Program-made: the position numbers and the translations under genes
Notes under the pieces: generated by a model
Databases searched by the model: none
What the model saw: only the letters and a program-made list of their open reading frames with translations
Told to the model about the DNA's origin: nothing
In this document: positions 1-64,000 of the stretch, piece after piece
Position numbering within the stretch: position 1 is the first letter of the stretch
How the letters are laid out: every line of letters begins with the position of its first letter
From: Alphaproteobacteria bacterium
GTDB lineage: Bacteria > Pseudomonadota > Alphaproteobacteria > Thalassobaculales > Thalassobaculaceae
Reading direction: 5' to 3'
Assembly (NCBI GenBank): GCA_024742275.1
Contig: JANSYS010000003.1
Coordinates: 62,001-126,000, forward strand
Length of the DNA: 64,000 nt

Positions 1-246
1 ACCCTGGCCCAGTGCCGTCAGGCCTTCGCAAACATCGGCATGCTGCTGGACGGCGCCGGCATGACCAGGGACGATGTCGCCCATCTCCGGATCTACCTGA
101 TCGACCGCGACGACATCCCGGCGCTGCGCGAGGCCCGCACCGAGTTCTTCGGCCCGGACAAGGTCATCCCCAGCACTCTGGTGCTGGTCTCCGGCCTGGT
201 GAAGCCGGAATGGCGGGTCGAACTGGAAATCGTCGCCGCGCGGTGA
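1..246 (+). CDS. RidA/YjgF-family protein, 5' end cut by the window
   Basis: The reading frame is open from base 1, so the N-terminus lies outside the window; 81 codons and a stop are visible. The end has the Rid-family C-terminal pattern (…PSTLVLVSGL…PEWRVELEIVAAR). In canonical RidA the segment after the conserved Pro carries the Arg (Arg105 in E. coli numbering) that binds the carboxylate of 2-aminoacrylate; here that stretch reads PSTLVLVSGL and has no Arg, so imine deaminase activity is doubtful and a Rid subfamily without that Arg is more likely. A paralogue follows 54 bases downstream on the same strand. Confidence 0.8.
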   Translation, partial: TLAQCRQAFANIGMLLDGAGMTRDDVAHLRIYLIDRDDIPALREARTEFFGPDKVIPSTLVLVSGLVKPEWRVELEIVAAR

Positions 247-300
247 AGCGCGCCCGGATTGGCGAGCACCCGCCCTCACCCATCAACCCAGAGGCTGCCC

Positions 301-696
301 ATGACTTTCGCCACCCACGATCCCGACACCGTGCCCGATCTCGGCATTCCGACCTTCACCCAGGGATTGATGCTCGAAGGGGTGAGGGACTGGTTCATTA
401 TGTCGGGTCAGATCGGGCTGAAGCCGGATGGGACGCTGGCCGGGCGCGATACCGAGACACAGATCCGCCAGGCGTTCGCCAATATCGCCAACCTGCTGGC
501 CGATGCCGGACTGAGCCTCGACGACCTGGTGTTCCTGCGCTTCTACCTGACAAAAGCGGCCGACATCCCGGCGATGCGGACGCTCCGCAACGAGTTCCTG
601 GGCACGCGGAAGGTCCCCAGCACGCTCCTGGTGATCAGCGCCTTGGCCAATCCGGACTGGACCGTCGAGATCGAGGCCGTCGCCGCCCGGCGCTGA
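301..696 (+). CDS. RidA/YjgF-family protein, second copy
   Basis: This 131-residue protein is a full-length Rid-fold protein and a clear paralogue of the truncated gene before it: both share the IRQAFANI-like helix, the DDLVFLRFYL strand and the VPSTLLVISAL…PDWTVEIEAVA ending. The ATG at 301 is chosen because AGAGG lies just upstream; an earlier TTG at 259 would add an unlikely Pro-rich tail. Like its neighbour it lacks the catalytic Arg of canonical RidA. The tandem arrangement suggests one transcript and possibly a hetero-oligomer, which is inference. The natural substrate cannot be read from the sequence. Confidence 0.85.
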   Translation: MTFATHDPDTVPDLGIPTFTQGLMLEGVRDWFIMSGQIGLKPDGTLAGRDTETQIRQAFANIANLLADAGLSLDDLVFLRFYLTKAADIPAMRTLRNEFLGTRKVPSTLLVISALANPDWTVEIEAVAARR

Positions 697-700
697 CGCC

Positions 701-1786
701 TCAGGTTTCGCCGAACAGGAAGGCGAGCAGCGCGAAGCGGCGGCCGGAGCGCATCGGCATGACCTCGTGCAGCAGCGAGCAGGAAAACACGATCGCAGCA
801 CCCGCCGGCGGCTTGTAGAGCGCCTCCGAGAACTCGGGAAAGCGGATCTCCGCGCCCTCGTACTCGTCGCTGTTCAGGTTGATCGTCACCGCGAATCGGC
901 GATGGGCCACCATCGGCTGGGTATTGTCGCGGTGGCCGTGCTTGGAGCCCTTCTGCGCGCCCTCGTAGCAGGCGATGCGATACCGCTCATGCCGGGTAAC
1001 GCGGTAGTTGAAGGCACGCTGGATTTCCGGAATCAGACGCGGCCCGATGCGCCCATCGATCACGTTGTTGGTCTCGGCGGAACAGACCCAGTGGTCGATC
1101 CGGTCGTCGCGGCCATAGTCGGGAATCCGCATCTTGCAGTCCGTCGTCCGGCCCTGGAGCTGGTTATGGCCCGGCTCGACGAATTCGTTGCCCTGCATGG
1201 CATAAATGTTGATCAGCCGTTTGCAGTCCGCGTCGTTGAACACGTCCGGCACGACCAGAACCGGCGGATGCATCACAGGGACCAGATCGGCCCGCCGGCG
1301 GTCGGCCAACGGCCGGATCGCGGCGAGCGCCGCCTCGGCCAGGTTCACTCCGGTCGAGCCCTCCTCCGAGCGCAGCCGTGCTGCCAAATGCTGGTTGGGG
1401 GCGACCACGAGGATGACAGGATTCCCGCCCGCGACCCTGCCGCCGAGCCCCGGCAGAGGAGTCGCCGCGAGACCGGCCATGCGCGAGGCGGCGCCGTCGG
1501 TATCCACCAGGACGGGGAACGGAAAGTCGCCGCCGGCATTGCCGGAGACGACGAGCCGAACCCGCACACCCAAGGCATCGAACGCGTCCCGCTCCGCGCT
1601 GAAGGCCTGAACCGCCGCCCGGCCCGCCTCCGCGCCCGGATCGCCGAGGAAGACGAGGACGTGGATGTTGCCGGACTCGGCGTCGGCATGGACGTCGAAG
1701 GGGTCGCCGTTGCGCCGTCTCAACGGCCATTTCGGAACGATATCGCCGACATCGAGGGACGGGAGCTGTCTCATCTGGGTCGTCAT
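701..1786 (-). CDS. 2OG-Fe(II) dioxygenase (prolyl-4-hydroxylase-like) with N-terminal thioredoxin-fold domain
   Basis: A 361-residue two-domain protein. Roughly residues 1-150 resemble a peroxiredoxin/thioredoxin-like fold (HVLVFLGDP, VRLVVSG, FPVLVDTDG) but without a CxxC pair. Residues 170-361 look like a double-stranded beta-helix 2-oxoglutarate dioxygenase: H285-x-D287 (HGHRD), distal H340 (LLHEV) and a nearby Arg (SGRR) would bind Fe(II) and 2-oxoglutarate. The ATG at 1786 starts the conserved part; the frame is open further upstream, but that stretch is low-complexity shadow sequence. It converges on the RidA genes and is divergent from thrS. The substrate is unknown; protein prolyl hydroxylation is one family precedent. 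Confidence 0.8.
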   Translation of the reverse strand: MTTQMRQLPSLDVGDIVPKWPLRRRNGDPFDVHADAESGNIHVLVFLGDPGAEAGRAAVQAFSAERDAFDALGVRVRLVVSGNAGGDFPFPVLVDTDGAASRMAGLAATPLPGLGGRVAGGNPVILVVAPNQHLAARLRSEEGSTGVNLAEAALAAIRPLADRRRADLVPVMHPPVLVVPDVFNDADCKRLINIYAMQGNEFVEPGHNQLQGRTTDCKMRIPDYGRDDRIDHWVCSAETNNVIDGRIGPRLIPEIQRAFNYRVTRHERYRIACYEGAQKGSKHGHRDNTQPMVAHRRFAVTINLNSDEYEGAEIRFPEFSEALYKPPAGAAIVFSCSLLHEVMPMRSGRRFALLAFLFGET

Positions 1787-2136
1787 CGCGGATCTCGGGC
1801 TATCGGTCGGGGCTGTCGTTGCAGGATGCCGACCGAGTGAACCCGTTCGCTCGCGACGACGCAAGAGTCGGGCGAGCGCGCACGGTCCCGGACCCGCACC
1901 GCCCCCCTGCCCCTTGCCTCGCGCCGTCGGGGCGCGTAAAACCCAGGCGACCGTAACGAAACCGGACGAACCCATGCGCCCGCAGGGTCTCACCATCACT
2001 CGGATGCAGACTATCAGGCCGTCTCGGACGGCCTGCGCTATCGTGCGCGCGTTCGAGGCGGCATAACGCCTGACGGGTGGCCAAGGGCCGGCCCGCTTCT
2101 CCCCGTTCCGCCCCGGTTTCGACAAAGAGACATCCC
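1787..2136 (+). promoter_or_regulatory. 350-base thrS leader: candidate promoter, short ORF and hairpin
   Basis: No conserved gene lies here. A candidate promoter is TTGCCT (1914-1919), a 17-base spacer and TAAAAC (1937-1942), which would give a leader of about 190 bases. Inside it is a strong hairpin (AGGCCGTC, loop TCG, GACGGCCT; 2016-2034) and a short ORF at 1974-2066, 30 codons plus stop, with Thr at 4 positions and Ile at 4 (LTITRMQTIRPSRT). A leader of this length before a tRNA synthetase gene is compatible with autoregulation, but no known riboswitch or T-box shape is recognisable. Confidence 0.35.
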
Positions 2137-4071
2137 ATGCCTGCCATTACGCTCCCCGACGGTTCCGTCCGCTCCTATGACGCACCGATCACGCCAGCCT
2201 CCGTCGCCGCCGATATCGGCCCGGGCCTCGCCAAGGCCGCGTTCATCGCCGAGGTCGACGGAAAGCCGGTCGATCTCGACCATGTGATCGAGACGGACGC
2301 CGCTCTCGCGCTGATCACCCGGAAGGACGACAAAGCGCTCGCGCATATCCGCCATGACTGCGCCCACGTTCTGGCCGAGGCGGTGCTGGAGCTGTATCCG
2401 GAAACCCAGGTCACGATCGGACCCTCGATCGAGAACGGGTTCTACTACGACTTCTATCGCGAACAGCCTTTCACACCGGACGATCTGGAGAAGATCGAGC
2501 GGCGGATGCACGAGATCGTCGATCGCGACGAGAAGATCGTGCGCGAGGAATGGACGCGGGACGAGGCGGTCCTGCACTACAAGAAGATGCACGAGCCGTT
2601 CAAAGTCGAGCTGGTGGAGGTTATCCCCGAGGGGGAGACGATCAGTTTCTACCGTCAGGGCGATTTTCTCGATCTCTGCCGCGGCCCGCACGGCCCATCG
2701 ACCAAGGGTGTCGGACACGCCTTCAAGCTGATGCGGGTGGCCGGCGCCTACTGGCGCGGCGACGCCAAGCGCGAACAGCTTCAGCGCATCTACGGAACGG
2801 CCTTCGCCGATGAGAAGGCGCTCCAGGCCCATCTGACGATGCTGGAAGAGGCGGAGAAGCGCGATCACCGGCGTCTGGGACGCGAGCTCGACCTGTTCCA
2901 TATCCAGGAGGAGGCCGTCGGATCGGTGTTCTGGCACCCGAAGGGCTGGACGCTGTACCGAGAGATCGAGATGTACATCCGGCGCCGTCTCGACGCGGCC
3001 GGCTATCAGGAGATCAAGACGCCCCAGCTGATCGACCGGGCGCTCTGGGAGGCCTCGGGCCACTGGGACAAGTTCCGCGAGAACATGTTCACGGCCAATG
3101 CCGAGGACGACCGGGTGCTCGCGCTCAAGCCGATGAACTGCCCGGGCCACGTGCAGATCTACAAGCAGGGCCTGAAGTCCTACCGCGACCTGCCGCTGCG
3201 CCTCGCCGAATTCGGCTCCTGCCACCGCAACGAGCCGTCGGGTGCCCTGCACGGCATCATGCGGGTGCGCGCCTTCACCCAGGACGACGCCCATATCTTC
3301 TGCACGGAAGACCAGATCACCGACGAGAGCATCCGATTCTGCGACCTGCTCAAGTCGATCTATGCCGATTTCGGCTTCCAGGACATCCGCATCAAGTTTT
3401 CCGACCGTCCCGAGGTCCGGGCCGGCGAGGACGCGGTCTGGGATCGTGCCGAAGGCGCGCTGCGCGAAGCCTGCGACGCCGCGGGGCTCGAGACCACGTT
3501 GAATCCGGGCGAAGGCGCGTTCTACGGCCCGAAGCTGGAATTCGTGTTGCGCGACGCCATCGGCCGCGACTGGCAGTGCGGCACGCTGCAGGTCGATTTC
3601 GTTCTCCCCGAGCGTCTCGACGCGACGTATGTGGCGGAAAGCGGAGAACGCAAACGGCCGGTCATGCTGCACCGGGCGATCTTCGGTTCCATGGAACGCT
3701 GGATCGGCATTCTGATCGAGCAGTTCTCCGGCCGCTTCCCGATGTGGCTCTGTCCTGTTCAGGTGGTGGTCGCGACGATCACCGAGGCGGCGGACGACTA
3801 CGCCCGCGAGGTCGCGGCAGCCTGCAAGGCCGCCGGACTCCGGGTGGCGCTGGATTTGCGGAACGAAAAGATTAACTACAAGGTCCGCGAACATTCCGAG
3901 GCAAAGGTACCGGCATTGCTTGTCGTCGGTGCTCGTGAAGCCGAAGGAAAGCAAGTGGCGGTCCGTCGTCTTGGCGGCAAGGCTCAGGAAATCCTTGCTC
4001 TCGACGACGCCGTTCATAGACTACAGGATGAAGCGGCGGCTCCGGACCGTGTTTCCAGCCGCGCCGCTTAA
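2137..4071 (+). CDS. thrS: threonyl-tRNA synthetase
   Basis: Class II synthetase charging tRNA-Thr in the cytoplasm; 644 residues, the usual full length. In order: N-terminal TGS domain (about 1-65), editing domain with H73-x3-H77 (HDCAH) for hydrolysing Ser-tRNA-Thr, the catalytic core with MNCPGH (zinc ligand Cys), the motif 2 region ([22 protein letters not shown] split across the loop), motif 3 near the [14 protein letters not shown] segment, and the anticodon-binding domain at the end. ATG 2137 is chosen because the conserved TGS domain starts there; an upstream in-frame start would add a non-conserved tail. infC follows after 20 bases, the classic thrS-infC pairing. Confidence 0.97.
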
Positions 4072-4091
4072 CGAAAAACAGGAGGTAACCT

Positions 4092-4631
4092 ATCGCCAGA
4101 CCACCGTTTAATACGACCCCGCCGCAAAAGGACGGCCCCCGGGTCAACCGCGACATTCGTGTCCCCAAGGTCCGCTGCGTCGGTCCCGACGGGGACATGC
4201 TCGGCGTGATGAGCGTCGACGAGGCGATGTCGCATGCCGAGGAATTCGGCCTGGATCTCGTCGAGGTCTCGCCGAACGCCGATCCGCCTGTCTGCAAGAT
4301 TCTGGATTACGGCAAGTTCAAGTACGAGGCCCAGAAAAAGAAGAACGAAGCCAAGAAGAAGCAAAAGGTCATCGAGGTCAAAGAGATCAAGATGCGCCCG
4401 AACATCGACGAACACGATTACCAGACGAAGATGCGCAGCGTGAACCGCTTCCTCGGCGACGGGGACAAGGTCAAGCTGACCATGCGCTTCCGGGGTCGTG
4501 AAATGGCGCACCAGGAACTCGGTCTGAACGTGCTGAAGCGCGTGCAGGAGGAGATCGCCGAGGTGGCCAAGGTCGAGGCGCATCCGAAGCTGGAAGGTCG
4601 TCAGATGATCATGGTGGTGGCGCCGCGCTGA
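4092..4631 (+). CDS. infC: translation initiation factor IF-3, AUC start codon
   Basis: IF-3 binds the 30S subunit, prevents subunit joining and proofreads the start codon. The full-length product of 179 residues reads (M)[11 protein letters not shown]…[17 protein letters not shown], the normal N-terminus of alphaproteobacterial IF-3, but the codon in the start position is ATC at 4092. An excellent Shine-Dalgarno, AGGAGGT (4080-4086), sits 5 bases before it, and no ATG, GTG or TTG start gives a complete N-domain; the first ATG (4197) would remove about 35 residues. infC genes using AUU/AUC are known to be autoregulated by IF-3 discriminating against the codon. The central linker is very Lys-rich ([14 protein letters not shown]). 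Confidence 0.93.
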
Positions 4632-4679
4632 GCGGCACGCCAACCGCCCTTGGGCCGCCGCCCAACTCCCGACAGTGGC

Positions 4680-4709
4680 GGCGGATCGGCGTTCAGCCAC
4701 CGATCCGCC
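4680..4709 (+). terminator. hairpin after infC, weak intrinsic terminator
   Basis: Perfect 10-base arms GGCGGATCGG and CCGATCCGCC enclose a 10-base loop, followed on the plus strand by a pyrimidine-rich stretch (CCAATTTCCTTCT) with only a short T run. It lies between convergent infC and qorB. The poor U tract makes termination strength uncertain. Confidence 0.5.
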
Positions 4710-4736
4710 CCAATTTCCTTCTGACAGATCCGACGG

Positions 4737-5582
4737 TCACGCGAGTCCGGCAGCGACGCTCGCCGCCATCGTCGTTGTCGGCCTGCCGATCAGCCGACCG
4801 AGGGTGCCGCTGTCGTCGAACAGCGCCCCTTCCGAAGCCCGCGCGTCGGCGTCCGCGATCATGGCGGCGAACCCGGAGGGCAGACCGAAGGATTCCAGAA
4901 TCCCGGCGTAGGCCTCCGGCGGCAGGTCGTTGTAGGGGATCTGTTTGCCCGTCAAGCGGCTGACCTCTGCCGCCATGTCGGCCAACGCATAGGCCGTATC
5001 TCCCCCCAATTCATACGTCCGGTTTCCATGTCCTGCGCCGATCGCCGTTACGGCGATCGCCTCGGCGTAGTCGGCCCGGGCGGCGGTGGACAAGCGCCCG
5101 GTTCCCGCACTCCCTATCATCTGGCCGGCTGCCAACGCCGGACCCAGGTTGCCGGTATAGTTCTCGGTGTACCAACCGTTGCGCAGAATTGTGTAGTCCA
5201 GGCCGGACGACTTGATGTCCGCCTCCGTCACCTTGTGATCCGCGGCGAGCAGAAGCGGCGAAGCGTCACCCTTGAGAATGCTCGTATAGATCAAACGGCC
5301 GACGCCGGCGGCCTTGGCGGCGGCGATGACGTTGCGGTGCTGTCCTGCGCGATCGTTGAAGTCGCTCGACGAAATCAGGACCAGCGTCTCGACCCCGCGA
5401 ACGGCCGAGACCAACGTATCCGTCTTCGTGTAGTCCGCCATCCGCGTCTCGACGCCGAGATCGGCCGCCTTGGCCGGATCACGCGCGAGGGCGATGACGT
5501 TGTTGTCCGCACCCCGGGCGACGAGCGCGGCGGTGGCGAGCCGACCGAGTTGGCCCGTGGCGGCGGTGATGGCGATGGTCAT
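4737..5582 (-). CDS. qorB: NmrA-type SDR, NAD(P)H:quinone oxidoreductase QorB
   Basis: A 281-residue atypical short-chain dehydrogenase. The N-terminal TAATGQLG (6-13) is the NAD(P)-binding glycine motif. Long stretches follow E. coli QorB (YtfG) as I know it: LVLISSS, QHRNVIAAAKAAGV, YTILRNGWYTENY, ARADYAEA and the ending LIGRPTTTMAASV. The family reduces quinones with NADPH and is thought to act in stress defence. It is divergent from an HxlR regulator across a 105-base gap containing a perfect palindrome, the same arrangement as E. coli ytfG/ytfH, so control by that neighbour is very likely. Confidence 0.9.
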   Translation of the reverse strand: MTIAITAATGQLGRLATAALVARGADNNVIALARDPAKAADLGVETRMADYTKTDTLVSAVRGVETLVLISSSDFNDRAGQHRNVIAAAKAAGVGRLIYTSILKGDASPLLLAADHKVTEADIKSSGLDYTILRNGWYTENYTGNLGPALAAGQMIGSAGTGRLSTAARADYAEAIAVTAIGAGHGNRTYELGGDTAYALADMAAEVSRLTGKQIPYNDLPPEAYAGILESFGLPSGFAAMIADADARASEGALFDDSGTLGRLIGRPTTTMAASVAAGLA

Positions 5583-5628
5583 GTCAGACTCCAGTGCTCA
5601 TGAGGCGATCCGGCGCACATAGCCTCTA

Positions 5629-5643
5629 TACTTTCGAAAAGTA
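5629..5643. promoter_or_regulatory. palindromic operator between qorB and the HxlR gene
   Basis: TACTTT-CGA-AAAGTA is a perfect inverted repeat with a 3-base spacer. An imperfect second palindrome, GTAAGTACCTAC, adjoins it at 5641-5652. TACTT/AAGTA half-sites are typical of HxlR/YodB-type regulators. The AT-rich gap (5625-5675) stands out against the GC-rich surroundings and probably also carries both promoters. Confidence 0.65.
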
Positions 5644-5687
5644 AGTACCTACATTTTTGTTAGTTTTAGATACGTGGATCGAGGTGC

Positions 5688-6083
5688 ATGATGCCGGACA
5701 CGATGGCCGCGGCCTGCATGGCGCCCGACGTGATGAGCGCGAACTGTCCCTCGCGCCATGTCCTGAAACATGTGACCAGCCGTTGGGGCGTGCTCGTACT
5801 GATCGCGCTGCGCGGCGAGACGTTGCGATACAGCGCGCTACGCCGCCGGATCGATGGCGTAAGCGAGCGCATGCTGGCCCTGACGCTTCAGAACCTGGAG
5901 GCTGATGGGTTCGTTCTCCGTCGCGCCCTCGACGCGGTGCCGCCCCATGTCGAGTACAGTCTCACCGAGACCGGCGACGCGGTTTCCTCGAAGGTGGCGG
6001 ACCTGGCCTGTTGGATCGAAGACAATCTTCACCTGATTCCAAGCGTTCAGGGATCCGACCGGGGCATCGGCGCCTCAGACTGA
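5688..6083 (+). CDS. HxlR-family transcriptional regulator (YtfH-like)
   Basis: Winged-helix regulator of 131 residues with the HxlR signature: CPSRHVLKHVTSRWGVLVLIAL near the N-terminus, then LRYSALRRRIDGVSERMLALTL as the recognition region and VEYSLTETG for the wing. Cys20 in the N-CP segment corresponds to the redox-sensing Cys of family members such as YodB and QorR, so quinone or electrophile sensing is plausible. Two adjacent ATGs occur (5688 and 5691); GAGG at 5681-5684 is better spaced for 5691. It is divergent from qorB, and both are likely repressed through the shared palindrome. Confidence 0.88.
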   Translation: MMPDTMAAACMAPDVMSANCPSRHVLKHVTSRWGVLVLIALRGETLRYSALRRRIDGVSERMLALTLQNLEADGFVLRRALDAVPPHVEYSLTETGDAVSSKVADLACWIEDNLHLIPSVQGSDRGIGASD

Positions 6084-6155
6084 CACTTCAAGTATTTTGA
6101 GCAATTGAGAGAGCTTCCGCAGGCGGATCCACGCCGGGTCCGGACATGACGGACG

Positions 6156-6629
6156 CTATCTACCCAAATCGCCGATACCGCCCAGCGGTTTGATCAAATC
6201 GGCGCTGTCCCCATCGACGGGACGGTATCCGGCATCGAGGTAGAACCGGCGAGCGGTGCGCGTAGTCTCCAGGGTAATCCGGGTGGCCCCGGCCTGGAAC
6301 GCGACCAGCTCGAGCTGGTCGAGCAGCGCCCGGCTCACGCCGGAAAACCGGGCGGACGGCTCCACGTACAGCAGGAGAAGGCGTCCGTCGCGGCGGATGG
6401 CGCCAGCCCCTTCGATCGCCTCGCGTCCGGCCACGCTCCAGAGCTGCTCGCGATCCGCGATCCACCGCCCGACCTGCTGCGGCGATTTGTTGGCCAACCA
6501 GTCCGCGATCTGGAGCATGTCGCCGCCATGGTCCTCGCCGCACAGCTCCACGATCGACCGGCGGATCACCCGCGATACGGCGCGGGCCTCTTTGGCCTTG
6601 GGCGGCCGAATCCAGAGCGATGTCGCCAC
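6156..6629 (-). CDS. GNAT-family N-acetyltransferase
   Basis: A 157-residue single-domain acetyltransferase. After IRPPKAKEARAVSRVIRRSI the acetyl-CoA region is visible as LLLLYVEPSARFSGVSRALLDQLE, and the C-terminal strand as ATRITLETTRTARRFYLDAGY. A GTG start at 6629 is used, with GGAGG just upstream; no ATG is in reach. It follows the exporter gene by only 8 bases and is probably co-transcribed with it. The acceptor substrate is unknown; being next to a drug exporter hints at small-molecule modification, which is inference. Confidence 0.85.
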   Translation of the reverse strand: MATSLWIRPPKAKEARAVSRVIRRSIVELCGEDHGGDMLQIADWLANKSPQQVGRWIADREQLWSVAGREAIEGAGAIRRDGRLLLLYVEPSARFSGVSRALLDQLELVAFQAGATRITLETTRTARRFYLDAGYRPVDGDSADLIKPLGGIGDLGR

Positions 6630-6637
6630 CCCGCCTC

Positions 6638-7837
6638 CTAAGCCCGGTTTCGCACCGGCCAGACCAGAACGAGAAAGAAGGCCAGCATGAGGAAACCGGA
6701 AACCGCCACACCGGTCGCCAACGGCCGGGCCGAGCCGTCGAACGCGTGGCCGATCGCGAGCCCGACGACCGACGCGACCCCCATCTGGAAGAACCCGACC
6801 AGGGCGGATGCCGACCCGGCCATCTGCGGGAACGGACCGATCGCGCCGGCCTGGCTGTTCGGGAAGACGAACCCGACCCCGACCATGGCCAACATCTGCG
6901 GCAGGACGATGGTGAGCACAGTGACCTGATCGGTCCAGGCGAAGAAAGCCATGACGCCGCCGCCAAGCGCTCCGAGCGCGCCGCCGATGAGGATCAGACG
7001 CTCACCGCCGACCCGGCGCCCGAAGCGACCCGAGATGAACGAGCCGGTCATGTATCCGACGACGATGGTCGCGAAACTGTAGCCGTAGAGATCCGGTGAC
7101 AGTCCCACGACCTCTATCAGCACGAAGGAGGAGCCGGAAATGAAGCTGAAGATCACGCAGTAGCAGGCTGCGATCGTGGCCAGGTAACCGACATAGGCCC
7201 GGTGCGACAGCAGGGTTGCATAGTTCCGAAAGACCCCGGCCGGCGAGGTGGCATACGGGTTCCGGTGGGCGTTGGTCTCGTCCAGCAGGAAATAGGTGCC
7301 GACGAGCGCGACCAGCGAGAACAGGCTCAGCACCACGAAGACCGCTTGCCAGCCGAACATCACCTGCAGCCAGCCGCCGACGATCGGTCCCGCCGCCGGC
7401 GCCAGCGCCATGGCGGTTCCCATGTAGGACAGCACCTGGGCGGCTCGATCGGGTCCGTAGACGTCTCGCACCACGGCGCGGCCCAGAACCGGGCCGGCAC
7501 AGCAGCCCATGGCCTGGAACACACGGGCGACCACCAGCGCCTCGATGGTCGGTGCGAAGACGCAGGCGACCGAAGCGACGACGTAGAGGACCACGGCTCC
7601 CAAAAGCACCGGCCGCCGCCCGAATCGGTCGGACAGCGGCCCATAGATCAGCATTGAGAGCGCGAAAGCGACCATGAAGGCGCTGAGCGTGAGCTGAACC
7701 GTCGGCACGTCGGTCTGGAAATCCGTCACGAGCGACGGCAGCGACGGCAGGTACATGTCCGTCGACAGTGGACCGAACGCGACGAGCGCGGTCAGGAGAA
7801 CGGCGACCGTTATGCTGTCGGACCGGGGACGGGGCAT
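6638..7837 (-). CDS. Bcr/CflA-family MFS drug exporter
   Basis: An inner-membrane 12-TM proton antiporter of 399 residues. Diagnostic segments: TDMYLPSLPSL at the end of TM1, the motif A loop GPLSDRFGRRPVLL between TM2 and TM3, RVFQAMGCCAGPVLGRAVVRD (motif of the Bcr/CflA drug:H+ antiporter-1 group) and APAAGPIVGGWL. Family members export bicyclomycin, chloramphenicol or other compounds; the substrate here is unknown. A second member lies 0.8 kb upstream on the same strand, separated by the metallopeptidase gene. Confidence 0.9.
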   Translation of the reverse strand: MPRPRSDSITVAVLLTALVAFGPLSTDMYLPSLPSLVTDFQTDVPTVQLTLSAFMVAFALSMLIYGPLSDRFGRRPVLLGAVVLYVVASVACVFAPTIEALVVARVFQAMGCCAGPVLGRAVVRDVYGPDRAAQVLSYMGTAMALAPAAGPIVGGWLQVMFGWQAVFVVLSLFSLVALVGTYFLLDETNAHRNPYATSPAGVFRNYATLLSHRAYVGYLATIAACYCVIFSFISGSSFVLIEVVGLSPDLYGYSFATIVVGYMTGSFISGRFGRRVGGERLILIGGALGALGGGVMAFFAWTDQVTVLTIVLPQMLAMVGVGFVFPNSQAGAIGPFPQMAGSASALVGFFQMGVASVVGLAIGHAFDGSARPLATGVAVSGFLMLAFFLVLVWPVRNRA

Positions 7838-7917
7838 GAAGACGACCTTAAGGCGAAAGCGGGGCCTTCCGACTTACGCCGCCCGCGCCATCGGGGCAAG
7901 TCGTCCGGTCGAACGTA

Positions 7918-8652
7918 TCACCCGTAGGCGTGGAGCCGGGAGCCGTGACGCTTGAGCCAGGCGCGGGGCCGCCGGTAGTCAGGCATCAACCGCTCGACCA
8001 GGGCCCAGAACCGCTCCGAATGGTTCATCTCGACCAGATGCGCCGCCTCATGGGCGACCACGTAGTCGAGAACGTCCTCCGGCGCCAGGATCAACCGCCA
8101 GGAAAACGACAGGTCGCCGCGCGAGGAGCAGCTTCCCCAACGGGTCGCCGTATCGCGCACCGTCACCCGGCCGATCCTTCGGTCCAGGGCGGAGGCGTGA
8201 AGTTTGGCCCGCGGCGCCACGATCCGCCGCGCCTCGCTCCTGAGGTAGTCGGTCACGCGTCGGCCAAGATGCTCGTCGGCGCCCGAGACGTGAAGCTCTA
8301 CGGACCCGTCCGGATCCTCGACGCGCCAGACGCCGCCACGCTGATCGGGACGGTGGCGGATCACATGGTCTCGCCCGAGAATGGGCACCACGGCACCGTG
8401 AACGAAAGCGGTCCGCGCGGGAAGGTGGGCGAGCCGCGCCCGCAACCATCCGATATTGCGGGTCGCAAAGGACTCCGCGGCCTCGATCCTGGCGCCAGCC
8501 GGAAGAACCAATTCGGGGCCGCCCCGCGCAGGGTCCACCCGCAGGAGCATCCGCCGCGCCCGCCCGCTGCGACGGACCGGCACCGGGATCTCCGTCCCGT
8601 CGGTATCGGTCAGCATCAGGATGTCCTGATCGAGAGGAACGGTTCGCGTCAT
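7918..8652 (-). CDS. YgjP-like (DUF45/SprT-type) zinc metallopeptidase
   Basis: A 244-residue M48-related metal-dependent hydrolase. The C-terminal active site reads VAHEAAHLVEMNHSERFW, giving HExxH plus the third ligand His typical of the DUF45/YgjP family; TRWGSCSSRGDLSFSWRLILAP precedes it, also diagnostic. The start at 8652 overlaps the stop of the upstream MFS gene as ATGA, so translation is probably coupled. The physiological substrate is not known. An upstream ATG at 8742 would lie inside the MFS gene and is rejected. Confidence 0.9.
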   Translation of the reverse strand: MTRTVPLDQDILMLTDTDGTEIPVPVRRSGRARRMLLRVDPARGGPELVLPAGARIEAAESFATRNIGWLRARLAHLPARTAFVHGAVVPILGRDHVIRHRPDQRGGVWRVEDPDGSVELHVSGADEHLGRRVTDYLRSEARRIVAPRAKLHASALDRRIGRVTVRDTATRWGSCSSRGDLSFSWRLILAPEDVLDYVVAHEAAHLVEMNHSERFWALVERLMPDYRRPRAWLKRHGSRLHAYG

Positions 8653-9893
8653 GGCGGGGACGAGTTTAGGTGATTCGCGCCTCGGCCAGGAGAGGGACGC
8701 GGGAGCAGCAGCGCGGCCAGGACGCTCGCAAGGCTGCAGCACAAGGTTGCCGACGCCATGGTCAGGTGCATGTCGCCGCCGATCGCGCCGACGGCGTAAG
8801 AGGCCACCATGGCCAGCGCCATTTGGCTGAAGCCGAGGAAGGCTGCCGCCGACCCGGCGATGTAGGGAAAGTTCTGCATCGCCCCGGCCATCGCGTTGGG
8901 CATCGTAAAGGCCATCCCCACCAGCAACAGCATCGCCGGGCCGATGACAGCGGGCGTCGACAGATGACCGATCAGCGCCGGCACGATCATGGCCACACCG
9001 GCCGCCAATCCGATCGCCGCTCCGATCCGGGTCATTCGCCGGACGCCATGGACCGGCGCGAGGCGGCCCGCGACCAGACTGCCCGACAGAAAGGCCATGA
9101 CGTTGAAAAGGGTCAGAAACCCGAAAGCCTGGGGCGACCAGCCGAGCGCCTCCATCAGCACGAACGGAGAGACCGTGGTGTAGGACATGTAGGCGCCGAA
9201 CACGCCGCCGACCGCAACGACGTAGCAGACATAGGTCCTGTTCCCGAGCAGGGTGGCGTAGTTCCGTACGATCCGGAACGGCGACAGGGCATTCTGGACC
9301 CGGTCGCGCAGTGTTTCCGGCACCTTCACCAGCGTCAGCAACAATAGGGCTAGGCCGATCAGGCCGAGCGCGACGAAATTCGCGCGCCAGCCGAATTGGG
9401 TCTCCAGGAACCCGCCGAGCGCCGGCGTGACGGCCGGGGCGAGCGACATGGACATTGCGATGTAGCTCATCACGACAGCCGTGGCCGCGCCTTCGGTGGT
9501 ATCCCGGACCATGGCCCGGGCGACAACCGGACCGGAGCAGGCACCCAGCGCCTGGAAGAAGCGGAACACGATCAGTTCGTGAATGGTCTCGGCCCGCGAG
9601 CAGGCGATGCCCGCGGCGGCGAAGATGACGAGCCCGGTCACCAGAGTGACCTTGCGACCGAATCGGTCAGCCAGTGGCCCCCAGAGCAGCTGGCTCACCG
9701 CGAACCCGCCGAGGAAGACCGTCAGGGTCAGCTGGGTCTCCGCCCTTGTCGCGCCGATCGCCTGGGACAGCGACGGCAGCGACGGGAGGTAGAGGCCAAG
9801 CGACATCTGCCCGAGCGCCACCATGAAGGTGAGCATCGCGATCGAGCCCGGCCGCGTGGCGACGAAGCCGGGCGGTGGCGAACTCGCTGTCAT
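8649..9893 (-). CDS. Bcr/CflA-family MFS exporter, second copy
   Basis: An MFS protein of 414 residues with 12 predicted TMs and the same family hallmarks: GLYLPSLPSL, motif A GPLADRFGRKVTLV, FRFFQALGACSGPVVARAMVRD and APAVTPALGGFLE. It is a paralogue of the exporter at 6638-7837 but clearly diverged. Its stop overlaps the start of the metallopeptidase (ATGA), so these two are one transcription unit. The ATG at 9893 has a modest purine-rich upstream. The substrate is unknown. Confidence 0.9.
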   Translation of the reverse strand: MTASSPPPGFVATRPGSIAMLTFMVALGQMSLGLYLPSLPSLSQAIGATRAETQLTLTVFLGGFAVSQLLWGPLADRFGRKVTLVTGLVIFAAAGIACSRAETIHELIVFRFFQALGACSGPVVARAMVRDTTEGAATAVVMSYIAMSMSLAPAVTPALGGFLETQFGWRANFVALGLIGLALLLLTLVKVPETLRDRVQNALSPFRIVRNYATLLGNRTYVCYVVAVGGVFGAYMSYTTVSPFVLMEALGWSPQAFGFLTLFNVMAFLSGSLVAGRLAPVHGVRRMTRIGAAIGLAAGVAMIVPALIGHLSTPAVIGPAMLLLVGMAFTMPNAMAGAMQNFPYIAGSAAAFLGFSQMALAMVASYAVGAIGGDMHLTMASATLCCSLASVLAALLLPRPSPGRGANHLNSSPP

Positions 9894-10001
9894 GGAAGGA
9901 TCCGCTGAGGTTGCACCCCACCGCTATAGACCCGCCGGGTGGGCGGGACAATCTCGCAACTGCGAAGACTGTTGTAGCGCCTGCACCGGTTTCCGGTTCG
10001 C

Positions 10002-10355
10002 TCACCGCTCGGCGTCGTGGACCGCCCGGGAGTCGGGCGGGGCCTCCCCCCGATCGGTCATGCCGTAGTCCCGCAGCACCGCCGCCACACGCAGCCGGTA
10101 GTCGCGGAGGATCGACGAGCGCCCCGACGCCTGGGCATCTCTGTGGGCCACGGTGTTCCGCCATTGTCGAACCGCCGCCTCGTCGCGGAACACGGACAGA
10201 GACAGAATCTTGTCCGGGTTCGAAAGACTCTGGAACCGCTCGATCGACACGAAACCATCGATCTCGTCCAGCATCGGTCGCAGGTCGGCGGCAAGGGCGA
10301 GATAGGCCTCCCGACGCCCCGGCAAGGGTTCGAGTTCGAAGATCACCGCGATCAT
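10002..10355 (-). CDS. antibiotic biosynthesis monooxygenase (ABM) domain protein
   Basis: A 117-residue protein with one ferredoxin-like ABM domain: IAVIFELEPLPGRREAYLALAADLRPML, GFVSIERFQSL, KILSLSVFRDEAAVRQWRN and HRDAQ. Small ABM proteins include cofactor-free oxygenases of quinones and heme-degrading enzymes; His in WRNTVAHRDAQ is typical of many. Its start overlaps the stop of the NIPSNAP gene (ATGA), so the two are co-translated. The function is otherwise open. Confidence 0.85.
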   Translation of the reverse strand: MIAVIFELEPLPGRREAYLALAADLRPMLDEIDGFVSIERFQSLSNPDKILSLSVFRDEAAVRQWRNTVAHRDAQASGRSSILRDYRLRVAAVLRDYGMTDRGEAPPDSRAVHDAER

Positions 10356-10681
10356 GGCCGAACCGCCGGCGCGTGTGGCGCGGAGGCGAGGGTGAGGAAG
10401 GTCCGGTTCTCCTTCAGGATGAATCGTTCGGTCCGGGCGAACTCGTAGTTGCGACGGCCCGCCGGATCGTCGGCCAACCGGGCACGGTATGCCTCGTAGG
10501 CGGCCAGGCTCTCGATCGAGTAGATGCCGTAGGCGCGGGTGGCCGACCCTTCATGCGGCGCGAAGTAGCCGATCAGATCGGCGCCGCAACGCGGGATCGC
10601 CTCGCCCCAGGTCCGGGAATAGGCCGCAAAGGCCGCGCGTTTGTAGGGATCGATCTCGTACTCGATGACACAGGTGATCAT
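10352..10681 (-). CDS. NIPSNAP-family protein
   Basis: A 109-residue dimeric alpha-beta barrel protein: MITCVIEYEIDPYKRAAFAAYSRTW, GADLIGYFAPHEGS, AYGIYSIESLAAYEAYRARL and FILKENRTFL. This is the bacterial NIPSNAP pattern, related in fold to ABM proteins. The start at 10681 is chosen because homology begins there; the frame stays open upstream through the regulator's promoter. It is the first gene of a two-gene unit with the ABM gene and is divergent from an ArsR-type regulator. Confidence 0.85.
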   Translation of the reverse strand: MITCVIEYEIDPYKRAAFAAYSRTWGEAIPRCGADLIGYFAPHEGSATRAYGIYSIESLAAYEAYRARLADDPAGRRNYEFARTERFILKENRTFLTLASAPHAPAVRP

Positions 10682-10699
10682 GGCGGGCTCCTCGGTTTC

Positions 10700-10724
10700 G
10701 GTCCGCCGAAAGTGCCGCCGGACC
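10700..10724. promoter_or_regulatory. possible operator between the NIPSNAP gene and the ArsR gene
   Basis: Inverted arms GGTCCG and CGGACC separated by 13 bases lie 18 bases upstream of the NIPSNAP start in the 135-base divergent gap. In GC-rich DNA a 6-base palindrome is weak evidence on its own. Confidence 0.25.
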
Positions 10725-10816
10725 AGCGGCGGATGCTTCGGTCTGGGCCGTAGCGTCGCGGCCGATCCGAGGCTAGGGTTCCGACGAAACGCAACCGCCG
10801 CGGCCGGGAGTGCCCC

Positions 10817-11518
10817 ATGGTCAACACCAACCGCATCGCGGAGATCGGACTGCTGATCGGCGAGCCCGCCCGGGCGGCGATGCTGGACGCTCTGATGGAT
10901 GGGCGGGCGCTCACCGCGGGCGAACTTGCCGGTGTCGCGGGGATCACGCCGCAGACAGCCAGCGGCCATCTCGCCCGATTGTCCGACGCCAATCTGCTGG
11001 CGGTCGAACGGCAGGGCCGCCACCGCTATCACCGCCTCGCCTCGGCTGAGGTGGCGGACCTGATCGAGAGCGTCGCCCGGATCGCCGCCGTCACCCTGCC
11101 GCAGACCCGCAGACCGGTGACCGGCCCGCGCGACGCTCAGATGCGCCTTGCCCGGACCTGCTACGACCATCTGGCCGGCGGTCTTGGGGTCGCCGTGACC
11201 GACGCTCTGGTGGCCAAGGGCGTCATCGCCTTCGACGACGGCGCCGGTATCGTGGCCCCGGACGGACTCGACCGGCTTGCCGCGTTGGGCATAGCGGTCG
11301 ATGACGCGGCCCGGCGCACGACGCGGCCGCTATGCCGACCCTGCCTCGACTGGAGCGAGCGCCGCCCTCACCTGGCCGGGCGGCTGGGAGCCGCGGTCTG
11401 TCGCCATTTTCTGGAGCGACACTGGGTCACCCGGATCGCGGACAGCCGGGCGCTGTTCATCACGCCGAAGGGCCGTCAGGCGCTCCGCGCCGAGTTCGGC
11501 ATTGCCGAGATCGGTTGA
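10817..11518 (+). CDS. ArsR-family winged-helix regulator with C-terminal domain (YdfF-like)
   Basis: A 233-residue regulator. Residues 1-80 form an ArsR helix-turn-helix: IGEPARAAMLDALMDGRALTAGELA, ITPQTASGHLARLSDANLL, then the wing GRHRYHRLASAEVADLIE. The C-terminal half carries CYDHLAGGLGVAVTDAL and CRPCLDWSERRPHLAGRLGAAVC, a conserved extension with clustered Cys/His that may bind a ligand or metal. GGGAG lies upstream of ATG 10817. It is divergent from the NIPSNAP-ABM pair and is the obvious candidate to control it. Confidence 0.88.
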   Translation: MVNTNRIAEIGLLIGEPARAAMLDALMDGRALTAGELAGVAGITPQTASGHLARLSDANLLAVERQGRHRYHRLASAEVADLIESVARIAAVTLPQTRRPVTGPRDAQMRLARTCYDHLAGGLGVAVTDALVAKGVIAFDDGAGIVAPDGLDRLAALGIAVDDAARRTTRPLCRPCLDWSERRPHLAGRLGAAVCRHFLERHWVTRIADSRALFITPKGRQALRAEFGIAEIG

Positions 11519-11629
11519 GCCGCCGCCACCCGGACGTCGTGGGCGCCGATCGCCGGTCGCGTCGATCCGTCACACCTAGATGTCGGTTTCGCTATCGAAG
11601 CCGACGCCCGAGCCGCTATATCTCCTGCC

Positions 11630-11830
11630 ATGAACACATTCGTCATCATTCTGCTGCTCCTCGCCTTGGCGGCCACCGTCGGCGCTCTGGCATGGGGCGT
11701 TATCGCCATGGCCCGCGGCGGCGACTTCAACGCCAAGTGGTCCAACAAAATGATGCGCTACCGCATCCTGTTTCAGGCAATCGCGCTCTGCGTCTTCATG
11801 GCGCTGCTGTCGATGGTCGGCACCGGCTAG
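11630..11830 (+). CDS. HIG1-domain-like twin-transmembrane protein
   Basis: A 66-residue membrane protein with two TM helices (about 3-27 and 43-63). The connecting loop NAKWSNKMMRYRILFQAIAL matches the RxRxxxQ core of HIG1-type proteins (hypoxia-induced gene 1), which associate with cytochrome oxidase in mitochondria. It is 12 bases upstream of the cobalamin adenosyltransferase gene, a neighbour pairing I recall from other alphaproteobacteria. No good Shine-Dalgarno precedes the ATG. Confidence 0.8.
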   Translation: MNTFVIILLLLALAATVGALAWGVIAMARGGDFNAKWSNKMMRYRILFQAIALCVFMALLSMVGTG

Positions 11831-11842
11831 GGACGCGGGCCC

Positions 11843-12418
11843 ATGGTGAAGCTCACGAAGATCTACACCCGCGGCGGCGATGCGGGAGAGACCTCGCTCG
11901 GCGATGGAACGAGGGTGCCGAAGCACGCGCCACGTCCTGCCGCCTACGGAACCGTTGACGAGGCCAACGCCGTGATCGGCATCGCGCGCCTGACGGCGGT
12001 GGCCGATGGCGGCGAAGCGGCGGACGCCATGCTCGCGCGGATCCAGAACGATCTGTTCGACCTCGGCGCCGATCTCTGCACGCCGGAAGAAGAAAACCCG
12101 AAATACCCGCCGCTGCGTGTCACCACCGGCCAGGTCGCGCGCCTGGAGGCGGAGATCGACGCCATGAACGCCGAGCTGCAGCCCCTCAACTCCTTCATCC
12201 TGCCCGGCGGCAAACCGACCGCCGCGCAACTGCACCTGGCACGAACCGTGGCGCGGCGGGCCGAACGGGAAATCACCCGGGCCGCCGAACTGGAACCGGT
12301 CGGCGCCGAGGCGGTCAAATACATCAATCGACTTTCCGATCACCTGTTCGTCCTGGCGCGCTGGATCAACGACCGCGGTGCGACGGACGTCCTGTGGGTG
12401 CCGGGCGCGAACCGATAG
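11843..12418 (+). CDS. pduO: cob(I)yrinic acid a,c-diamide adenosyltransferase, PduO type
   Basis: Transfers the adenosyl group of ATP to cob(I)alamin, making adenosylcobalamin. The 191-residue protein starts with the ATP-binding motif KIYTRGGDAGETSLGDG and continues with YGTVDEANAVIG, RIQNDLFDLGADLC, FILPGGKPTAAQLHLARTVARRAER and INRLSDHLFVLAR, all PduO/MMAB signatures rather than CobO or EutT. Being next to etfBA and hbd suggests a link to acyl-CoA metabolism, for example methylmalonyl-CoA mutase elsewhere in the genome. Confidence 0.93.
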   Translation: MVKLTKIYTRGGDAGETSLGDGTRVPKHAPRPAAYGTVDEANAVIGIARLTAVADGGEAADAMLARIQNDLFDLGADLCTPEEENPKYPPLRVTTGQVARLEAEIDAMNAELQPLNSFILPGGKPTAAQLHLARTVARRAEREITRAAELEPVGAEAVKYINRLSDHLFVLARWINDRGATDVLWVPGANR

Positions 12419-12492
12419 CCACCCGACAAAGACCGCGAGGGAAAGGAACCGACCGATTCGCCGATTTACGCCGGCTGCGCACCGGGGCCGGG

Positions 12493-12521
12493 TTGACTCG
12501 CGACCGGGCGCTTTCTAAAGA
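12493..12521 (+). promoter_or_regulatory. candidate sigma-70 promoter for etfBA-hbd
   Basis: TTGACT, a 17-base spacer and TAAAGA lie 70-98 bases before the etfB start. The -35 box is good and the -10 box fair. The 172-base gap after pduO supports a separate promoter here. Confidence 0.5.
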
Positions 12522-12590
12522 GCGGGGTCTCGCGAAAGAACTGCTTTCGGTCTCGTCAGACCGCCTGATCCGAAATCGTCCGAGGGAGCC

Positions 12591-13340
12591 ATGAAGGTAC
12601 TCGTCCCCGTCAAGCGGGTGATCGACTACAACGTTAAGGTCCGCGTCAAGGCAGACCAGAGCGGTGTCGAGCTCGCCAATGTGAAGATGTCGATGAACCC
12701 GTTCGACGAAATCGCCGTCGAAGAGGCGATTCGTATGAAGGAAGCCGGCAAGGTCACCGAAGTCGTGGCCGTCTCCATCGGCCCGACCCAGGCGCAGGAG
12801 ACCATCCGGACGGCTCTCGCCATGGGCGCCGATCGCGGCATCCACGTCGTCCATGACGGCGATGTCGAGCCGCTCGCCGTCGCTAAGATGCTCAAGGGCA
12901 TCGTCGAGAAGGAGAGCCCGGAGCTCTGCATCCTCGGCAAGCAGGCGATCGACGACGACTGCAACCAGACCGGTCAGATGCTGTCCGCCCTGCTCGGCTG
13001 GAGCCAGGCGACCTTCGCCTCCAAGATCGAGGTCGGCGACGGCGAGGCCACGGTGACCCGGGAAGTCGACGGCGGCCTGGAGACGATCAAGGTCAAGACA
13101 CCGGCGATCGTCACCACGGATCTTCGACTGAACGAGCCGCGTTACGCTTCGCTGCCGAACATCATGAAGGCGAAGAAGAAGCCGATCGATCAGATGAGTC
13201 CGGCCGATCTGGGCGTCGACCCGGCGCCGCGGCTGCAGACCATCAAGGTCGTCGAGCCCCAGAAGCGCGAAGGCGGCTCCAAGGTGGCCGACGTCGCCGA
13301 GCTTGTCGCGAAGCTGAAGAATGAAGCGAAGGTGATCTGA
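12591..13340 (+). CDS. etfB: electron transfer flavoprotein beta subunit
   Basis: The 249-residue small ETF subunit, which binds AMP and with EtfA passes electrons from acyl-CoA dehydrogenases to ETF:quinone oxidoreductase. Visible signatures: [64 protein letters not shown] and the recognition-loop region [27 protein letters not shown] precedes the ATG by a few bases. etfA follows after 2 bases. Confidence 0.97.
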
Positions 13341-13342
13341 TC

Positions 13343-14281
13343 ATGAGCACGCTGGTCTTCTTCGAACACACAAACGACGCCATTTCCCCCGCCAGCCTGC
13401 ACGCGGTCACGGCCGCCGCCGAGATGGGCGGCGACGTGGTCGCCCTGATCGCCGGCTCAGGCTGCGACGGTGCTGCCCAGGCCGCCGCCAAGGTCGCGGG
13501 CGTGTCGAAGGTCATCAAGGTCGACAGTGCCGAGTACGGCCACACCCTGGCCGAGAACCTGGCGCCCCTGATCGCCAAGCTGGCCGACGGCCACAGCCAT
13601 GTGGTGGCGACCGCGACGACCGTCGGCAAGAACATCATGCCGCGCGTCGCCGCTCTTCTGGACGTGGCGCAGGTTTCCGACATCGTCGAGGTGGTGGACG
13701 CCGATACCTTCGTGCGGCCGATCTATGCCGGCAACGCGTTGGCGACGGTGAAGTCGTCGGATGCGATCAAGGTCGTTACCGTGCGCGGCACCAACTTCGA
13801 GCCGGCCGCCGCCGAGGGCGGTTCGGCCAGCGTCGAGGACGGATCGGCCGCGGGCGATGCGGGCCTGTCGAGCTTCGTCGGTCAGGAACTGTCGAAGTCC
13901 GACCGTCCGGAGCTGACCTCGGCCAAGGTCGTGATCTCCGGCGGCCGCGGCATGCAGAACGGCGAGAACTTCAAGATGCTCGAGGAAATCGCCGATAAGC
14001 TCGGGGCTGCCGTCGGCGCGTCGCGCGCGGCGGTGGACGCGGGCTTCGTTCCGAACGACTATCAGGTCGGTCAGACCGGCAAGGTGGTCGCGCCGGAGCT
14101 GTATATCGCGGTCGGCATTTCCGGAGCGATCCAGCACCTGGCCGGTATGAAGGACAGCAAGGTCATCGTCGCCATCAACAAGGACGAGGAGGCGCCGATC
14201 TTCCAGGTCGCCGACTACGGTCTGGTGGCCGATCTCTTCAAGGCGGTGCCGGAGCTCAGTGAGGCTCTCGACAACGCCTAA
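13343..14281 (+). CDS. etfA: electron transfer flavoprotein alpha subunit
   Basis: The 312-residue FAD-binding ETF subunit. The C-terminal FAD domain is clear: [81 protein letters not shown] and YGLVADLF. The N-terminal domain includes [23 protein letters not shown]. It forms a heterodimer with EtfB, encoded 2 bases upstream. The hbd gene follows after 78 bases, which include a small palindrome (CGCCCG-AA-CGGGCG, 14334-14347). Confidence 0.97.
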
Positions 14282-14359
14282 CCAAATCCGCCCTTCGCGC
14301 CGCCGAGATCATGTAGGGGGCGCGGGGGCGAACCGCCCGAACGGGCGCCCGGAGGGGCC

Positions 14360-15229
14360 ATGGAACGGATCGGCATCATCGGCGCCGGTCAGATGGGTAC
14401 CGGCATCGCGCAGGTCTGCGCGGTCGCCGGCTATGACGTCCGGATGATCGATATCAAGGACGAGGTTATCGCCGCGTCCCTCGACACAATAGAGACGAAC
14501 CTCTCCCGCCAGGTGGCGCGCGACCGACTGTCCACCGAGTCGGCGGAGATCGCTCTGCAGCGCATCGTCACCGGCAAGGACTACGCGCTGCTTTCCGACT
14601 GCGATCTGGTTATCGAGGCGGCGAGCGAGGACGAGGAGGTCAAGCGCGACGTCCTGAGATCCCTCGTGCCGCATCTGGCGCCGCACGCGATCGTCGCAAC
14701 GAACAGCTCTTCCCTGTCGATCACCAGACTCGCCGCCGCCACCGACCGGCCCGGCAAGTTCGTCGGCATGCATTTCATGAATCCGGTGCCGGTGATGCAG
14801 CTCGTCGAGTTGATCCGCGCGATTCAGACCGAGCAGGCGACCTTCGACGCGGTTCGAAAGTTGGCCGAATCCCTTGGTAAGACGGTGAGCGTGGCGGAGG
14901 ATTTCCCCGCCTTCATCGTGAACCGCATTCTGATGCCGATGATCAACGAGGCGATCTACACGCTGTATGCTGGCGTCGGGTCGGTCGAGAGCATCGACAC
15001 CGCGATGAAACTCGGCGCCAACCATCCGATGGGCCCGCTGGAACTGGCCGATTTCATCGGTCTCGACACCTGTCTCGCGATCATGCATTCGCTGCATAGC
15101 GGCTTGGCTGACGCGAAGTACCAGCCTTGCCCGCTGCTGGTGAAGTATGTCGAAGCCGGCTGGCTCGGCCGCAAGACCAAGCGCGGTTTCTACGACTACC
15201 ACTCCGAGAAGCCGATCCCGACACGTTGA
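14360..15229 (+). CDS. hbd: 3-hydroxybutyryl-CoA dehydrogenase
   Basis: NAD(P)-dependent oxidation of 3-hydroxyacyl-CoA to 3-oxoacyl-CoA, in fatty acid, butyrate or polyhydroxybutyrate metabolism. The 289-residue protein has the Rossmann motif GIIGAGQMGTGIAQV (4-18), the substrate/catalytic segment GMHFMNPVPVMQLVE with its His, and PAFIVNRILMPMINEAIY and GANHPMGPLELADFIGLD in the C-terminal dimerisation domain. GGAGGGG precedes the ATG. It is last in the etfBA-hbd unit, which supplies the electron acceptor of the same pathway. Confidence 0.95.
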   Translation: MERIGIIGAGQMGTGIAQVCAVAGYDVRMIDIKDEVIAASLDTIETNLSRQVARDRLSTESAEIALQRIVTGKDYALLSDCDLVIEAASEDEEVKRDVLRSLVPHLAPHAIVATNSSSLSITRLAAATDRPGKFVGMHFMNPVPVMQLVELIRAIQTEQATFDAVRKLAESLGKTVSVAEDFPAFIVNRILMPMINEAIYTLYAGVGSVESIDTAMKLGANHPMGPLELADFIGLDTCLAIMHSLHSGLADAKYQPCPLLVKYVEAGWLGRKTKRGFYDYHSEKPIPTR

Positions 15230-15447
15230 GGCGGGTTCTGCCTCCCGGCGCCGGACGCGGTCTTTCAGACAGTGTCCCGACGTAGAGCTGGTACAACGAC
15301 GCCTGCAGCACGGCGCAGCGACGCAACGGGCCACGATTGCCGAGGCACGATTGCCTAGGGCGGACCGATCGGGTACACCGCGCGGAGTGTCGGCGGTGCG
15401 CGAAGCGCGCACGCCGGCGGCCCAGCCGGAGCTGTGACCCTGTTTCC
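15230..15447 (+). other. 218-base gap with a small direct repeat and a hairpin
   Basis: No gene is evident. CACGATTGCC occurs twice, 14 bases apart (15332 and 15346), and GTGCGCG-AAG-CGCGCAC (15396-15412) forms a 7-base-pair hairpin about 35 bases before the permease start. Neither is followed by a T run, so neither looks like an intrinsic terminator. Confidence 0.35.
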
Positions 15448-16278
15448 ATGACGCCAGCGCCCCGTTTCCTTTCCACGCCAGCGGATATCGCCCGTTCGCT
15501 TGCTCGGCATCGCCTGATTCTGCGCCAACTAGTCCGCCGGGACATCCTCTCGCGCTACCGCAAATCGGCGCTCGGCATGCTGTGGGCGCTTTTGACGCCG
15601 CTGCTGACCTTCGTCGTCTACGCCTATGTGTTCAGCGCCATCCTCAAGGTCCGGTTTCCGTCCCGGGTGCCTGACGTGGAGTACAACTACGGCATCATTC
15701 TGTTCTCAGGGCTCATGCTGCACTTTTTCATCACCGAAGTGCTGACGCGGTCGCCGGTTCTGGTTCTGGAGAACGTCAATTTCGTAAAGAAAGTCGTCTT
15801 TCCGCTGGAGATGCTATCCCTGGTGGCGACCGGCTCGGCTGCGGTGACCCTGGGCTTTAATTTCCTGGTCCTGGTGGCGGCGGTCCTGGTGTTCAACGGT
15901 GCGGTTCCTTGGACCGTGCTCCTCGTACCCCTGGCCTGGATTCCGTTCTTCGCCGTCGTGATCGGTATCTCCTGGTTCTTCGCCTCTCTCGGCGTCTACC
16001 TGCGGGATATCGGCCATGTGGTCGGCATCCTGTCGACCGTGCTGCTGTTCGGCAGTCCGATTCTGTTCCCGCCCGAAACCCTGCCGGAGTTCCTCAAGAC
16101 CCTGATCTGGTTCAATCCCCTATCGATCCCCGTCCACGCGACCCGCGACCTGGCGCTATGGGGCGTGATGCCGAACCTGGAGCATCTGGCGATCTATAGC
16201 GCCGCAGCCTTTGTCTTCCTGTGGTGCGGCGCCTTCTGGTTTCAACGCACCAAGCGGGGCTTCGCCGATGTCCTCTGA
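15448..16278 (+). CDS. ABC-2 polysaccharide exporter permease (Wzm-like)
   Basis: A 276-residue inner-membrane permease with six TM helices. N-terminal features LILRQLVRRDILSRYRKSALGMLWALLTPLL and the later NFVKKVVFPLEMLSLVA, together with the central SLGVYLRDIGHVVGILSTVLLFGSPI, are typical of Wzm/KpsM/TagG exporters of undecaprenyl-linked glycans. The ATG at 15448 begins the conserved part. Its last 11 bases overlap the start of the ATPase gene. No glycosyltransferase genes adjoin, so this exporter is separated from its biosynthetic locus. Confidence 0.92.
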   Translation: MTPAPRFLSTPADIARSLARHRLILRQLVRRDILSRYRKSALGMLWALLTPLLTFVVYAYVFSAILKVRFPSRVPDVEYNYGIILFSGLMLHFFITEVLTRSPVLVLENVNFVKKVVFPLEMLSLVATGSAAVTLGFNFLVLVAAVLVFNGAVPWTVLLVPLAWIPFFAVVIGISWFFASLGVYLRDIGHVVGILSTVLLFGSPILFPPETLPEFLKTLIWFNPLSIPVHATRDLALWGVMPNLEHLAIYSAAAFVFLWCGAFWFQRTKRGFADVL

Positions 16279-17641
16279 GGTGCTGCATTCGGACGCGCCA
16301 CCGGCCGTCGGCGAGCCCGCGATCGTCATCCGTGACGTCTCGAAGGCTTTCTCGGTCTTCAAGCGTCCGGCCGACCGACTGCTGCAGATGCTGTCGATGG
16401 GGTTGGGGCGGTACTACGACGTTTTCATGGCCCTGCAGGGCGTGTCGCTGACCGTCAACAGAGGCGAGACCGTCGGCATCGTGGGCTCCAACGGTTCCGG
16501 CAAGTCGACCCTGCTGCAGGTCATTGCCGGGCTGCTGCAGCCCAACGGCGGTACGGTAGAGGTCCGCGGTCGACCGGCAGCGCTCCTGGAACTCGGCGCA
16601 GGCTTCAATCCGGAATTCACCGGGCGCGAGAACATCTACCTGAACGCCGCGATTCTGGGCCTGACCCAGGAGGAAATCGACGCCCGGTTCGACAGCATCG
16701 TCGAGTTCTCGGGCCTCGCCGATTTCATCGATCGGGCCGTCAACACCTACTCAAGCGGCATGTACGTGCGGCTGGCCTTCTCCGTCGCGGTCAGCGTCGA
16801 TCCCGACATCCTGATCGTCGACGAGGCGTTGGCGGTGGGCGACGAGGGGTTCCAGCGCAAGTGCCTGGCGCGCATCGAGGCGATGCGTGACGCCGGTGCG
16901 ACCATCCTTTTCGTCAGCCACGCGATGGGCATGATCACTCAGCTCTGCGACCGGGCGATCCTTATGGACCGCGGCGAGGTGCTGATCGACGGCGATCCCA
17001 AAGAAGTCGCATCGAACTATTTCCGGCTGACCCACGCCCCCGGCAGCGACAGGGAACGTATCCGGGCTGAGATTCTCGGTCGCGCGCCCACGTCAGCCGA
17101 CGACCGGTCAGTCCAAGAAGTCGAGTCCGGCCTTGACGAGACCTTCGTGAGCGAGAGCCGGGTCGAGCATGGCGGCAAAGGGGCGATGATCGACGATCCC
17201 AGGATCGAAACCGTGAACGGCCAGCGGGTCAATCTGCTGGTCCGCGGCCGTTCCTATGTCCTCCGCTACAAGGTCACCTTTGGCGGCGCCTGTAAGAAGG
17301 TTCGGTTCGCTACCCTGTTCAAGACCAAGACCGGCATCGAGATCGGCGGTAGAGCCACCCAACGCCTTGGCGACGATCTGCCGGACTTCGCGCCGGGTGA
17401 GAGCGTATCGGTGGCCTTCGAATTCACCTGCGCGCTGATGCCTGGAACCTATTTCGCCAATACCGGCGTCAATGGCCTTGTGGACGGCGAACGGCAGTCG
17501 TTGCATCGGATTCTCGATGCTCTGATGTTTCAGGTCTTGCCGGATTCGGACGACAGCGTGGTTGGCGTGGTGGATCTCGGCCTTATCCCCTCGATCGAAC
17601 GCATGCCGCGGACCGCGGCGGCGCTCGAAGACGACGGCTGA
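16268..17641 (+). CDS. ABC exporter ATPase with C-terminal carbohydrate-binding domain (Wzt-like)
   Basis: A 457-residue ATPase. The N-terminal nucleotide-binding domain has Walker A GSNGSGKST, a signature region reduced to NTYSSGMYVRLAFSVAVSV (as in the Wzt/TagH subfamily), Walker B ILIVDEALAVGDE and the switch His in FVSHAMG. From about residue 270 a beta-sandwich extension follows (YVLRYKVTFGGACKKVRFATLFKTKTG…FEFTCALMPGTYFANTGVNG), matching the Wzt C-terminal domain that recognises the glycan's terminal modification before export. The ATG at 16268 overlaps the permease by 11 bases. It is the partner of that permease. Confidence 0.92.
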   Translation: MSSEVLHSDAPPAVGEPAIVIRDVSKAFSVFKRPADRLLQMLSMGLGRYYDVFMALQGVSLTVNRGETVGIVGSNGSGKSTLLQVIAGLLQPNGGTVEVRGRPAALLELGAGFNPEFTGRENIYLNAAILGLTQEEIDARFDSIVEFSGLADFIDRAVNTYSSGMYVRLAFSVAVSVDPDILIVDEALAVGDEGFQRKCLARIEAMRDAGATILFVSHAMGMITQLCDRAILMDRGEVLIDGDPKEVASNYFRLTHAPGSDRERIRAEILGRAPTSADDRSVQEVESGLDETFVSESRVEHGGKGAMIDDPRIETVNGQRVNLLVRGRSYVLRYKVTFGGACKKVRFATLFKTKTGIEIGGRATQRLGDDLPDFAPGESVSVAFEFTCALMPGTYFANTGVNGLVDGERQSLHRILDALMFQVLPDSDDSVVGVVDLGLIPSIERMPRTAAALEDDG

Positions 17642-17775
17642 TCAGACACGAACGGCGTCGAATGGATCGGCGTCGAGCCGGCGGCTTGATCGGTCTTACC
17701 TTCTCCGGCCATCCGGCTATCATCGCGACAAGCCCCAGCAAGGGGCGACCAGACATCCATGGGAGGAAACAACGG

Positions 17776-18819
17776 ATGCGAGCAGTACCCTTAGAACTCG
17801 GCGGCTTGGCGCGCCGCACCCTTTTGGCGGCTCTGGTCGCCGTGCCGGCGGTGGTCGGTAGCGCTGGCCTCGCCAGCGCCGGGGACGCCATCAAGGTCGG
17901 AGCCCTGCGCTTCACCTCGCACGCCGCCAGTTTCATCGCCTTCGAGCGCGGCTATTTCCAGGACGCCGGACTCGACGTCGAGTTCGAGTTCTTCCAGGCG
18001 GCGCAGCCGATGGCCGTCGCCATCGCCTCTGGCGACATCGACTACGGCATCACCTCGATCACGGGCGGCTTGATCAATTTGGCCGACAAGGGCGCCATCA
18101 AGGTGATCGGCGGCGCCATGCATGAGGAGAAGGGTATCGACGGTTCGGCCATCGTGGTCTCCGACGCCGCCTTCAAGGACGGCGTCACCTCCCCGGACAA
18201 GCTCAAGGGACGCTCCTTCGCCATTACGCAGGCCGGCTCCTCCTTCCACTACATGGCGGCGCGGATCGCTGAGAAGGAAGGCTTCGGCATCGGGGATCTG
18301 AAGCTAACCCCGCTGCAGAAGGTGCCGAACATCATCGGTGCGCTGAAGTCGGGCCAGGTCGATGCCTGGGCCATTGTGCCGCACATCGCCAAGGCGCTGG
18401 CGGGCGGTGGCGCTGTCCACATCATCGGCTGGGTCAACGATTACGCGCCGGACTACCAGGTGACGACGGTCTTCACCTCGGCCGAAACCGCCGCCAACGA
18501 GCGCGATCGGACCGAGCGGTTCCTGAAGGCGTTCGCCCGCGGCGCGGCCGACTTCAACGCCGCCCTGGTGGACAAGACGGCAGGCGAAGCCGAGGCCGAA
18601 GCGATCACCCAGCTTATCCACAAATACGTCTACGCCACCCAGCCCTACGAGAAGGCTTCGGTTTCCATACGGAACGGCGCCATCCGCCTGAACGAAGGGG
18701 CGAAGCTCAACGTGACAAACGTCGCCGACCAGCTCGCCTGGTTCAAGGCCGAGGGTCTGGTGAAAAGCGATATCGGGATCGACGGTCTCGTGGACTCGAG
18801 CTACGTCGAGACCTACTGA
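17776..18819 (+). CDS. NitT/TauT-type ABC substrate-binding protein
   Basis: A periplasmic binding protein of 347 residues with a signal peptide (Arg-Arg followed by a hydrophobic stretch, cleavage probably after LASA near residue 35). The mature start DAIKVGALRFTSHAASFIAFERGYFQDAGLDVEFEFF and AIASGDIDYGITSITGG are SsuA/THI5/NMT1-like. GGGAGGAAAC lies just before ATG 17776, which decides the start. It is followed by its ATPase (20 bases) and permease. The ligand is not deducible; sulfonates, nitrate, taurine and pyrimidine precursors are all family precedents. Confidence 0.9.
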   Translation: MRAVPLELGGLARRTLLAALVAVPAVVGSAGLASAGDAIKVGALRFTSHAASFIAFERGYFQDAGLDVEFEFFQAAQPMAVAIASGDIDYGITSITGGLINLADKGAIKVIGGAMHEEKGIDGSAIVVSDAAFKDGVTSPDKLKGRSFAITQAGSSFHYMAARIAEKEGFGIGDLKLTPLQKVPNIIGALKSGQVDAWAIVPHIAKALAGGGAVHIIGWVNDYAPDYQVTTVFTSAETAANERDRTERFLKAFARGAADFNAALVDKTAGEAEAEAITQLIHKYVYATQPYEKASVSIRNGAIRLNEGAKLNVTNVADQLAWFKAEGLVKSDIGIDGLVDSSYVETY

Positions 18820-18839
18820 GCGACGGCGGGAGCGGGGCC

Positions 18840-19607
18840 TTGGAACTGCATGTCCGCGCGGTCGGCCACGCCTACGGCCCGCTCCCCGTCCTCGACGGCA
18901 TCGACTTCACGGTGCCGGAAGGCCGGATCGTGTGCATCGTCGGGCCGTCGGGCTGCGGCAAGTCGACCTTGCTGCGGATGATCGGCGGCTTGGAACGGCC
19001 CGACAGCGGCGAGATCCTGCAAATCGGCAGTCCGCCGACGGCCAGCCTCAACCCGCTGACCTTCATCTTTCAGGACTTCGCCCTGCTCCCCTGGCGCAGC
19101 GTCGAAGGCAACATCCGGCTGGTCCTGGAAGACCATCGGATCGGCGCCGCCGACACCGAGCGCATCGTCGCCGACGTGCTGGCCCGCACCAAGCTCTCGG
19201 ACTTCCGCCAGGCATGGCCCCGCCAGCTCTCGGGCGGCATGCGCCAACGAGTCGCCATTGCCCGCGCTCTGGCGGTCTCGCCCGCCGTCCTGCTGATGGA
19301 CGAGCCCCTGTCGGCGCTGGACGCCCAGACCCGCGAATTGCTGATGGCCGATCTGGTCGATCTCTGGCAGCGCGAGCGGTTCTCCGCAGTCTACGTGACC
19401 CATAACCTGTCCGAAGCGGTGCGGCTGGGCCACCGGGTGATCGTGCTGTCGCGCCGACCGGGGCGTATCCGCGAAACCGTCGATATCGACATACCGCTGG
19501 GCGACCGGGCGGCCCGCGCCGTCGAACTCGACGCCCATCAGGCGCGGCTGTGGGCGCTGATCCGAGACGAGGCAGAAGCGGCCGACAAGGAGCTTGTGGA
19601 TGGCTGA
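18840..19607 (+). CDS. NitT/TauT-type ABC transporter ATP-binding protein
   Basis: A 255-residue cytoplasmic ATPase. Walker A GPSGCGKST, Q-loop FQDFALLPW, signature LSGGMRQRVAIARALA, Walker B VLLMDEPLSALD and switch His in VTHNLSEA are all intact. The start is TTG at 18840, after a GAGCGGGG stretch; there is no in-frame ATG or GTG before the first beta strand, so the rare codon is likely real. The gene overlaps the permease start by 8 bases, consistent with coupled translation. Confidence 0.92.
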   Translation: MELHVRAVGHAYGPLPVLDGIDFTVPEGRIVCIVGPSGCGKSTLLRMIGGLERPDSGEILQIGSPPTASLNPLTFIFQDFALLPWRSVEGNIRLVLEDHRIGAADTERIVADVLARTKLSDFRQAWPRQLSGGMRQRVAIARALAVSPAVLLMDEPLSALDAQTRELLMADLVDLWQRERFSAVYVTHNLSEAVRLGHRVIVLSRRPGRIRETVDIDIPLGDRAARAVELDAHQARLWALIRDEAEAADKELVDG

Positions 19608-20412
19608 GCAACCTACCGTACCGGCCCGGTTGCAACCGGTGCCGTTCCGGGGCGGCGGCTTCACCGTCCGCCGACTCGGTCCGATCGGCCTGCTCGTCTT
19701 CGCCGTGATCGTCGCACTGTGGGAGGCCGGTTGCCGGACCGGCGTCATTCATCCGCTCGTGCTCCCGGCACCGTCGGAGGTCTATGCCGCCCTGGCGCGA
19801 CTGGTGGAGACCGGCCTGATCTGGGATCACCTCGGCGCCTCGCTTCAGCGTCTGGTCGTGGGTTGGAGCCTGGGAACGCTGCTGGGCATCGCCGTCGGCC
19901 TCGCCATCGGCCTGTTCTCGCTCGCCCGGGCCGGACTCGCCCCGATCGTCGCCGCCCTTTTCCCGGTACCGAAGATCGCCTTGCTGCCGCTCTTCGTGAT
20001 CTGGTTCGGAATCGGCGAGGGCTCCAAGGTCGCCACCATCCTGTTCGGCACGTTCTTTCCGACCGTCGTCGCCACCTACGGCGGGGTCGACAATGTCGAC
20101 CGCACCCTCATCCGCATGGGCCAATCCTTTGGTCTGTCGTGGTTCTCTATCGTGCGGAAAATCATCCTGCCGGGCGCGTTGCCGGCGATCCTGCCCGGCT
20201 TCCGAATCTCCGCGGCCATCGCCATCGTGCTGCTGGTCGCCGCCGAGATGATCGGAGCGGAGTACGGGATCGGCGCCTATATCCTGCTGGCCGGCAGCCT
20301 GATGGCGACGGACGAACTGATCGCCGGCGTGGCCATCCTGTCGGCAATCGGGCTGGTGGTGAACTTCCTGATCGGCCGAGCCGAACGCGCCCTCCTCGCC
20401 TGGCGGCGCTAG
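19600..20412 (+). CDS. NitT/TauT-type ABC transporter permease
   Basis: A 270-residue inner-membrane permease with about six TMs. LPAPSEVYAAL after TM1, then the coupling EAA loop GQSFGLSWFSIVRKIILPGALPAILPGFRISAAIA are diagnostic of SsuC/TauC-type permeases. AAGGAG precedes the ATG at 19600, which lies within the end of the ATPase gene. The stop codon TAG (20410-20412) is part of the left end of a palindromic repeat element. Confidence 0.92.
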   Translation: MAEQPTVPARLQPVPFRGGGFTVRRLGPIGLLVFAVIVALWEAGCRTGVIHPLVLPAPSEVYAALARLVETGLIWDHLGASLQRLVVGWSLGTLLGIAVGLAIGLFSLARAGLAPIVAALFPVPKIALLPLFVIWFGIGEGSKVATILFGTFFPTVVATYGGVDNVDRTLIRMGQSFGLSWFSIVRKIILPGALPAILPGFRISAAIAIVLLVAAEMIGAEYGIGAYILLAGSLMATDELIAGVAILSAIGLVVNFLIGRAERALLAWRR

Positions 20413-20524
20413 AGCGCATCGGTTCAGATCGAACCGATCTGAACCGTGAATCGCCCTCTCACTCATCAACGATAGAGCAAATTCACACGACCAGATGTTT
20501 CCATCTGATCGTGATTTTCTCTAG
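20409..20524. repeat. palindromic extragenic repeat element between convergent genes
   Basis: A 116-base element bounded by CTAGAG and CTCTAG. It contains a perfect 12-base-pair hairpin (CGGTTCAGATCG, loop AAC, CGATCTGAACCG) and a second interrupted one (CACGA-C-CAGATG, loop TTTC, CATCTG-A-TCGTG). It is AT-richer than its surroundings. Two-headed palindromes of this kind are common dispersed repeats in alphaproteobacteria, as far as I know. It provides the stop codon of the permease gene and may also act as a bidirectional terminator with the convergent MFS gene. No second copy is in this window. Confidence 0.7.
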
Positions 20525-20531
20525 GGACGGA

Positions 20532-21797
20532 CTATCGGGTCGGAGGCTCCGCGCCGTCGGCGGGCGCCGATGTCGGCGGCGGGTCCTCCGTTCGGGGGTC
20601 CAGTTCGAACATCATGGTGCCGCCGCGCGGTGTCGGAACGAGCTCCGCCTGCTCCGACATCGCGACCGGCGGGCGGGCCGACAGCCGCCACAGACCGAAC
20701 AGGAACAGGACAAGCCAGACCACGGAAATGTGCAGGAACAACGCGCGGGGACCGAATCCCTCCATCAGGAACGAGGCGATGGGCGGGCCGACGATCGCCC
20801 CGATTCCGTAGGTCAACAGAAGTCCGCCGCTCATGACGACGAAGTCCCCGGCCGCCAGACGGTCGTTGGCATGGGCGAGCGCGAGCCCGTAGATCGGCAG
20901 GAACAGGCTGCCTAGGACGAAGCCGGAGACCACGGCCCATTCGACCGAGAGCGGCGCCAGGAAAGCGGCGAACCCGCTGGCGATGGCGGTCGCGAACGCG
21001 GCGCCGATCAGGAGCTTGCGCCGGTCAAAGATCCGATCGAGGGCGGCGACCGGCACCTGCATGATGGCGCCGCCGATCACCACCGCCGTCATGAACAGCG
21101 ATATGCCGAGGGTATCGAGCCCCGTCTTCTGGCCGAACACCGCGCCCAGGGACCAGAAAGCCCCATTACCGACACCGACCGCCAGCGCCGCCGCGAGCCC
21201 GAGAGGCGACACCTGCCAGAGATAGAAAAGACGGATTCTGACATTCTGGATCGGCGCCGGCGCCTGGGCGGTGGATATCGCCGTCGGCACCAGGGCCAGC
21301 ACGATCAGGATCGCCGACAGGCTGAAAAGCTCGAACCCGGCCACGGGCGCCACGCTCAAGAGAAGCTGTCCGACCGAGACCGCGCTCAGATCGACGATGC
21401 GATAGACAGAGATGATCCGGCCCCGTGTCTCGTCGGTCGCGCGGTCGTTCAGCCAGCTTTCGACGATCATGGTCAGCCCGGACATGGCGACGCCCGAGAG
21501 CGCCCGCAGAAGGAACCAGGCGACCGGATCACCAGCCAAGGCATAGGCCAGCGCCGTCGCCGCCGCCAGCGCCGCCAGGGCGGCGAAGCTGCGGATATGA
21601 CCGACACGCTGGACAATCCGCGGCGTCAGCAGGCATCCGAGCACATAGCCGACGAAATAGCCGGCCATGGCAATGCCGATCGCACCGGTCGCCATGCCGT
21701 CGAGCGCGGCCCGGGTCGGCAGCAGCAGCGTGAGCAATCCGTTGCCGGCGAGCAGCAGGGCAAGGCTGGTAAGCAACGCGGCGACGGAAGCGATCAT
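20532..21797 (-). CDS. MFS transporter, YcaD-like
   Basis: A 421-residue protein with 12 predicted TMs. SLALLLAGNGLLTLLLPTRAALDG in TM1, GCLLTPRIVQRVGHIRSF, LRALSGVAMSGLTMIVESWLNDRATDETRGRIISVYRIVDL and MQVPVAALDRIFDRRKLLI are the YcaD-type pattern. The C-terminal tail is Pro- and acid-rich and cytoplasmic. The start is placed at ATG 21797 because TM1 begins there; the open frame upstream is not conserved-looking. The substrate is unknown. Confidence 0.88.
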   Translation of the reverse strand: MIASVAALLTSLALLLAGNGLLTLLLPTRAALDGMATGAIGIAMAGYFVGYVLGCLLTPRIVQRVGHIRSFAALAALAAATALAYALAGDPVAWFLLRALSGVAMSGLTMIVESWLNDRATDETRGRIISVYRIVDLSAVSVGQLLLSVAPVAGFELFSLSAILIVLALVPTAISTAQAPAPIQNVRIRLFYLWQVSPLGLAAALAVGVGNGAFWSLGAVFGQKTGLDTLGISLFMTAVVIGGAIMQVPVAALDRIFDRRKLLIGAAFATAIASGFAAFLAPLSVEWAVVSGFVLGSLFLPIYGLALAHANDRLAAGDFVVMSGGLLLTYGIGAIVGPPIASFLMEGFGPRALFLHISVVWLVLFLFGLWRLSARPPVAMSEQAELVPTPRGGTMMFELDPRTEDPPPTSAPADGAEPPTR

Positions 21798-21924
21798 GCG
21801 AACCCGGGCGGTGGTGCGGAGGCGGCAGGCCAATCTAGGATAGGGGGACAGATTTAACACGGGCAATCGAACAGCCCGGTCATTTCGGGACCGCCCCCGA
21901 AGCAAGGTCTACAGGGAGAGCCGC

Positions 21925-23094
21925 ATGACCCACCCCGCCTTCACGCCGCAGGAGCCGCTCGACAGAGCCCATCTTCCCGAGGGCATTCGCTCACGCTTCA
22001 TGGAGGGGGCTGACGGAGCGGGCATCAACGGGCTGCGGCTGCATGTTCTGGAGGCAGGCTGGGAAGGAGCGGCGGACAAGCCCTGCCTGCTTCTGCTGCA
22101 TGGATTTCCGGAACTGGCTTTCAGTTGGCGCAAGGTGATGCCGACCCTGGCCGAGGCGGGCTATCATGTGATCGCGCCGGACCAGCGCGGCTACGGCCGG
22201 ACGACGGGCTGGGACCCGGCGTACGACGCTCCGCTCGCCCCGTTCCGGCCGTTGAATCTGGTGCGCGACATGCTGGGGTTGATCGCCGCACTCGGACGCC
22301 GCCACGTGGACGCGGTGATGGGGCACGACTTCGGCTCGCCGATCGCCGCGACCTGCGCCCTCGTCCGGCCGGATGTCTTCCGGGCGCTGGCAATGATGAG
22401 TTCGCCCTTCCCCGGTCCGCCGAAGACGCCCTTCGAACAGCCGCCGGCGCGCGGCGATATCCATGGCGATCTCGCGGCGCTCGACCGGCCGCGCAAGCAT
22501 TACCAATGGTACTATTCGACGCCGGCCGCCAATGCCGACATGACCCGCTGCGCCCAGGGCCTGCCCGCCTTTCTGCGCGCCTACTATCACCACAAGAGCG
22601 CCGACTGGCCCGGCAACCGGCCCTACCGCCTGGAGGGCTGGACGGCGGAGGCGCTGGCAGAGATGCCGACCTACTACATCATGGATCTCGCCGCGACGAT
22701 GGCCGAGAGCGTGGCGCCGGAGATGCCGACCGAGGCGCAGGTCGCCGCCAACACCTGGCTGCCCGAGGCGGACTTGGCGGTCTATGCCGAAGAGTATGGG
22801 CGCACCGGCTTCCAGGGTGGGCTCCAATGGTACCGCTGCAACACCACCGGCGCGTTCCTGGCCGAGCATGAGGTGTTCAGCGGCCGGACAATCGACGTTC
22901 CCGCCACGTTCGTCGCCGGCGCCCAGGACTGGGGCATCTACCAGTTCCCCGGCGCCATCGAGGCGATGGCCAGCGACGCGGTCTGCCCCGACTGGCGGGG
23001 AACCCACCTGATCGAAGGCGCGGGTCACTGGGTCCAGCAGGAGCAGCCGGAGGCGGTCGCGGACAAGCTGCTGGCGTTCCTGAAGACGCTCTGA
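21925..23094 (+). CDS. alpha/beta hydrolase, epoxide hydrolase/dehalogenase type
   Basis: A 389-residue hydrolase of the family using an Asp nucleophile. HGFPE (59-63) forms the oxyanion hole, APDQRGYGRT follows, D135 in GHDFGS is the nucleophile, and the C-terminal GAGHWVQQEQPE holds the catalytic His. The lid region contains several Tyr (YYHHKSADW, PTYYIMD), as needed for epoxide activation. The order and length fit soluble epoxide hydrolases better than haloalkane dehalogenases. GGGAGAG precedes ATG 21925. It is monocistronic, between a divergent MFS gene and dnaG. Confidence 0.88.
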   Translation: MTHPAFTPQEPLDRAHLPEGIRSRFMEGADGAGINGLRLHVLEAGWEGAADKPCLLLLHGFPELAFSWRKVMPTLAEAGYHVIAPDQRGYGRTTGWDPAYDAPLAPFRPLNLVRDMLGLIAALGRRHVDAVMGHDFGSPIAATCALVRPDVFRALAMMSSPFPGPPKTPFEQPPARGDIHGDLAALDRPRKHYQWYYSTPAANADMTRCAQGLPAFLRAYYHHKSADWPGNRPYRLEGWTAEALAEMPTYYIMDLAATMAESVAPEMPTEAQVAANTWLPEADLAVYAEEYGRTGFQGGLQWYRCNTTGAFLAEHEVFSGRTIDVPATFVAGAQDWGIYQFPGAIEAMASDAVCPDWRGTHLIEGAGHWVQQEQPEAVADKLLAFLKTL

Positions 23095-23123
23095 GCGGCC
23101 GCGCGCCGACCGCTCGAAGCCTC

Positions 23124-23152
23124 CTGACTCTCGGGCCCGACAGGCGTATGAT
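23124..23152 (+). promoter_or_regulatory. candidate sigma-70 promoter for dnaG-rpoD
   Basis: CTGACT, a 17-base spacer and TATGAT (5 of 6 consensus) lie 39-67 bases before the dnaG start. The predicted transcription start near 23159 leaves a leader of about 30 bases. Confidence 0.55.
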
Positions 23153-23190
23153 CCCGCCCCTTCATACAGCCATGCCGAGTCGCCGCCTCC

Positions 23191-25110
23191 ATGTCCCTTC
23201 CTCCACACTTCCTCGACGAGCTGCGCGACCGCGTGACGGTCTCCAGCGTGATCGGCCGGAAGTTGAAGCTGGAGCGCAAGGGGCGGGAGTTCCTGTCGCT
23301 CTGCCCGTTCCACAACGACAGCAAGCCGTCGCTCTCCATCGTCGACGACAAGGGCTTCTACCACTGCTTCGCCTGCGGGGCGCATGGCGACGTCTTCAAG
23401 TTCCTGATGGAGAACGAGGGACTGAAGTTCATGGAGGCGGTCGAGCAGGTCGCCGCCCTGGCCGGGATGGAGGTCCCGAAGGCGAGCCCCGAGGAGCAGC
23501 AGCGGGCCGAGCGCCGCCGCTCGCTGCAGGAGGTCGTCGATCTGGCCTGCCGCTGGTACGAGCGCCAGCTCCACACCTCGGCCGGCGAGGCGGGACTTCG
23601 GTATCTCAGGGACCGCGGCCTGACCGACGAGACCCTCAAGACCTTCCGGCTCGGCTGGGCGCCGGACGACCGCAAGGCGCTTCAGCGCGCCATGAAGGCC
23701 GAGGGGGTCGAGACCGACATCCTGGTCGAGGCGGGTCTGGTAAAGCGATATGACGCCAGGGACGGAGACGGCGAGCGGGCCGGCGAGACCGTCGACTACA
23801 TGCGCGGCCGGGTGCTGTTCCCGATTACCGACCGGCGGGGCAAGGTCATCGCCTTCGGCGGGCGGGTTCTCGGCGACGGCCAGCCGAAATACCTGAATTC
23901 CCCGGACACGCCGCTGTTCCACAAGGGCCGGGTGCTCTACGGCCTGGCCCAGGCGCGGGAAGCCGCCCACAAATCCGGCGAGCTCCTGGTAGCCGAAGGC
24001 TACATGGACGTGATCGCGCTCGCCCAGGCCGGATTCCCGGCGGTCGCGCCGCTCGGCACCGCCCTGACCGAAGACCAGATCGCCGAGCTGTGGCGCCTCA
24101 CGCCGGAGCCGATCCTGTGCTTCGACGGCGACACCGCCGGTCAGCGGGCCGCCCGCCGCGCCTGCGACCGGGCCCTGCCGCTGCTCAAGCCAGGCCACTC
24201 GCTACGCTTCATCACCCTGCCCAAGGGCCAGGACCCGGACGACCTGATCAAGCGCGAAAGCCGCAAGGCGGTCCGCGATCTCATCGGGACGGCGATCGGG
24301 CTCGCGGAATTCCTGTGGGCCAGCGAGTATGTCAGCAACCCGACCGACACGCCGGAACGCCGCGCCGCCTTCTTCAAGCGGATGCGCGATCTGGTGCGCG
24401 AGGTCGCCGACCAGACGGTTCAAACCGCCTATCGCGACGACGTCGAGGCCCGTATCGACGCCCTGCGCCGGCCAAAGGATAGCGGACAGAGAGGCGGCTT
24501 CGGACGCGGATCCGACCGGGAAGCCAACCGGGGGGGCCGGCCGGGCGGCCGTTTCGGCGACAGAACGCGCGGCGGACGATGGGCGCCGCCGCCGCCGGAG
24601 CCGGTCGGCAGCCGCACCGCCCGGGCCCGCGTCGAAGCGGTCCTGCCCCGCCGCCAACAGCAGGTGATCCTGGCGACCTTCGTCCACCATCCCGGACTCT
24701 TGGATGAGTTGGGCGAGGTCCTTGCAACCCTTGCGCTCAACGACCCGTTCCTTGACAAGCTTCGCCGTCAGATTTTAGAGATCAACGCTGAGGATCCTGG
24801 GCTTGACGCGGACGGTCTGCGCGACCACCTCAAGACGCTAGGCTATTCGGAAACGGTAGATGGATTGCTGTCCGACGACGCTCTGCAGCACGCAGGCTTC
24901 GCCCGGAAAGAGGCGGCCCATATCGACGCCCGGCAGGGATTGGCGGAACTCCTTGGACGATTCGCCACCCCTCTGCTACGAGAACAGCTGTTAGATGCGC
25001 AGCGGGAATACGGACAGACATTCAGCGATGCGAGCTGGCGGCGAATGCTGAGCCTGCAAAGCACGCTTCAAGCAATTATTTCGGCGTCGGCACTGGAAGA
25101 CGCGGGTTGA
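23191..25110 (+). CDS. dnaG: DNA primase
   Basis: Synthesises RNA primers at the replication fork; 639 residues. The N-terminal CHC2 zinc finger is C38-x2-H41-x17-C59-x2-C62. The RNA polymerase domain follows, with the YLNSPDTPLFHKG motif, the TOPRIM acidic motif VAEGYMDVIAL and CFDGDTAGQRAA. A linker of about 40 residues rich in Arg, Gly and Pro (around 430-470) precedes the C-terminal helicase-binding domain. From about 24690 the codon use changes (more TTA, CTA, ACA-type codons), so the last domain is visibly less GC-biased. rpoD follows after 48 bases, the usual macromolecular-synthesis arrangement. Confidence 0.97.
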   Translation: MSLPPHFLDELRDRVTVSSVIGRKLKLERKGREFLSLCPFHNDSKPSLSIVDDKGFYHCFACGAHGDVFKFLMENEGLKFMEAVEQVAALAGMEVPKASPEEQQRAERRRSLQEVVDLACRWYERQLHTSAGEAGLRYLRDRGLTDETLKTFRLGWAPDDRKALQRAMKAEGVETDILVEAGLVKRYDARDGDGERAGETVDYMRGRVLFPITDRRGKVIAFGGRVLGDGQPKYLNSPDTPLFHKGRVLYGLAQAREAAHKSGELLVAEGYMDVIALAQAGFPAVAPLGTALTEDQIAELWRLTPEPILCFDGDTAGQRAARRACDRALPLLKPGHSLRFITLPKGQDPDDLIKRESRKAVRDLIGTAIGLAEFLWASEYVSNPTDTPERRAAFFKRMRDLVREVADQTVQTAYRDDVEARIDALRRPKDSGQRGGFGRGSDREANRGGRPGGRFGDRTRGGRWAPPPPEPVGSRTARARVEAVLPRRQQQVILATFVHHPGLLDELGEVLATLALNDPFLDKLRRQILEINAEDPGLDADGLRDHLKTLGYSETVDGLLSDDALQHAGFARKEAAHIDARQGLAELLGRFATPLLREQLLDAQREYGQTFSDASWRRMLSLQSTLQAIISASALEDAG

Positions 25111-25158
25111 GAACGGAGCCGGGGTCCACGCCGGCGGCAACGATGAGGTCGAAGACTC

Positions 25159-27114
<1,956 letters not shown>

Positions 27115-27144
27115 CGCCCCGATCTCGGAGCGGAGCGGGGTGAG

Positions 27145-28716
27145 GTGGGGGCCTCCGGCGAGAGCGACGTGGTGAGAACTGGCGACGGAAATCGGGCGGC
27201 CGCCCACAGCGGCCTCGCGCGCCTGTACCGGTTCAGATCGGTCCGGACGGCGTTTCTCGCCGTGACCATTCCGCTGATTCTCGCGGTCGTCGGCAGTTTC
27301 TTCGTGCTGCTTGAGCTGGAGACCTACGACGAAGCGCTCTCCAAACTGGAAATAAAGCTGGAGCGCATGCTGGCAAGCAATGTGCTCATTCTGGCGCACG
27401 CGGTTTGGGAACGCGACGACACTCTCATCGCCACCCACGCCGCCTCTGCCATGCTCGATCCCGAACTGGTAGGCATCTCCATCTACGATCGTCGTGGCGA
27501 CCTGATCGCGGATTTCGGCGTGAAGACCGTGTCGGAGGGAACGACGATCACCCGCGACATGCCGATCACCCATACGGTCGGCACCGGGCTCGAATACGCC
27601 GGTCGATTGGTCCTGGTCATGACCGACGCGGAGATACGGGAATCGGCAAAATCCAGGATCCTGGTGCTGATCGCTTTCGCGGTCCTGTTGACGGTCGCCA
27701 TCGTCCTTGCCGCCCAGGTCGCGTTCGATCTGGTCATCGGCCGCGCACTGAGGGATCTGCAGCGCGCCATCGACAGCACCCGGCTCGGCGCCCCCCGCCA
27801 GGAAGTTCAGTGGAGCGGAACCGACGAAGTCGCCCGGGTGATAGATGCCTTCAACCGGATGCAGCGCCGGCACACCGCCTACGAGGCGGCCCTGGATGAC
27901 GCTCGCATCGAACTCGAGCATCGTGTCGAGGAGCGTACGGCGGAACTCAAGCGCGCGCGCGACGAGGCCCGTGCCGCCAGCCGGTCCAAGAGCGCGTTCC
28001 TGGCGAACATGAGCCACGAGCTCCGAACGCCGCTGAACGCGATCATCGGCTTTGCGGAAGTGCTCAAGAACCAGAAGTTCGGCCCGCTCGGCGACGCCCG
28101 ATACAGCAACTACGCCGAGATCGTGCGGAACAGCGGCACCCACCTGCTCGACTTGATCAACGACCTTCTGGACCTTTCGCGTGCGGAAGCCGGCGGCCTC
28201 GTACCGACAGATTCCACCGTGGCGCTCGCCGCTCAGATCCGCCGCGCAATCGAAATGAGCAGTGCCGCGATCGAATCAGGCCAGATCACCGTCGACGTCC
28301 GGATAGACCCTGAATTGCCGCCGGTTCGCGCCGATGCGCGGCTGATCCTGCAACTGCTGTCGAATCTGATCACCAACGCGGTGAAGTTCACCGGCGCGGG
28401 CGGAAAGATCACCATCGGGGCACGTATAGACGATAGGCGATCGGTCTCGCTCTACGTGTCGGATACGGGAATCGGCATTCCCGAGGGTCAGATCGACAAG
28501 GTCTTGGAGCCGTTCACCCAGCTCGACACCCGCCTGCACCGGGAACATCGGGGGGCGGGACTTGGCTTACCACTTTGCCGGGCTATCGCCCAGGCCCACG
28601 GCGGCGAACTCTCCATCGCGAGCAAACCCGGTGAGGGAACGACCATCACGCTGACGCTGCCACCCTGGAGAGCGATGCCGCCGGCCGATCCGCCGAAGCG
28701 CCCGCGCGAGGGTTGA
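27145..28716 (+). CDS. membrane sensor histidine kinase
   Basis: A 523-residue kinase. TM1 at about 31-55, a periplasmic region of about 120 residues, TM2 near 172-195, a HAMP-like segment, a coiled coil (ARIELEHRVEERTAELKRARDEAR), then the HisKA H-box SHELRTPLNAIIGFAEVL. The ATPase domain has the N box LLSNLITNAVKFTG, G1 DTGIGIP and G2 HRGAGLGLPLCRAIAQAHGG. GTG 27145 is the longest start; GTG 27169 or 27172 are also possible, with GAGAG upstream. No response regulator gene adjoins, so it is an orphan kinase 30 bases behind rpoD. Confidence 0.9.
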   Translation: MGASGESDVVRTGDGNRAAAHSGLARLYRFRSVRTAFLAVTIPLILAVVGSFFVLLELETYDEALSKLEIKLERMLASNVLILAHAVWERDDTLIATHAASAMLDPELVGISIYDRRGDLIADFGVKTVSEGTTITRDMPITHTVGTGLEYAGRLVLVMTDAEIRESAKSRILVLIAFAVLLTVAIVLAAQVAFDLVIGRALRDLQRAIDSTRLGAPRQEVQWSGTDEVARVIDAFNRMQRRHTAYEAALDDARIELEHRVEERTAELKRARDEARAASRSKSAFLANMSHELRTPLNAIIGFAEVLKNQKFGPLGDARYSNYAEIVRNSGTHLLDLINDLLDLSRAEAGGLVPTDSTVALAAQIRRAIEMSSAAIESGQITVDVRIDPELPPVRADARLILQLLSNLITNAVKFTGAGGKITIGARIDDRRSVSLYVSDTGIGIPEGQIDKVLEPFTQLDTRLHREHRGAGLGLPLCRAIAQAHGGELSIASKPGEGTTITLTLPPWRAMPPADPPKRPREG

Positions 28717-28756
28717 GCGACGGGAACCTGTGCCGCGGGAACATGAGCCGGACGGT

Positions 28757-29242
28757 TCACAACCGGCGTTCCAGGAAGATCGTCTCCTCGATCGGTGTAT
28801 CGTAGTAGGCCGGGCGGGCCGAGAAACCGAGCTTCGTGTACATCGCCACCGCCGATCCCATTCGGCTCGGCATGGTGTCCAGCACCATGGCGGCGAACCC
28901 GGCCGAACGCGCCGCGGCCAGAGCCGCCTGCGCCAGCCCAAGGCCGAGACCGAGACCGCGCCCTGCCGGACGGACATACAGCCGCTTCATCTCGCAAAAC
29001 CCAACGCCCAAATCCGGCAGCGGTTTCACGGCGACCCCACCCAGCGCGGCGCCGGCCCCATCGCGGGCCAGGAGCACCGTACCCGGTGCCGCGTAGACCC
29101 GATCCAATGCTGTCAGCTCCGCTTCAAGTCCCTGATAGCCGAGATCGATCGCCAGCCAGTCCACGTATTCTCGGACCAGCGCCGCGAACTCGGCGAGATG
29201 CTGCGGCGAGAGCGCCGGGGCGATTGCGAGCCCTTCCGTCAC
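28757..29242 (-). CDS. GNAT-family N-acetyltransferase
   Basis: A 161-residue acetyltransferase. The acetyl-CoA binding region reads CEMKRLYVRPAGRGLGLGLGLAQAALAAARSAGF, and MVLDTMPSRMGSAVAMYTKLGFSARPAYYDTPIEETIFLERRL completes the domain; the ending resembles small GNATs that act on amino acids. The GTG start at 29242 overlaps the stop of the PhzF gene (GTGA), placing it as the last gene of the dehydratase-AlaX-PhzF-PhzF operon. The substrate is unknown. Confidence 0.85.
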   Translation of the reverse strand: MTEGLAIAPALSPQHLAEFAALVREYVDWLAIDLGYQGLEAELTALDRVYAAPGTVLLARDGAGAALGGVAVKPLPDLGVGFCEMKRLYVRPAGRGLGLGLGLAQAALAAARSAGFAAMVLDTMPSRMGSAVAMYTKLGFSARPAYYDTPIEETIFLERRL

Positions 29243-30147
29243 GGCGCCACGACCTCCCCCCGCATCATCGCGATGCATTCCCCACCGATCCGGATCGCCG
29301 CCGTGACGCCCTTCGCGCGGGCGATCTCGCCCAGCAGCAGCGACGGCCGTCCCATCTCGACACCCTGGGCGATGCGAAGCGAGACGGTCCCGTCGACCGG
29401 TCCGTCAATCTCCGCGAGCAGGCCGAGCAGGGCGCCGTTGGCGCTTCCGGTCGCCGGGTCCTCGTCGATGTTGTCGAGCGGCGCGAACATCCGGGTCCGA
29501 AGATCCACACTATCATCACCGCCGGTCCGCACATAGCAGTGGATGTCGAAGACCGGGCGATGCGCCAGGCGCCTCTCGAACTCGGCCCGAACCGGCCGCG
29601 CCGCCTCGAGCGCCGCCCGATCCGCCAACTCCACCAGGATGAATTCCAGCCCCACCGTACCGCCGACCGGTTCGTGGCGGTCGATACGGACGGCATGGAC
29701 GTCGAGGCCAAGGCAAGCGGCAATGTCCGACGCGGGAACCGGATCGAGCCGGCGGAACGGCTGCGGCGCGGTGAGCTGAGCCCCGATCGGTACGCCGTCT
29801 CGCATCATGATCCCGATCGGGACCAGGCCGGCTCCCTCCTCGAAACGCACCGTGTCCCCGATGGGTTTGCCGAACAGCCCACCGCGCCGGGCCACGACCG
29901 TCGCGGTGCCGACATTCGGGTGGCCGGCGAACGGGACCTCGCGGGTCGGCGTGAAGATCCGAACCCGGGCCGTATTGGCAGGATCCTGGGGCGGCAGAAC
30001 GAAGGTCGTCTCGGAGTAGCCGAACTCGACGGCGATCGCCTGCATCCGCTCGGCCGATTGATCCTCGGCGCCGAACACGACCGCCAGCGGGTTGCCGCCG
30101 AACGCGGTGTCGGTGAAGACGTCCAACGTTTCATAGGTCAGTGCCAT
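29239..30147 (-). CDS. PhzF-family isomerase/epimerase, copy 1
   Basis: A 302-residue PhzF-fold protein of two pseudo-repeated domains: ETLDVFTDTAFGGNPLAVVFGA, E46 in YSETTFVLPPQ (the general acid/base position in PhzF), FAGHPNVGTA, and the second-half DEDPATGSANGALLG. Family members include PhzF (phenazine synthesis) and isomerases or epimerases of small amino-acid-like substrates. No phenazine genes are nearby. It is a tandem paralogue of the next gene upstream, 29 bases away, and overlaps the GNAT gene by 4 bases. Confidence 0.92.
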   Translation of the reverse strand: MALTYETLDVFTDTAFGGNPLAVVFGAEDQSAERMQAIAVEFGYSETTFVLPPQDPANTARVRIFTPTREVPFAGHPNVGTATVVARRGGLFGKPIGDTVRFEEGAGLVPIGIMMRDGVPIGAQLTAPQPFRRLDPVPASDIAACLGLDVHAVRIDRHEPVGGTVGLEFILVELADRAALEAARPVRAEFERRLAHRPVFDIHCYVRTGGDDSVDLRTRMFAPLDNIDEDPATGSANGALLGLLAEIDGPVDGTVSLRIAQGVEMGRPSLLLGEIARAKGVTAAIRIGGECIAMMRGEVVAP

Positions 30148-30176
30148 GTCCCGAACCTTTCGTCCCTATTGTCGTG

Positions 30177-31076
30177 TCAGATCTCGATGGTGCCGCGCAT
30201 GACGGGGATCGAGCGGCCGCCGATGCGCACCGCGACGGCCCCGCCATCCGCATGGTCGACCGCCCCGCGCAGCAGCGAGGGTCGGCCCATCTCCACACCC
30301 TGGGCGATGCGGCGCGACAGGGTCCCGCGGCCGGGCTCCAGCGTGCCGAGCAGACCCATCAGCGCGCCGCAGGCGCTGCCGGTGGCCGGGTCCTCGGCCA
30401 CGTTTCGGATCGGGGCGAACATGCGGGCCCGGATATCGACCTCGGGCTCGTCCACTCGCGCGTAGCAGAGGATGGCGCCGTTTGCGGCGACCGCCGGCTG
30501 GTCGGCGAACCGGGCGGCGACCGGGCCGGCGCATCGGACCGCCTCGGCGTCGCGCAGCTCGGCCAGGATGAAGGGCAACCCCACCGATCCGATCACCGGC
30601 GGGTGCCGGTCGGTGCGGATATCGGCGTCCGTCAGCCCGAGACAGGCGGCGACCTCCGCCACCGGGACGTCGCCACCACGGGCGAACGGTTCCGGCGCGG
30701 TAAGCGTCGTCGCCACAACCACCCCGCCGGCCCACTCGAGGGAGACCGGGACGGTTCCAGCAATCTCCTCGAAAAGGACCGTGTCGCCTATCGGCTTGCC
30801 GAACAGCTTGCCGCGCCAACCGACCACGGCGGCGGTGCCCACATTGGGATGACCGGCGAAGGGCATCTCGCGCTTGGTCGAGAAGATTCGGACCTGCGCC
30901 GTGTTCGCCGGATCCTGGGGCGGCAGGACGAAGGTGGTCTCAGAGTAGTTGAACTCCCGCGCGATCGCCTGCAGCCGCTCGGTCGTCAAGCCTTCTGCAC
31001 CGAACACCACCGCCAACGGATTGCCGCCGAAGCTGGTATCGGTGAAGACGTCCACCGTTTCGAAACTCAGTGTCAT
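30177..31076 (-). CDS. PhzF-family isomerase/epimerase, copy 2
   Basis: A 299-residue protein with the same architecture as its tandem neighbour: SFETVDVFTDTSFGGNPLAVVFGA, NYSETTFVLPPQDPANTAQVRIFS, FAGHPNVGTAAVV and EDPATGSACGALMGLL. Many stretches are identical between the two copies, so they arose by local duplication but have diverged in the substrate-facing middle (for example the segments after GDTV). It lies 61 bases downstream of the AlaX gene on the same strand. The product and substrate are unknown. Confidence 0.92.
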   Translation of the reverse strand: MTLSFETVDVFTDTSFGGNPLAVVFGAEGLTTERLQAIAREFNYSETTFVLPPQDPANTAQVRIFSTKREMPFAGHPNVGTAAVVGWRGKLFGKPIGDTVLFEEIAGTVPVSLEWAGGVVVATTLTAPEPFARGGDVPVAEVAACLGLTDADIRTDRHPPVIGSVGLPFILAELRDAEAVRCAGPVAARFADQPAVAANGAILCYARVDEPEVDIRARMFAPIRNVAEDPATGSACGALMGLLGTLEPGRGTLSRRIAQGVEMGRPSLLRGAVDHADGGAVAVRIGGRSIPVMRGTIEI

Positions 31077-31137
31077 CGCACACGTCCCCGTTCGCGCCGG
31101 ACCCCGGCGCGTTCATCGGACCGCTGGAGATCCGCCC

Positions 31138-31854
31138 TCAGTCGACCAGGGCGATATTGATCCGGCGGTTCTGCTTTCCCTTGTTCTCGATCTTGGTCAC
31201 TTCCAGCCGACCGATCTCGCCGGTGGCCTTCACATGGGTTCCACCGCAGGGCTGATAGTCCACGTCCTCGCCGATCCTGATCATCCGGACCGTCCCGGCG
31301 CCCGTCGGCGGCTTGACCGACATCGTCCGCACCAGATCGGGATTGGATTCAAGCTCCGCATCGGTAATGGCGCCGATGGTCACCGCATGGTTTCCGGCGA
31401 TAACCGCGTTCAGCTTATCGGTAAGTCCTTCCTTCTCCGGCACGTTCTCGGGCTCGAGATTGAAGTCGAGGCGACTCTTCGCATCGCCGACCTGACCGCC
31501 GGTAACGCCGCCCTCGACCAGAGAGCAGAGGATGTGCATCGCCGTGTGCATCCGCATCAACCGGTAGCGGCGATCCCAATCGATGGCGGCGGTGACGGTG
31601 TCCCCTTCGGCCAGCGTCGCCGCACCTTCCGCCGGAACGTGGACGATACCGGCCATGGACTTGCCTTTACGGGTGTCGGCGACCGGAACGCTTCGGCCGT
31701 CGGCGGTCGTGAGCGTGCCGGTATCGCCCGGCTGGCCACCGCCGGTCGGATAGAAGACGGTGCGGTCGAGAACGACGCCCTCCTCGCCCACCGCCACCAC
31801 CTTGGCCTCGCAGGATGTGAGGTAGGAGTCCTCGCGGAACAGCTCCTCGGTCAT
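31138..31854 (-). CDS. alanyl-tRNA editing protein AlaX
   Basis: A free-standing homologue of the AlaRS editing domain, which hydrolyses mischarged tRNA-Ala (Ser- or Gly-tRNA). The 238-residue length and N-terminal TGGGQPGDTG segment fit the medium AlaX-M type. The zinc site is complete: H103-x3-H107 (HTAMH) and C203-x3-H207 (CGGTH). AAGGTGG precedes the ATG. The gene sits 39 bases behind the PLP dehydratase, and together with the PhzF genes this suggests a role tied to a particular amino acid rather than general housekeeping, which is inference. Confidence 0.93.
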   Translation of the reverse strand: MTEELFREDSYLTSCEAKVVAVGEEGVVLDRTVFYPTGGGQPGDTGTLTTADGRSVPVADTRKGKSMAGIVHVPAEGAATLAEGDTVTAAIDWDRRYRLMRMHTAMHILCSLVEGGVTGGQVGDAKSRLDFNLEPENVPEKEGLTDKLNAVIAGNHAVTIGAITDAELESNPDLVRTMSVKPPTGAGTVRMIRIGEDVDYQPCGGTHVKATGEIGRLEVTKIENKGKQNRRINIALVD

Positions 31855-31893
31855 GATCCACCTTTCGCGTCGGGTCTCGTTTGGGCGTGCCTG

Positions 31894-32880
31894 TCAGGAC
31901 GATGCGGCCAGGACTTCCCGGTACACGTCCCTGTCCACATTACCACCGGACAGGATGACGCCAACCTTTCGCCCCTGCCAACGGTCGCGCACCTGCATCA
32001 GACCGGCGAGCGGCACCGCGCCGGCGCCCTCGGCGATGTTGTGCGTGTCGCTGTAGTAGATCCGCATGGCCTCCCGGATCTCGTCGTCCGACACCTTGAT
32101 GATGCCGGCGGCGCCCGCCTTGATACGCTCGAAGGCGGCGGGGTTGGGCACCCGACAGTCGACGCCGTCGGCGATGGTGGGCGCGCTCGCCGCATTGGTG
32201 GAAACCGGGTGACCGGCCGCGAAGCTGAGTGCGTAGGCCGGGGCGTTCTCGGAAACCACTCCCCAAACCTCGGCGCTGGAGCCGACGGCGTTACGCGCCG
32301 CCATCACCGCACAGATGCCGGAGCCGAGTCCGATCGGCACGAAGACCGCTTCCAGGTCCGGGGCGGCGCGGAACAGTTCCATGCCGTAGGTAGCCACCCC
32401 GTCGACCAGGCGGTCGTGAAAGCTGGCGAACATGTGAAGGCCGCGTTCCTCGGCCAAGCCTTGGGCGTATTCCAGGCTTTCCTGGAAGTCCCGCCCATGC
32501 ACCAGCAACTCACCGCCCCACGCCTTCATGGCGGCGTTTTTCTCCACGGAGTTTCCCTCAGGAACGACGATGGTGGCGCCAAGACCGGCCCTGCGGGCGG
32601 CGATCGCCACCGACTGACCGTGGTTACCGCGGGTGGCGGCGATCACGCCGGTCACGGCGGGATCGGTGCGGCGCAGATGGTCGACATAGACGGAGCCACC
32701 ACGAACCTTGAAGGCCCCGGCGGGGGTGTGGTTCTCGTGCTTGACCCAGACCTCCGCCCCGACCCGCTCGGCCAGCAGCGGCCAAACGTACTGCGGGGTC
32801 GGCGCCATCACCGAGTACACGATCTCGGCGGCCGAGTTCAGGCGATCCAGTACGTCGGTTCTGTCGAGGGGCTGGCCCAT
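31894..32880 (-). CDS. PLP-dependent threonine/serine dehydratase-like ammonia-lyase
   Basis: A 328-residue fold-type II PLP enzyme. K58 in AFKVRGG carries the cofactor, ATRGNHGQSVA is the substrate loop, GLGSG (in VPIGLGSGICAV) binds the phosphate, and SGGNVD is the C-terminal end. There is no ACT regulatory domain, so it is of the catabolic type; L-threonine, L-serine and 3-hydroxyaspartate are all possible substrates. It is the first gene of a five-gene operon and is divergent from a MocR regulator across a 135-base gap with clear operator-like repeats. Confidence 0.9.
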   Translation of the reverse strand: MGQPLDRTDVLDRLNSAAEIVYSVMAPTPQYVWPLLAERVGAEVWVKHENHTPAGAFKVRGGSVYVDHLRRTDPAVTGVIAATRGNHGQSVAIAARRAGLGATIVVPEGNSVEKNAAMKAWGGELLVHGRDFQESLEYAQGLAEERGLHMFASFHDRLVDGVATYGMELFRAAPDLEAVFVPIGLGSGICAVMAARNAVGSSAEVWGVVSENAPAYALSFAAGHPVSTNAASAPTIADGVDCRVPNPAAFERIKAGAAGIIKVSDDEIREAMRIYYSDTHNIAEGAGAVPLAGLMQVRDRWQGRKVGVILSGGNVDRDVYREVLAASS

Positions 32881-32930
32881 CCGTCGGCTCCCGGCCTGAA
32901 TGTCCCAGGACGGAGCGGCGGCAACCGTCC

Positions 32931-33012
32931 TGTCACTGGGACAATGTTATGATTGTCATTCTCTTTGTCTGGAATATTGTCTCCATCAAATCGGTTCAAG
33001 CGGAACATTGTC
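32931..33012. promoter_or_regulatory. operator cluster for the MocR regulator
   Basis: GACAAT (32940-32945) and ATTGTC (32952-32957) form a perfect inverted repeat with a 6-base spacer. ATTGTC recurs as direct repeats at 32976-32981 and 33007-33012, the last just before the regulator's start codon. A TGTC/GACA pair (32931-32943) overlaps the left side. The gap is AT-rich. Mixed direct and inverted half-sites are usual for MocR regulators, so this is probably where the divergent regulator binds to control both promoters. Confidence 0.6.
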
Positions 33013-33015
33013 ACC

Positions 33016-34449
33016 ATGACACATTGGCTTCCAGACATCGCGCGGCGCACCGGACCAAGGTACCGCGCCATCGCCGAGGCAATCACCGACGACATCCAGG
33101 CTGGCCGCCTCGCCGTCGGCACGCGGCTGCCGACCCATCGCGACCTCGCCTGGCGTTTGGGTATGACGGTGGGGACGGTAACCCGCGCCTACAAGGAGGT
33201 CACGGCCCGCGGCCTCGTGGACGGCGAGATCGGCCGGGGGACCTTCGTGCGCGATCCCCGAACCCACGGCTGGGGCCGCAACCGAGAGACCGACCCGGCG
33301 CCGGCTGGCATGGACTCGCCGGCTGCGGGTCCCGTCAATACGAGCCCCGTGGATATGGGCCTGAACTTTCCGACCGAGATGGCGGAAACCGAGGCCGCGC
33401 TGAAAACAACGCTGGCGGAGATCGTCGCCGACCCTCGCGACCTGAGCCTCGGCGACTACGATACCAATGGCGGCCGCCGCGCCCACCGGGCCGCTTTCGC
33501 CAAGTGGATCGCGGCCGGCGGCGTCCCGGCGACGGCGGAAACGACCCTGGTGACGGCAGGCGCCCAACACGCGATCTCCTCGGCGCTACAGGCGATGACG
33601 GAGCCGGGGGACGTGGTGCTTTGCGATCCCCTGACCCATCCCGGCTTTGTCGGTGTCGCCTCGACCCTGCGGTTGCGGACGGTCGGCGTCGAGTGGGACG
33701 CAGACGGCATGGCGCCCGACGCGCTGGATGCCGCCATCCGCCATCAGCGGCCGAAAGCGCTGTTCCTGATTCCGACGGTCCACAACCCGACCACGGTCAC
33801 CTTCTCGGAGACCCGACGGCGCGAACTCGCCAGGGTGATCGAGCATCACGGTCTGCCGGTGATCGAAGACGACCTTTACCGTCCCTACGCGGATGGCGAC
33901 GTGCCGCCGTCGATGGCCGCCTTCGCACCCGATTTCGTGCTGTATCTGACCAGCGCGTCCAAGCACCTGTCGCCCGGGCTTCGGGTCGGCGCGTTGCACA
34001 TGCCTCCACGGCTCCGCCCGCGCGGCCGGGCGGCGATCCGCGACACCATCTGGATGACGGCGCCGCTGTGCGTCGAGGTGGCGGTCCGCTGGCTCGCCGA
34101 CGGAACGGCAGAGCGGCTGCGCGCCGGCAAGAGACGCGCGCAACAGGCAAGGGTCGCAGAAGCGCGGCGCCTGCTCGGGACCATGGTCTCGATCGACGCC
34201 GACGCCAGCCCCCATGCATGGCTGCACGTGCCGGGCGCCTGGGACAGCAGCGATGCGGCCGCCGCCCTGCTCGAACAGGGGGTCGTCACCACCGCCGGCG
34301 TCGTGTTCGCGCCTCAAGGCGGCGCTGGACGCGGCAACCTGCGTCTCGCACTCGGCCGGCCAAGCAGCCTAGAGGAGACCGCAGTCGGTCTTCAGATCAT
34401 CGCCGAGACCTTGCGGAGCGGCGGGATCGAGAACCGGGCGTTCATGTAG
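33016..34449 (+). CDS. MocR-family (GntR/aminotransferase fusion) transcriptional regulator
   Basis: A 477-residue fusion. Residues 1-80 form a GntR winged helix (RYRAIAEAITDDIQAGRLAVGTRLPTHRDLAWRLGMTVGTVTRAYKEV…GLVDGEIGRGTFV). The rest is a fold-type I aminotransferase-like domain with the PLP lysine in TSASKHLSPGLRVG, YDTNGGRRAHRAAFAKW, PTVHNPTTVTFS and VIEDDLYRPY. Such proteins use PLP as an effector-sensing cofactor. ATG 33016 starts the conserved part. It is divergent from the dehydratase operon and most likely its regulator. Confidence 0.92.
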   Translation: MTHWLPDIARRTGPRYRAIAEAITDDIQAGRLAVGTRLPTHRDLAWRLGMTVGTVTRAYKEVTARGLVDGEIGRGTFVRDPRTHGWGRNRETDPAPAGMDSPAAGPVNTSPVDMGLNFPTEMAETEAALKTTLAEIVADPRDLSLGDYDTNGGRRAHRAAFAKWIAAGGVPATAETTLVTAGAQHAISSALQAMTEPGDVVLCDPLTHPGFVGVASTLRLRTVGVEWDADGMAPDALDAAIRHQRPKALFLIPTVHNPTTVTFSETRRRELARVIEHHGLPVIEDDLYRPYADGDVPPSMAAFAPDFVLYLTSASKHLSPGLRVGALHMPPRLRPRGRAAIRDTIWMTAPLCVEVAVRWLADGTAERLRAGKRRAQQARVAEARRLLGTMVSIDADASPHAWLHVPGAWDSSDAAAALLEQGVVTTAGVVFAPQGGAGRGNLRLALGRPSSLEETAVGLQIIAETLRSGGIENRAFM

Positions 34450-35302
34450 GGTCCGGACGGTCCAGGGGAACGACTTCCGCCGCTTCCCAGTCGAGCAACC
34501 CGACTTTGCACATCCAGACCAGATGGCGGAGCAGCGCGTCGCGCGGCACCGCTCCAAGATCGCGCATCACCTCCGCGACCGACATGACACCCCGTTCCGC
34601 CACCATGTCATGGATCCTCACGCTCTGGCCGACCGGAAGACGCCAGGCGGCTGTGGGCGCATTCAGTCCGGCCGCGTGATGCGGGTGAGGGTCGAGCAGG
34701 CCGCCTTTCACCGGCCGAAGCAGCGTGTCTTCCGACACAACCTCGGTGGCGAAATCGGCGAAGGCAGCGAAGGGGTCTCTTCGCACCGGGTTGTCGGCCG
34801 GCACCCAACCCTGTTCATAGGCCGGGACCGAGCCCCGGATTTCCGCCAGGTCTTCGAAGAGACGCGCGTATTGCGGGATGACGGCGCTCCAGTCAAAGCG
34901 GTTCCGTGCGTGGCGCCGGGCCGCCGCCCCGATAGCTCGGGCCCGCTCCGGGTTATGGATCAGTCCGACGAGGCTGTAGGCGCGCTCGTTGTAGGTCCGA
35001 CGGATCCAGCCATGCTCCGCGATGTTTGCCTAGCCACGCAGCAGGACCCCGCGGGCGGCGATCTCCGCGTGGTCCAGAATTGTGGTGCTCAAAATGGTCT
35101 TCCGGGGCGCCCGGCCATCGAACAGACTCCGACCAAGCTCCTCGGCGTTGACCCGACGATGAACCAGAAAGAGTTGATCGTCCCAAGGACCGTGTTCGAC
35201 GAGCGCTCGGTAAAGACCGCGGTTGGCGACGTCCTTCCCGAAGGGATTGGTACGCGAAGCGAGGTGCTGGTCGCCGACATAGATGGCGCAGCCGCCAAAC
35301 AT
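34442..35302 (-). pseudogene. glycosyltransferase (group 1) remnant with internal stop and missing middle
   Basis: One minus-strand frame runs from ATG 35302 (GAGGG upstream) to the stop at 34442, interrupted only by a TAG at 35030-35032. The first 90 codons look like the N-terminus of a family 4 glycosyltransferase (MFGGCAIYVGDQ, NRGLYRALVEHGP). After the TAG, the frame continues WIRRTYNERAYSLVGLIHN and then jumps into a typical C-terminal end (NPERARAIGAAARRHARNRFDWSAVIPQYARLFEDL) plus a tail of about 120 residues. The roughly 200 residues holding the nucleotide-sugar site are absent, so I infer an internal deletion and a nonsense mutation. A residual 120-codon fragment could start at GTG 34804. 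The last 8 bases overlap the end of the MocR gene. Confidence 0.75.
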
Positions 35303-35371
35303 GAAACGTCCCTCTTTAGAGTTTTGGTTTCCGGGCCTCCGGACGGGATATAGATGTCCGACCGTTGATTG

Positions 35372-36184
35372 TTAAGAGGGGGTCCCAAGCGCTGAGACGA
35401 GCGCCGCCGCGACTGCCGGTGCCGACAGCAATGGTGCCATGTGGCCGAGACCGGGAAGCCTTTCGACCCGCGCGCCCGGCATCCTTCTGCGGGCACCCGC
35501 CACCATGTGCCGGACGATTTCCGGCGAGCGGTCGCCGTGAATCAGGGTGGTCGGCGGCGCCGCAGACCAGACCCCTTTTCCGATCGTCGCGGTGCCGGTC
35601 GCCTGGGTGTCGGCCACGACGCCCGTCGCCAGGTCGGTCAGCCGAGCGCGCGCCGGTTCCGGCAGGTCGGACCAGGATGTATCATTCCAGACCTCTACGA
35701 ACGCCCTGACGGCGTCTTCCGGGCGCCCCTCCGCCAGCGTCCGGACCATCGCCGCGGCCATCTCCGATTCAGCCGCGATCAACGCCGCGTCCGCCACCGG
35801 ATCGAGCGCGTCGAACAGGATCGGCTCGAACAGCACCAGGCGATCAAGGTTCAACGTTTCGGCACCGAGCAGCGCCACGAGCCCCCCCATCGAATGGCCG
35901 AACACGGCCTCGGCGCCGCTCGTCTCCACGGCCCAGCGGGCGATCGCCACATGCCCATCGACCGTGTCGGCCGCAGCGTCCACCAGACTCGCGCCATAGC
36001 CATGCAGAGCCGGTACGACGCAGGACCAGCCCGTGTCGGCCAGAAGGTCCGCCAGCGGACCGTAGGCGCGGGGACCGGTTGCCGCGGCGTGCAGGATCAC
36101 CACCGGCCGACCACCCTCGCCCCAGCGATGAACCTCGACGGTTCCGAAAGAAGCGTTGACCGTCTCGCTTTGTCTCGTGCCCAT
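35372..36184 (-). CDS. alpha/beta hydrolase
   Basis: A 270-residue serine-hydrolase-fold protein. VVILHAAATGPRAY supplies the oxyanion strand, GHSMGG is the nucleophile elbow with the catalytic Ser, TTLIHGDRSPEIV gives the Asp region, and LPGLGHMAPLLSAP the catalytic His. ATG 36184 is used; the longer frame to 36283 would run into the divergent monooxygenase start. It is separated by 97 bases from that gene, so the two could share regulation and act on related compounds, which is inference. Confidence 0.85.
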   Translation of the reverse strand: MGTRQSETVNASFGTVEVHRWGEGGRPVVILHAAATGPRAYGPLADLLADTGWSCVVPALHGYGASLVDAAADTVDGHVAIARWAVETSGAEAVFGHSMGGLVALLGAETLNLDRLVLFEPILFDALDPVADAALIAAESEMAAAMVRTLAEGRPEDAVRAFVEVWNDTSWSDLPEPARARLTDLATGVVADTQATGTATIGKGVWSAAPPTTLIHGDRSPEIVRHMVAGARRRMPGARVERLPGLGHMAPLLSAPAVAAALVSALGTPS

Positions 36185-36281
36185 CCCAACCCCGTCGCCG
36201 CAACCGTCGGAGGTCCGGCTTGTCGGACCTTCCCTCCTCTCCCTATCATTGCAGGAACGAGTGAAACAGGAGGAGACGGTC

Positions 36282-37541
36282 ATGACTGTGTTGATCGCCG
36301 GAGCCGGAATTGGTGGGCTCTGTACGGCACTCAGTCTGCATCAGGTCGGGATTCCCTGCCGACTGTTCGAGGCGGTCGACAGGATCGCGCCGCTTGGCGT
36401 CGGTATCAACGTCCTGCCGCACGCTGTCCGCGAACTCACCGAGCTTGGCTTGCTGGAGGCGTTGCTGTCTCTCGGAATTCCAACCGAACGGCTCGCCTAC
36501 TATTCGCGCCTCGGCCAGGAGATCTGGTCGGAACCGCGCGGTCGGGAGGCTGGCTACGCGTGGCCGCAGATCTCTGTCCATCGCGGCGACCTGCAGATGC
36601 TGCTGGCCCGGACCGTGACCGACCGGCTGGGACCGGACGCCATCGCCACCGGCCACGCGCTGTCCTCGTGGGAAGACCGGGACGGCCGTGTCGTGGCCCG
36701 CTTCGCCGACCGCTCGGGCGGCGGTCCCGTCGAGATCGAGGGCGATCTCCTGATCGCAGCCGACGGAATCCATTCCGCAGCCCGCGCCGCCCTCCATCCG
36801 GGAGAGGGCGCACCGATCTGGAACGGCGCCATTCTGTGGCGCGGCACCGCAGAGGCGCCGCCGTTTCTCGGCGGGAGAACGATGATCATGGCCGGTCACG
36901 AGTTCCAGAAATTCGTTTACTACCCGATCCGCGATCTGCCGGACGGCCGCCAACTCATCAACTTCGTCGCCGAGCGAAAGTTCGACAGCGATCAGCCCTG
37001 GCGGCGCGAGGATTGGAACCGGCAGGGCCGGGTCGAGGAGTATCTGCCGCCTTTCGAGGACTGGACCTTCGACTGGCTGGACGTGCCGGGGCTGATCCGA
37101 TCCGCCGCCACCGTCTACGAGTATCCCATGGTGGACCGGGATCCTCTGGCGGCCTGGAGCCATGGGCGAATGACGCTGCTCGGCGATGCCGCCCATCCGA
37201 TGTACCCGATCGGGTCGAACGGAGCGAGCCAGGCGATCCTGGACGCGCGCGTGCTGACCCGCGAGTTGCTGACCCACGGCCTGACGGCCGAGGCGCTGAA
37301 TGCGTACGAGGCGGAACGGCTGCCGGCCACGGCGAAGATCGTCACCGCGAACCGCGGCAACGGCCCGGAGCAGGTTATGCAGATGGTCGAAGAGCGCGCG
37401 CCAGACGGTTTCGAGCGGATTGATGAGGTACTGAGCGTCGAGGAACGGGAAGGGACGGCCGCGGCCTACAAACGCCTTGCCGGTTTCGACAAGGACGCTC
37501 TCAACGCGCGGCCGCCCATCGTACCTGGAGCGGCGGCCTGA
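36282..37541 (+). CDS. FAD-dependent aromatic monooxygenase-like protein
   Basis: A 419-residue group A flavoprotein hydroxylase. The FAD motif GAGIGGLCTALSLHQVGI begins the protein, GVGINVLPHAVRELTELGL and HRGDLQMLL follow, DLLIAADGIHSAAR is the DG motif, and LLGDAAHPMYPIGSNGASQAILDARVL the GD motif. The pattern is that of salicylate hydroxylase-like oxidoreductases. AGGAGGAG just before ATG 36282 decides the start. It needs NAD(P)H and oxygen by family knowledge. The substrate is unknown. Confidence 0.92.
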   Translation: MTVLIAGAGIGGLCTALSLHQVGIPCRLFEAVDRIAPLGVGINVLPHAVRELTELGLLEALLSLGIPTERLAYYSRLGQEIWSEPRGREAGYAWPQISVHRGDLQMLLARTVTDRLGPDAIATGHALSSWEDRDGRVVARFADRSGGGPVEIEGDLLIAADGIHSAARAALHPGEGAPIWNGAILWRGTAEAPPFLGGRTMIMAGHEFQKFVYYPIRDLPDGRQLINFVAERKFDSDQPWRREDWNRQGRVEEYLPPFEDWTFDWLDVPGLIRSAATVYEYPMVDRDPLAAWSHGRMTLLGDAAHPMYPIGSNGASQAILDARVLTRELLTHGLTAEALNAYEAERLPATAKIVTANRGNGPEQVMQMVEERAPDGFERIDEVLSVEEREGTAAAYKRLAGFDKDALNARPPIVPGAAA

Positions 37542-37614
37542 CCGGGGGCTGGGGCAAGCGGGTGCGGACCGCCGCCGGGACGATCTCTCAACCCTTCGGC
37601 GTGCGTGGAGCCGC

Positions 37615-37914
37615 CTACTCTTTGGTGAGCAGCGCCCGGGCTTGGACGATGGTGTGAGTGGCCTCGGTGAACTGACCGGCGCCGCATTGGGCGACCGCGT
37701 TGGAGATCATCGACTCGACGGCTTTGTCCGTGTCATCGGTCACCTCGGTTTCCGCCAGCATTTCGCGGGTGTCCGAGACGAGCTGCTTACAAGTCTTGGC
37801 GTCGGTCGCCGGGGCGACGCCCCGATTGGCGTTGCCGGCGGCGAAGGCACCGGCCGAGAACAAGGCGACCATGACCGCCGCGAAGAAGACGACGCGGATG
37901 TCGGGGATAAACAT
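37615..37914 (-). CDS. small secreted hypothetical protein
   Basis: A 99-residue protein with a signal peptide (VVFFAAVMVALFSAGAFA, cleavage near residue 25). The mature part is mostly helical and acidic, with two Cys (TCKQLV and AVAQCGAG) that could form a disulfide in the periplasm, and ends ATHTIVQARALLTKE. I do not recognise the family. ATG 37914 begins the signal peptide; the upstream open frame is not protein-like. It is convergent with the monooxygenase gene. Confidence 0.7.
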   Translation of the reverse strand: MFIPDIRVVFFAAVMVALFSAGAFAAGNANRGVAPATDAKTCKQLVSDTREMLAETEVTDDTDKAVESMISNAVAQCGAGQFTEATHTIVQARALLTKE

Positions 37915-38155
37915 TGTGGAAGGGCCTCCCGGCCCAATCGCGCGTGCGGCGCGGCGCGGTCCGGTTATCGCCGGACACTGTCGCCGGGCTCCCCAGATCG
38001 CCGGGCGAACTATCCATCGCATTCGTCTGGCTTCAAAGAGGTATAACCATGCATCCGGCGCGGAACGGGTATGCCGGTTTTGCAGAAGGCGGCTGCGCCG
38101 CCCGACCCACATCCACAGCATTGCCGGAGACGGTTTCAAAGCGGAAGGATAATCA

Positions 38156-38503
38156 ATGACCCAGACGCCGCCGGACGACGCGTCCGGCCACCACAGCGGG
38201 CCCGGCGATGCCGAGCGGATCATGCACTACGACGCGAACAAGAAGTCGATGCTGATCGCCTACCTGCTCTGGTTCTTCCTGGGCGTGCCCTTCGCCGTCC
38301 ATCGTTTCTATCTTGGGGACGTGAAGAGTGCGCTGGTGATGCTCGGCATGTGGATCGTTTTCGGAGCCGTCTCAACCCTCACCCTCGGCGTCGGCAGCGT
38401 GCTGCTGATCGTCCCGGGCCTCTGGTGGCTGCTCGACATGTTCCTGATACCCGGCATCGTCCGGCGCAAGAACAACGACCTTATCACCATGCTCAGCAGG
38501 TGA
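38156..38503 (+). CDS. TM2-domain membrane protein
   Basis: A 115-residue protein with two TM helices. The TM2-domain core is complete: KKSMLIAYLLWFFLGVPFAVHRFYLGDVKSALVMLGMW followed by GLWWLLDMFLIPGIV. A hydrophilic N-terminus of about 30 residues precedes it. GGAAGGA sits 8-14 bases before the ATG. The start also overlaps (ATGA) the end of a 36-codon ORF at 38049-38159 that has its own AGAGG. The role of bacterial TM2 proteins is poorly known. Confidence 0.88.
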   Translation: MTQTPPDDASGHHSGPGDAERIMHYDANKKSMLIAYLLWFFLGVPFAVHRFYLGDVKSALVMLGMWIVFGAVSTLTLGVGSVLLIVPGLWWLLDMFLIPGIVRRKNNDLITMLSR

Positions 38504-38541
38504 CGGGCGGCACCGTCGACCGTCCCTGATAGCCGTCATTC

Positions 38542-38570
38542 TTGACCATGGGGCCGGTTGACCGTATACA
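38542..38570 (+). promoter_or_regulatory. strong sigma-70-like promoter for ffh and the rpsP operon
   Basis: TTGACC (5 of 6), a 17-base spacer and TATACA (4 of 6) form the best-looking promoter in the window. The predicted start near 38577 leaves a leader of about 130 bases before ffh. Confidence 0.65.
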
Positions 38571-38710
38571 GCGCGCTTCTTGGCACAGCTTCGGCCGCCG
38601 AGACCTTAGCGGGTTCCGTCCGTCCTCGAGGGTTCGAGCACGGGCGCTCTTCCGTTTGGGCCAATCGAGTTGACCACCGGTTTCGACCGCAACGCATCAC
38701 GGGTGACGAC

Positions 38711-40186
38711 GTGTTCGAGGGTTTGAGCGAGCGTCTTGGGTCGGTCTTCGACCGGCTGAAGAAGCGCGGCGCACTGAGCGAAAGCGACGTGTCGGCGGCC
38801 ATGCGCGAGGTGCGCGTGGCGCTGCTCGAGGCTGACGTCGCCCTGCCGGTGGTGAAATCCTTCATCGACCGCGTGCGGGAGCGGGCGGTCGGCCAGGAGG
38901 TGATCCGCTCGGTCACTCCGGGTCAGATGGTCGTCAAGATCGTCCATGACGAACTGGTGGCGATGCTCGGCTCCGACAGCCAGGCCGTCAACCTAAACGC
39001 CGTGGCCCCGGTGCCGATCCTGATGGTCGGCCTGCAGGGCGGCGGCAAGACCACGACCACCGCCAAGCTCGCCAAGCGCCTGACCGAGCGCGACCGCAAG
39101 AAGGTCTTGATGGCGTCCCTGGACGTGACCCGCCCGGCGGCGCGCGAGCAGCTCCGCACGCTCGGCGAACAGGTCGGCGTCGATACGCTGCCGATCGTCC
39201 AGGGCGAGACTGCGCTGACCATCGCCAAGCGCGCCATGACCGCTGGCCGCCTCCAGGGATACGACGTGGTCATGCTCGACACCGCCGGCCGAACCTCGAT
39301 CGACGAGGGTCTGATGGCCGAAGCGAGGTCGGTGCGCGACGCGGTCAACCCGCACGAAGTGCTGCTGGTGGCCGACGCGCTGACCGGTCAGGACGCGGTC
39401 ACCACGGCGACCAATTTCGACGAACGGGTCGGCATCACCGGCATCGTCCTCACCCGCGTCGACGGCGACAGTCGAGGCGGCGCGGCGCTGTCCATGCGCG
39501 GCGTCACCGGCAAGCCGATCAAGGCGCTGGGCGTCGGCGAGAAGGTCGGCGATCTGGAGGATTTCCACCCCGAGCGGATCGCCGGCCGGATTCTCGGCAT
39601 GGGCGACGTGGTCAGCCTCGTTGAGCGGGCCGCCGAGACCATCGAGGCCGAAGAGGCCGAGAAGATGGCCGAGCGGATGATGAAGGGCACCTTCACGCTC
39701 GACGACATGGCCGCCCAGCTCAAACAACTCCGCAGCCTCGGCGGTCTCGGCGGCGTCCTCGGGATGCTGCCGGGGGTGGGCAAACTGCAGAAGCAGCTCG
39801 CCGGCGCCAATATCGACGACGGCCAGCTCAAGCGCCAGGAAGCCATCATCTCGTCGATGACCAAGACCGAGCGCGCCAATCCGCGGCTGATGAACGCCTC
39901 GCGCAAGCGCCGCGTCGCCGCCGGTTCGGGCACCGAAGTTCAGGACATCAACCGTCTTCTCAAAAGCCATATGGAAATGGCGAAGATGATGAAGAAGGTC
40001 GGCAAGGTCGGCGGCAAAGGCATGATGAAGGGCCTGATGGGCGGCGGCGGCATGCCCGCGCCCGGCCAGATGCCGCAGCTTCCGCCCGGCGGATTGGGCG
40101 GTCTGGGCGGCGGAATGCCCGGCCTCGGCGGCCCGAAGCTCCCCGGACTGGGCAGCCTTCCAGGATTTCCCGGCAAGCGCAAATAG
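38711..40186 (+). CDS. ffh: signal recognition particle protein Ffh
   Basis: The SRP GTPase, which binds 4.5S RNA and signal sequences and hands ribosomes to FtsY. The 491-residue protein has the N domain (VFEGLSERLGSVFDRLKKRGALSE), G1 GLQGGGKTTTTAKLA, G3 DTAGRTSIDE, G4-like TRVDGDSRGGAAL, and a Met/Gly/Pro-rich M domain ending in a long GLGG-type repeat tail. The GTG start at 38711 begins the conserved N domain; an in-frame ATG-less open frame extends further upstream and is rejected. rpsP follows after 60 bases. Confidence 0.96.
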   Translation: MFEGLSERLGSVFDRLKKRGALSESDVSAAMREVRVALLEADVALPVVKSFIDRVRERAVGQEVIRSVTPGQMVVKIVHDELVAMLGSDSQAVNLNAVAPVPILMVGLQGGGKTTTTAKLAKRLTERDRKKVLMASLDVTRPAAREQLRTLGEQVGVDTLPIVQGETALTIAKRAMTAGRLQGYDVVMLDTAGRTSIDEGLMAEARSVRDAVNPHEVLLVADALTGQDAVTTATNFDERVGITGIVLTRVDGDSRGGAALSMRGVTGKPIKALGVGEKVGDLEDFHPERIAGRILGMGDVVSLVERAAETIEAEEAEKMAERMMKGTFTLDDMAAQLKQLRSLGGLGGVLGMLPGVGKLQKQLAGANIDDGQLKRQEAIISSMTKTERANPRLMNASRKRRVAAGSGTEVQDINRLLKSHMEMAKMMKKVGKVGGKGMMKGLMGGGGMPAPGQMPQLPPGGLGGLGGGMPGLGGPKLPGLGSLPGFPGKRK

Positions 40187-40246
40187 CCAGCCGGACCCGA
40201 ACGACGAATTCAGACAACGACAGAATGCACTGAGAAAGGAACCACA

Positions 40247-40678
40247 ATGTCACTTCGCATCCGCCTGTCTCGCGGCGGCGCCAAGAAGCGCCCGTTCTAC
40301 CGGATCGTCGTCGCCGAGGCGACCTCGCCGCGCGACGGCCGCTTCGTGGAGAAGCTCGGTACCTACAACCCGATGCTGCCGCAGGACCACGAGCACCGGC
40401 TGACCGTCAAGGAAGACCGGATCAAGCACTGGGTGTCCATGGGCGCCCTGCCGACCGACCGGGTTCACAAGCTGCTGGGCAAGGCCGGCGTGATGGATCC
40501 GTTCGTGTACAACGAGCAGCCGAAAAAGTCCGCGCCGGGTAAGAAGCGCGCCGAGCGCGAGGCCGAGGAAGCCGCCAAGGCCGCCGAGGCCGCGGAAGCC
40601 GCCGCTGCTGCCGCTGCCGAGCCGGCCGCCGAAGCCCCGGCCGAAGAGGCCGCCGCCGAGGAGAATGCCGAGGCCTGA
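40247..40678 (+). CDS. rpsP: 30S ribosomal protein S16, extended C-terminus
   Basis: The first 80 or so residues are a normal S16 ([42 protein letters not shown]…[20 protein letters not shown]). A tail of about 55 residues follows, composed almost only of Ala, Glu, Lys and Pro and likely helical or disordered. The total of 143 is well above the usual 80-90. AAAGGAACC precedes the ATG. It is the first gene of rpsP-rimM-trmD-rplS. Confidence 0.97.
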
Positions 40679-40718
40679 GGCCCGGCATTCGCGACGCGGT
40701 CACACACGGGCTGCCGCC

Positions 40719-41273
40719 ATGAGCGCACGCGTCTGTCTCGGGGCGATCACCGGCCCGCACGGGGTCCGGGGCTTGGTGAAGGTGAAACCCTTCACCGAGG
40801 TTCCGGAGGACATCGCCGCCTACGGCCCGGTCGAGGACGAGGCCGGGACGCGGCGGTTCACCCTGCGGGTGACCGGCGCGGCCAAGGGACAGGTGATCGT
40901 CGCCGTGGACGGGGTCGGCGACCGCAACGCGGCCGAGGCCCTGAAGGGCCAGCGGCTGTACGTCGCACGCACCGCCTTGCCGGAGCCCGAGGACGGCAGC
41001 TTCTACCACGCCGACCTGATCGGTTTGTCGGTGGTCGGCCCGGACGGGGCGGAACTCGGCTCGGTCACCGCCCTGTACGACTTCGGGGCGGGCGACGTGT
41101 TGGAGTTCCGCGGAGCGGATGGCAAGGCACGGATGCTGCCGTTTACCGAGGCGGTGGTACCGACGGTCGATCTGGCGGGGCGCAGGATGGTGGTCCATCC
41201 GCCGGAAGGCGCCCTGGACGACGGTCCCGGCACGGCGGCGGACGCTCCGCCCGACGGGACGGCGACTGAATAG
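40719..41273 (+). CDS. rimM: 16S rRNA maturation factor RimM
   Basis: A 184-residue assembly factor for the 30S head, acting with S19. The N-terminal barrel is recognisable at VCLGAITGPHGVRGLVKVKPFTE and the PRC-barrel half at FYHADLIGLSVVGPDGAELGSVTALYDFGAGDVLEFRG…LLPFTEAVVPTVDLAGRRMVVHPPEG. A short Pro/Asp tail ends it. ATG 40719 is used, where homology starts. It is in the canonical position between rpsP and trmD. Confidence 0.95.
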   Translation: MSARVCLGAITGPHGVRGLVKVKPFTEVPEDIAAYGPVEDEAGTRRFTLRVTGAAKGQVIVAVDGVGDRNAAEALKGQRLYVARTALPEPEDGSFYHADLIGLSVVGPDGAELGSVTALYDFGAGDVLEFRGADGKARMLPFTEAVVPTVDLAGRRMVVHPPEGALDDGPGTAADAPPDGTATE

Positions 41274-41282
41274 GAGCGCGGT

Positions 41283-42047
41283 GTGGACGTGCGGAAGCGG
41301 CAGGACACCCCCGCCTCGGAGCCCGACGGTTCTGCCGTCGGTTGGCAGGCGACGGTGCTCTCCCTGTTCCCGGAAATGTTTCCGGGGCCGCTCGGCCTTT
41401 CGCTTGCGGGAAAGGCCCTGAATTCCGGCGTATGGAGCCTGAAAACGCTGGACATCCGGCAGTTCGCGCGCGATAAGCACCGCTCCGTGGACGACACCCC
41501 GTTCGGCGGGGGGGCCGGTATGGTCATGCGCCCCGATGTCGTTGACGCGGCACTGGCGGCGGTAGAGGACAGGCCGGGTCCGCGGCTCTACCTCAGCCCG
41601 CGCGGACGGCGCTTCGATCAGGCGCGGGCGAAGGCGTTGGCGGACGGGCCGGGAGCGGTCATCGTCTGCGGGCGCTACGAGGGCCTGGACGAGCGGGTGA
41701 TCGCCGCCCGCGGTCTCGAGGAGGTGAGCCTCGGGGACTTCGTGCTGTCCGGCGGCGAGCCGGCGGCGCTGGCGATGATGGATGCGGTGATCCGCCTGCT
41801 GCCCGGTGTCATGGGGGCGGCGGACGGGTTGGCCGAAGAGAGTTTCGAAGAGGGGCTGCTGGAGTATCCCCTCTACACCCAGCCTCGGGAGTGGAACGGC
41901 ATGGCCGTCCCCGAGGTCCTGACGAGCGGACACCACGCCAAGGTGAAAGCGTGGCGGCGCTCGGAAGCGGAGACAGTGACGCGGGAGCGGCGACCGGACC
42001 TTTGGGCGCGCTACCTGGAGACCAAGCAACGGGCCGAGCGTCGGTGA
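41283..42047 (+). CDS. trmD: tRNA (guanine-N1)-methyltransferase TrmD
   Basis: Methylates G37 of tRNAs with a preceding G36, preventing frameshifts. The 254-residue protein has the SPOUT trefoil-knot segment [29 protein letters not shown], the SAM-contact region [14 protein letters not shown] and the C-terminal YTQPREWNG…LTSGHHAKV. An extra stretch of about 20 residues precedes the usual start [14 protein letters not shown] 41283 is preceded by AGGAG and is probably real. Confidence 0.95.
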
Positions 42048-42120
42048 GACCGGGCGGCCGCACAAGGACCAGACCAACCGCCGGCGCGACGACCAGCCGG
42101 CACGAGACGGAGACGAAGCC

Positions 42121-42609
42121 ATGAACATTATCGAGCAGCTCAACAAGGAGCAGGTCGAGAAGCTGAGCGCGGACCGCCAGATCCCCGAGTTCGCGCCGGG
42201 CGATACCGTCCGTGTCGACGTGAAGGTGGTCGAAGGAACGCGCGAGCGGATCCAGGCCTTCGAGGGCGTGGTGATCAGCCGCAACAACGACGGTTTGAAC
42301 TCGTCCTTCACGGTTCGCAAGATCTCCTACGGCGAGGGCGTGGAGCGCGTGTTCCCGCTCTACTCCCCGCGGATCGCCGCCATCGAGGTGATGCGTCGCG
42401 GCAAGGTCCGCCGCGCCAAGCTCTACTATCTGCGTGGCCGCACGGGTAAGTCGGCCCGTATCGCCGAGAAGACCACCGGCGTCGCCGGCAAGCTGGCCGC
42501 CGCCGAGCGCGCCACCGCCGCCGAGGCGAAGGCCGCCAACAAGGCCGCCCAGGCCGCCGCGCGCGAGGCCAAGGCCGCTGCCGCCGCCGAGGGCAGCTCC
42601 GAGGCGTAA
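42121..42609 (+). CDS. rplS: 50S ribosomal protein L19, extended C-terminus
   Basis: Residues 1-115 are a standard L19 ([39 protein letters not shown]…[39 protein letters not shown]). A tail of about 45 residues made of Ala, Lys and Glu follows, giving 162 in total. This parallels the tail on S16 in the same operon. GGAGACGAAGCC precedes the ATG. It is the last gene before an intrinsic terminator. Confidence 0.97.
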
Positions 42610-42640
42610 GCCTCCGGCCCGACCGGGTTCGAGAACACGG

Positions 42641-42672
42641 AACGCCGCGATCCCCCGGGTCGCGGCGTTTTT
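42641..42672 (+). terminator. intrinsic terminator of the rpsP-rimM-trmD-rplS operon
   Basis: Perfect 10-base-pair stem AACGCCGCGA / TCGCGGCGTT with a 9-base loop, running into TTTTT. It begins 32 bases after the rplS stop codon. This is the clearest Rho-independent terminator in the window. Confidence 0.9.
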
Positions 42673-42760
42673 CCGTTCGGGATTCTCCTCCTGCCCACCT
42701 GCAGCACTCCCCGGCCTGGTGCCGGGGCGTGTAGGCGCGGAGGAGCGGGGAAAGCCCCCG

Positions 42761-43504
42761 CTACTTCAGCAGCGTCCCCACCCCCACGCAGGCCAGGATC
42801 GTCAGCGCGATCCAGCGGAAGGTCTTCTCGCTCGCCCGGGGAAACAGAAAGCCGCCAAAGGACATGCCGGCGAAGTGCGGGACGGCCAGGATCGCACCGA
42901 TGGTCAGCGCCTCCACCGTGATCAGCCCGTAGGCGAAATAGGTCGCGAGGCCGACGACGCCGGTGACCAGGAAGTAACCCGAGAGGTCGCCGCGCACCTG
43001 ACGGGCCGGCTCGGCGGTGGCGAGGAAATACAGCACCAGCGGCGGGCCGCCGATCCCGGTCGCCCCGCCCATTGTCCCCGCCGTGGTCGCCGCCACGATG
43101 TCGCGCGCCCGGGTTCGGCCGATGCGCGGCAGGCCGCCCACCGCCATCACCGCCGCAAGCCCCAGCACGATGACCGAGATGCCGATGCGCAGCACTTCGG
43201 GATCCAGGGTCTTTAGAACCGTCGCGCCCAAGGGGATCGCCACAAGGGCTGTGGCCGCCATCGGTCCCGTGCGCCGCCAGTCGGTATCGCGCATGGCGAT
43301 CTTCGTCACCTGGTACAGGATCGGGACCTGCAGAACCGATATCACCGGAACCGCCACCGTCGGCCCATAGGCGAGCGCCAGCACCGGGGCGAGCACCAGG
43401 GCCGACCCGAAACCGGCGAACCCGCGCACGGCGCCGGCCAGGAACGCTGCGCAGACGGTCAGCGCCAGCAACGGGAGGTCGAGATCGGACAGCAGTTCCG
43501 GCAT
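42761..43504 (-). CDS. TSUP-family (TauE/SafE) membrane permease
   Basis: A 247-residue protein with about eight TMs in two pseudo-repeats. Hallmarks: [21 protein letters not shown] in the first half and [16 protein letters not shown] in the second, both TauE/SafE signatures. Family members export or take up sulfite, sulfoacetate and other organosulfur or C1 anions. It lies alone on the minus strand between rplS and leuC; the substrate is unknown. Confidence 0.9.
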
Positions 43505-43564
43505 CGGGGCGGCTCGGGCGGGAGGCGAAAGGCGTCCGGAGAACGGACAAGACGGGAATCGGAC

Positions 43565-43635
43565 GCAAAAACGCCCTCGTGCAAAGCGTTCTTGCGCGTT
43601 TCACGGTTTGCCTGCAACCCGCGTCCTTGTACAGT
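43565..43635 (+). promoter_or_regulatory. hairpin and candidate promoter upstream of leuC
   Basis: TTGCCT (43608-43613), a 16-base spacer and TACAGT (43630-43635) form a fair promoter about 125 bases before leuC. Just upstream, GCAAAAACGC (43565-43574) and GCGTTCTTGC (43586-43595) form an imperfect hairpin. I see no Leu-rich leader ORF between this promoter and leuC. Confidence 0.35.
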
Positions 43636-43761
43636 CCGGCGCTCGAAACACGCCGTTCCGGCCAACGGAATGCGAAAAAACCGAGACCAGAGACCGGCCG
43701 CCACCGGAGCCAGCTCGCTCCGACCAGCCGCGGCCCCATGCTTTAGGAGGAACCGGCAGCC

Positions 43762-45171
43762 ATGGCGACGCCCCGCACGCTGTTCGACAAGATCTGGCAA
43801 AGCCACCTGGTGGACGTCCAGGAGGACGGCACCTGTCTCATTTATATCGACCGCCACCTGGTCCACGAGGTCACCAGCCCACAGGCCTTCGAAGGCCTGA
43901 AGCTCGCCGGCCGCAAAGTGCGCCGGCCCGACCTGACCCTCGCGGTCGCCGACCACAACGTGCCCACGACGGACCGGTCCAAGGGGATCGAGGACGACGA
44001 GAGCCGGATCCAGGTCGAGACGCTCGAGAAGAACGTCAAGGAATTCGGCGTCCCCTATTTCCCGGTGATGGACGTCCGCCAAGGCATCGTCCACATCATC
44101 GGCCCGGAGCAGGGCTTCACCCTGCCCGGCATGACCATCGTGTGCGGCGACAGCCACACTGCGACCCATGGCGCCTTCGGTTCCCTCGCCTTCGGCATCG
44201 GCACCTCCGAGGTCGAGCACGTTCTGGCGACCCAGACCCTGCTCCAGGCGCCGGCCAAGAACATGCGCATCACGGTCGAGGGCAAGGTGCCCGCCGGCGT
44301 GACCTCCAAGGATGTGATCCTGGCCATCATCGGCAAGATCGGCACCGCCGGCGGCACCGGCCATGTCGTGGAGTTCGCCGGCGAGGCAATCCGCGACATG
44401 TCCATGGAAGCCCGCATGACGGTCTGCAACATGACCATCGAAGCGGGCGCCCGCGCCGGCATGATCGCCCCGGACGAGACCACGTTCGAGTATCTGAAGG
44501 GTCGACCCATGGCGCCGAAGGGCGGCGAGTGGGAACTGGCAGTCGAATACTGGAAGACCCTGCCGTCCGACGAAGGCGCCACCTACGACAAGGAAGTGGT
44601 GCTCAGGGCCGAAGAGATCATCCCGCAGGTTACCTGGGGCACCAGCCCGCAGGACGTCGTCCCGGTCACCGGCCGCACACCGGACCCCGCGGCCGAAACC
44701 GACCCCGGCAAGAGGGCGTCGATCGAGCGGTCGCTGTCCTACATGGGACTCGCGCCGAACACACCGATGACCGAGGTGAAGATCGACAAGGTCTTCATCG
44801 GTTCCTGCACCAACGGTCGCATCGAGGACATCCGCGCCGCCGCGGCCGTCGCCAAGGGCCGCAAGGTCGCCGCCAACGTCCACGCGCTGGTGGTTCCGGG
44901 TTCCGGTCTGGTCAAGGAGCAGGCCGAGCGGGAGGGCCTGGACGCCATCCTGAAGGAAGCCGGCTTCGACTGGCGCGAACCGGGCTGCTCCATGTGCCTC
45001 GCCATGAACGCCGACAAGCTGGAACCGGGCGAGCGCTGCGCCTCGACCTCGAACCGCAACTTCCAGGGCCGACAGGGCCCGGGCGGTCGCACCCATCTGG
45101 TGAGCCCGGCCATGGCCGCCGCCGCCGCGGTCAGCGGTCATCTGGCCGACGTCCGCGACCTGGCCAACTGA
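43762..45171 (+). CDS. leuC: 3-isopropylmalate dehydratase large subunit
   Basis: With LeuD it isomerises 2-isopropylmalate to 3-isopropylmalate in leucine synthesis. The 469-residue aconitase-type subunit starts [12 protein letters not shown], contains [14 protein letters not shown], and its three [4Fe-4S] ligands are in [13 protein letters not shown] and [20 protein letters not shown] precedes ATG 43762. leuD follows after 20 bases with GAGGGGAGGAAG between. Confidence 0.97.
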
Positions 45172-45191
45172 CGCCGAGGGGAGGAAGAGAC

Positions 45192-45797
45192 ATGGAAAAG
45201 TTCACACAGATCCGCGGCACCGCCGCCCCGATGGACATGATCAACATCGACACCGACATGATCATTCCGAAGCAGTACCTGAAGACCATCAAGCGGACCG
45301 GCCTCGGCAAGCACGCCTTCGCCGAAATGCGCTACAATGCGGACGGCAGCGAGAAGCCGGATTTCGTTCTGAACAAGCCGCAGTACCGCAATGCCCAGGT
45401 GATCGTCGCCGAGGACAACTTCGGCTGCGGATCGAGCCGCGAGCACGCCCCCTGGGCCCTGCTCGACTTCGGCATCAAATGCGTGATCTCCACCAGCTTC
45501 GCCGACATCTTCTACAACAACTGCTTCAAGAACGGGATCTTGCCCATCAAGGTGACCCACGAACAGCTGCGCGAGCTGATGGACGACGCCAAAAAGGGCT
45601 CCAACGCGGTGCTCGAGATCGATCTGGAGAACCAGACGATCGGCCGGCCGAGCGGCGAGACGGTGCCGTTCGAGATCGACGCCCACCGCAAGCACTGCCT
45701 GCTGAACGGTCTGGACGACATCGGCCTGACCATGGAGAAGGCGTCGAAGATCGACAGCTTCGAGGAGAAGCGCAAGGCGGCGGCGCCCTGGGCGTGA
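45192..45797 (+). CDS. leuD: 3-isopropylmalate dehydratase small subunit
   Basis: The 201-residue small (swivelling) subunit of isopropylmalate isomerase. [43 protein letters not shown] and [20 protein letters not shown] are diagnostic. It is expressed with leuC. leuB starts 149 bases downstream, so a secondary promoter or processing site may lie between them. Confidence 0.97.
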
Positions 45798-45946
45798 CGC
45801 GTCTGACCGCTCCTGGATATCAGGACAGACACGGGTAGCCAGCGGATCACGCCCGCCGGCCGGTACAATGGTTGAATTGCCCTGCCCCGACGCCGCGTCC
45901 AACAACGGCTCTGGGCCGCAAGAGGCTCTCTAGAGGAAATCGAGAC

Positions 45947-47059
45947 ATGGCGTCGAACAAGAAACTGCTGGTGCTGCCGGGCGACGGGATCGGGCCGGAG
46001 GTGGTGGGCGAGACCCTGCGGGTCGTCGACTGGATGGCGAAGAAGCGGTCGGTGTCCTTCGACATCGACGAGGGCCTGGTCGGCGGCGCCGCCTACGACG
46101 CCCACGGCACGGCGCTCACCGACGAGACCATGACCGACGCCACCCATGCCGACGCGGTGCTGTTCGGCGCGGTCGGCGGTCCGCAATACGACGACCTGCC
46201 GTTCGAGCTGAAGCCGGAGCGCGGCCTGCTGCGCCTGCGCAAGGAGATGGACCTGTTCGCCAACCTGCGCCCGGCGATGGTCTTCCCCTCCATGGTCGAG
46301 AATTCGTCCCTGAAGCCGGAGCTGGTGTCCGGTCTGGACATCATGATCCTGCGCGAACTGACCGGCGGCGTGTATTTCTGCGAGCCGCGCGGCATCGAGG
46401 ATCTCGCCGACGGGACCAAGCGCGGCTTCGATACCCAGGCGTACACGACGCCGGAGATCGAGCGCATCGGCCGGGTCGCCTTCGACCTGGCCCGCAAGCG
46501 CCGCGGCAAGGTCACCTCGGTCGAGAAGGCCAACGTCATGATGTCCGGCGTGCTCTGGCGCCAGGTCATGACCGACCTGCACAAGGCCGAGGGCGAGGGT
46601 CTCGAGTACGAGAACATGTTCGCCGACAACTGCGCCATGCAGCTCGTCCGCGCCCCGAAACAGTTCGACGTGATCGTCACCGACAACCTGTTCGGCGACC
46701 TTCTGAGCGACTGCGCGGCGATGCTGACCGGCTCGCTCGGCATGCTGCCCTCCGCCTCGCTCGGCGCGGAGGACCCGACCACCGGCAAGCGCCACGCCCT
46801 GTACGAGCCGGTCCACGGCTCCGCCCCGGACATCGCCGGCAAGGGCATGGCCAACCCGATCGCCGAGATGCTGAGCTTCGCCATGCTGCTGCGCTACAGC
46901 TTCGACATGGCCGAGGACGCCGACCTGCTGGAGAAGGCGATCGACAACGTGCTGGCCGGCGGCATGCGCACCGCCGACATCATGGCCCCGGGCAAGGCGA
47001 AGGTCTCCACCGCGACCATGACCGACAGCATCCTCAAGGAACTGGATAAGCTGGTCTGA
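45947..47059 (+). CDS. leuB: 3-isopropylmalate dehydrogenase
   Basis: NAD-dependent oxidative decarboxylation of 3-isopropylmalate to 2-oxoisocaproate. The 370-residue protein begins [16 protein letters not shown], has [14 protein letters not shown], the substrate site RELTGGVYF, and [28 protein letters not shown] with the metal-binding Asp residues, ending in [22 protein letters not shown] 45947 is preceded by AGAGGAAATCGAGAC. A palindromic repeat element begins 15 bases after the stop. Confidence 0.97.
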
Positions 47060-47074
47060 TCCGGTCTCCGATCT

Positions 47075-47160
47075 GCCGTCATCCTGACGCAGGTCAGGAT
47101 CATGCCTCGCGAGCGACAACCGCCCGAGGCTCGGTCCTGAAGCGAGTTCAGGATGACGGC
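47075..47160. repeat. compound palindromic repeat between leuB and asd
   Basis: An 86-base element whose outer arms GCCGTCATCCTGA and TCAGGATGACGGC are perfect inverted repeats. Inside are three further hairpins: ATCCTGAC-GCAG-GTCAGGAT (47081-47100), GCCTCG/CGAGGC (47104-47130) and TCCTGAA-GCGAG-TTCAGGA (47135-47153). Very similar GTCATCCTGA…TCAGGATGAC units are dispersed in many alphaproteobacterial genomes, from memory. It may also stop leuB transcription ahead of the asd promoter. Confidence 0.75.
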
Positions 47161-47194
47161 GGGCACGTTGGACAGGAGACCGAGACGATCCCCC

Positions 47195-47223
47195 TTCCCC
47201 ACACCAGCGAAATCGCTTATACG
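47195..47223 (+). promoter_or_regulatory. candidate promoter for the asd leader
   Basis: TATACG (47218-47223, 4 of 6) with a weak TTCCCC (47195-47200) 17 bases upstream. The expected transcription start is about 47230-47232, which coincides with the ATG of the leader ORF, so the transcript would be leaderless. Confidence 0.4.
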
Positions 47224-47231
47224 TCCTCCCC

Positions 47232-47345
47232 ATGAACGCACTGGCTTCCATCGCTGACCTTCGTCTCCGCCCGGCCTCCAAGGCCGTGGGCGTCGGCGTC
47301 TGCGCGTTCACCACCCCGAAAACCACCACCAAGACCACCGGCTAG
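47232..47345 (+). CDS. Thr/Lys-rich leader peptide upstream of asd
   Basis: A 37-codon ORF that starts MNALASIADLRLR and ends AFTTPKTTTKTTG. Seven Thr codons (all ACC) and two Lys codons fall within the ten codons 47310-47339, just before the TAG at 47343. It precedes asd by 93 bases; aspartate-semialdehyde dehydrogenase feeds Thr and Lys synthesis, so the codons match the pathway end products as in classic leader peptides such as thrL. There is no Shine-Dalgarno, but a -10-like box 8 bases upstream suggests a leaderless transcript, as reported for the rhizobial trpL leader. Being short, it could be chance in other contexts; the codon run, the position and the downstream complementarity make it convincing. 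Confidence 0.75.
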   Translation: MNALASIADLRLRPASKAVGVGVCAFTTPKTTTKTTG

Positions 47346-47432
47346 CGGCTTCCGCCCTTCCGTTTGCGTGCTTGCGATGCAGGACCGGGGGGCGTAAACC
47401 CCGGCCGAACGTCGCGTACATCGCGGAAGGAG
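47346..47432 (+). promoter_or_regulatory. alternative RNA structures between the leader peptide and asd
   Basis: Directly after the leader stop, CTTCCGC (47349-47355) and CCTTCCG (47356-47362) are each complementary to the asd ribosome binding region GCGGAAGG (47423-47430). Between them CCGGGG/CCCCGG (47385-47404) forms a 6-base-pair hairpin and CGCG/CGCG (47413-47425) a small one abutting the binding site. No T run follows, so an intrinsic transcription terminator is not apparent; control of asd translation, or Rho-dependent control, fits better. Confidence 0.5.
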
Positions 47433-47438
47433 AATGAA

Positions 47439-48464
47439 ATGGGCTACAGAGTTGCCGTCGTCGGCGCCACGGGTGCGGTGGGACGCGAGATGCTGACCAC
47501 GCTCGCCGAGCGCGACTTCCCGGCCGACGAGGTCATCGCGCTCGCGTCCGGCCGGTCCGCCGGGAACGAGGTCTCCTTCGGCGAGAAGGGCACCCTCACC
47601 GTGCAGAACCTGGCCGAGTTCGACTTCTCCAAGGCGGATATCGCGCTGTTCTCGGCCGGCGGCGACGTCTCCCTGGAATACGCGCCGAAAGCCGGTCAGG
47701 CCGGTTGCGTCGTCATCGACAACAGTTCCGCCTTCCGCATGGACCCGGACGTGCCGCTGATCGTGCCGGAGGTGAACCCGGGCGCGCTCGCCAAGTACGG
47801 CAAGAAGAACATCATCGCCAATCCGAACTGCTCGACGGCACAGATGGTCGTGGCGCTGAAGCCGCTGCATGACGCTTTCAGCATCAAGCGTGTGGTCGTC
47901 TCCACCTACCAGTCGGTGTCCGGCGCCGGCAAGGAGGGCATGGACGAGCTGTTCAATCAGACCCGTTCGGTCTACGTGAACGATCCGATCGAGCGCGAGA
48001 CCTTCACCAAGCAGATCGCCTTCAACGTGATCCCGCACATCGACAAGTTCATGGAGGACGGGTTCACCAAGGAAGAGTGGAAGATGACGGTCGAGACGAA
48101 GAAGATCCTCGACCCGGACATCGAGGTGGTCGCCCAGTGCGTCCGCGTTCCGGTGTTCATCGGCCATTCCGAGGCGGTGTTCATCGAGACGAAGAAGCCG
48201 ATCGACGTCGACGGCGCGCGCCAGGCGATGCAGGGCTTTCCGGGACTGATCGTCGTCGATCACCGGGCCGATGAGGGTTACGTCACGCCGGTCGAAAGCG
48301 CCGGCGAGGACGCTGTCTATGTCAGCCGCATCCGGGTCGACCCGACCGTGAAGAACGGTCTCGTCTTCTGGTGCGTCAGCGACAACCTGCGCAAGGGTGC
48401 GGCCCTGAACGCGGTGCAGATCGCCGAGGAGCTGGTTGCCAAGCATCTGAAGCAGGCCGCCTGA
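47439..48464 (+). CDS. asd: aspartate-semialdehyde dehydrogenase
   Basis: Reduces aspartyl phosphate with NADPH, the branch-point step to Thr, Met, Lys and diaminopimelate. The 341-residue protein has VAVVGATGAVGREML (NADP site), the active-site Cys in IIANPNCSTAQMVVALKPLHD, YQSVSGAGKEGMDEL and the catalytic His in VPVFIGHSEAVFIE. GGAAGGAG precedes ATG 47439 by 7 bases. It is controlled, by inference, through the Thr/Lys leader upstream. A GNAT gene follows after 7 bases. Confidence 0.97.
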   Translation: MGYRVAVVGATGAVGREMLTTLAERDFPADEVIALASGRSAGNEVSFGEKGTLTVQNLAEFDFSKADIALFSAGGDVSLEYAPKAGQAGCVVIDNSSAFRMDPDVPLIVPEVNPGALAKYGKKNIIANPNCSTAQMVVALKPLHDAFSIKRVVVSTYQSVSGAGKEGMDELFNQTRSVYVNDPIERETFTKQIAFNVIPHIDKFMEDGFTKEEWKMTVETKKILDPDIEVVAQCVRVPVFIGHSEAVFIETKKPIDVDGARQAMQGFPGLIVVDHRADEGYVTPVESAGEDAVYVSRIRVDPTVKNGLVFWCVSDNLRKGAALNAVQIAEELVAKHLKQAA

Positions 48465-48471
48465 CAGCGGC

Positions 48472-49059
48472 GTGTCCAAGGTCACGATCCGGCCGGCGCG
48501 TCCCGCCGACGCGCCGGTCGTCGCCGCCCTCGACATCCTCGCAGGCGGCGGCGTCTACGAGTACATCTACGACGACCGGCCGGGCCTCCCCGGTGCAGCG
48601 CCGCTGATGCTGCAGGCTGTCCTTTCCGCCGACACCGCTTTGTCCTGGAACCGGGTGATGGTTGAGGAACTGAACGGCGCACCGGTCGGCGCCGTGACCA
48701 GCCAACCATACGACGGACAGCCGCCTTCGGGCCTGGAACCCAGCGTTCCGGAAGACCGCGCCGCGCACGTCGCCCCGATCCAGGCCATGGGGCGACCCGG
48801 ATCCTGGTTCATCAACATGATCGCGGTCGGCGCCGGTGCCAGCGGCAACGGGGTCGGTCGAGCGCTCCTCGGCGCGGTCGCCGAGAAAGCCCGAAGCAAG
48901 GGGTTCTCGGAGCTTTCGCTGCGGGTCTTCGCCGACAACGCGCCGGCGATCGGCCTCTACCGCAAGGCGGGTTTCGAGGCGGTGGAGCGCGTGGACATCC
49001 CCTGGCTCCCCCGGCTGCCGCATCGGGGCGGCGTCGTGCTGATGGTTCAACCGCTCTGA
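48472..49059 (+). CDS. GNAT-family N-acetyltransferase
   Basis: A 195-residue acetyltransferase: VTIRPARPADAPVVAALDILAGGGVYEY at the start, [32 protein letters not shown] for acetyl-CoA binding and LSLRVFADNAPAIGLYRKAGFEAVERV at the C-terminal strand. The GTG start at 48472 lies 7 bases after the asd stop, so it is probably co-transcribed with asd. The substrate is unknown. Confidence 0.88.
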   Translation: MSKVTIRPARPADAPVVAALDILAGGGVYEYIYDDRPGLPGAAPLMLQAVLSADTALSWNRVMVEELNGAPVGAVTSQPYDGQPPSGLEPSVPEDRAAHVAPIQAMGRPGSWFINMIAVGAGASGNGVGRALLGAVAEKARSKGFSELSLRVFADNAPAIGLYRKAGFEAVERVDIPWLPRLPHRGGVVLMVQPL

Positions 49060-49093
49060 GAGTCCGCATCCGCACCCCCCACTCGCCGACCCC

Positions 49094-49141
49094 GTGCCGG
49101 GACTTGCGCCGGGACTTGCGCCGGGCCTTACGCCGGGGAGT
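49094..49141. repeat. 12-base tandem repeat, four units
   Basis: Four consecutive 12-base units based on GCGCCGGGACTT: GTGCCGGGACTT, two near-perfect copies and a degenerate ACGCCGGGGAGT. They lie in the gap between the convergent GNAT and M16 genes. It is probably a slippage-prone minisatellite with no obvious function. Confidence 0.7.
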
Positions 49142-49167
49142 GACGGCAGAGGAACCTGATGGAACCC

Positions 49168-50442
49168 TCAGCCCAGGCGGGCGCGGATGGCGTCGTAGCT
49201 CTCCAGAGTGCCGGTCGGGCCGACCGCCGCCAGGGTTGGGGGAGCGGACAGCAGACGCTCGACCACCCGGCGGATCGCCGCCGCGTCGACCTTCTCCAAC
49301 TGTTCGATGATCTCCGCCATGTCCGGGGCGCGACCATGGATCAGGAAATGGTTGGCGAGCTGCTCGCACCGGGCGCTGGTGCTCTCCCGGCTCATCAGCA
49401 GGGAAGATTTGAGCTGGATGATCGCCCGGGCCAGCTCACTTTCCTCCAATTCGTCGGGGATCGCCTGGAGCTGGTCGCAAATCACCGGCATAACCTCGCC
49501 GACCTCGTCGGCCCCGGTGCCGGCATAGACGCCCAGCAGGCCGTCGTCGAGATAGGCCGAGGTGAAGGAGTAGATCGAGTAGGCCAGCCCGCGCTTCTCC
49601 CGGATCTCCTGGAACAGGCGCGAGGACATGCCGCCGCCGTAGATCATCGACAGCACCTGGAGGGCGTGGAAATCCGGATCGCTGAACGACGTCCCCCGAA
49701 AACCGAGGATCACATGGAGCTGTTCCAGGTCACGTTCGACCCGGCTCTCGCCGCCGGCGTAGCGTCCGGGGTCCGTGGTCTTGACGGTCTTCGACGGCAG
49801 CGCGCCGAACCGGTCCGCCGCGAGCGCGACGACCGCGTCGTGCTCGACCCGACCGGCGACCGACAGAATGCAGGAATCCGCGCCGTAACAGGCCGCGACG
49901 TAGTCGACGAGCGACTGGCGCGGCACGGAACGGACGACTTCCGAGGTGCCCAGGACCGGGCGGCCAAGCCCCTGGTCGGGAAAGGCGGCGGTCTGGAACT
50001 GGTCGAAGATCACGTCGTCCGGGGTATCGTTGACCTGGGCGATCTCCTGCACGATCACCGCCCGCTCGCGCTCGAGTTCGGCCGGATCAAAGACGGAGTT
50101 CTGGACAATATCGGCGATCAGGTCGACGGCGACCGGTACGTCGTCCGCAAGCACCTTGGCGTAGTAGGCGGTCTGCTCGCGCGAGGTGTAGGCGTTCATG
50201 TGGCCGCCCACATCCTCGATCTCCCGTGCGATCGAGGCCGCGTCACGGCGCTCGGTACCCTTGAAGACCATGTGCTCGATGAGGTGGGCGAGCCCGTTCT
50301 CCGCGGGTTTCTCATAGCGGGTACCCACACCGACCCAAAGACCGACGGAGGCGGAATCGACGGACGGCATGGCATCGGTGGCGACCGTAAGCCCGTTCTC
50401 GAGGGTCGTCAGCCGCAGGCCCGGGAGATCCGGTGCGGTCAA
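49168..50442 (-). CDS. M16-family zinc peptidase (mitochondrial processing peptidase-like)
   Basis: A 424-residue pitrilysin-family peptidase. LTVATDAMPSVDSASVGLWVGVGTRYE, the inverted zinc motif HLIEHMVFKGT (HxxEH) with the distal Glu in the GGHMNAYTSREQTAYYAKVL region, and GFRGTSFSDPDFHALQVLSMIYGGGMSSRLFQEIREKRGLAYSIYSF are all typical. These alphaproteobacterial proteins resemble beta-MPP. The TTG start at 50442 overlaps the thrC stop (TTGA), so translation is coupled to thrC. Confidence 0.92.
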   Translation of the reverse strand: MTAPDLPGLRLTTLENGLTVATDAMPSVDSASVGLWVGVGTRYEKPAENGLAHLIEHMVFKGTERRDAASIAREIEDVGGHMNAYTSREQTAYYAKVLADDVPVAVDLIADIVQNSVFDPAELERERAVIVQEIAQVNDTPDDVIFDQFQTAAFPDQGLGRPVLGTSEVVRSVPRQSLVDYVAACYGADSCILSVAGRVEHDAVVALAADRFGALPSKTVKTTDPGRYAGGESRVERDLEQLHVILGFRGTSFSDPDFHALQVLSMIYGGGMSSRLFQEIREKRGLAYSIYSFTSAYLDDGLLGVYAGTGADEVGEVMPVICDQLQAIPDELEESELARAIIQLKSSLLMSRESTSARCEQLANHFLIHGRAPDMAEIIEQLEKVDAAAIRRVVERLLSAPPTLAAVGPTGTLESYDAIRARLG

Positions 50443-51854
50443 GCTGCCGCTCCCCGCCGCGCCGCGCGGTCCCGCACCAGCGCCTTCAGGGCCGAAAGGT
50501 CGTTGGGCATCACGGTCTCACGTTCCGGTCGGTCCATGAGATCGGCCATCCGCTCGGGCAGCGGGGCGGCCGAACCGACGGCTCGCTCCACCGCCTCGGC
50601 GAACTTGGCCGGGTGGGCGCAGGCGAGCGACACCATCGGGATCGAGGCGTCGCGACCGCCATGCGTCAGCCGCGCGGCGGCGATTCCTACGGCGGTATGC
50701 GGATCGATTACCTCGCCGGTCTGCTCATGGATCGCCCTGATGGTCTCGACGATCAGCGCATCGTCGGCCCGCGCGCCGCGGAACAGTGCCGTCGCCCGAG
50801 CGTGACGATCCGGCTCGACGGTGTAGGACCCAGACTGGCGGAAGCCGTTCATGGTCCGCTGCACCGCGTCGCCGTCCCGGTCCAGAAGGTCGAACAGCAA
50901 GCGTTCGAAATTGCTGGACACCTGGATATCCATGGAGGGCGACAGGGTCGGCGCGACGCCGGTTGTCTCCATCGTGCCGGTCTCGAGGTAACGATAGAGA
51001 ATGTCGTTTGAGTTGGTGCCGACCACCAGGGTCTCGATCGGCAGGCCCATGTTGCGGGCGGCATAGGCCGAGTAGACGTTGCCGAAATTGCCGCTGGGGA
51101 CGGAGAAGGAGACCGTGCGTTCGGGCGCGCCCAACGCGGCCGCCGCCCAGAAGTAGTAGGCGATCTGGGGCATGATCCGCGCCCAGTTGATCGAATTGAC
51201 CGCCGAGAGGGTCATCTCGTCGCGAAACTCGGTATCGCCGAACGCCGCCTTCACCAGATCCTGGCAGTCGTCGAACGTGCCTTCGACGGCGATGGCGTGG
51301 ACGTTGGGCGCGTCGACCGTGGTCATCTGACGACGCTGCACCGGCGAGACCCGGCCATGGGGAAAGAGGATGAAACAGTCGATGTTGTGACGGTCCCGGC
51401 AGGCCTCGATGGCGGCGGATCCCGTGTCGCCGGACGTGGCGCCGACAATCGTCACGCGGTCGCCACGCTGGGCCAGGACATGATCGAACAGCCGTCCCAG
51501 GATCTGCATGGCGTAGTCCTTGAACGCCAGCGTCGGGCCGTGGAACAGCTCCATCATCCAGAGACCGCCGTCGAGCTGCTTCAACGGGGCGACGGCGGTA
51601 TGGCCGAACTGCCCGTAGGCGTCCTCGGCGATCCGGCGCAGCACCTCTTCAGGGATGGTGCCGCTGACGAAAGGCGCCATGACCCGTGTCGCGACTTCCG
51701 CGTAGGACAGCCCACGAAGGCTTCGAATGTCGTCCTTCGAGAACAGCGGCCAGACAGCCGGGACGTACAATCCGCCGTCACGCGCCAATCCGGTGAGCAG
51801 AACGTCGTCGAAGGCGAGGGCGGGCGCCTGCCCGCGAGTGCTAACGTATTGCAA
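50439..51854 (-). CDS. thrC: threonine synthase
   Basis: PLP enzyme converting O-phosphohomoserine to threonine; 471 residues. (M)QYVSTRG, LFHGPTLAFKDYAMQILGRLF with the PLP lysine in AFKDY, GATSGDTGSAAIEA and SVPSGNFGNVYSAY are diagnostic. The TTG at 51854 is chosen because homologues begin M-x-Y-x-STRG at this point; an in-frame ATG at 51935 would add 27 basic residues with no family support and lies upstream of the only promoter-like match (TTGCAC-N17-TAGGTT). The M16 gene overlaps its stop. Confidence 0.93.
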   Translation of the reverse strand: MQYVSTRGQAPALAFDDVLLTGLARDGGLYVPAVWPLFSKDDIRSLRGLSYAEVATRVMAPFVSGTIPEEVLRRIAEDAYGQFGHTAVAPLKQLDGGLWMMELFHGPTLAFKDYAMQILGRLFDHVLAQRGDRVTIVGATSGDTGSAAIEACRDRHNIDCFILFPHGRVSPVQRRQMTTVDAPNVHAIAVEGTFDDCQDLVKAAFGDTEFRDEMTLSAVNSINWARIMPQIAYYFWAAAALGAPERTVSFSVPSGNFGNVYSAYAARNMGLPIETLVVGTNSNDILYRYLETGTMETTGVAPTLSPSMDIQVSSNFERLLFDLLDRDGDAVQRTMNGFRQSGSYTVEPDRHARATALFRGARADDALIVETIRAIHEQTGEVIDPHTAVGIAAARLTHGGRDASIPMVSLACAHPAKFAEAVERAVGSAAPLPERMADLMDRPERETVMPNDLSALKALVRDRAARRGAAA

Positions 51855-52013
51855 GGACCTGTGTATCCCCGAGCGTTGACGCGGTAACCTATGCTTGGTG
51901 TCGCGCGTGTGCAACCTTGCGATCGCGCGGACCATGACAGCGGCCGTGGAGGACCTGCAATGGGCCCAGGCCCGCCCGGGGCCACGCCCACACGACGATA
52001 GGGACCGACAGGC

Positions 52014-52928
52014 ATGACGATCCAACGAGTTGCCATCTTCGCACCCGGCGATATGGGCCATGCCCTTGGCAGGGTTCTGATCGCAAACGGCCTCGAAGTG
52101 ACCACCAATCTGGCCGACCGGTCGGAGCGGACTCAGGACCTGGCCCGCGCCGCCGGGATCACCGACTGCGGCGACGACGTGGAAGCGGTCGACGGAGCCG
52201 ATGTCCTGTTTGCGATCCTGCCGCCCTCCGCCGCTCTCGAATTGGCGCAGCGGCTGGCATCGGCCCTCGCGCTGGCGAGAGCGAAGCCGATCTATGTCGA
52301 CCTGAACGCCATCGCCCCGGCGTCGGCGGTCGAGGTCGGCGAGGTGATCGAGGGCATCGGCGTTCCCTTCGTAGACGGCGGCATCATCGGAGGACCGCCG
52401 AAGAACGCCAGCGCGATGGGACCCCGGCTCTACGTTTCCGGCCACGAGGACGATGTGGGACGGGTGCTGGAACTGCGCCGGTTCGGGCTCGACATGCGGA
52501 GCGTCACCGGCGGGGTGGGCGCGGCGTCGGCGCTGAAGATGAGCTATGCCGCGGTCACCAAGGGGCTGACGGCCCTGGCGGTCCAGTCCCTCGCCTCGGC
52601 CAAGGCCTACGGCGTGGACCGGGAACTCGACGCGGAAATGGTCGCGAGCCTCCGCATCCTGCGCGAGCGTTTCGACCGCTCCTTGCCGGATATGGCTCCG
52701 AAAGCGTATCGCTGGGTCGGGGAGATGGAGGAGATCGCCCGCACCTTCAACGATGTCGGTCTCGATCCGCAAATCTTCATGGGGGCTGCGGAAACCTTCC
52801 GGCTGGTCGCCGGGACCGCGCTCGGCGGGGAGACGCCCGAACGGCGGACCATCGGCTTCACCGCCGACGAGGTCAGCGAGATCATCGCCGGCGCGCTGGA
52901 GGCCGGGCTGCCCCAAGGCGAGGGCTGA
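52014..52928 (+). CDS. NAD(P)-binding dehydrogenase with DUF1932 C-terminal domain
   Basis: A 304-residue protein of the 6-phosphogluconate/3-hydroxyisobutyrate dehydrogenase type. The Rossmann start is AIFAPGDMGHALGRVL, followed by ADVLFAILPPSAA, YVDLNAIAPASAVEVGEVI and FVDGGIIGGPP. The second half, with GAASALKMSYAAVTKGLTALAVQSL, matches the DUF1932 helical domain. It stands alone on the plus strand between thrC and the M32 gene. The substrate is unknown. Confidence 0.85.
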   Translation: MTIQRVAIFAPGDMGHALGRVLIANGLEVTTNLADRSERTQDLARAAGITDCGDDVEAVDGADVLFAILPPSAALELAQRLASALALARAKPIYVDLNAIAPASAVEVGEVIEGIGVPFVDGGIIGGPPKNASAMGPRLYVSGHEDDVGRVLELRRFGLDMRSVTGGVGAASALKMSYAAVTKGLTALAVQSLASAKAYGVDRELDAEMVASLRILRERFDRSLPDMAPKAYRWVGEMEEIARTFNDVGLDPQIFMGAAETFRLVAGTALGGETPERRTIGFTADEVSEIIAGALEAGLPQGEG

Positions 52929-52962
52929 GATCGCCGCGAAGGTTTGTCTGGGTTCGGACGGC

Positions 52963-54459
52963 CTAGGCGTCGAGATATCGCGCCTTCAGATGCGCGAGGA
53001 ACGGCCCCGCGGAGAGGGTCGAGCCCGTGGCCGCCTGCAGGATTTCCTCCGTGCCGAGCGAGCTCGCCCGGCCGTGAACATGGACTCCGAGCCAACCGAG
53101 AAGCGGCGCGAAGTCGCCGCGCCCGATCGCCTCTGGAATGGCCGGATCGGCGGCAACGGCAGCCTGGAACAGCTGAGCCGCCGCCATCGCGCCAAGCGTA
53201 TAGGTCGGGAAGTAGCCGATTGCCCTGTCGTACCAGTGGATGTCCTGCAGGCAACCGAGCGCGTCGTTCGGCGGAGTGACGCCGAGCAGGTCGCGCATAC
53301 CGGCGTTCCACTCCGCCGGCAGCTCCGCGACGTCGAGATCGCCCGACAGCAGGGCACGCTCCAGGCGGGTCCGCAGAATGACGTGCAGCGGATAGGTGAT
53401 CTCGTCCGCCTCGACGCGAATGAAGCTGCGCTCGACCCGGGTGTAGACCCGATGCAGGTTCTCCGGATCCCAAGCCTGGCCGTCGCTGGCGAACGCCTCT
53501 CGCGCCCAGCCGGACAGCAGACCGAGGAAGGCAGGCGATCGGCACGCCTGCATCTCCATGAGCAGCGACTGACTTTCGTGCATCACCATGCCGCGGGCCT
53601 CGCCGACCGGCTGATGGCGCCAGTCGCCCGGCAGGCCCCGCTCGTAGAGGGCGTGGCCGGTCTCGTGGATAACCCCCATGATTCCGGAGACGAACCCGGC
53701 CTCGTCGTAGCGGGTGGTGATCCGCACGTCGTCCGGCACGCCGCCGCAGAACGGATGCAGGGTTTCGTCCAGTCTGCCGTGGTTGAAGTCGAAGCCGAGG
53801 GTGGTCATGACCCGCTGCGCGAGCGTGCGCTGGGCTGCGACCGGAAACGGCCCTGACGGCGCCGTAGCCGGCTCGCGGCTCTCCTGGCGCTCCAGGACCG
53901 CCTCAAGCAGCGGCGGCAGGTCCCCTTCCAGTTCGGCGAACAGCGCCTCGATCCTGGCGATGGATCCGCCGGGCTCGTAGCCGTCGAGCAATGCTTCGTA
54001 CGGGGTGGTGGCGAGCGCGTCGGCCTTCGCCGCCGCCTCCTCGCGGACCAGGCGGACCTGCTCCGTGAGAGCGGCGCGGACAATCCCGAAATCCGCCTTG
54101 GCCCGAGCCTCGCGCCACAGGGCCTCGCAACGCGATCCGGCGCGGGACAGGGCCTCGACCAACCCGGCGGACACCGCTGTCGCATGGGCGTGGCGGCGCC
54201 GCATCTCCAGCAGGTTCGCGGCGCGCCAACCGTCCAACGGTTCGGTGGACGCGGCGTCCAGCGCCTCCGCGACGGCGGGGGCGGTCAGGATCTCGTGGTG
54301 CAGGACGGAGAGGGTGGCGAGCTGCTCGGCGCGGGCCTCGGCGCCGCCCTTGGGCATGACCACCCGTTGGTCCCATCCTAGAACGCCCTCGGCCCCGGCC
54401 AGGGCCGACAGGCGCCGGAATCGGTCCTCAAGCGCATCCATTGCCGGGGTGGCGCTCAT
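52963..54459 (-). CDS. M32-family metallocarboxypeptidase (Taq-type)
   Basis: A 498-residue carboxypeptidase. The zinc site HETGHALYERGLP (HExxH) is followed by the M32 motif GEARGMVMHESQSLLMEMQ, with the third ligand Glu, and RVEADEITYPLHVILR and YFPTYTLGAMAAAQLF near the end. It removes C-terminal residues from peptides in the cytoplasm. The ATG at 54459 overlaps the SURF1 stop (ATGA), so it is attached to the end of the cytochrome oxidase operon. Confidence 0.95.
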   Translation of the reverse strand: MSATPAMDALEDRFRRLSALAGAEGVLGWDQRVVMPKGGAEARAEQLATLSVLHHEILTAPAVAEALDAASTEPLDGWRAANLLEMRRRHAHATAVSAGLVEALSRAGSRCEALWREARAKADFGIVRAALTEQVRLVREEAAAKADALATTPYEALLDGYEPGGSIARIEALFAELEGDLPPLLEAVLERQESREPATAPSGPFPVAAQRTLAQRVMTTLGFDFNHGRLDETLHPFCGGVPDDVRITTRYDEAGFVSGIMGVIHETGHALYERGLPGDWRHQPVGEARGMVMHESQSLLMEMQACRSPAFLGLLSGWAREAFASDGQAWDPENLHRVYTRVERSFIRVEADEITYPLHVILRTRLERALLSGDLDVAELPAEWNAGMRDLLGVTPPNDALGCLQDIHWYDRAIGYFPTYTLGAMAAAQLFQAAVAADPAIPEAIGRGDFAPLLGWLGVHVHGRASSLGTEEILQAATGSTLSAGPFLAHLKARYLDA

Positions 54460-55223
54460 GCCGACCCTCCGGTTCCGGTATCCGTCCCCTTGTCTTTCCC
54501 CAGCTTATCCTCTCGGTCCGCCTGACGGTGCCAGACGATGTAGACGCCGATGAGCGTCGCGGCGAGCAGGAACCAAGTGATGGCGTACTGCAGATGCTCG
54601 TTGCGCACGGTGATCGACCGCTCGGCCCCGAGCGGCAACGCGGTCGGCCGCGGCCCCTCGGCGAGTTGGTCGATGTAGTAGCCGGTGGCGACCGGTCCCT
54701 GCAGGCCGAGATAAGCCGCCATGTTTTCGGGGCGGACGGTGAACCAGACATCGTTCTGCGGCTCGTTCTCGGGAACGAAATAGCCCTTGACGCCGGACTG
54801 CTGGATCACGCCGTCGATCATAGCCGGGGCCGGCACCAGGCTGGTCGGGCGATCCGCGGGACGGCGCTGTTTCTCCGGAACCCATCCTCGGTTGACGAAG
54901 ACGGTGAGACCGCTGTCCGTCACGAAGGGCGTGATCACGTGAAATCCGGCGGTTCCCTTGTAGGGCTTGCCGGTGATCTGGATTTCCTTCTCGTGCAGAT
55001 ACCGCCCCGTGGCGGCGACCCGGCGGAATCGCCAGTCCGGCATGTCGGCGGGGGTCAGCGCGATCGGAGGATCGGTCGGTTCCGCCGCCACCCGCGCTTC
55101 GAATGCGTCGATCAGCTCGGTCTTCCAGGCAAGACGCTGCAACTGCCAGACGCCCAATCCCAGCATCAGCAGGACGGCGGGAATGGTGAACAGCGTCGGC
55201 CAGAGGCGCGGACGAAAGGCCAT
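54456..55223 (-). CDS. SURF1-family cytochrome oxidase assembly protein
   Basis: A 255-residue heme-handling assembly factor with one TM at each end (LWPTLFTIPAVLLMLGLGVWQLQR and ITWFLLAATLIGVYIVW). The periplasmic part has GYYIDQLAEG and GVWQLQRLAWK, SURF1 signatures, and VFVNRGWVP. ATG 55223 begins before TM1; the open frame upstream adds a non-conserved stretch. It lies 34 bases behind the DUF983 gene in the oxidase operon. Confidence 0.93.
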   Translation of the reverse strand: MAFRPRLWPTLFTIPAVLLMLGLGVWQLQRLAWKTELIDAFEARVAAEPTDPPIALTPADMPDWRFRRVAATGRYLHEKEIQITGKPYKGTAGFHVITPFVTDSGLTVFVNRGWVPEKQRRPADRPTSLVPAPAMIDGVIQQSGVKGYFVPENEPQNDVWFTVRPENMAAYLGLQGPVATGYYIDQLAEGPRPTALPLGAERSITVRNEHLQYAITWFLLAATLIGVYIVWHRQADREDKLGKDKGTDTGTGGSA

Positions 55224-55257
55224 GGTTTCCTCGTGCCGCGGGACGTCTCCGCGGGCG

Positions 55258-55608
55258 CTATTGGTCGGGTGTGCCGTGCCGATACTCGAGCGCGACGACG
55301 ACACCCTTGAAGGGCCTCAGGAGCAACACCGTGCCGGCGACGACCGCGACGGGCCACAGGACCGCATGGACCCAGATCGGCGGCGAGAACAGGATCTGCA
55401 AGATCCAGGCAAACACCGGCAAAATCGCCCCGAGGGCGAAAATCACGAAGACGGCGGGGCCGTCTCCGGAACTGCGGGTCCGCAGCGGTTCGCCGCAAAC
55501 CTCGCATGTTTCTACCACGCTGAGGTAGCCGTCGAACAGCCGACCCCTCCCGCAGGCCGGGCATCGACAGGCGATCCCGACGGCGATCGGAGAGGGGCCG
55601 GAGGTCAC
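55258..55608 (-). CDS. DUF983-family zinc-ribbon membrane protein
   Basis: A 116-residue protein. The N-terminus has CRCPACGRGRLFDGYLSVVETCEVCGEPL, two CxxC pairs that make a zinc ribbon, followed by two TM helices (VFVIFALGAILPVFAWILQILF and AVLWPVAVVAGTVLLLRPF). Its GTG start at 55608 lies 27 bases behind ctaE. DUF983 genes commonly sit in alphaproteobacterial cox operons between ctaE and SURF1; an assembly role is inferred. Confidence 0.9.
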   Translation of the reverse strand: MTSGPSPIAVGIACRCPACGRGRLFDGYLSVVETCEVCGEPLRTRSSGDGPAVFVIFALGAILPVFAWILQILFSPPIWVHAVLWPVAVVAGTVLLLRPFKGVVVALEYRHGTPDQ

Positions 55609-55635
55609 GCGTGCGACCCTATCCGGCGTTCGGCG

Positions 55636-56421
55636 TCAGGCGCCCCACCAGTAGATGCAGATGAACAGGAACAGCCAGACCACATCGACGAAGTGCCAGT
55701 ACCAGGCGGCCGCCTCGAAGCCGAAATGCTGCTCCGGGGTGAAGTGGCCCTTGTAGGCACGGTACCAGCAGACCGCCAGGAAGATGGTGCCGACGATCAC
55801 ATGGAAGCCGTGGAAGCCGGTCGCCATGTAGAAGGTCGATGCGTAGACGGTGTCGGTGAAGCCGAACGCCGCGTGGCTGTACTCGTAGGCCTGCAGCAGG
55901 CTGAAGATGAAGCCGAGCGCGACGGTCAAGCCCAGGCCCCAGAGGAGTTCGCTGCGCTTGTTCTCCAGCAGGCCCGCGTGGGCCCAGGTCACCGTGGTTC
56001 CCGAAAGCAGCAGAACCAGGGTGTTCATCAGCGGCAGGTCGAACGGATCGAAGGTGACGATCCCCTCCGGCGGCCAGGTGCCGAGGCGCGGATAAAGCGC
56101 CATGTCGAAGAACGCCCAGAAGAACGCGAGGAAGAAGAAGACCTCAGAGCAGATGAACAGCGCCATGCCGTAGCGCATTCCGATCTGCACGACCGGGGTG
56201 TGGTGACCCTGGTACTGCGCCTCGCGGATGACGTCGCGCCACCAGAAGAACATCGTGGCCACGATCAGCGCGAGGCCGACGATCATGACGGGCACGGAAA
56301 ACGGCAGATCGTGCATGTACATGATACCGCCGACCGCCAGCACGAAGCCGGATGCCGCCCCCATGAACGGCCAGGGGCTCGGTTCCACCAGGTGGTAAGG
56401 ATGATGCTGTTCGTGTGCCAT
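55636..56421 (-). CDS. ctaE: cytochrome c oxidase subunit III
   Basis: A 261-residue membrane subunit with seven TMs. [16 protein letters not shown] at the N-terminus, [63 protein letters not shown] and [26 protein letters not shown] are near-universal COX III segments. It is the last core subunit gene, downstream of ctaG by 42 bases. Confidence 0.97.
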
Positions 56422-56463
56422 CGGTCCCCTCGTCTACAGACCCTCCGCCGTACTGGCGGTATG

Positions 56464-57102
56464 TTAGCGTACGGACGGCGCCAGCGCGAGTTGCTGGGCC
56501 TTCGATTGATCGTCAGCCGGATAGAACGTGTAGGACAGCGTGACTGTGGTCACTCCGTCCATCTTCGGATCGTTCATCAGCTCCGGATCGAGAAAGAACT
56601 GGACCGGCATATCAACCGACTGCCCCGGCATCAGCACCTGTTCGGTGAAGCAGAAGCACTCGATCTTCATGAAGTAAGGTCCGGCCTTGTGCGGCGTCAC
56701 GTTGAATGCGGCGGTACCCACGATCGGTTTGTCGCCGTCGTTCGTGGCGCGATAGAAGGCGAGGTTTTCGACGCCCATCTGCACCGTCGTCTTGCGGACC
56801 GCCGGAACGAACTCCCAGCCCAAGCCGTCGGCCACGTTGGAATCGAAGCGGATCGTGAACTCCCGCTCCTCGGTCGCCCCCGGCGCAGCGTCGGCCTGGC
56901 GGGTGGTCCCGCCGAAACCGGTTACGGCGCAGAAAATCTCATACAGCGGCACGGCGGCATACGACACGCCGACCATGCCCGCGACGAGGCCGCCGAGGGC
57001 CAGCGCAACCCGTCGATTGGACCGGCGCATGTCGCGGCGGCCGACCTGCGGGGTTTCGGTCGATGAAGTATCGGGTTCGATAGGGGCAGTCGGTCCGGTC
57101 AT
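56464..57102 (-). CDS. ctaG: cytochrome oxidase copper chaperone CtaG/Cox11
   Basis: A 212-residue protein that delivers CuB to subunit I. One N-terminal TM (VALALGGLVAGMVGVSYAAVPLYEIFC) anchors a periplasmic Ig-like domain with the copper site CFCF (in KIECFCFTEQ). VPLYEIFCAVTGFGGTTRQ and FFLDPELMNDP are Cox11 hallmarks. It starts 3 bases after the small membrane protein's stop, in the standard cox order. Confidence 0.96.
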   Translation of the reverse strand: MTGPTAPIEPDTSSTETPQVGRRDMRRSNRRVALALGGLVAGMVGVSYAAVPLYEIFCAVTGFGGTTRQADAAPGATEEREFTIRFDSNVADGLGWEFVPAVRKTTVQMGVENLAFYRATNDGDKPIVGTAAFNVTPHKAGPYFMKIECFCFTEQVLMPGQSVDMPVQFFLDPELMNDPKMDGVTTVTLSYTFYPADDQSKAQQLALAPSVR

Positions 57103-57105
57103 CGT

Positions 57106-57267
57106 TCAGCTCATCCGCAGGATGGTGATTACGAAGAACAGCACGGCCAATGCGATGATCGTCCACAGAATGGCGATATTCTTGCCGCGGCGTTGCGCCC
57201 AGATGTCCTCGGCGCTTTCCGGCGGCTGCTTGCCGTTGCTGTCGGGCGTCTCGCTCAAGGCACTCAC
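57106..57267 (-). CDS. small single-TM protein of the cox operon (CoxF-like)
   Basis: A 53-residue protein with a hydrophilic N-terminus containing [33 protein letters not shown], one TM helix near the end. A small protein with a RRGKN-then-TM layout is usual between ctaB and ctaG in alphaproteobacteria. The GTG start at 57267 overlaps the ctaB stop (GTGA) and the stop lies 3 bases before ctaG, so it is tightly embedded. Its role is probably in oxidase assembly or stability. Confidence 0.85.
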
Positions 57268-58184
57268 CCGGCGATCCAGTGGTCGGCGAGCAGGGCACCG
57301 AACAGAGCGAAGAGATAGAGGATGGAATAGCCGAACAGCATCTTGGCCGGCTTCATGTCGCCCTCGGCGGCGCGCAGGATCTGCACTGATCCGACGACGA
57401 ACAGCCCGCCAAGCACGGCGGACGGAACCCCGTACACGGCAGTCGTCGCCCCCATCGCCCAAGGCACCATGGCCAAGGCCGCCATCAGGACCGAATAGAC
57501 GACGATCTGCAGCTTCGTGGCGCGGTCGCCGGAGACGACCGGCAGCATGGGCACGCCGGCATCGGCGTACTCCCCGCGCTTCCAAAGCGCCAGCGCCCAG
57601 AAATGCGGAGGCGTCCACATGAAGATCACGGCGAAGAGCACCAGCGGCAAGAGCGCCACATCGCCGGTCACCGCCGCCCAGCCGATCACCGGCGGCACGG
57701 CGCCCGCGGCCCCGCCGATCACAATGTTCTGCGGCGTGCGGCGTTTCAGCCACATCGTGTAAACGAAGACGTAGAATCCGATCGTCGCGGTCAGAAGCAC
57801 CGCCGCCAGCCAGTTCACGGCAAGCGCCATGATCAGGATCGAAAATCCGGCCAGCACGACCCCGAAGGCGAGCGCCTCGTCGGCCTGGACCCGCCCGGCC
57901 GGAATTGGCCGCTTGTCGGTCCGTCCCATGACCGCGTCGATGTCGCGGTCATACCACATGTTGATGGCGCCCGACGCCCCGGCTCCGACGGCGATGCAGA
58001 GCACCGCGATCGCCGCCAGCACCGGATGAATCTCGCCCGGCGCAATCGCCAGTCCGACGAATCCGGTAAAGACGACGAGCGACATGACGCGCGGCTTGAG
58101 CAGCGCGATGTAGTCGCGGACCGAGGCCGTTCCCGTCAGGGGAACGGCCTCGGCCGATATCGTCTGGGCCGTGATGTCAGCCAC
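57264..58184 (-). CDS. ctaB: protoheme IX farnesyltransferase (heme O synthase)
   Basis: A UbiA-family prenyltransferase adding farnesyl to heme B, giving heme O for heme A synthesis; 306 residues, about eight TMs. [21 protein letters not shown], the first Asp-rich motif [25 protein letters not shown] and [27 protein letters not shown] are diagnostic. GTG 58184 is preceded by GGGAG at proper spacing. It lies 14 bases behind ctaD. Confidence 0.96.
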
Positions 58185-58198
58185 CGTCGAACTCCCGC

Positions 58199-59842
<1,644 letters not shown>

Positions 59843-60697
59843 TTAGTCGGCGACTGAGGCGACCTTGGTCGCGCTCGGGTTCATCGCGAACTGTTCCTTC
59901 GCCTTGACGAGCCACGCGTCGTACGCGTCCTGCTCCAGGGCCTCGACCACGATCGGCATCCGGGAATGGTCGATGCCGCAGATCTGGTTGCACTGGCCGT
60001 AATAGACGCCCGACTTGTCGACCTGGAACCAGGTCTCGTTCACGCGACCCGGAGTCCCGTAGATCTGGACGGCCAGGGCAGGAACGAAGAAGGAATGCAT
60101 GACGTCGTAGGTCGTGACCAGGACCTGCACCTTCTTGCCGACGGGCACGACCATCCGGTTGTCGACGTCGAGCAGACGGATCTGGCCGGGCTGAAGCTGG
60201 TCGTCCGGAACGAGGTAGCTGTCAAAGACGATCTCTTCGTCCGGGTACTGATAGTTCCAGTACCACTGGTGCGCCTGCACCTTGATGGTCATGTCCGGAT
60301 CCACCGCCTTGTCCTGCTTGTACAGCAGCGGGAAGGAGTAGAACGCAATGACCACCAGGATCAGAGCCGGAATACCGGTCCAGGCAACCTCAAGGAGGGT
60401 GTTGTGCGTGGTCTTCGTCGGCGTCGGGTTGTTGCTCCGCTTGAACCGGATGCACACATACACGAGCAGCGCCAGAACGAAGACGCTGATCAAGGTGATG
60501 ATCACGAGCAGAATGTTGTGCAACTCGTTGAGATCATAGCCGATCGGCGTCACCTGCTCCTGCAGGCCCAATTGCCAGGGCTGGGGCTGGGCGGCGGACG
60601 CGTCGAACGCCGCTACCGCGAGGATCGCCACCGCTGCCAGCATGGCGGCTGCGCCGCGTGCCGTAGCCTCGGTAACCCGCTTGAGGATCCGCTCCAT
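59843..60697 (-). CDS. ctaC: cytochrome c oxidase subunit II
   Basis: A 284-residue subunit that accepts electrons from cytochrome c. A signal-like N-terminus is followed by two TMs (LHNILLVIITLISVFVLALLVYVC and WTGIPALILVVIAFYSFPLL) and the periplasmic CuA domain with AHQWYWNYQYPD, DVMHSFFVPAL and CNQICGIDHSRMP (Cys-x3-Cys-x3-His-x2-Met). Adjacent GTG 60700 and ATG 60697 are possible starts; ATG is preferred. It is the first gene of the oxidase operon. Confidence 0.97.
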   Translation of the reverse strand: MERILKRVTEATARGAAAMLAAVAILAVAAFDASAAQPQPWQLGLQEQVTPIGYDLNELHNILLVIITLISVFVLALLVYVCIRFKRSNNPTPTKTTHNTLLEVAWTGIPALILVVIAFYSFPLLYKQDKAVDPDMTIKVQAHQWYWNYQYPDEEIVFDSYLVPDDQLQPGQIRLLDVDNRMVVPVGKKVQVLVTTYDVMHSFFVPALAVQIYGTPGRVNETWFQVDKSGVYYGQCNQICGIDHSRMPIVVEALEQDAYDAWLVKAKEQFAMNPSATKVASVAD

Positions 60698-60994
60698 CAC
60701 TCGGTCATTCCCGTCGTCGTTGGTCCTTGAGCCGCAATCCCCCGGAATGCGGCGACGCCCTTATGGCACCATCCGCGCAACCGCGCAACGCGACCCTTCA
60801 ACACAGATCCTAAGGCTAGTTGGCGGGCCCGTCGGCCACAAGCGCGGCCGACGCGGCATTCGGTCGCGTAACGCGCGGTCCTCGACTTCCAACCCCGCCG
60901 CGCCTATGTGAAGGTGTTGTCTGTGTGGAAATGCCGGTTTTGGACGGTCTTTCCGCGCTCTTGTCCCGGAAGATGACCCTGATGGAGCCGCAAC
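60698..60994. other. 297-base divergent gap between ctaC and tldD
   Basis: Both the oxidase operon (minus) and tldD (plus) must have promoters here. I see no convincing -35/-10 pair on either strand and no strong palindrome beyond short GC-rich arms. It holds no gene-like ORF. Confidence 0.4.
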
Positions 60995-62428
60995 GTGTCC
61001 AACCTCGCCCTGACTGACGAGCTGTTCTTCGACCGCGCCGGCCTCGATCCGGAGCGGACCCAGACGATCGTGGACGACGCCCTGAACGGCGCCGACGACG
61101 GCGAGTTGTTTTTGGAATACAGCCAGAGCGAAAGCCTGGCGTTCGACGACGGCCGCCTCAAGACCGCGAGCTTCGACACCACCCAGGGCTTTGGTCTGCG
61201 GGCCATCGCCGGCGAGGCCCGCGGCTTCGCTCATGCGGCCGATCTGTCCGAGGACGCGATTCGGCGGGCGGCCGATACCGTCCGCGCGGTCCACGCCGGT
61301 CACAACGGCAACATGGATCTCGGGCCGAAAGGCACGAACAGCGCACTCTACACCGCCGAGAACCCCCTGCAGGGCTTCACGACAGAAGCCAAAATCGGCG
61401 TGCTCAAAGAGATTGATGCCTACGCGCGCGCCAAGGATCCGCGCGTGCGCCAGGTTTCGGCCACGCTGGTCGGTTCCTGGCAGGCGGTGCAGATCCTGCG
61501 CGCCGGCGGCCAGCGCGTCGCCGACGTCCGGCCGCTGGTCCGGCTGAACGTCCAGGTGGTGGTCGGCGACGGCGACAAGATGGAGGCGGGCTACTACGGC
61601 TGCGGCGCCCGCGTCACCTTCGACCGCTACGTCGATCCGGAGACCTGGCGGCACGCCACCGACGAGGCGCTGCGGATCGCCCTGGTCAACCTCGGCGCGG
61701 TCGAGGCGCCGGCCGGGGAAATGGAAGTTGTGCTCGGCCCGGGGTGGCCGGGCGTGATGCTGCACGAGGCGGTCGGCCACGGTCTGGAGGGCGACTTCAA
61801 CCGCAAGCTCACCTCGACCTATTCCGGCATGATCGGCCAGCAGGTCGCGGCCAAGGGCGTGACCGTAATCGACGACGGTACGCTGCCGGATCGCCGCGGC
61901 TCGATCACCGTCGACGACGAAGGTACGCCTTCGGCGCGCAACGTGCTGATCGAGGACGGCATCCTGGTCGGCTACATGCAGGATCGCCAGAACGCCCGGC
62001 TCATGGGCGTGCCGGCGACCGGGAACGGACGGCGCCAGTCCCACGCCCACCATCCCATGCCCCGCATGACGAACACCTACATGGCCGCCGGCGACGCCGA
62101 CCCGGAAGAAATTCTGAAGTCGGTCAAGCGCGGTCTCTACGCCGTCAACTTCGCCGGCGGATCGGTCGACATCACCTCGGGCAAGTTCGTGTTCTCCATG
62201 AACGAGGCCTATCTCGTCGAGAACGGCAAGATCGGCCCCGCCGTCAAGGGCGCAACGCTGATCGGCAACGGTCCCGACGCCATGGGCAAGATCACCATGG
62301 TCGGAAACGACATGCAGCTCGACGATGGGATCGGCACCTGCGGCAAGGATGGCCAGGGCGTGCCCGTCGGCGTCGGCCAGCCGACCCTTAAGATGACCGG
62401 AATCACCGTCGGCGGCACGGCGGCCTGA
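60995..62428 (+). CDS. tldD: metalloprotease TldD
   Basis: A 477-residue subunit of the TldD/TldE protease that degrades unfolded peptides and matures some modified peptides. The zinc motif is HEAVGHGLEGD (HExxxH) in LGPGWPGVMLHEAVGHGLEGD; TTQGFGLRAIAGEARGFAH and TNTYMAAGD are also typical. The GTG start at 60995 lies after GGAGCCGCAAC. No tldE is in the window. It is divergent from ctaC, an adjacency common in alphaproteobacteria. Confidence 0.95.
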   Translation: MSNLALTDELFFDRAGLDPERTQTIVDDALNGADDGELFLEYSQSESLAFDDGRLKTASFDTTQGFGLRAIAGEARGFAHAADLSEDAIRRAADTVRAVHAGHNGNMDLGPKGTNSALYTAENPLQGFTTEAKIGVLKEIDAYARAKDPRVRQVSATLVGSWQAVQILRAGGQRVADVRPLVRLNVQVVVGDGDKMEAGYYGCGARVTFDRYVDPETWRHATDEALRIALVNLGAVEAPAGEMEVVLGPGWPGVMLHEAVGHGLEGDFNRKLTSTYSGMIGQQVAAKGVTVIDDGTLPDRRGSITVDDEGTPSARNVLIEDGILVGYMQDRQNARLMGVPATGNGRRQSHAHHPMPRMTNTYMAAGDADPEEILKSVKRGLYAVNFAGGSVDITSGKFVFSMNEAYLVENGKIGPAVKGATLIGNGPDAMGKITMVGNDMQLDDGIGTCGKDGQGVPVGVGQPTLKMTGITVGGTAA

Positions 62429-62550
62429 GCCGGGACGTGCCGGCGCGCCGGAACCCCCAGGGAGACGATGCAAACAAACTGAAGAGTATTTAACTCAACA
62501 AGTCACTGTTATTAAGACAGCTTTAAACGGTGGTGGTCTATTAGGGCCCA
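62429..62550 (+). promoter_or_regulatory. AT-rich gap upstream of the chemotaxis pair
   Basis: After a CCGGCGCGCCGG palindrome just past the tldD stop, the stretch from about 62468 to 62530 is strongly AT-rich (TATTTAA, TTATTAA, CTTTAAAC), unlike its surroundings. It probably holds the promoter of the two following genes. No single -35/-10 pair stands out. Confidence 0.4.
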
Positions 62551-62931
62551 ATGCATGAGCCTCTGAACGCAGAAACGACCTTTCCACCTGGAGCAGCCCG
62601 ATCCAGCACTTTGAGCTTCGCCCCCGCTGGCGTTGCGGGCGCAGCGATGTTGATAGCGGCTGCCATGGGCGGGCTTGCACCGGACGCCGACGGCACCGGA
62701 CCCGTGGCGGCAGTCTTCCCGCCCTGGTGGTCCGCTCATGACGTCATGGCCGGAGTTTCCCGGACGGACGCCTCGATTCTGCGCGAAGGGTTCAGTTCCT
62801 CCATCATCCTGGCGAGCAGTCCGACACCCGGTCTCGCCGAACGCCTGCGCGAAGCGGGCGCGCTGTTGGTTCTCGACCCTGTGGCGGCTGCCGGCTGCCT
62901 CGGTCTGGAGCCCTCGGCACCCTTCAGCTAA
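62551..62931 (+). CDS. small membrane-associated hypothetical protein
   Basis: A 126-residue protein with one likely N-terminal TM (about 24-45, PAGVAGAAMLIAAAMGGLA). The rest contains GPVAAVFPPWWSAHDVMAGVS, SIILASSPTPGLAERLREAGALLVLDPVAAAGCLG, a compact alpha/beta-looking domain exposed beyond the membrane. I recall similar FPPW…LDP…AGC proteins in other alphaproteobacteria but no function. It precedes the chemotaxis receptor by 21 bases and is probably co-transcribed. Confidence 0.7.
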   Translation: MHEPLNAETTFPPGAARSSTLSFAPAGVAGAAMLIAAAMGGLAPDADGTGPVAAVFPPWWSAHDVMAGVSRTDASILREGFSSSIILASSPTPGLAERLREAGALLVLDPVAAAGCLGLEPSAPFS

Positions 62932-62952
62932 CGCCTCTCGAAAGAAAGCGCT

Positions 62953-64000
62953 ATGTCCGATATCCACAGCATTCGCCGCCGTGCCGTCCAGGCACTGTCG
63001 TTTTTCGTCGCCGCCCATGTCCCGCTGGTCGCGATCACCGTCTACATGCTGGGCCGCGACATGCTCTGGCCGACCGCCGCGACCGCCGTCGCGGCAGCCG
63101 CCGTCCTGGCCGCCGCCCGGCTGCAGCCCGACGCTCCGGCGACCCGCTACCTGATCGCAGCGGTAACCATGGGCATCGTCTCCGTGCTCGTGGGCCTGTT
63201 CTGGGGCAACTCCTGGCAGGTCGACATGCACATGTACTACTTCGCCGCCTTGGCGATCCTGACTCCGATGGTCTGCACGGTCTCGATCCTCGTGGCGACG
63301 ACCGTCGTCGCGGTGCATCATCTCACCCTCAGCTTCCTGCTGCCCGCCGCCGTCTTCCCGGACGACGCCTCGCTCGCCCGTGTCGTTCTGCATGCCGTCA
63401 TCGTCGTCGGCGAGGCCGGCGCCCTGCTCTGGATCGTTCACAACATCGGACGGGCGTTCGACGCGTCGGCGCGCTCGCTCGCCGCTGTCGAAGAGGCGCA
63501 GGCCGAGCAGGCCCGCCTGGCCGAGCAGCAGCGCGAGAACGACCGGCTCGCCGCCGAGGAGAAGGCCGCGGCGCTGGTCGCCCTGTCGGACAGCCTGCAG
63601 CAGACCGTCGGCGGTATCGCGGAAACCGTCGCCGCCGCCTCGGAGGAATTGAACCGCACGGCCACGAGCCTGACCGAGACCACGTCTCGGGTCGGCGAAC
63701 GAGCCGGCGCGGTCGCCCGCGACGCCACCGAGAATCAGTCCCGGGCCGAGGCGGCCGCCGACGCCCTCGACCGCGTTTCCCAATCGATCGCGCGGATCAG
63801 CGATCAGGTGACCACGTCGAGCCGGATCACCGGCGAAGCCGTCCAGCGCGCCGCGGACACCGACCGGACCGTGGCCGGACTGGCCAAGGCGACCGACCGG
63901 ATCGGCGAAGTGCTGACCCTGATCCAGGATATCGCCGAACAAACCAATCTGCTGGCCTTGAACGCCACCATCGAGGCCGCCCGGGCCGGCGACGCCGGCA
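62953..64000 (+). CDS. methyl-accepting chemotaxis protein with six-TM sensor, 3' end cut
   Basis: 349 codons are visible and the frame is still open at the window end. The N-terminal 180 residues form about six TM helices with almost no periplasmic domain, including a His/Tyr-rich helix ([15 protein letters not shown]) and [13 protein letters not shown]. After a coiled coil ([26 protein letters not shown]), the signalling domain begins ([17 protein letters not shown]) and reaches the start of the hairpin tip, [23 protein letters not shown]. It relays signals to CheA/CheW. Sensing probably occurs within the membrane. Confidence 0.92.

Follow-up and report, generated by a model that had tools for sequence, protein, structure and literature searches.

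We analysed a 64,000-nucleotide stretch of an alphaproteobacterial genome (the window), in which a short open reading frame (ORF) lies between leuB and asd and ends 93 nt before the asd start codon at 47439 (Table 1). The asd gene stands at a branch of the aspartate pathway from which the cell draws lysine, threonine, methionine, isoleucine and the diaminopimelate of its wall, and the asd of the window is 94% identical to that of T. litoreum. Positions 47077-47158, between leuB and the first promoter-like element (P1), hold a palindromic repeat (CGTCATCCTGA...TCAGGATGACG), and the half-unit CGTCATCCTGA-N6-TCAGGATC is present in 17 copies in the window's genome.

Table 1. Features of the leuB-asd region, in window positions.
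Feature	Positions	Strand	Basis
leuB (3-isopropylmalate dehydrogenase), upstream neighbour	45947..47059	+	Pfam PF00180, E=1e-130
P1 -35-like box CTTCCC, 18 nt upstream of the P1 -10 box	47194..47199	+	Read by eye from sequences
P1 -10-like box TATACG	47218..47223	+	TAT position in 10/10 leaders
Leader-peptide ORF, 37 codons, predicted leaderless	47232..47345	+	ORF reading, shuffles, relatives
Thr/Lys sensor block TTPKTTTKTT, ten codons (seven ACC, one AAA, one AAG)	47310..47339	+	Codon string unique in genome
Segment 2 CGCCCUUC, 8 nt past the stop codon, putative partner of segment 3 (anti-sequestor)	47353..47360	+	Folding; above composition in L007-L009, not in the window
Anti-Shine-Dalgarno CCCUUCCG, predicted 5' arm of the sequestor hairpin	47355..47362	+	Folds, RNAalifold, motif counts
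P2 -35-like box TTGCGA	47372..47377	+	TTG-N20-TA[ACT] conserved before family asd genes
Segment 3 GGGGGGCG, putative partner of segment 2 or segment 4	47387..47394	+	Folding, RNAalifold
P2 -10-like box TAAACC	47395..47400	+	Conservation; predicted start near 47407 inferred from spacing
Segment 4 CCCCGGCC, predicted apical hairpin with segment 3	47399..47406	+	GGG:CCC invariant in 8 sequences
asd Shine-Dalgarno GGAAGGAG, predicted 3' arm of the sequestor hairpin	47425..47432	+	Folds, z-scores
asd (aspartate-semialdehyde dehydrogenase)	47439..48464	+	Pfam PF01118 and PF02774

The ORF encodes MNALASIADLRLRPASKAVGVGVCAFTTPKTTTKTTG and ends in FTTPKTTTKTTG. Nine of the final 14 residues are Thr or Lys, a score of 9; the highest score of any ORF was 6 when the 300-nt region upstream of asd was dinucleotide-shuffled 2,000 times. 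The codon pattern AAR ACN ACN ACN AAR ACN ACN (KTTTKTT) occurs a single time in the 4.69-Mb genome, in this ORF. A short ORF with a run of codons for end products of the pathway thus precedes asd, as in an attenuator. The leader peptides matched no Pfam or NCBIfam model, and Rfam returned one chance-level match for the window region and none for 12 relatives.

Comparison of asd upstream regions from relatives, a class-wide sample and a Rhizobiaceae-type family indicated that this codon run is conserved. A Thr/Lys score of at least 7 was reached by 33 of 215 upstream regions (a partly redundant set, with some genomes in two collections), by a single shuffled sequence out of 2,150 and by no reverse complement (0 of 215), and the distribution of best scores was bimodal. 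In the sample of the window's family, leaders occur in four genera and are missing from the rest, among them Nisaea and the symbiont Candidatus Endolissoclinum faulkneri, which has a reduced genome and a 75% identical asd. Beyond this family, the class sample contains about eight further groups of family level with Thr/Lys-tailed short ORFs before asd, and 39 of the 50 sampled Rhizobiaceae-type loci score at least 7, with AKTTTKTV as the typical tail. A strict 36-nt codon pattern from Rhizobiales had no match in the 387 class-sample genomes, because that sample holds few Rhizobiaceae. The placement of the leader is constant, 80-140 nt before asd with the Thr/Lys run ending 0-5 codons before the stop, and the tail is kept between lineages while the N-terminal half of the peptide varies. 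The same division is visible within the genus, where comparison with the window gives 5-6 synonymous and 7-8 non-synonymous differences in codons 1-25, and none synonymous and one non-synonymous in codons 26-37. The first-pass annotation, made from the window, had described the ORF and its codon block exactly as they are found here, and had read them as an amino-acid-responsive leader for asd. That reading is supported by the recurrence of the tail before asd across Alphaproteobacteria, with an antiterminator/terminator pair in several lineages, and the search in related genomes that it called for finds the short ORF in four family genera and in other groups.

Ten leaders, from the window lineage and L107, were compared at their 5' side: each has TAT at positions -14 to -12 relative to its start codon, with a shuffle frequency of 0.02-0.15 each, and a CTTCCC/CTTTTC/CTTGCG-like hexamer at 17-18 nt spacing can be read by eye in leader-bearing lineages. 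No Shine-Dalgarno-like sequence precedes the leader ATG in the window lineage. In the window and L003, the stretch from the box to the ATG consists entirely of pyrimidines apart from one G inside the box, which makes the A of the start codon the first purine downstream of the box. Alphaproteobacteria commonly have leaderless mRNAs, with 375 in Caulobacter and 171 cited for S. meliloti (PMC4117421). It is likely that the leader is translated from a leaderless transcript, as had been proposed, and the position of the TAT box and the missing Shine-Dalgarno support this at the level of sequence only. Leaders of Rhizobiales have CGGAG ahead of the ATG; leaderlessness is therefore not general.

No intrinsic terminator with a U-run lies between the leader and asd in the window or its leader-bearing relatives, and a scan of the window region for E. 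coli-type promoters and terminators found none, as expected for this group of organisms. The window therefore does not appear to hold a classical transcription attenuator of the thrL/trpL type. All leader-bearing family members have a CCUNC-type anti-Shine-Dalgarno segment about 10-20 nt past the stop. When the RNA beyond the stop is folded optimally, this segment and the asd Shine-Dalgarno are paired with each other and form the foot of a long hairpin. Of 72 leaders from all groups, 62 carry a CU-rich motif of this kind after the stop, where 14.6 would be expected. Of the four sequences from the genus, three had a folding z-score for the hairpin against shuffles between -3.6 and -4.1 and the fourth (L002, which has an insertion) had -1.2; the score was -3.1 in L009 and -1.9 in L008; in L005-L007 the hairpin was no more stable than shuffles. 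The whole 235-nt leader folded as one RNA was not better than shuffles (z -0.12), in contrast to the region after the stop alone. RNAalifold recovers the hairpin from eight sequences, with sparse two-sided changes (4 of 20 consensus pairs). Taken together, a hairpin predicted to mask the Shine-Dalgarno, as in a translational attenuator, appears to be conserved in relatives with moderate strength, weakly in L005-L007.

The same RNA can form a competing helix, in which bases after the stop are predicted to pair with the apical G-run and hide the anti-Shine-Dalgarno (CGCCCUUC:GGGGGGCG in the window, GGUCCUCC:GGGGGACC in L008, GGGCCUCC:GGGGGCCC in L005 and L006, and GGGCCUUC:GGGGGCUU in L007). Its sequence differs on both sides between lineages, and because the register shifts by 1-2 columns it was judged sequence by sequence and not by alignment pair columns. 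The helix exceeded shuffles in L007, L008 and L009 (p 0.01-0.03), and that of the window itself was no better than shuffles (p 0.41). It prevails in simulated nascent transcripts lacking the asd Shine-Dalgarno. At equilibrium, folding lets the masking hairpin win over the competing helix in the window genus, so that the open state must be kinetic. In a simulation with the ribosome at the stop, the asd Shine-Dalgarno of the window was 0.48 unpaired, that is, half masked only. Going by the usual toeprint distance, a ribosome whose A site holds the stop codon should cover the RNA to about 47355, at the start of segment 2, and a stall at a Thr codon would leave segment 2 free; the geometry therefore fits.

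We propose, as the likely reading, that 47232-47345 is the leader-peptide gene of a cis-acting attenuator through which asd would answer to Thr and Lys supply, mainly at the level of translation. That a Thr/Lys leader acts on asd in cis is the part of which we are most confident. The first-pass annotation named no output; its leader role stands, and we amend it with masking of the ribosome-binding site, the probable output here given the absence of a U-run terminator, although as the main output in this genome we consider masking an evenly balanced call. Sequence comparison provides the leader with its conservation, the boxes of P1 and P2 and the Shine-Dalgarno hairpin; we infer that the ribosome stalls, in what order the RNA folds, in which direction control acts and that the output is translation, as follows. 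The P1 transcript would start at or beside the leader ATG and be translated without a Shine-Dalgarno. With ample Thr-tRNA and Lys-tRNA, the ribosome would reach the stop and cover segment 2, leaving CCUUCCG (47356-47362) to pair with the asd Shine-Dalgarno in the long hairpin and switch asd off on this transcript. Under shortage of Thr or Lys, the ribosome would stall on the ACC/AAA/AAG block with segment 2 free, which would then pair with nascent segment 3, burying the anti-Shine-Dalgarno and opening the asd ribosome-binding site.

A second promoter-like element, P2, lies inside the switch region. TTGNNN-17 nt-TA[AC]NNN is found before asd in nearly all family members, with or without a leader, and CTTG-N20-TA[ACT] has a shuffle frequency of 0.0005-0.02. 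The P2 region (47372-47407) has a GC-rich stretch ahead of the predicted start and overlaps a palindromic hairpin. P2 explains part of the conservation of the masking hairpin, a portion of which coincides with it and is also present in relatives without a leader, so that this hairpin is partly conserved for another reason. If active, P2 would give asd mRNA with a free Shine-Dalgarno and no leader, and in the window's family it probably yields a basal message that escapes control. An asd transcript starting downstream of 47345 had been named beforehand as grounds for rejecting the leader; part of the asd mRNA probably does start there, from the family-conserved P2, so this holds in part and by prediction. 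The claim that the leader controls all asd expression is consequently weaker. Taken further, asd could be transcribed mostly from P2 (47372-47400), leaving the leader as a minor or decaying input in this genus, a reading to which the presence of P2 boxes in genera without a leader and the restriction of leaders to four genera of this family sample lend some weight. We nevertheless regard it as doubtful, since the genus has kept the Thr/Lys codons and the anti-Shine-Dalgarno segment while codons 1-25 vary, and since L005 and L006 have a leader and lack the P2 boxes.

The main rival to ribosome-binding-site masking as output is premature transcription termination, and it draws on other lineages, where the same kind of leader is predicted to end in an intrinsic terminator. 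By the standard logic of attenuators, the terminator forms when segment 2 is covered by a ribosome that has reached the stop, and the antiterminator forms when a ribosome stalled on the Thr/Lys codons leaves segment 2 free. The classical arrangement of 2:3 against 3:4 with a U-run is found in L092/L127/L128/L134, L107, L117, L152, L153 and L212, where segment 2 lies 4-10 nt from the first base of the stop codon and has its complement in the 5' arm of a U-run hairpin rich in GC (in L212, UAA CGCGGGCCUCUUCG, then AAAGGCCUGCGG AUUAUC CCGCGGGCCUUUUUCG). Against shuffles, the 2:3 helix stands out clearly in L212, L127/L128 and L134; most of the others are borderline, and that of L152 does not exceed them. 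In the window, the same leader could act through the apical GC-rich hairpin without a U-run, or through Rho on unsheltered RNA, once it is fully translated. Beyond the terminators after the homologous leader, this reading may appeal to L016, a family member without a leader, in which a hairpin at the corresponding place, followed by UUUUU directly before asd, looks like an intrinsic terminator. Against it stand the lack of either a U-run or a terminator call in the window and its leader-bearing relatives, and the anti-Shine-Dalgarno segment, which is seen in leader-bearing members and not in Nisaea-type relatives without a leader. We therefore judge termination unlikely to be the output here.

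The codon choice of the leaders bears on whether the peptide frame matters at all. In Rhizobiaceae leaders, the Lys codons AAA and AAG stand at 126:14, against 1:69 in three asd genes of the same group, and among Thr codons ACG outnumbers ACC by 141 to 104. The strong preference of Rhizobiaceae-type leaders for AAA and ACG is the reverse of what the asd genes show, which use AAG and ACC. This preference supports decoding as a selected trait and disfavours a mere C-rich Rho site; the choice of Lys codons in particular seems difficult to account for except by decoding. The Thr/Lys run could otherwise be a by-product of RNA that is rich in C and A and poor in G, for instance where Rho loads, with no role for the frame, and the final 60 nt of the window ORF are indeed C-rich (26 C, 16 G). 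We find this highly improbable, because in every lineage the runs lie in frame and finish 0-5 codons ahead of a stop, the Rhizobiaceae leaders favour codons that lower C, and the reverse-complement control gives none. Equally remote is a trans-acting small protein like peTrpL of S. meliloti, which does act in trans (PMC7298713), as the peptide differs from genus to genus outside the Thr/Lys tail and has no match among family models.

The first-pass annotation cited no description of such a leader for alphaproteobacterial asd. A prior proposal exists, and it is the breadth and the RNA architecture that are new. The S. meliloti sORF SEP5 has six Thr and three Lys codons near its 3' end and was proposed as a possible leader peptide; its translation was shown by Ribo-seq and Western blot, and it was described as conserved only in Sinorhizobium, without an RNA mechanism (Hadjeras et al. 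2023, PMC10117765). We take the gene downstream of SEP5 to be asd, judging by the published description. SEP5, known here from that description, resembles the window leader in its Thr/Lys codon cluster at the 3' end, and the tail SKTTAKTTTKTV of several Rhizobiaceae-type loci has exactly its published composition. It differs in being described as confined to one genus and without an RNA mechanism, whereas the leaders described here extend across Alphaproteobacteria with terminator and ribosome-binding-site variants. A literature search for descriptions of Thr-Lys leaders found none, with the survey of proteobacterial attenuators by Vitreschak et al. (2004) outside its scope. Control of asd in Alphaproteobacteria is little described, and the comparison widens a suggestion published for one genus to the class as a whole, with proposed mechanisms, yielding a testable regulator in rhizobia and many other genera.

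Known attenuators share parts of this design. The E. coli thrL attenuator senses Thr and Ile and controls thrABC through an intrinsic terminator. The asd leaders resemble it in their Thr-codon peptide and, in terminator-bearing lineages, in the 2:3 versus 3:4 logic; they differ in sensing Thr/Lys and, in the window lineage, in lacking a terminator and in being apparently leaderless. The thrL leader itself has eight ACC codons (PMC1183508). Rhizobial trpL (rnTrpL) has a leaderless leader ORF read from the first base of the transcript, whose peptide is also trans-acting (PMC7298713). A leaderless leader ORF in an alphaproteobacterium is what we predict for the window, although trpL differs in its Trp codons, its target trpE, its intrinsic terminator and the trans action of its peptide. 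In ermC-type translational attenuators, drug-induced stalling governs RNA after the leader peptide that masks the Shine-Dalgarno of the next gene. In the LEU element of Actinobacteria, the codon run itself pairs with the Shine-Dalgarno (PMC1262725). Both resemble the window in that RNA downstream of a leader peptide masks the next Shine-Dalgarno, and differ in their genes, codons or drug-induced stalling, and structures. Tentatively, and with somewhat less than even confidence, we suggest that a class-wide alphaproteobacterial Thr/Lys asd leader kept its sensor and changed its output, with a terminator in some lineages and, in the window's family, ribosome-binding-site masking by a leaderless leader combined with leader-free mRNA from a second promoter. 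Related switches that join one sensor to different output devices would be useful for studying how attenuator outputs evolve.

The Rhizobiaceae-type loci L218-L267, with leader tails typically AKTTTKTV, have a hairpin CUCUCCCCGG/CCGGGG and GGAGAG ahead of the asd Shine-Dalgarno; in many of them another hairpin is present, whose short tail is rich in U and C. This layout makes a third architecture. Small ORFs before asd in L061, L146 and L165 have a leader-like Thr content. They combine a signal-peptide-like start with a Thr/Pro-rich end and were left out of the count as secreted-protein ORFs; in L061 a U-run terminator follows the ORF. Additionally, a recurring frame SGWxKVAGR... about 260-390 nt before asd in L087, L144, L185, L190 and L207 probably reflects a neighbouring gene read out of frame or on the opposite strand.
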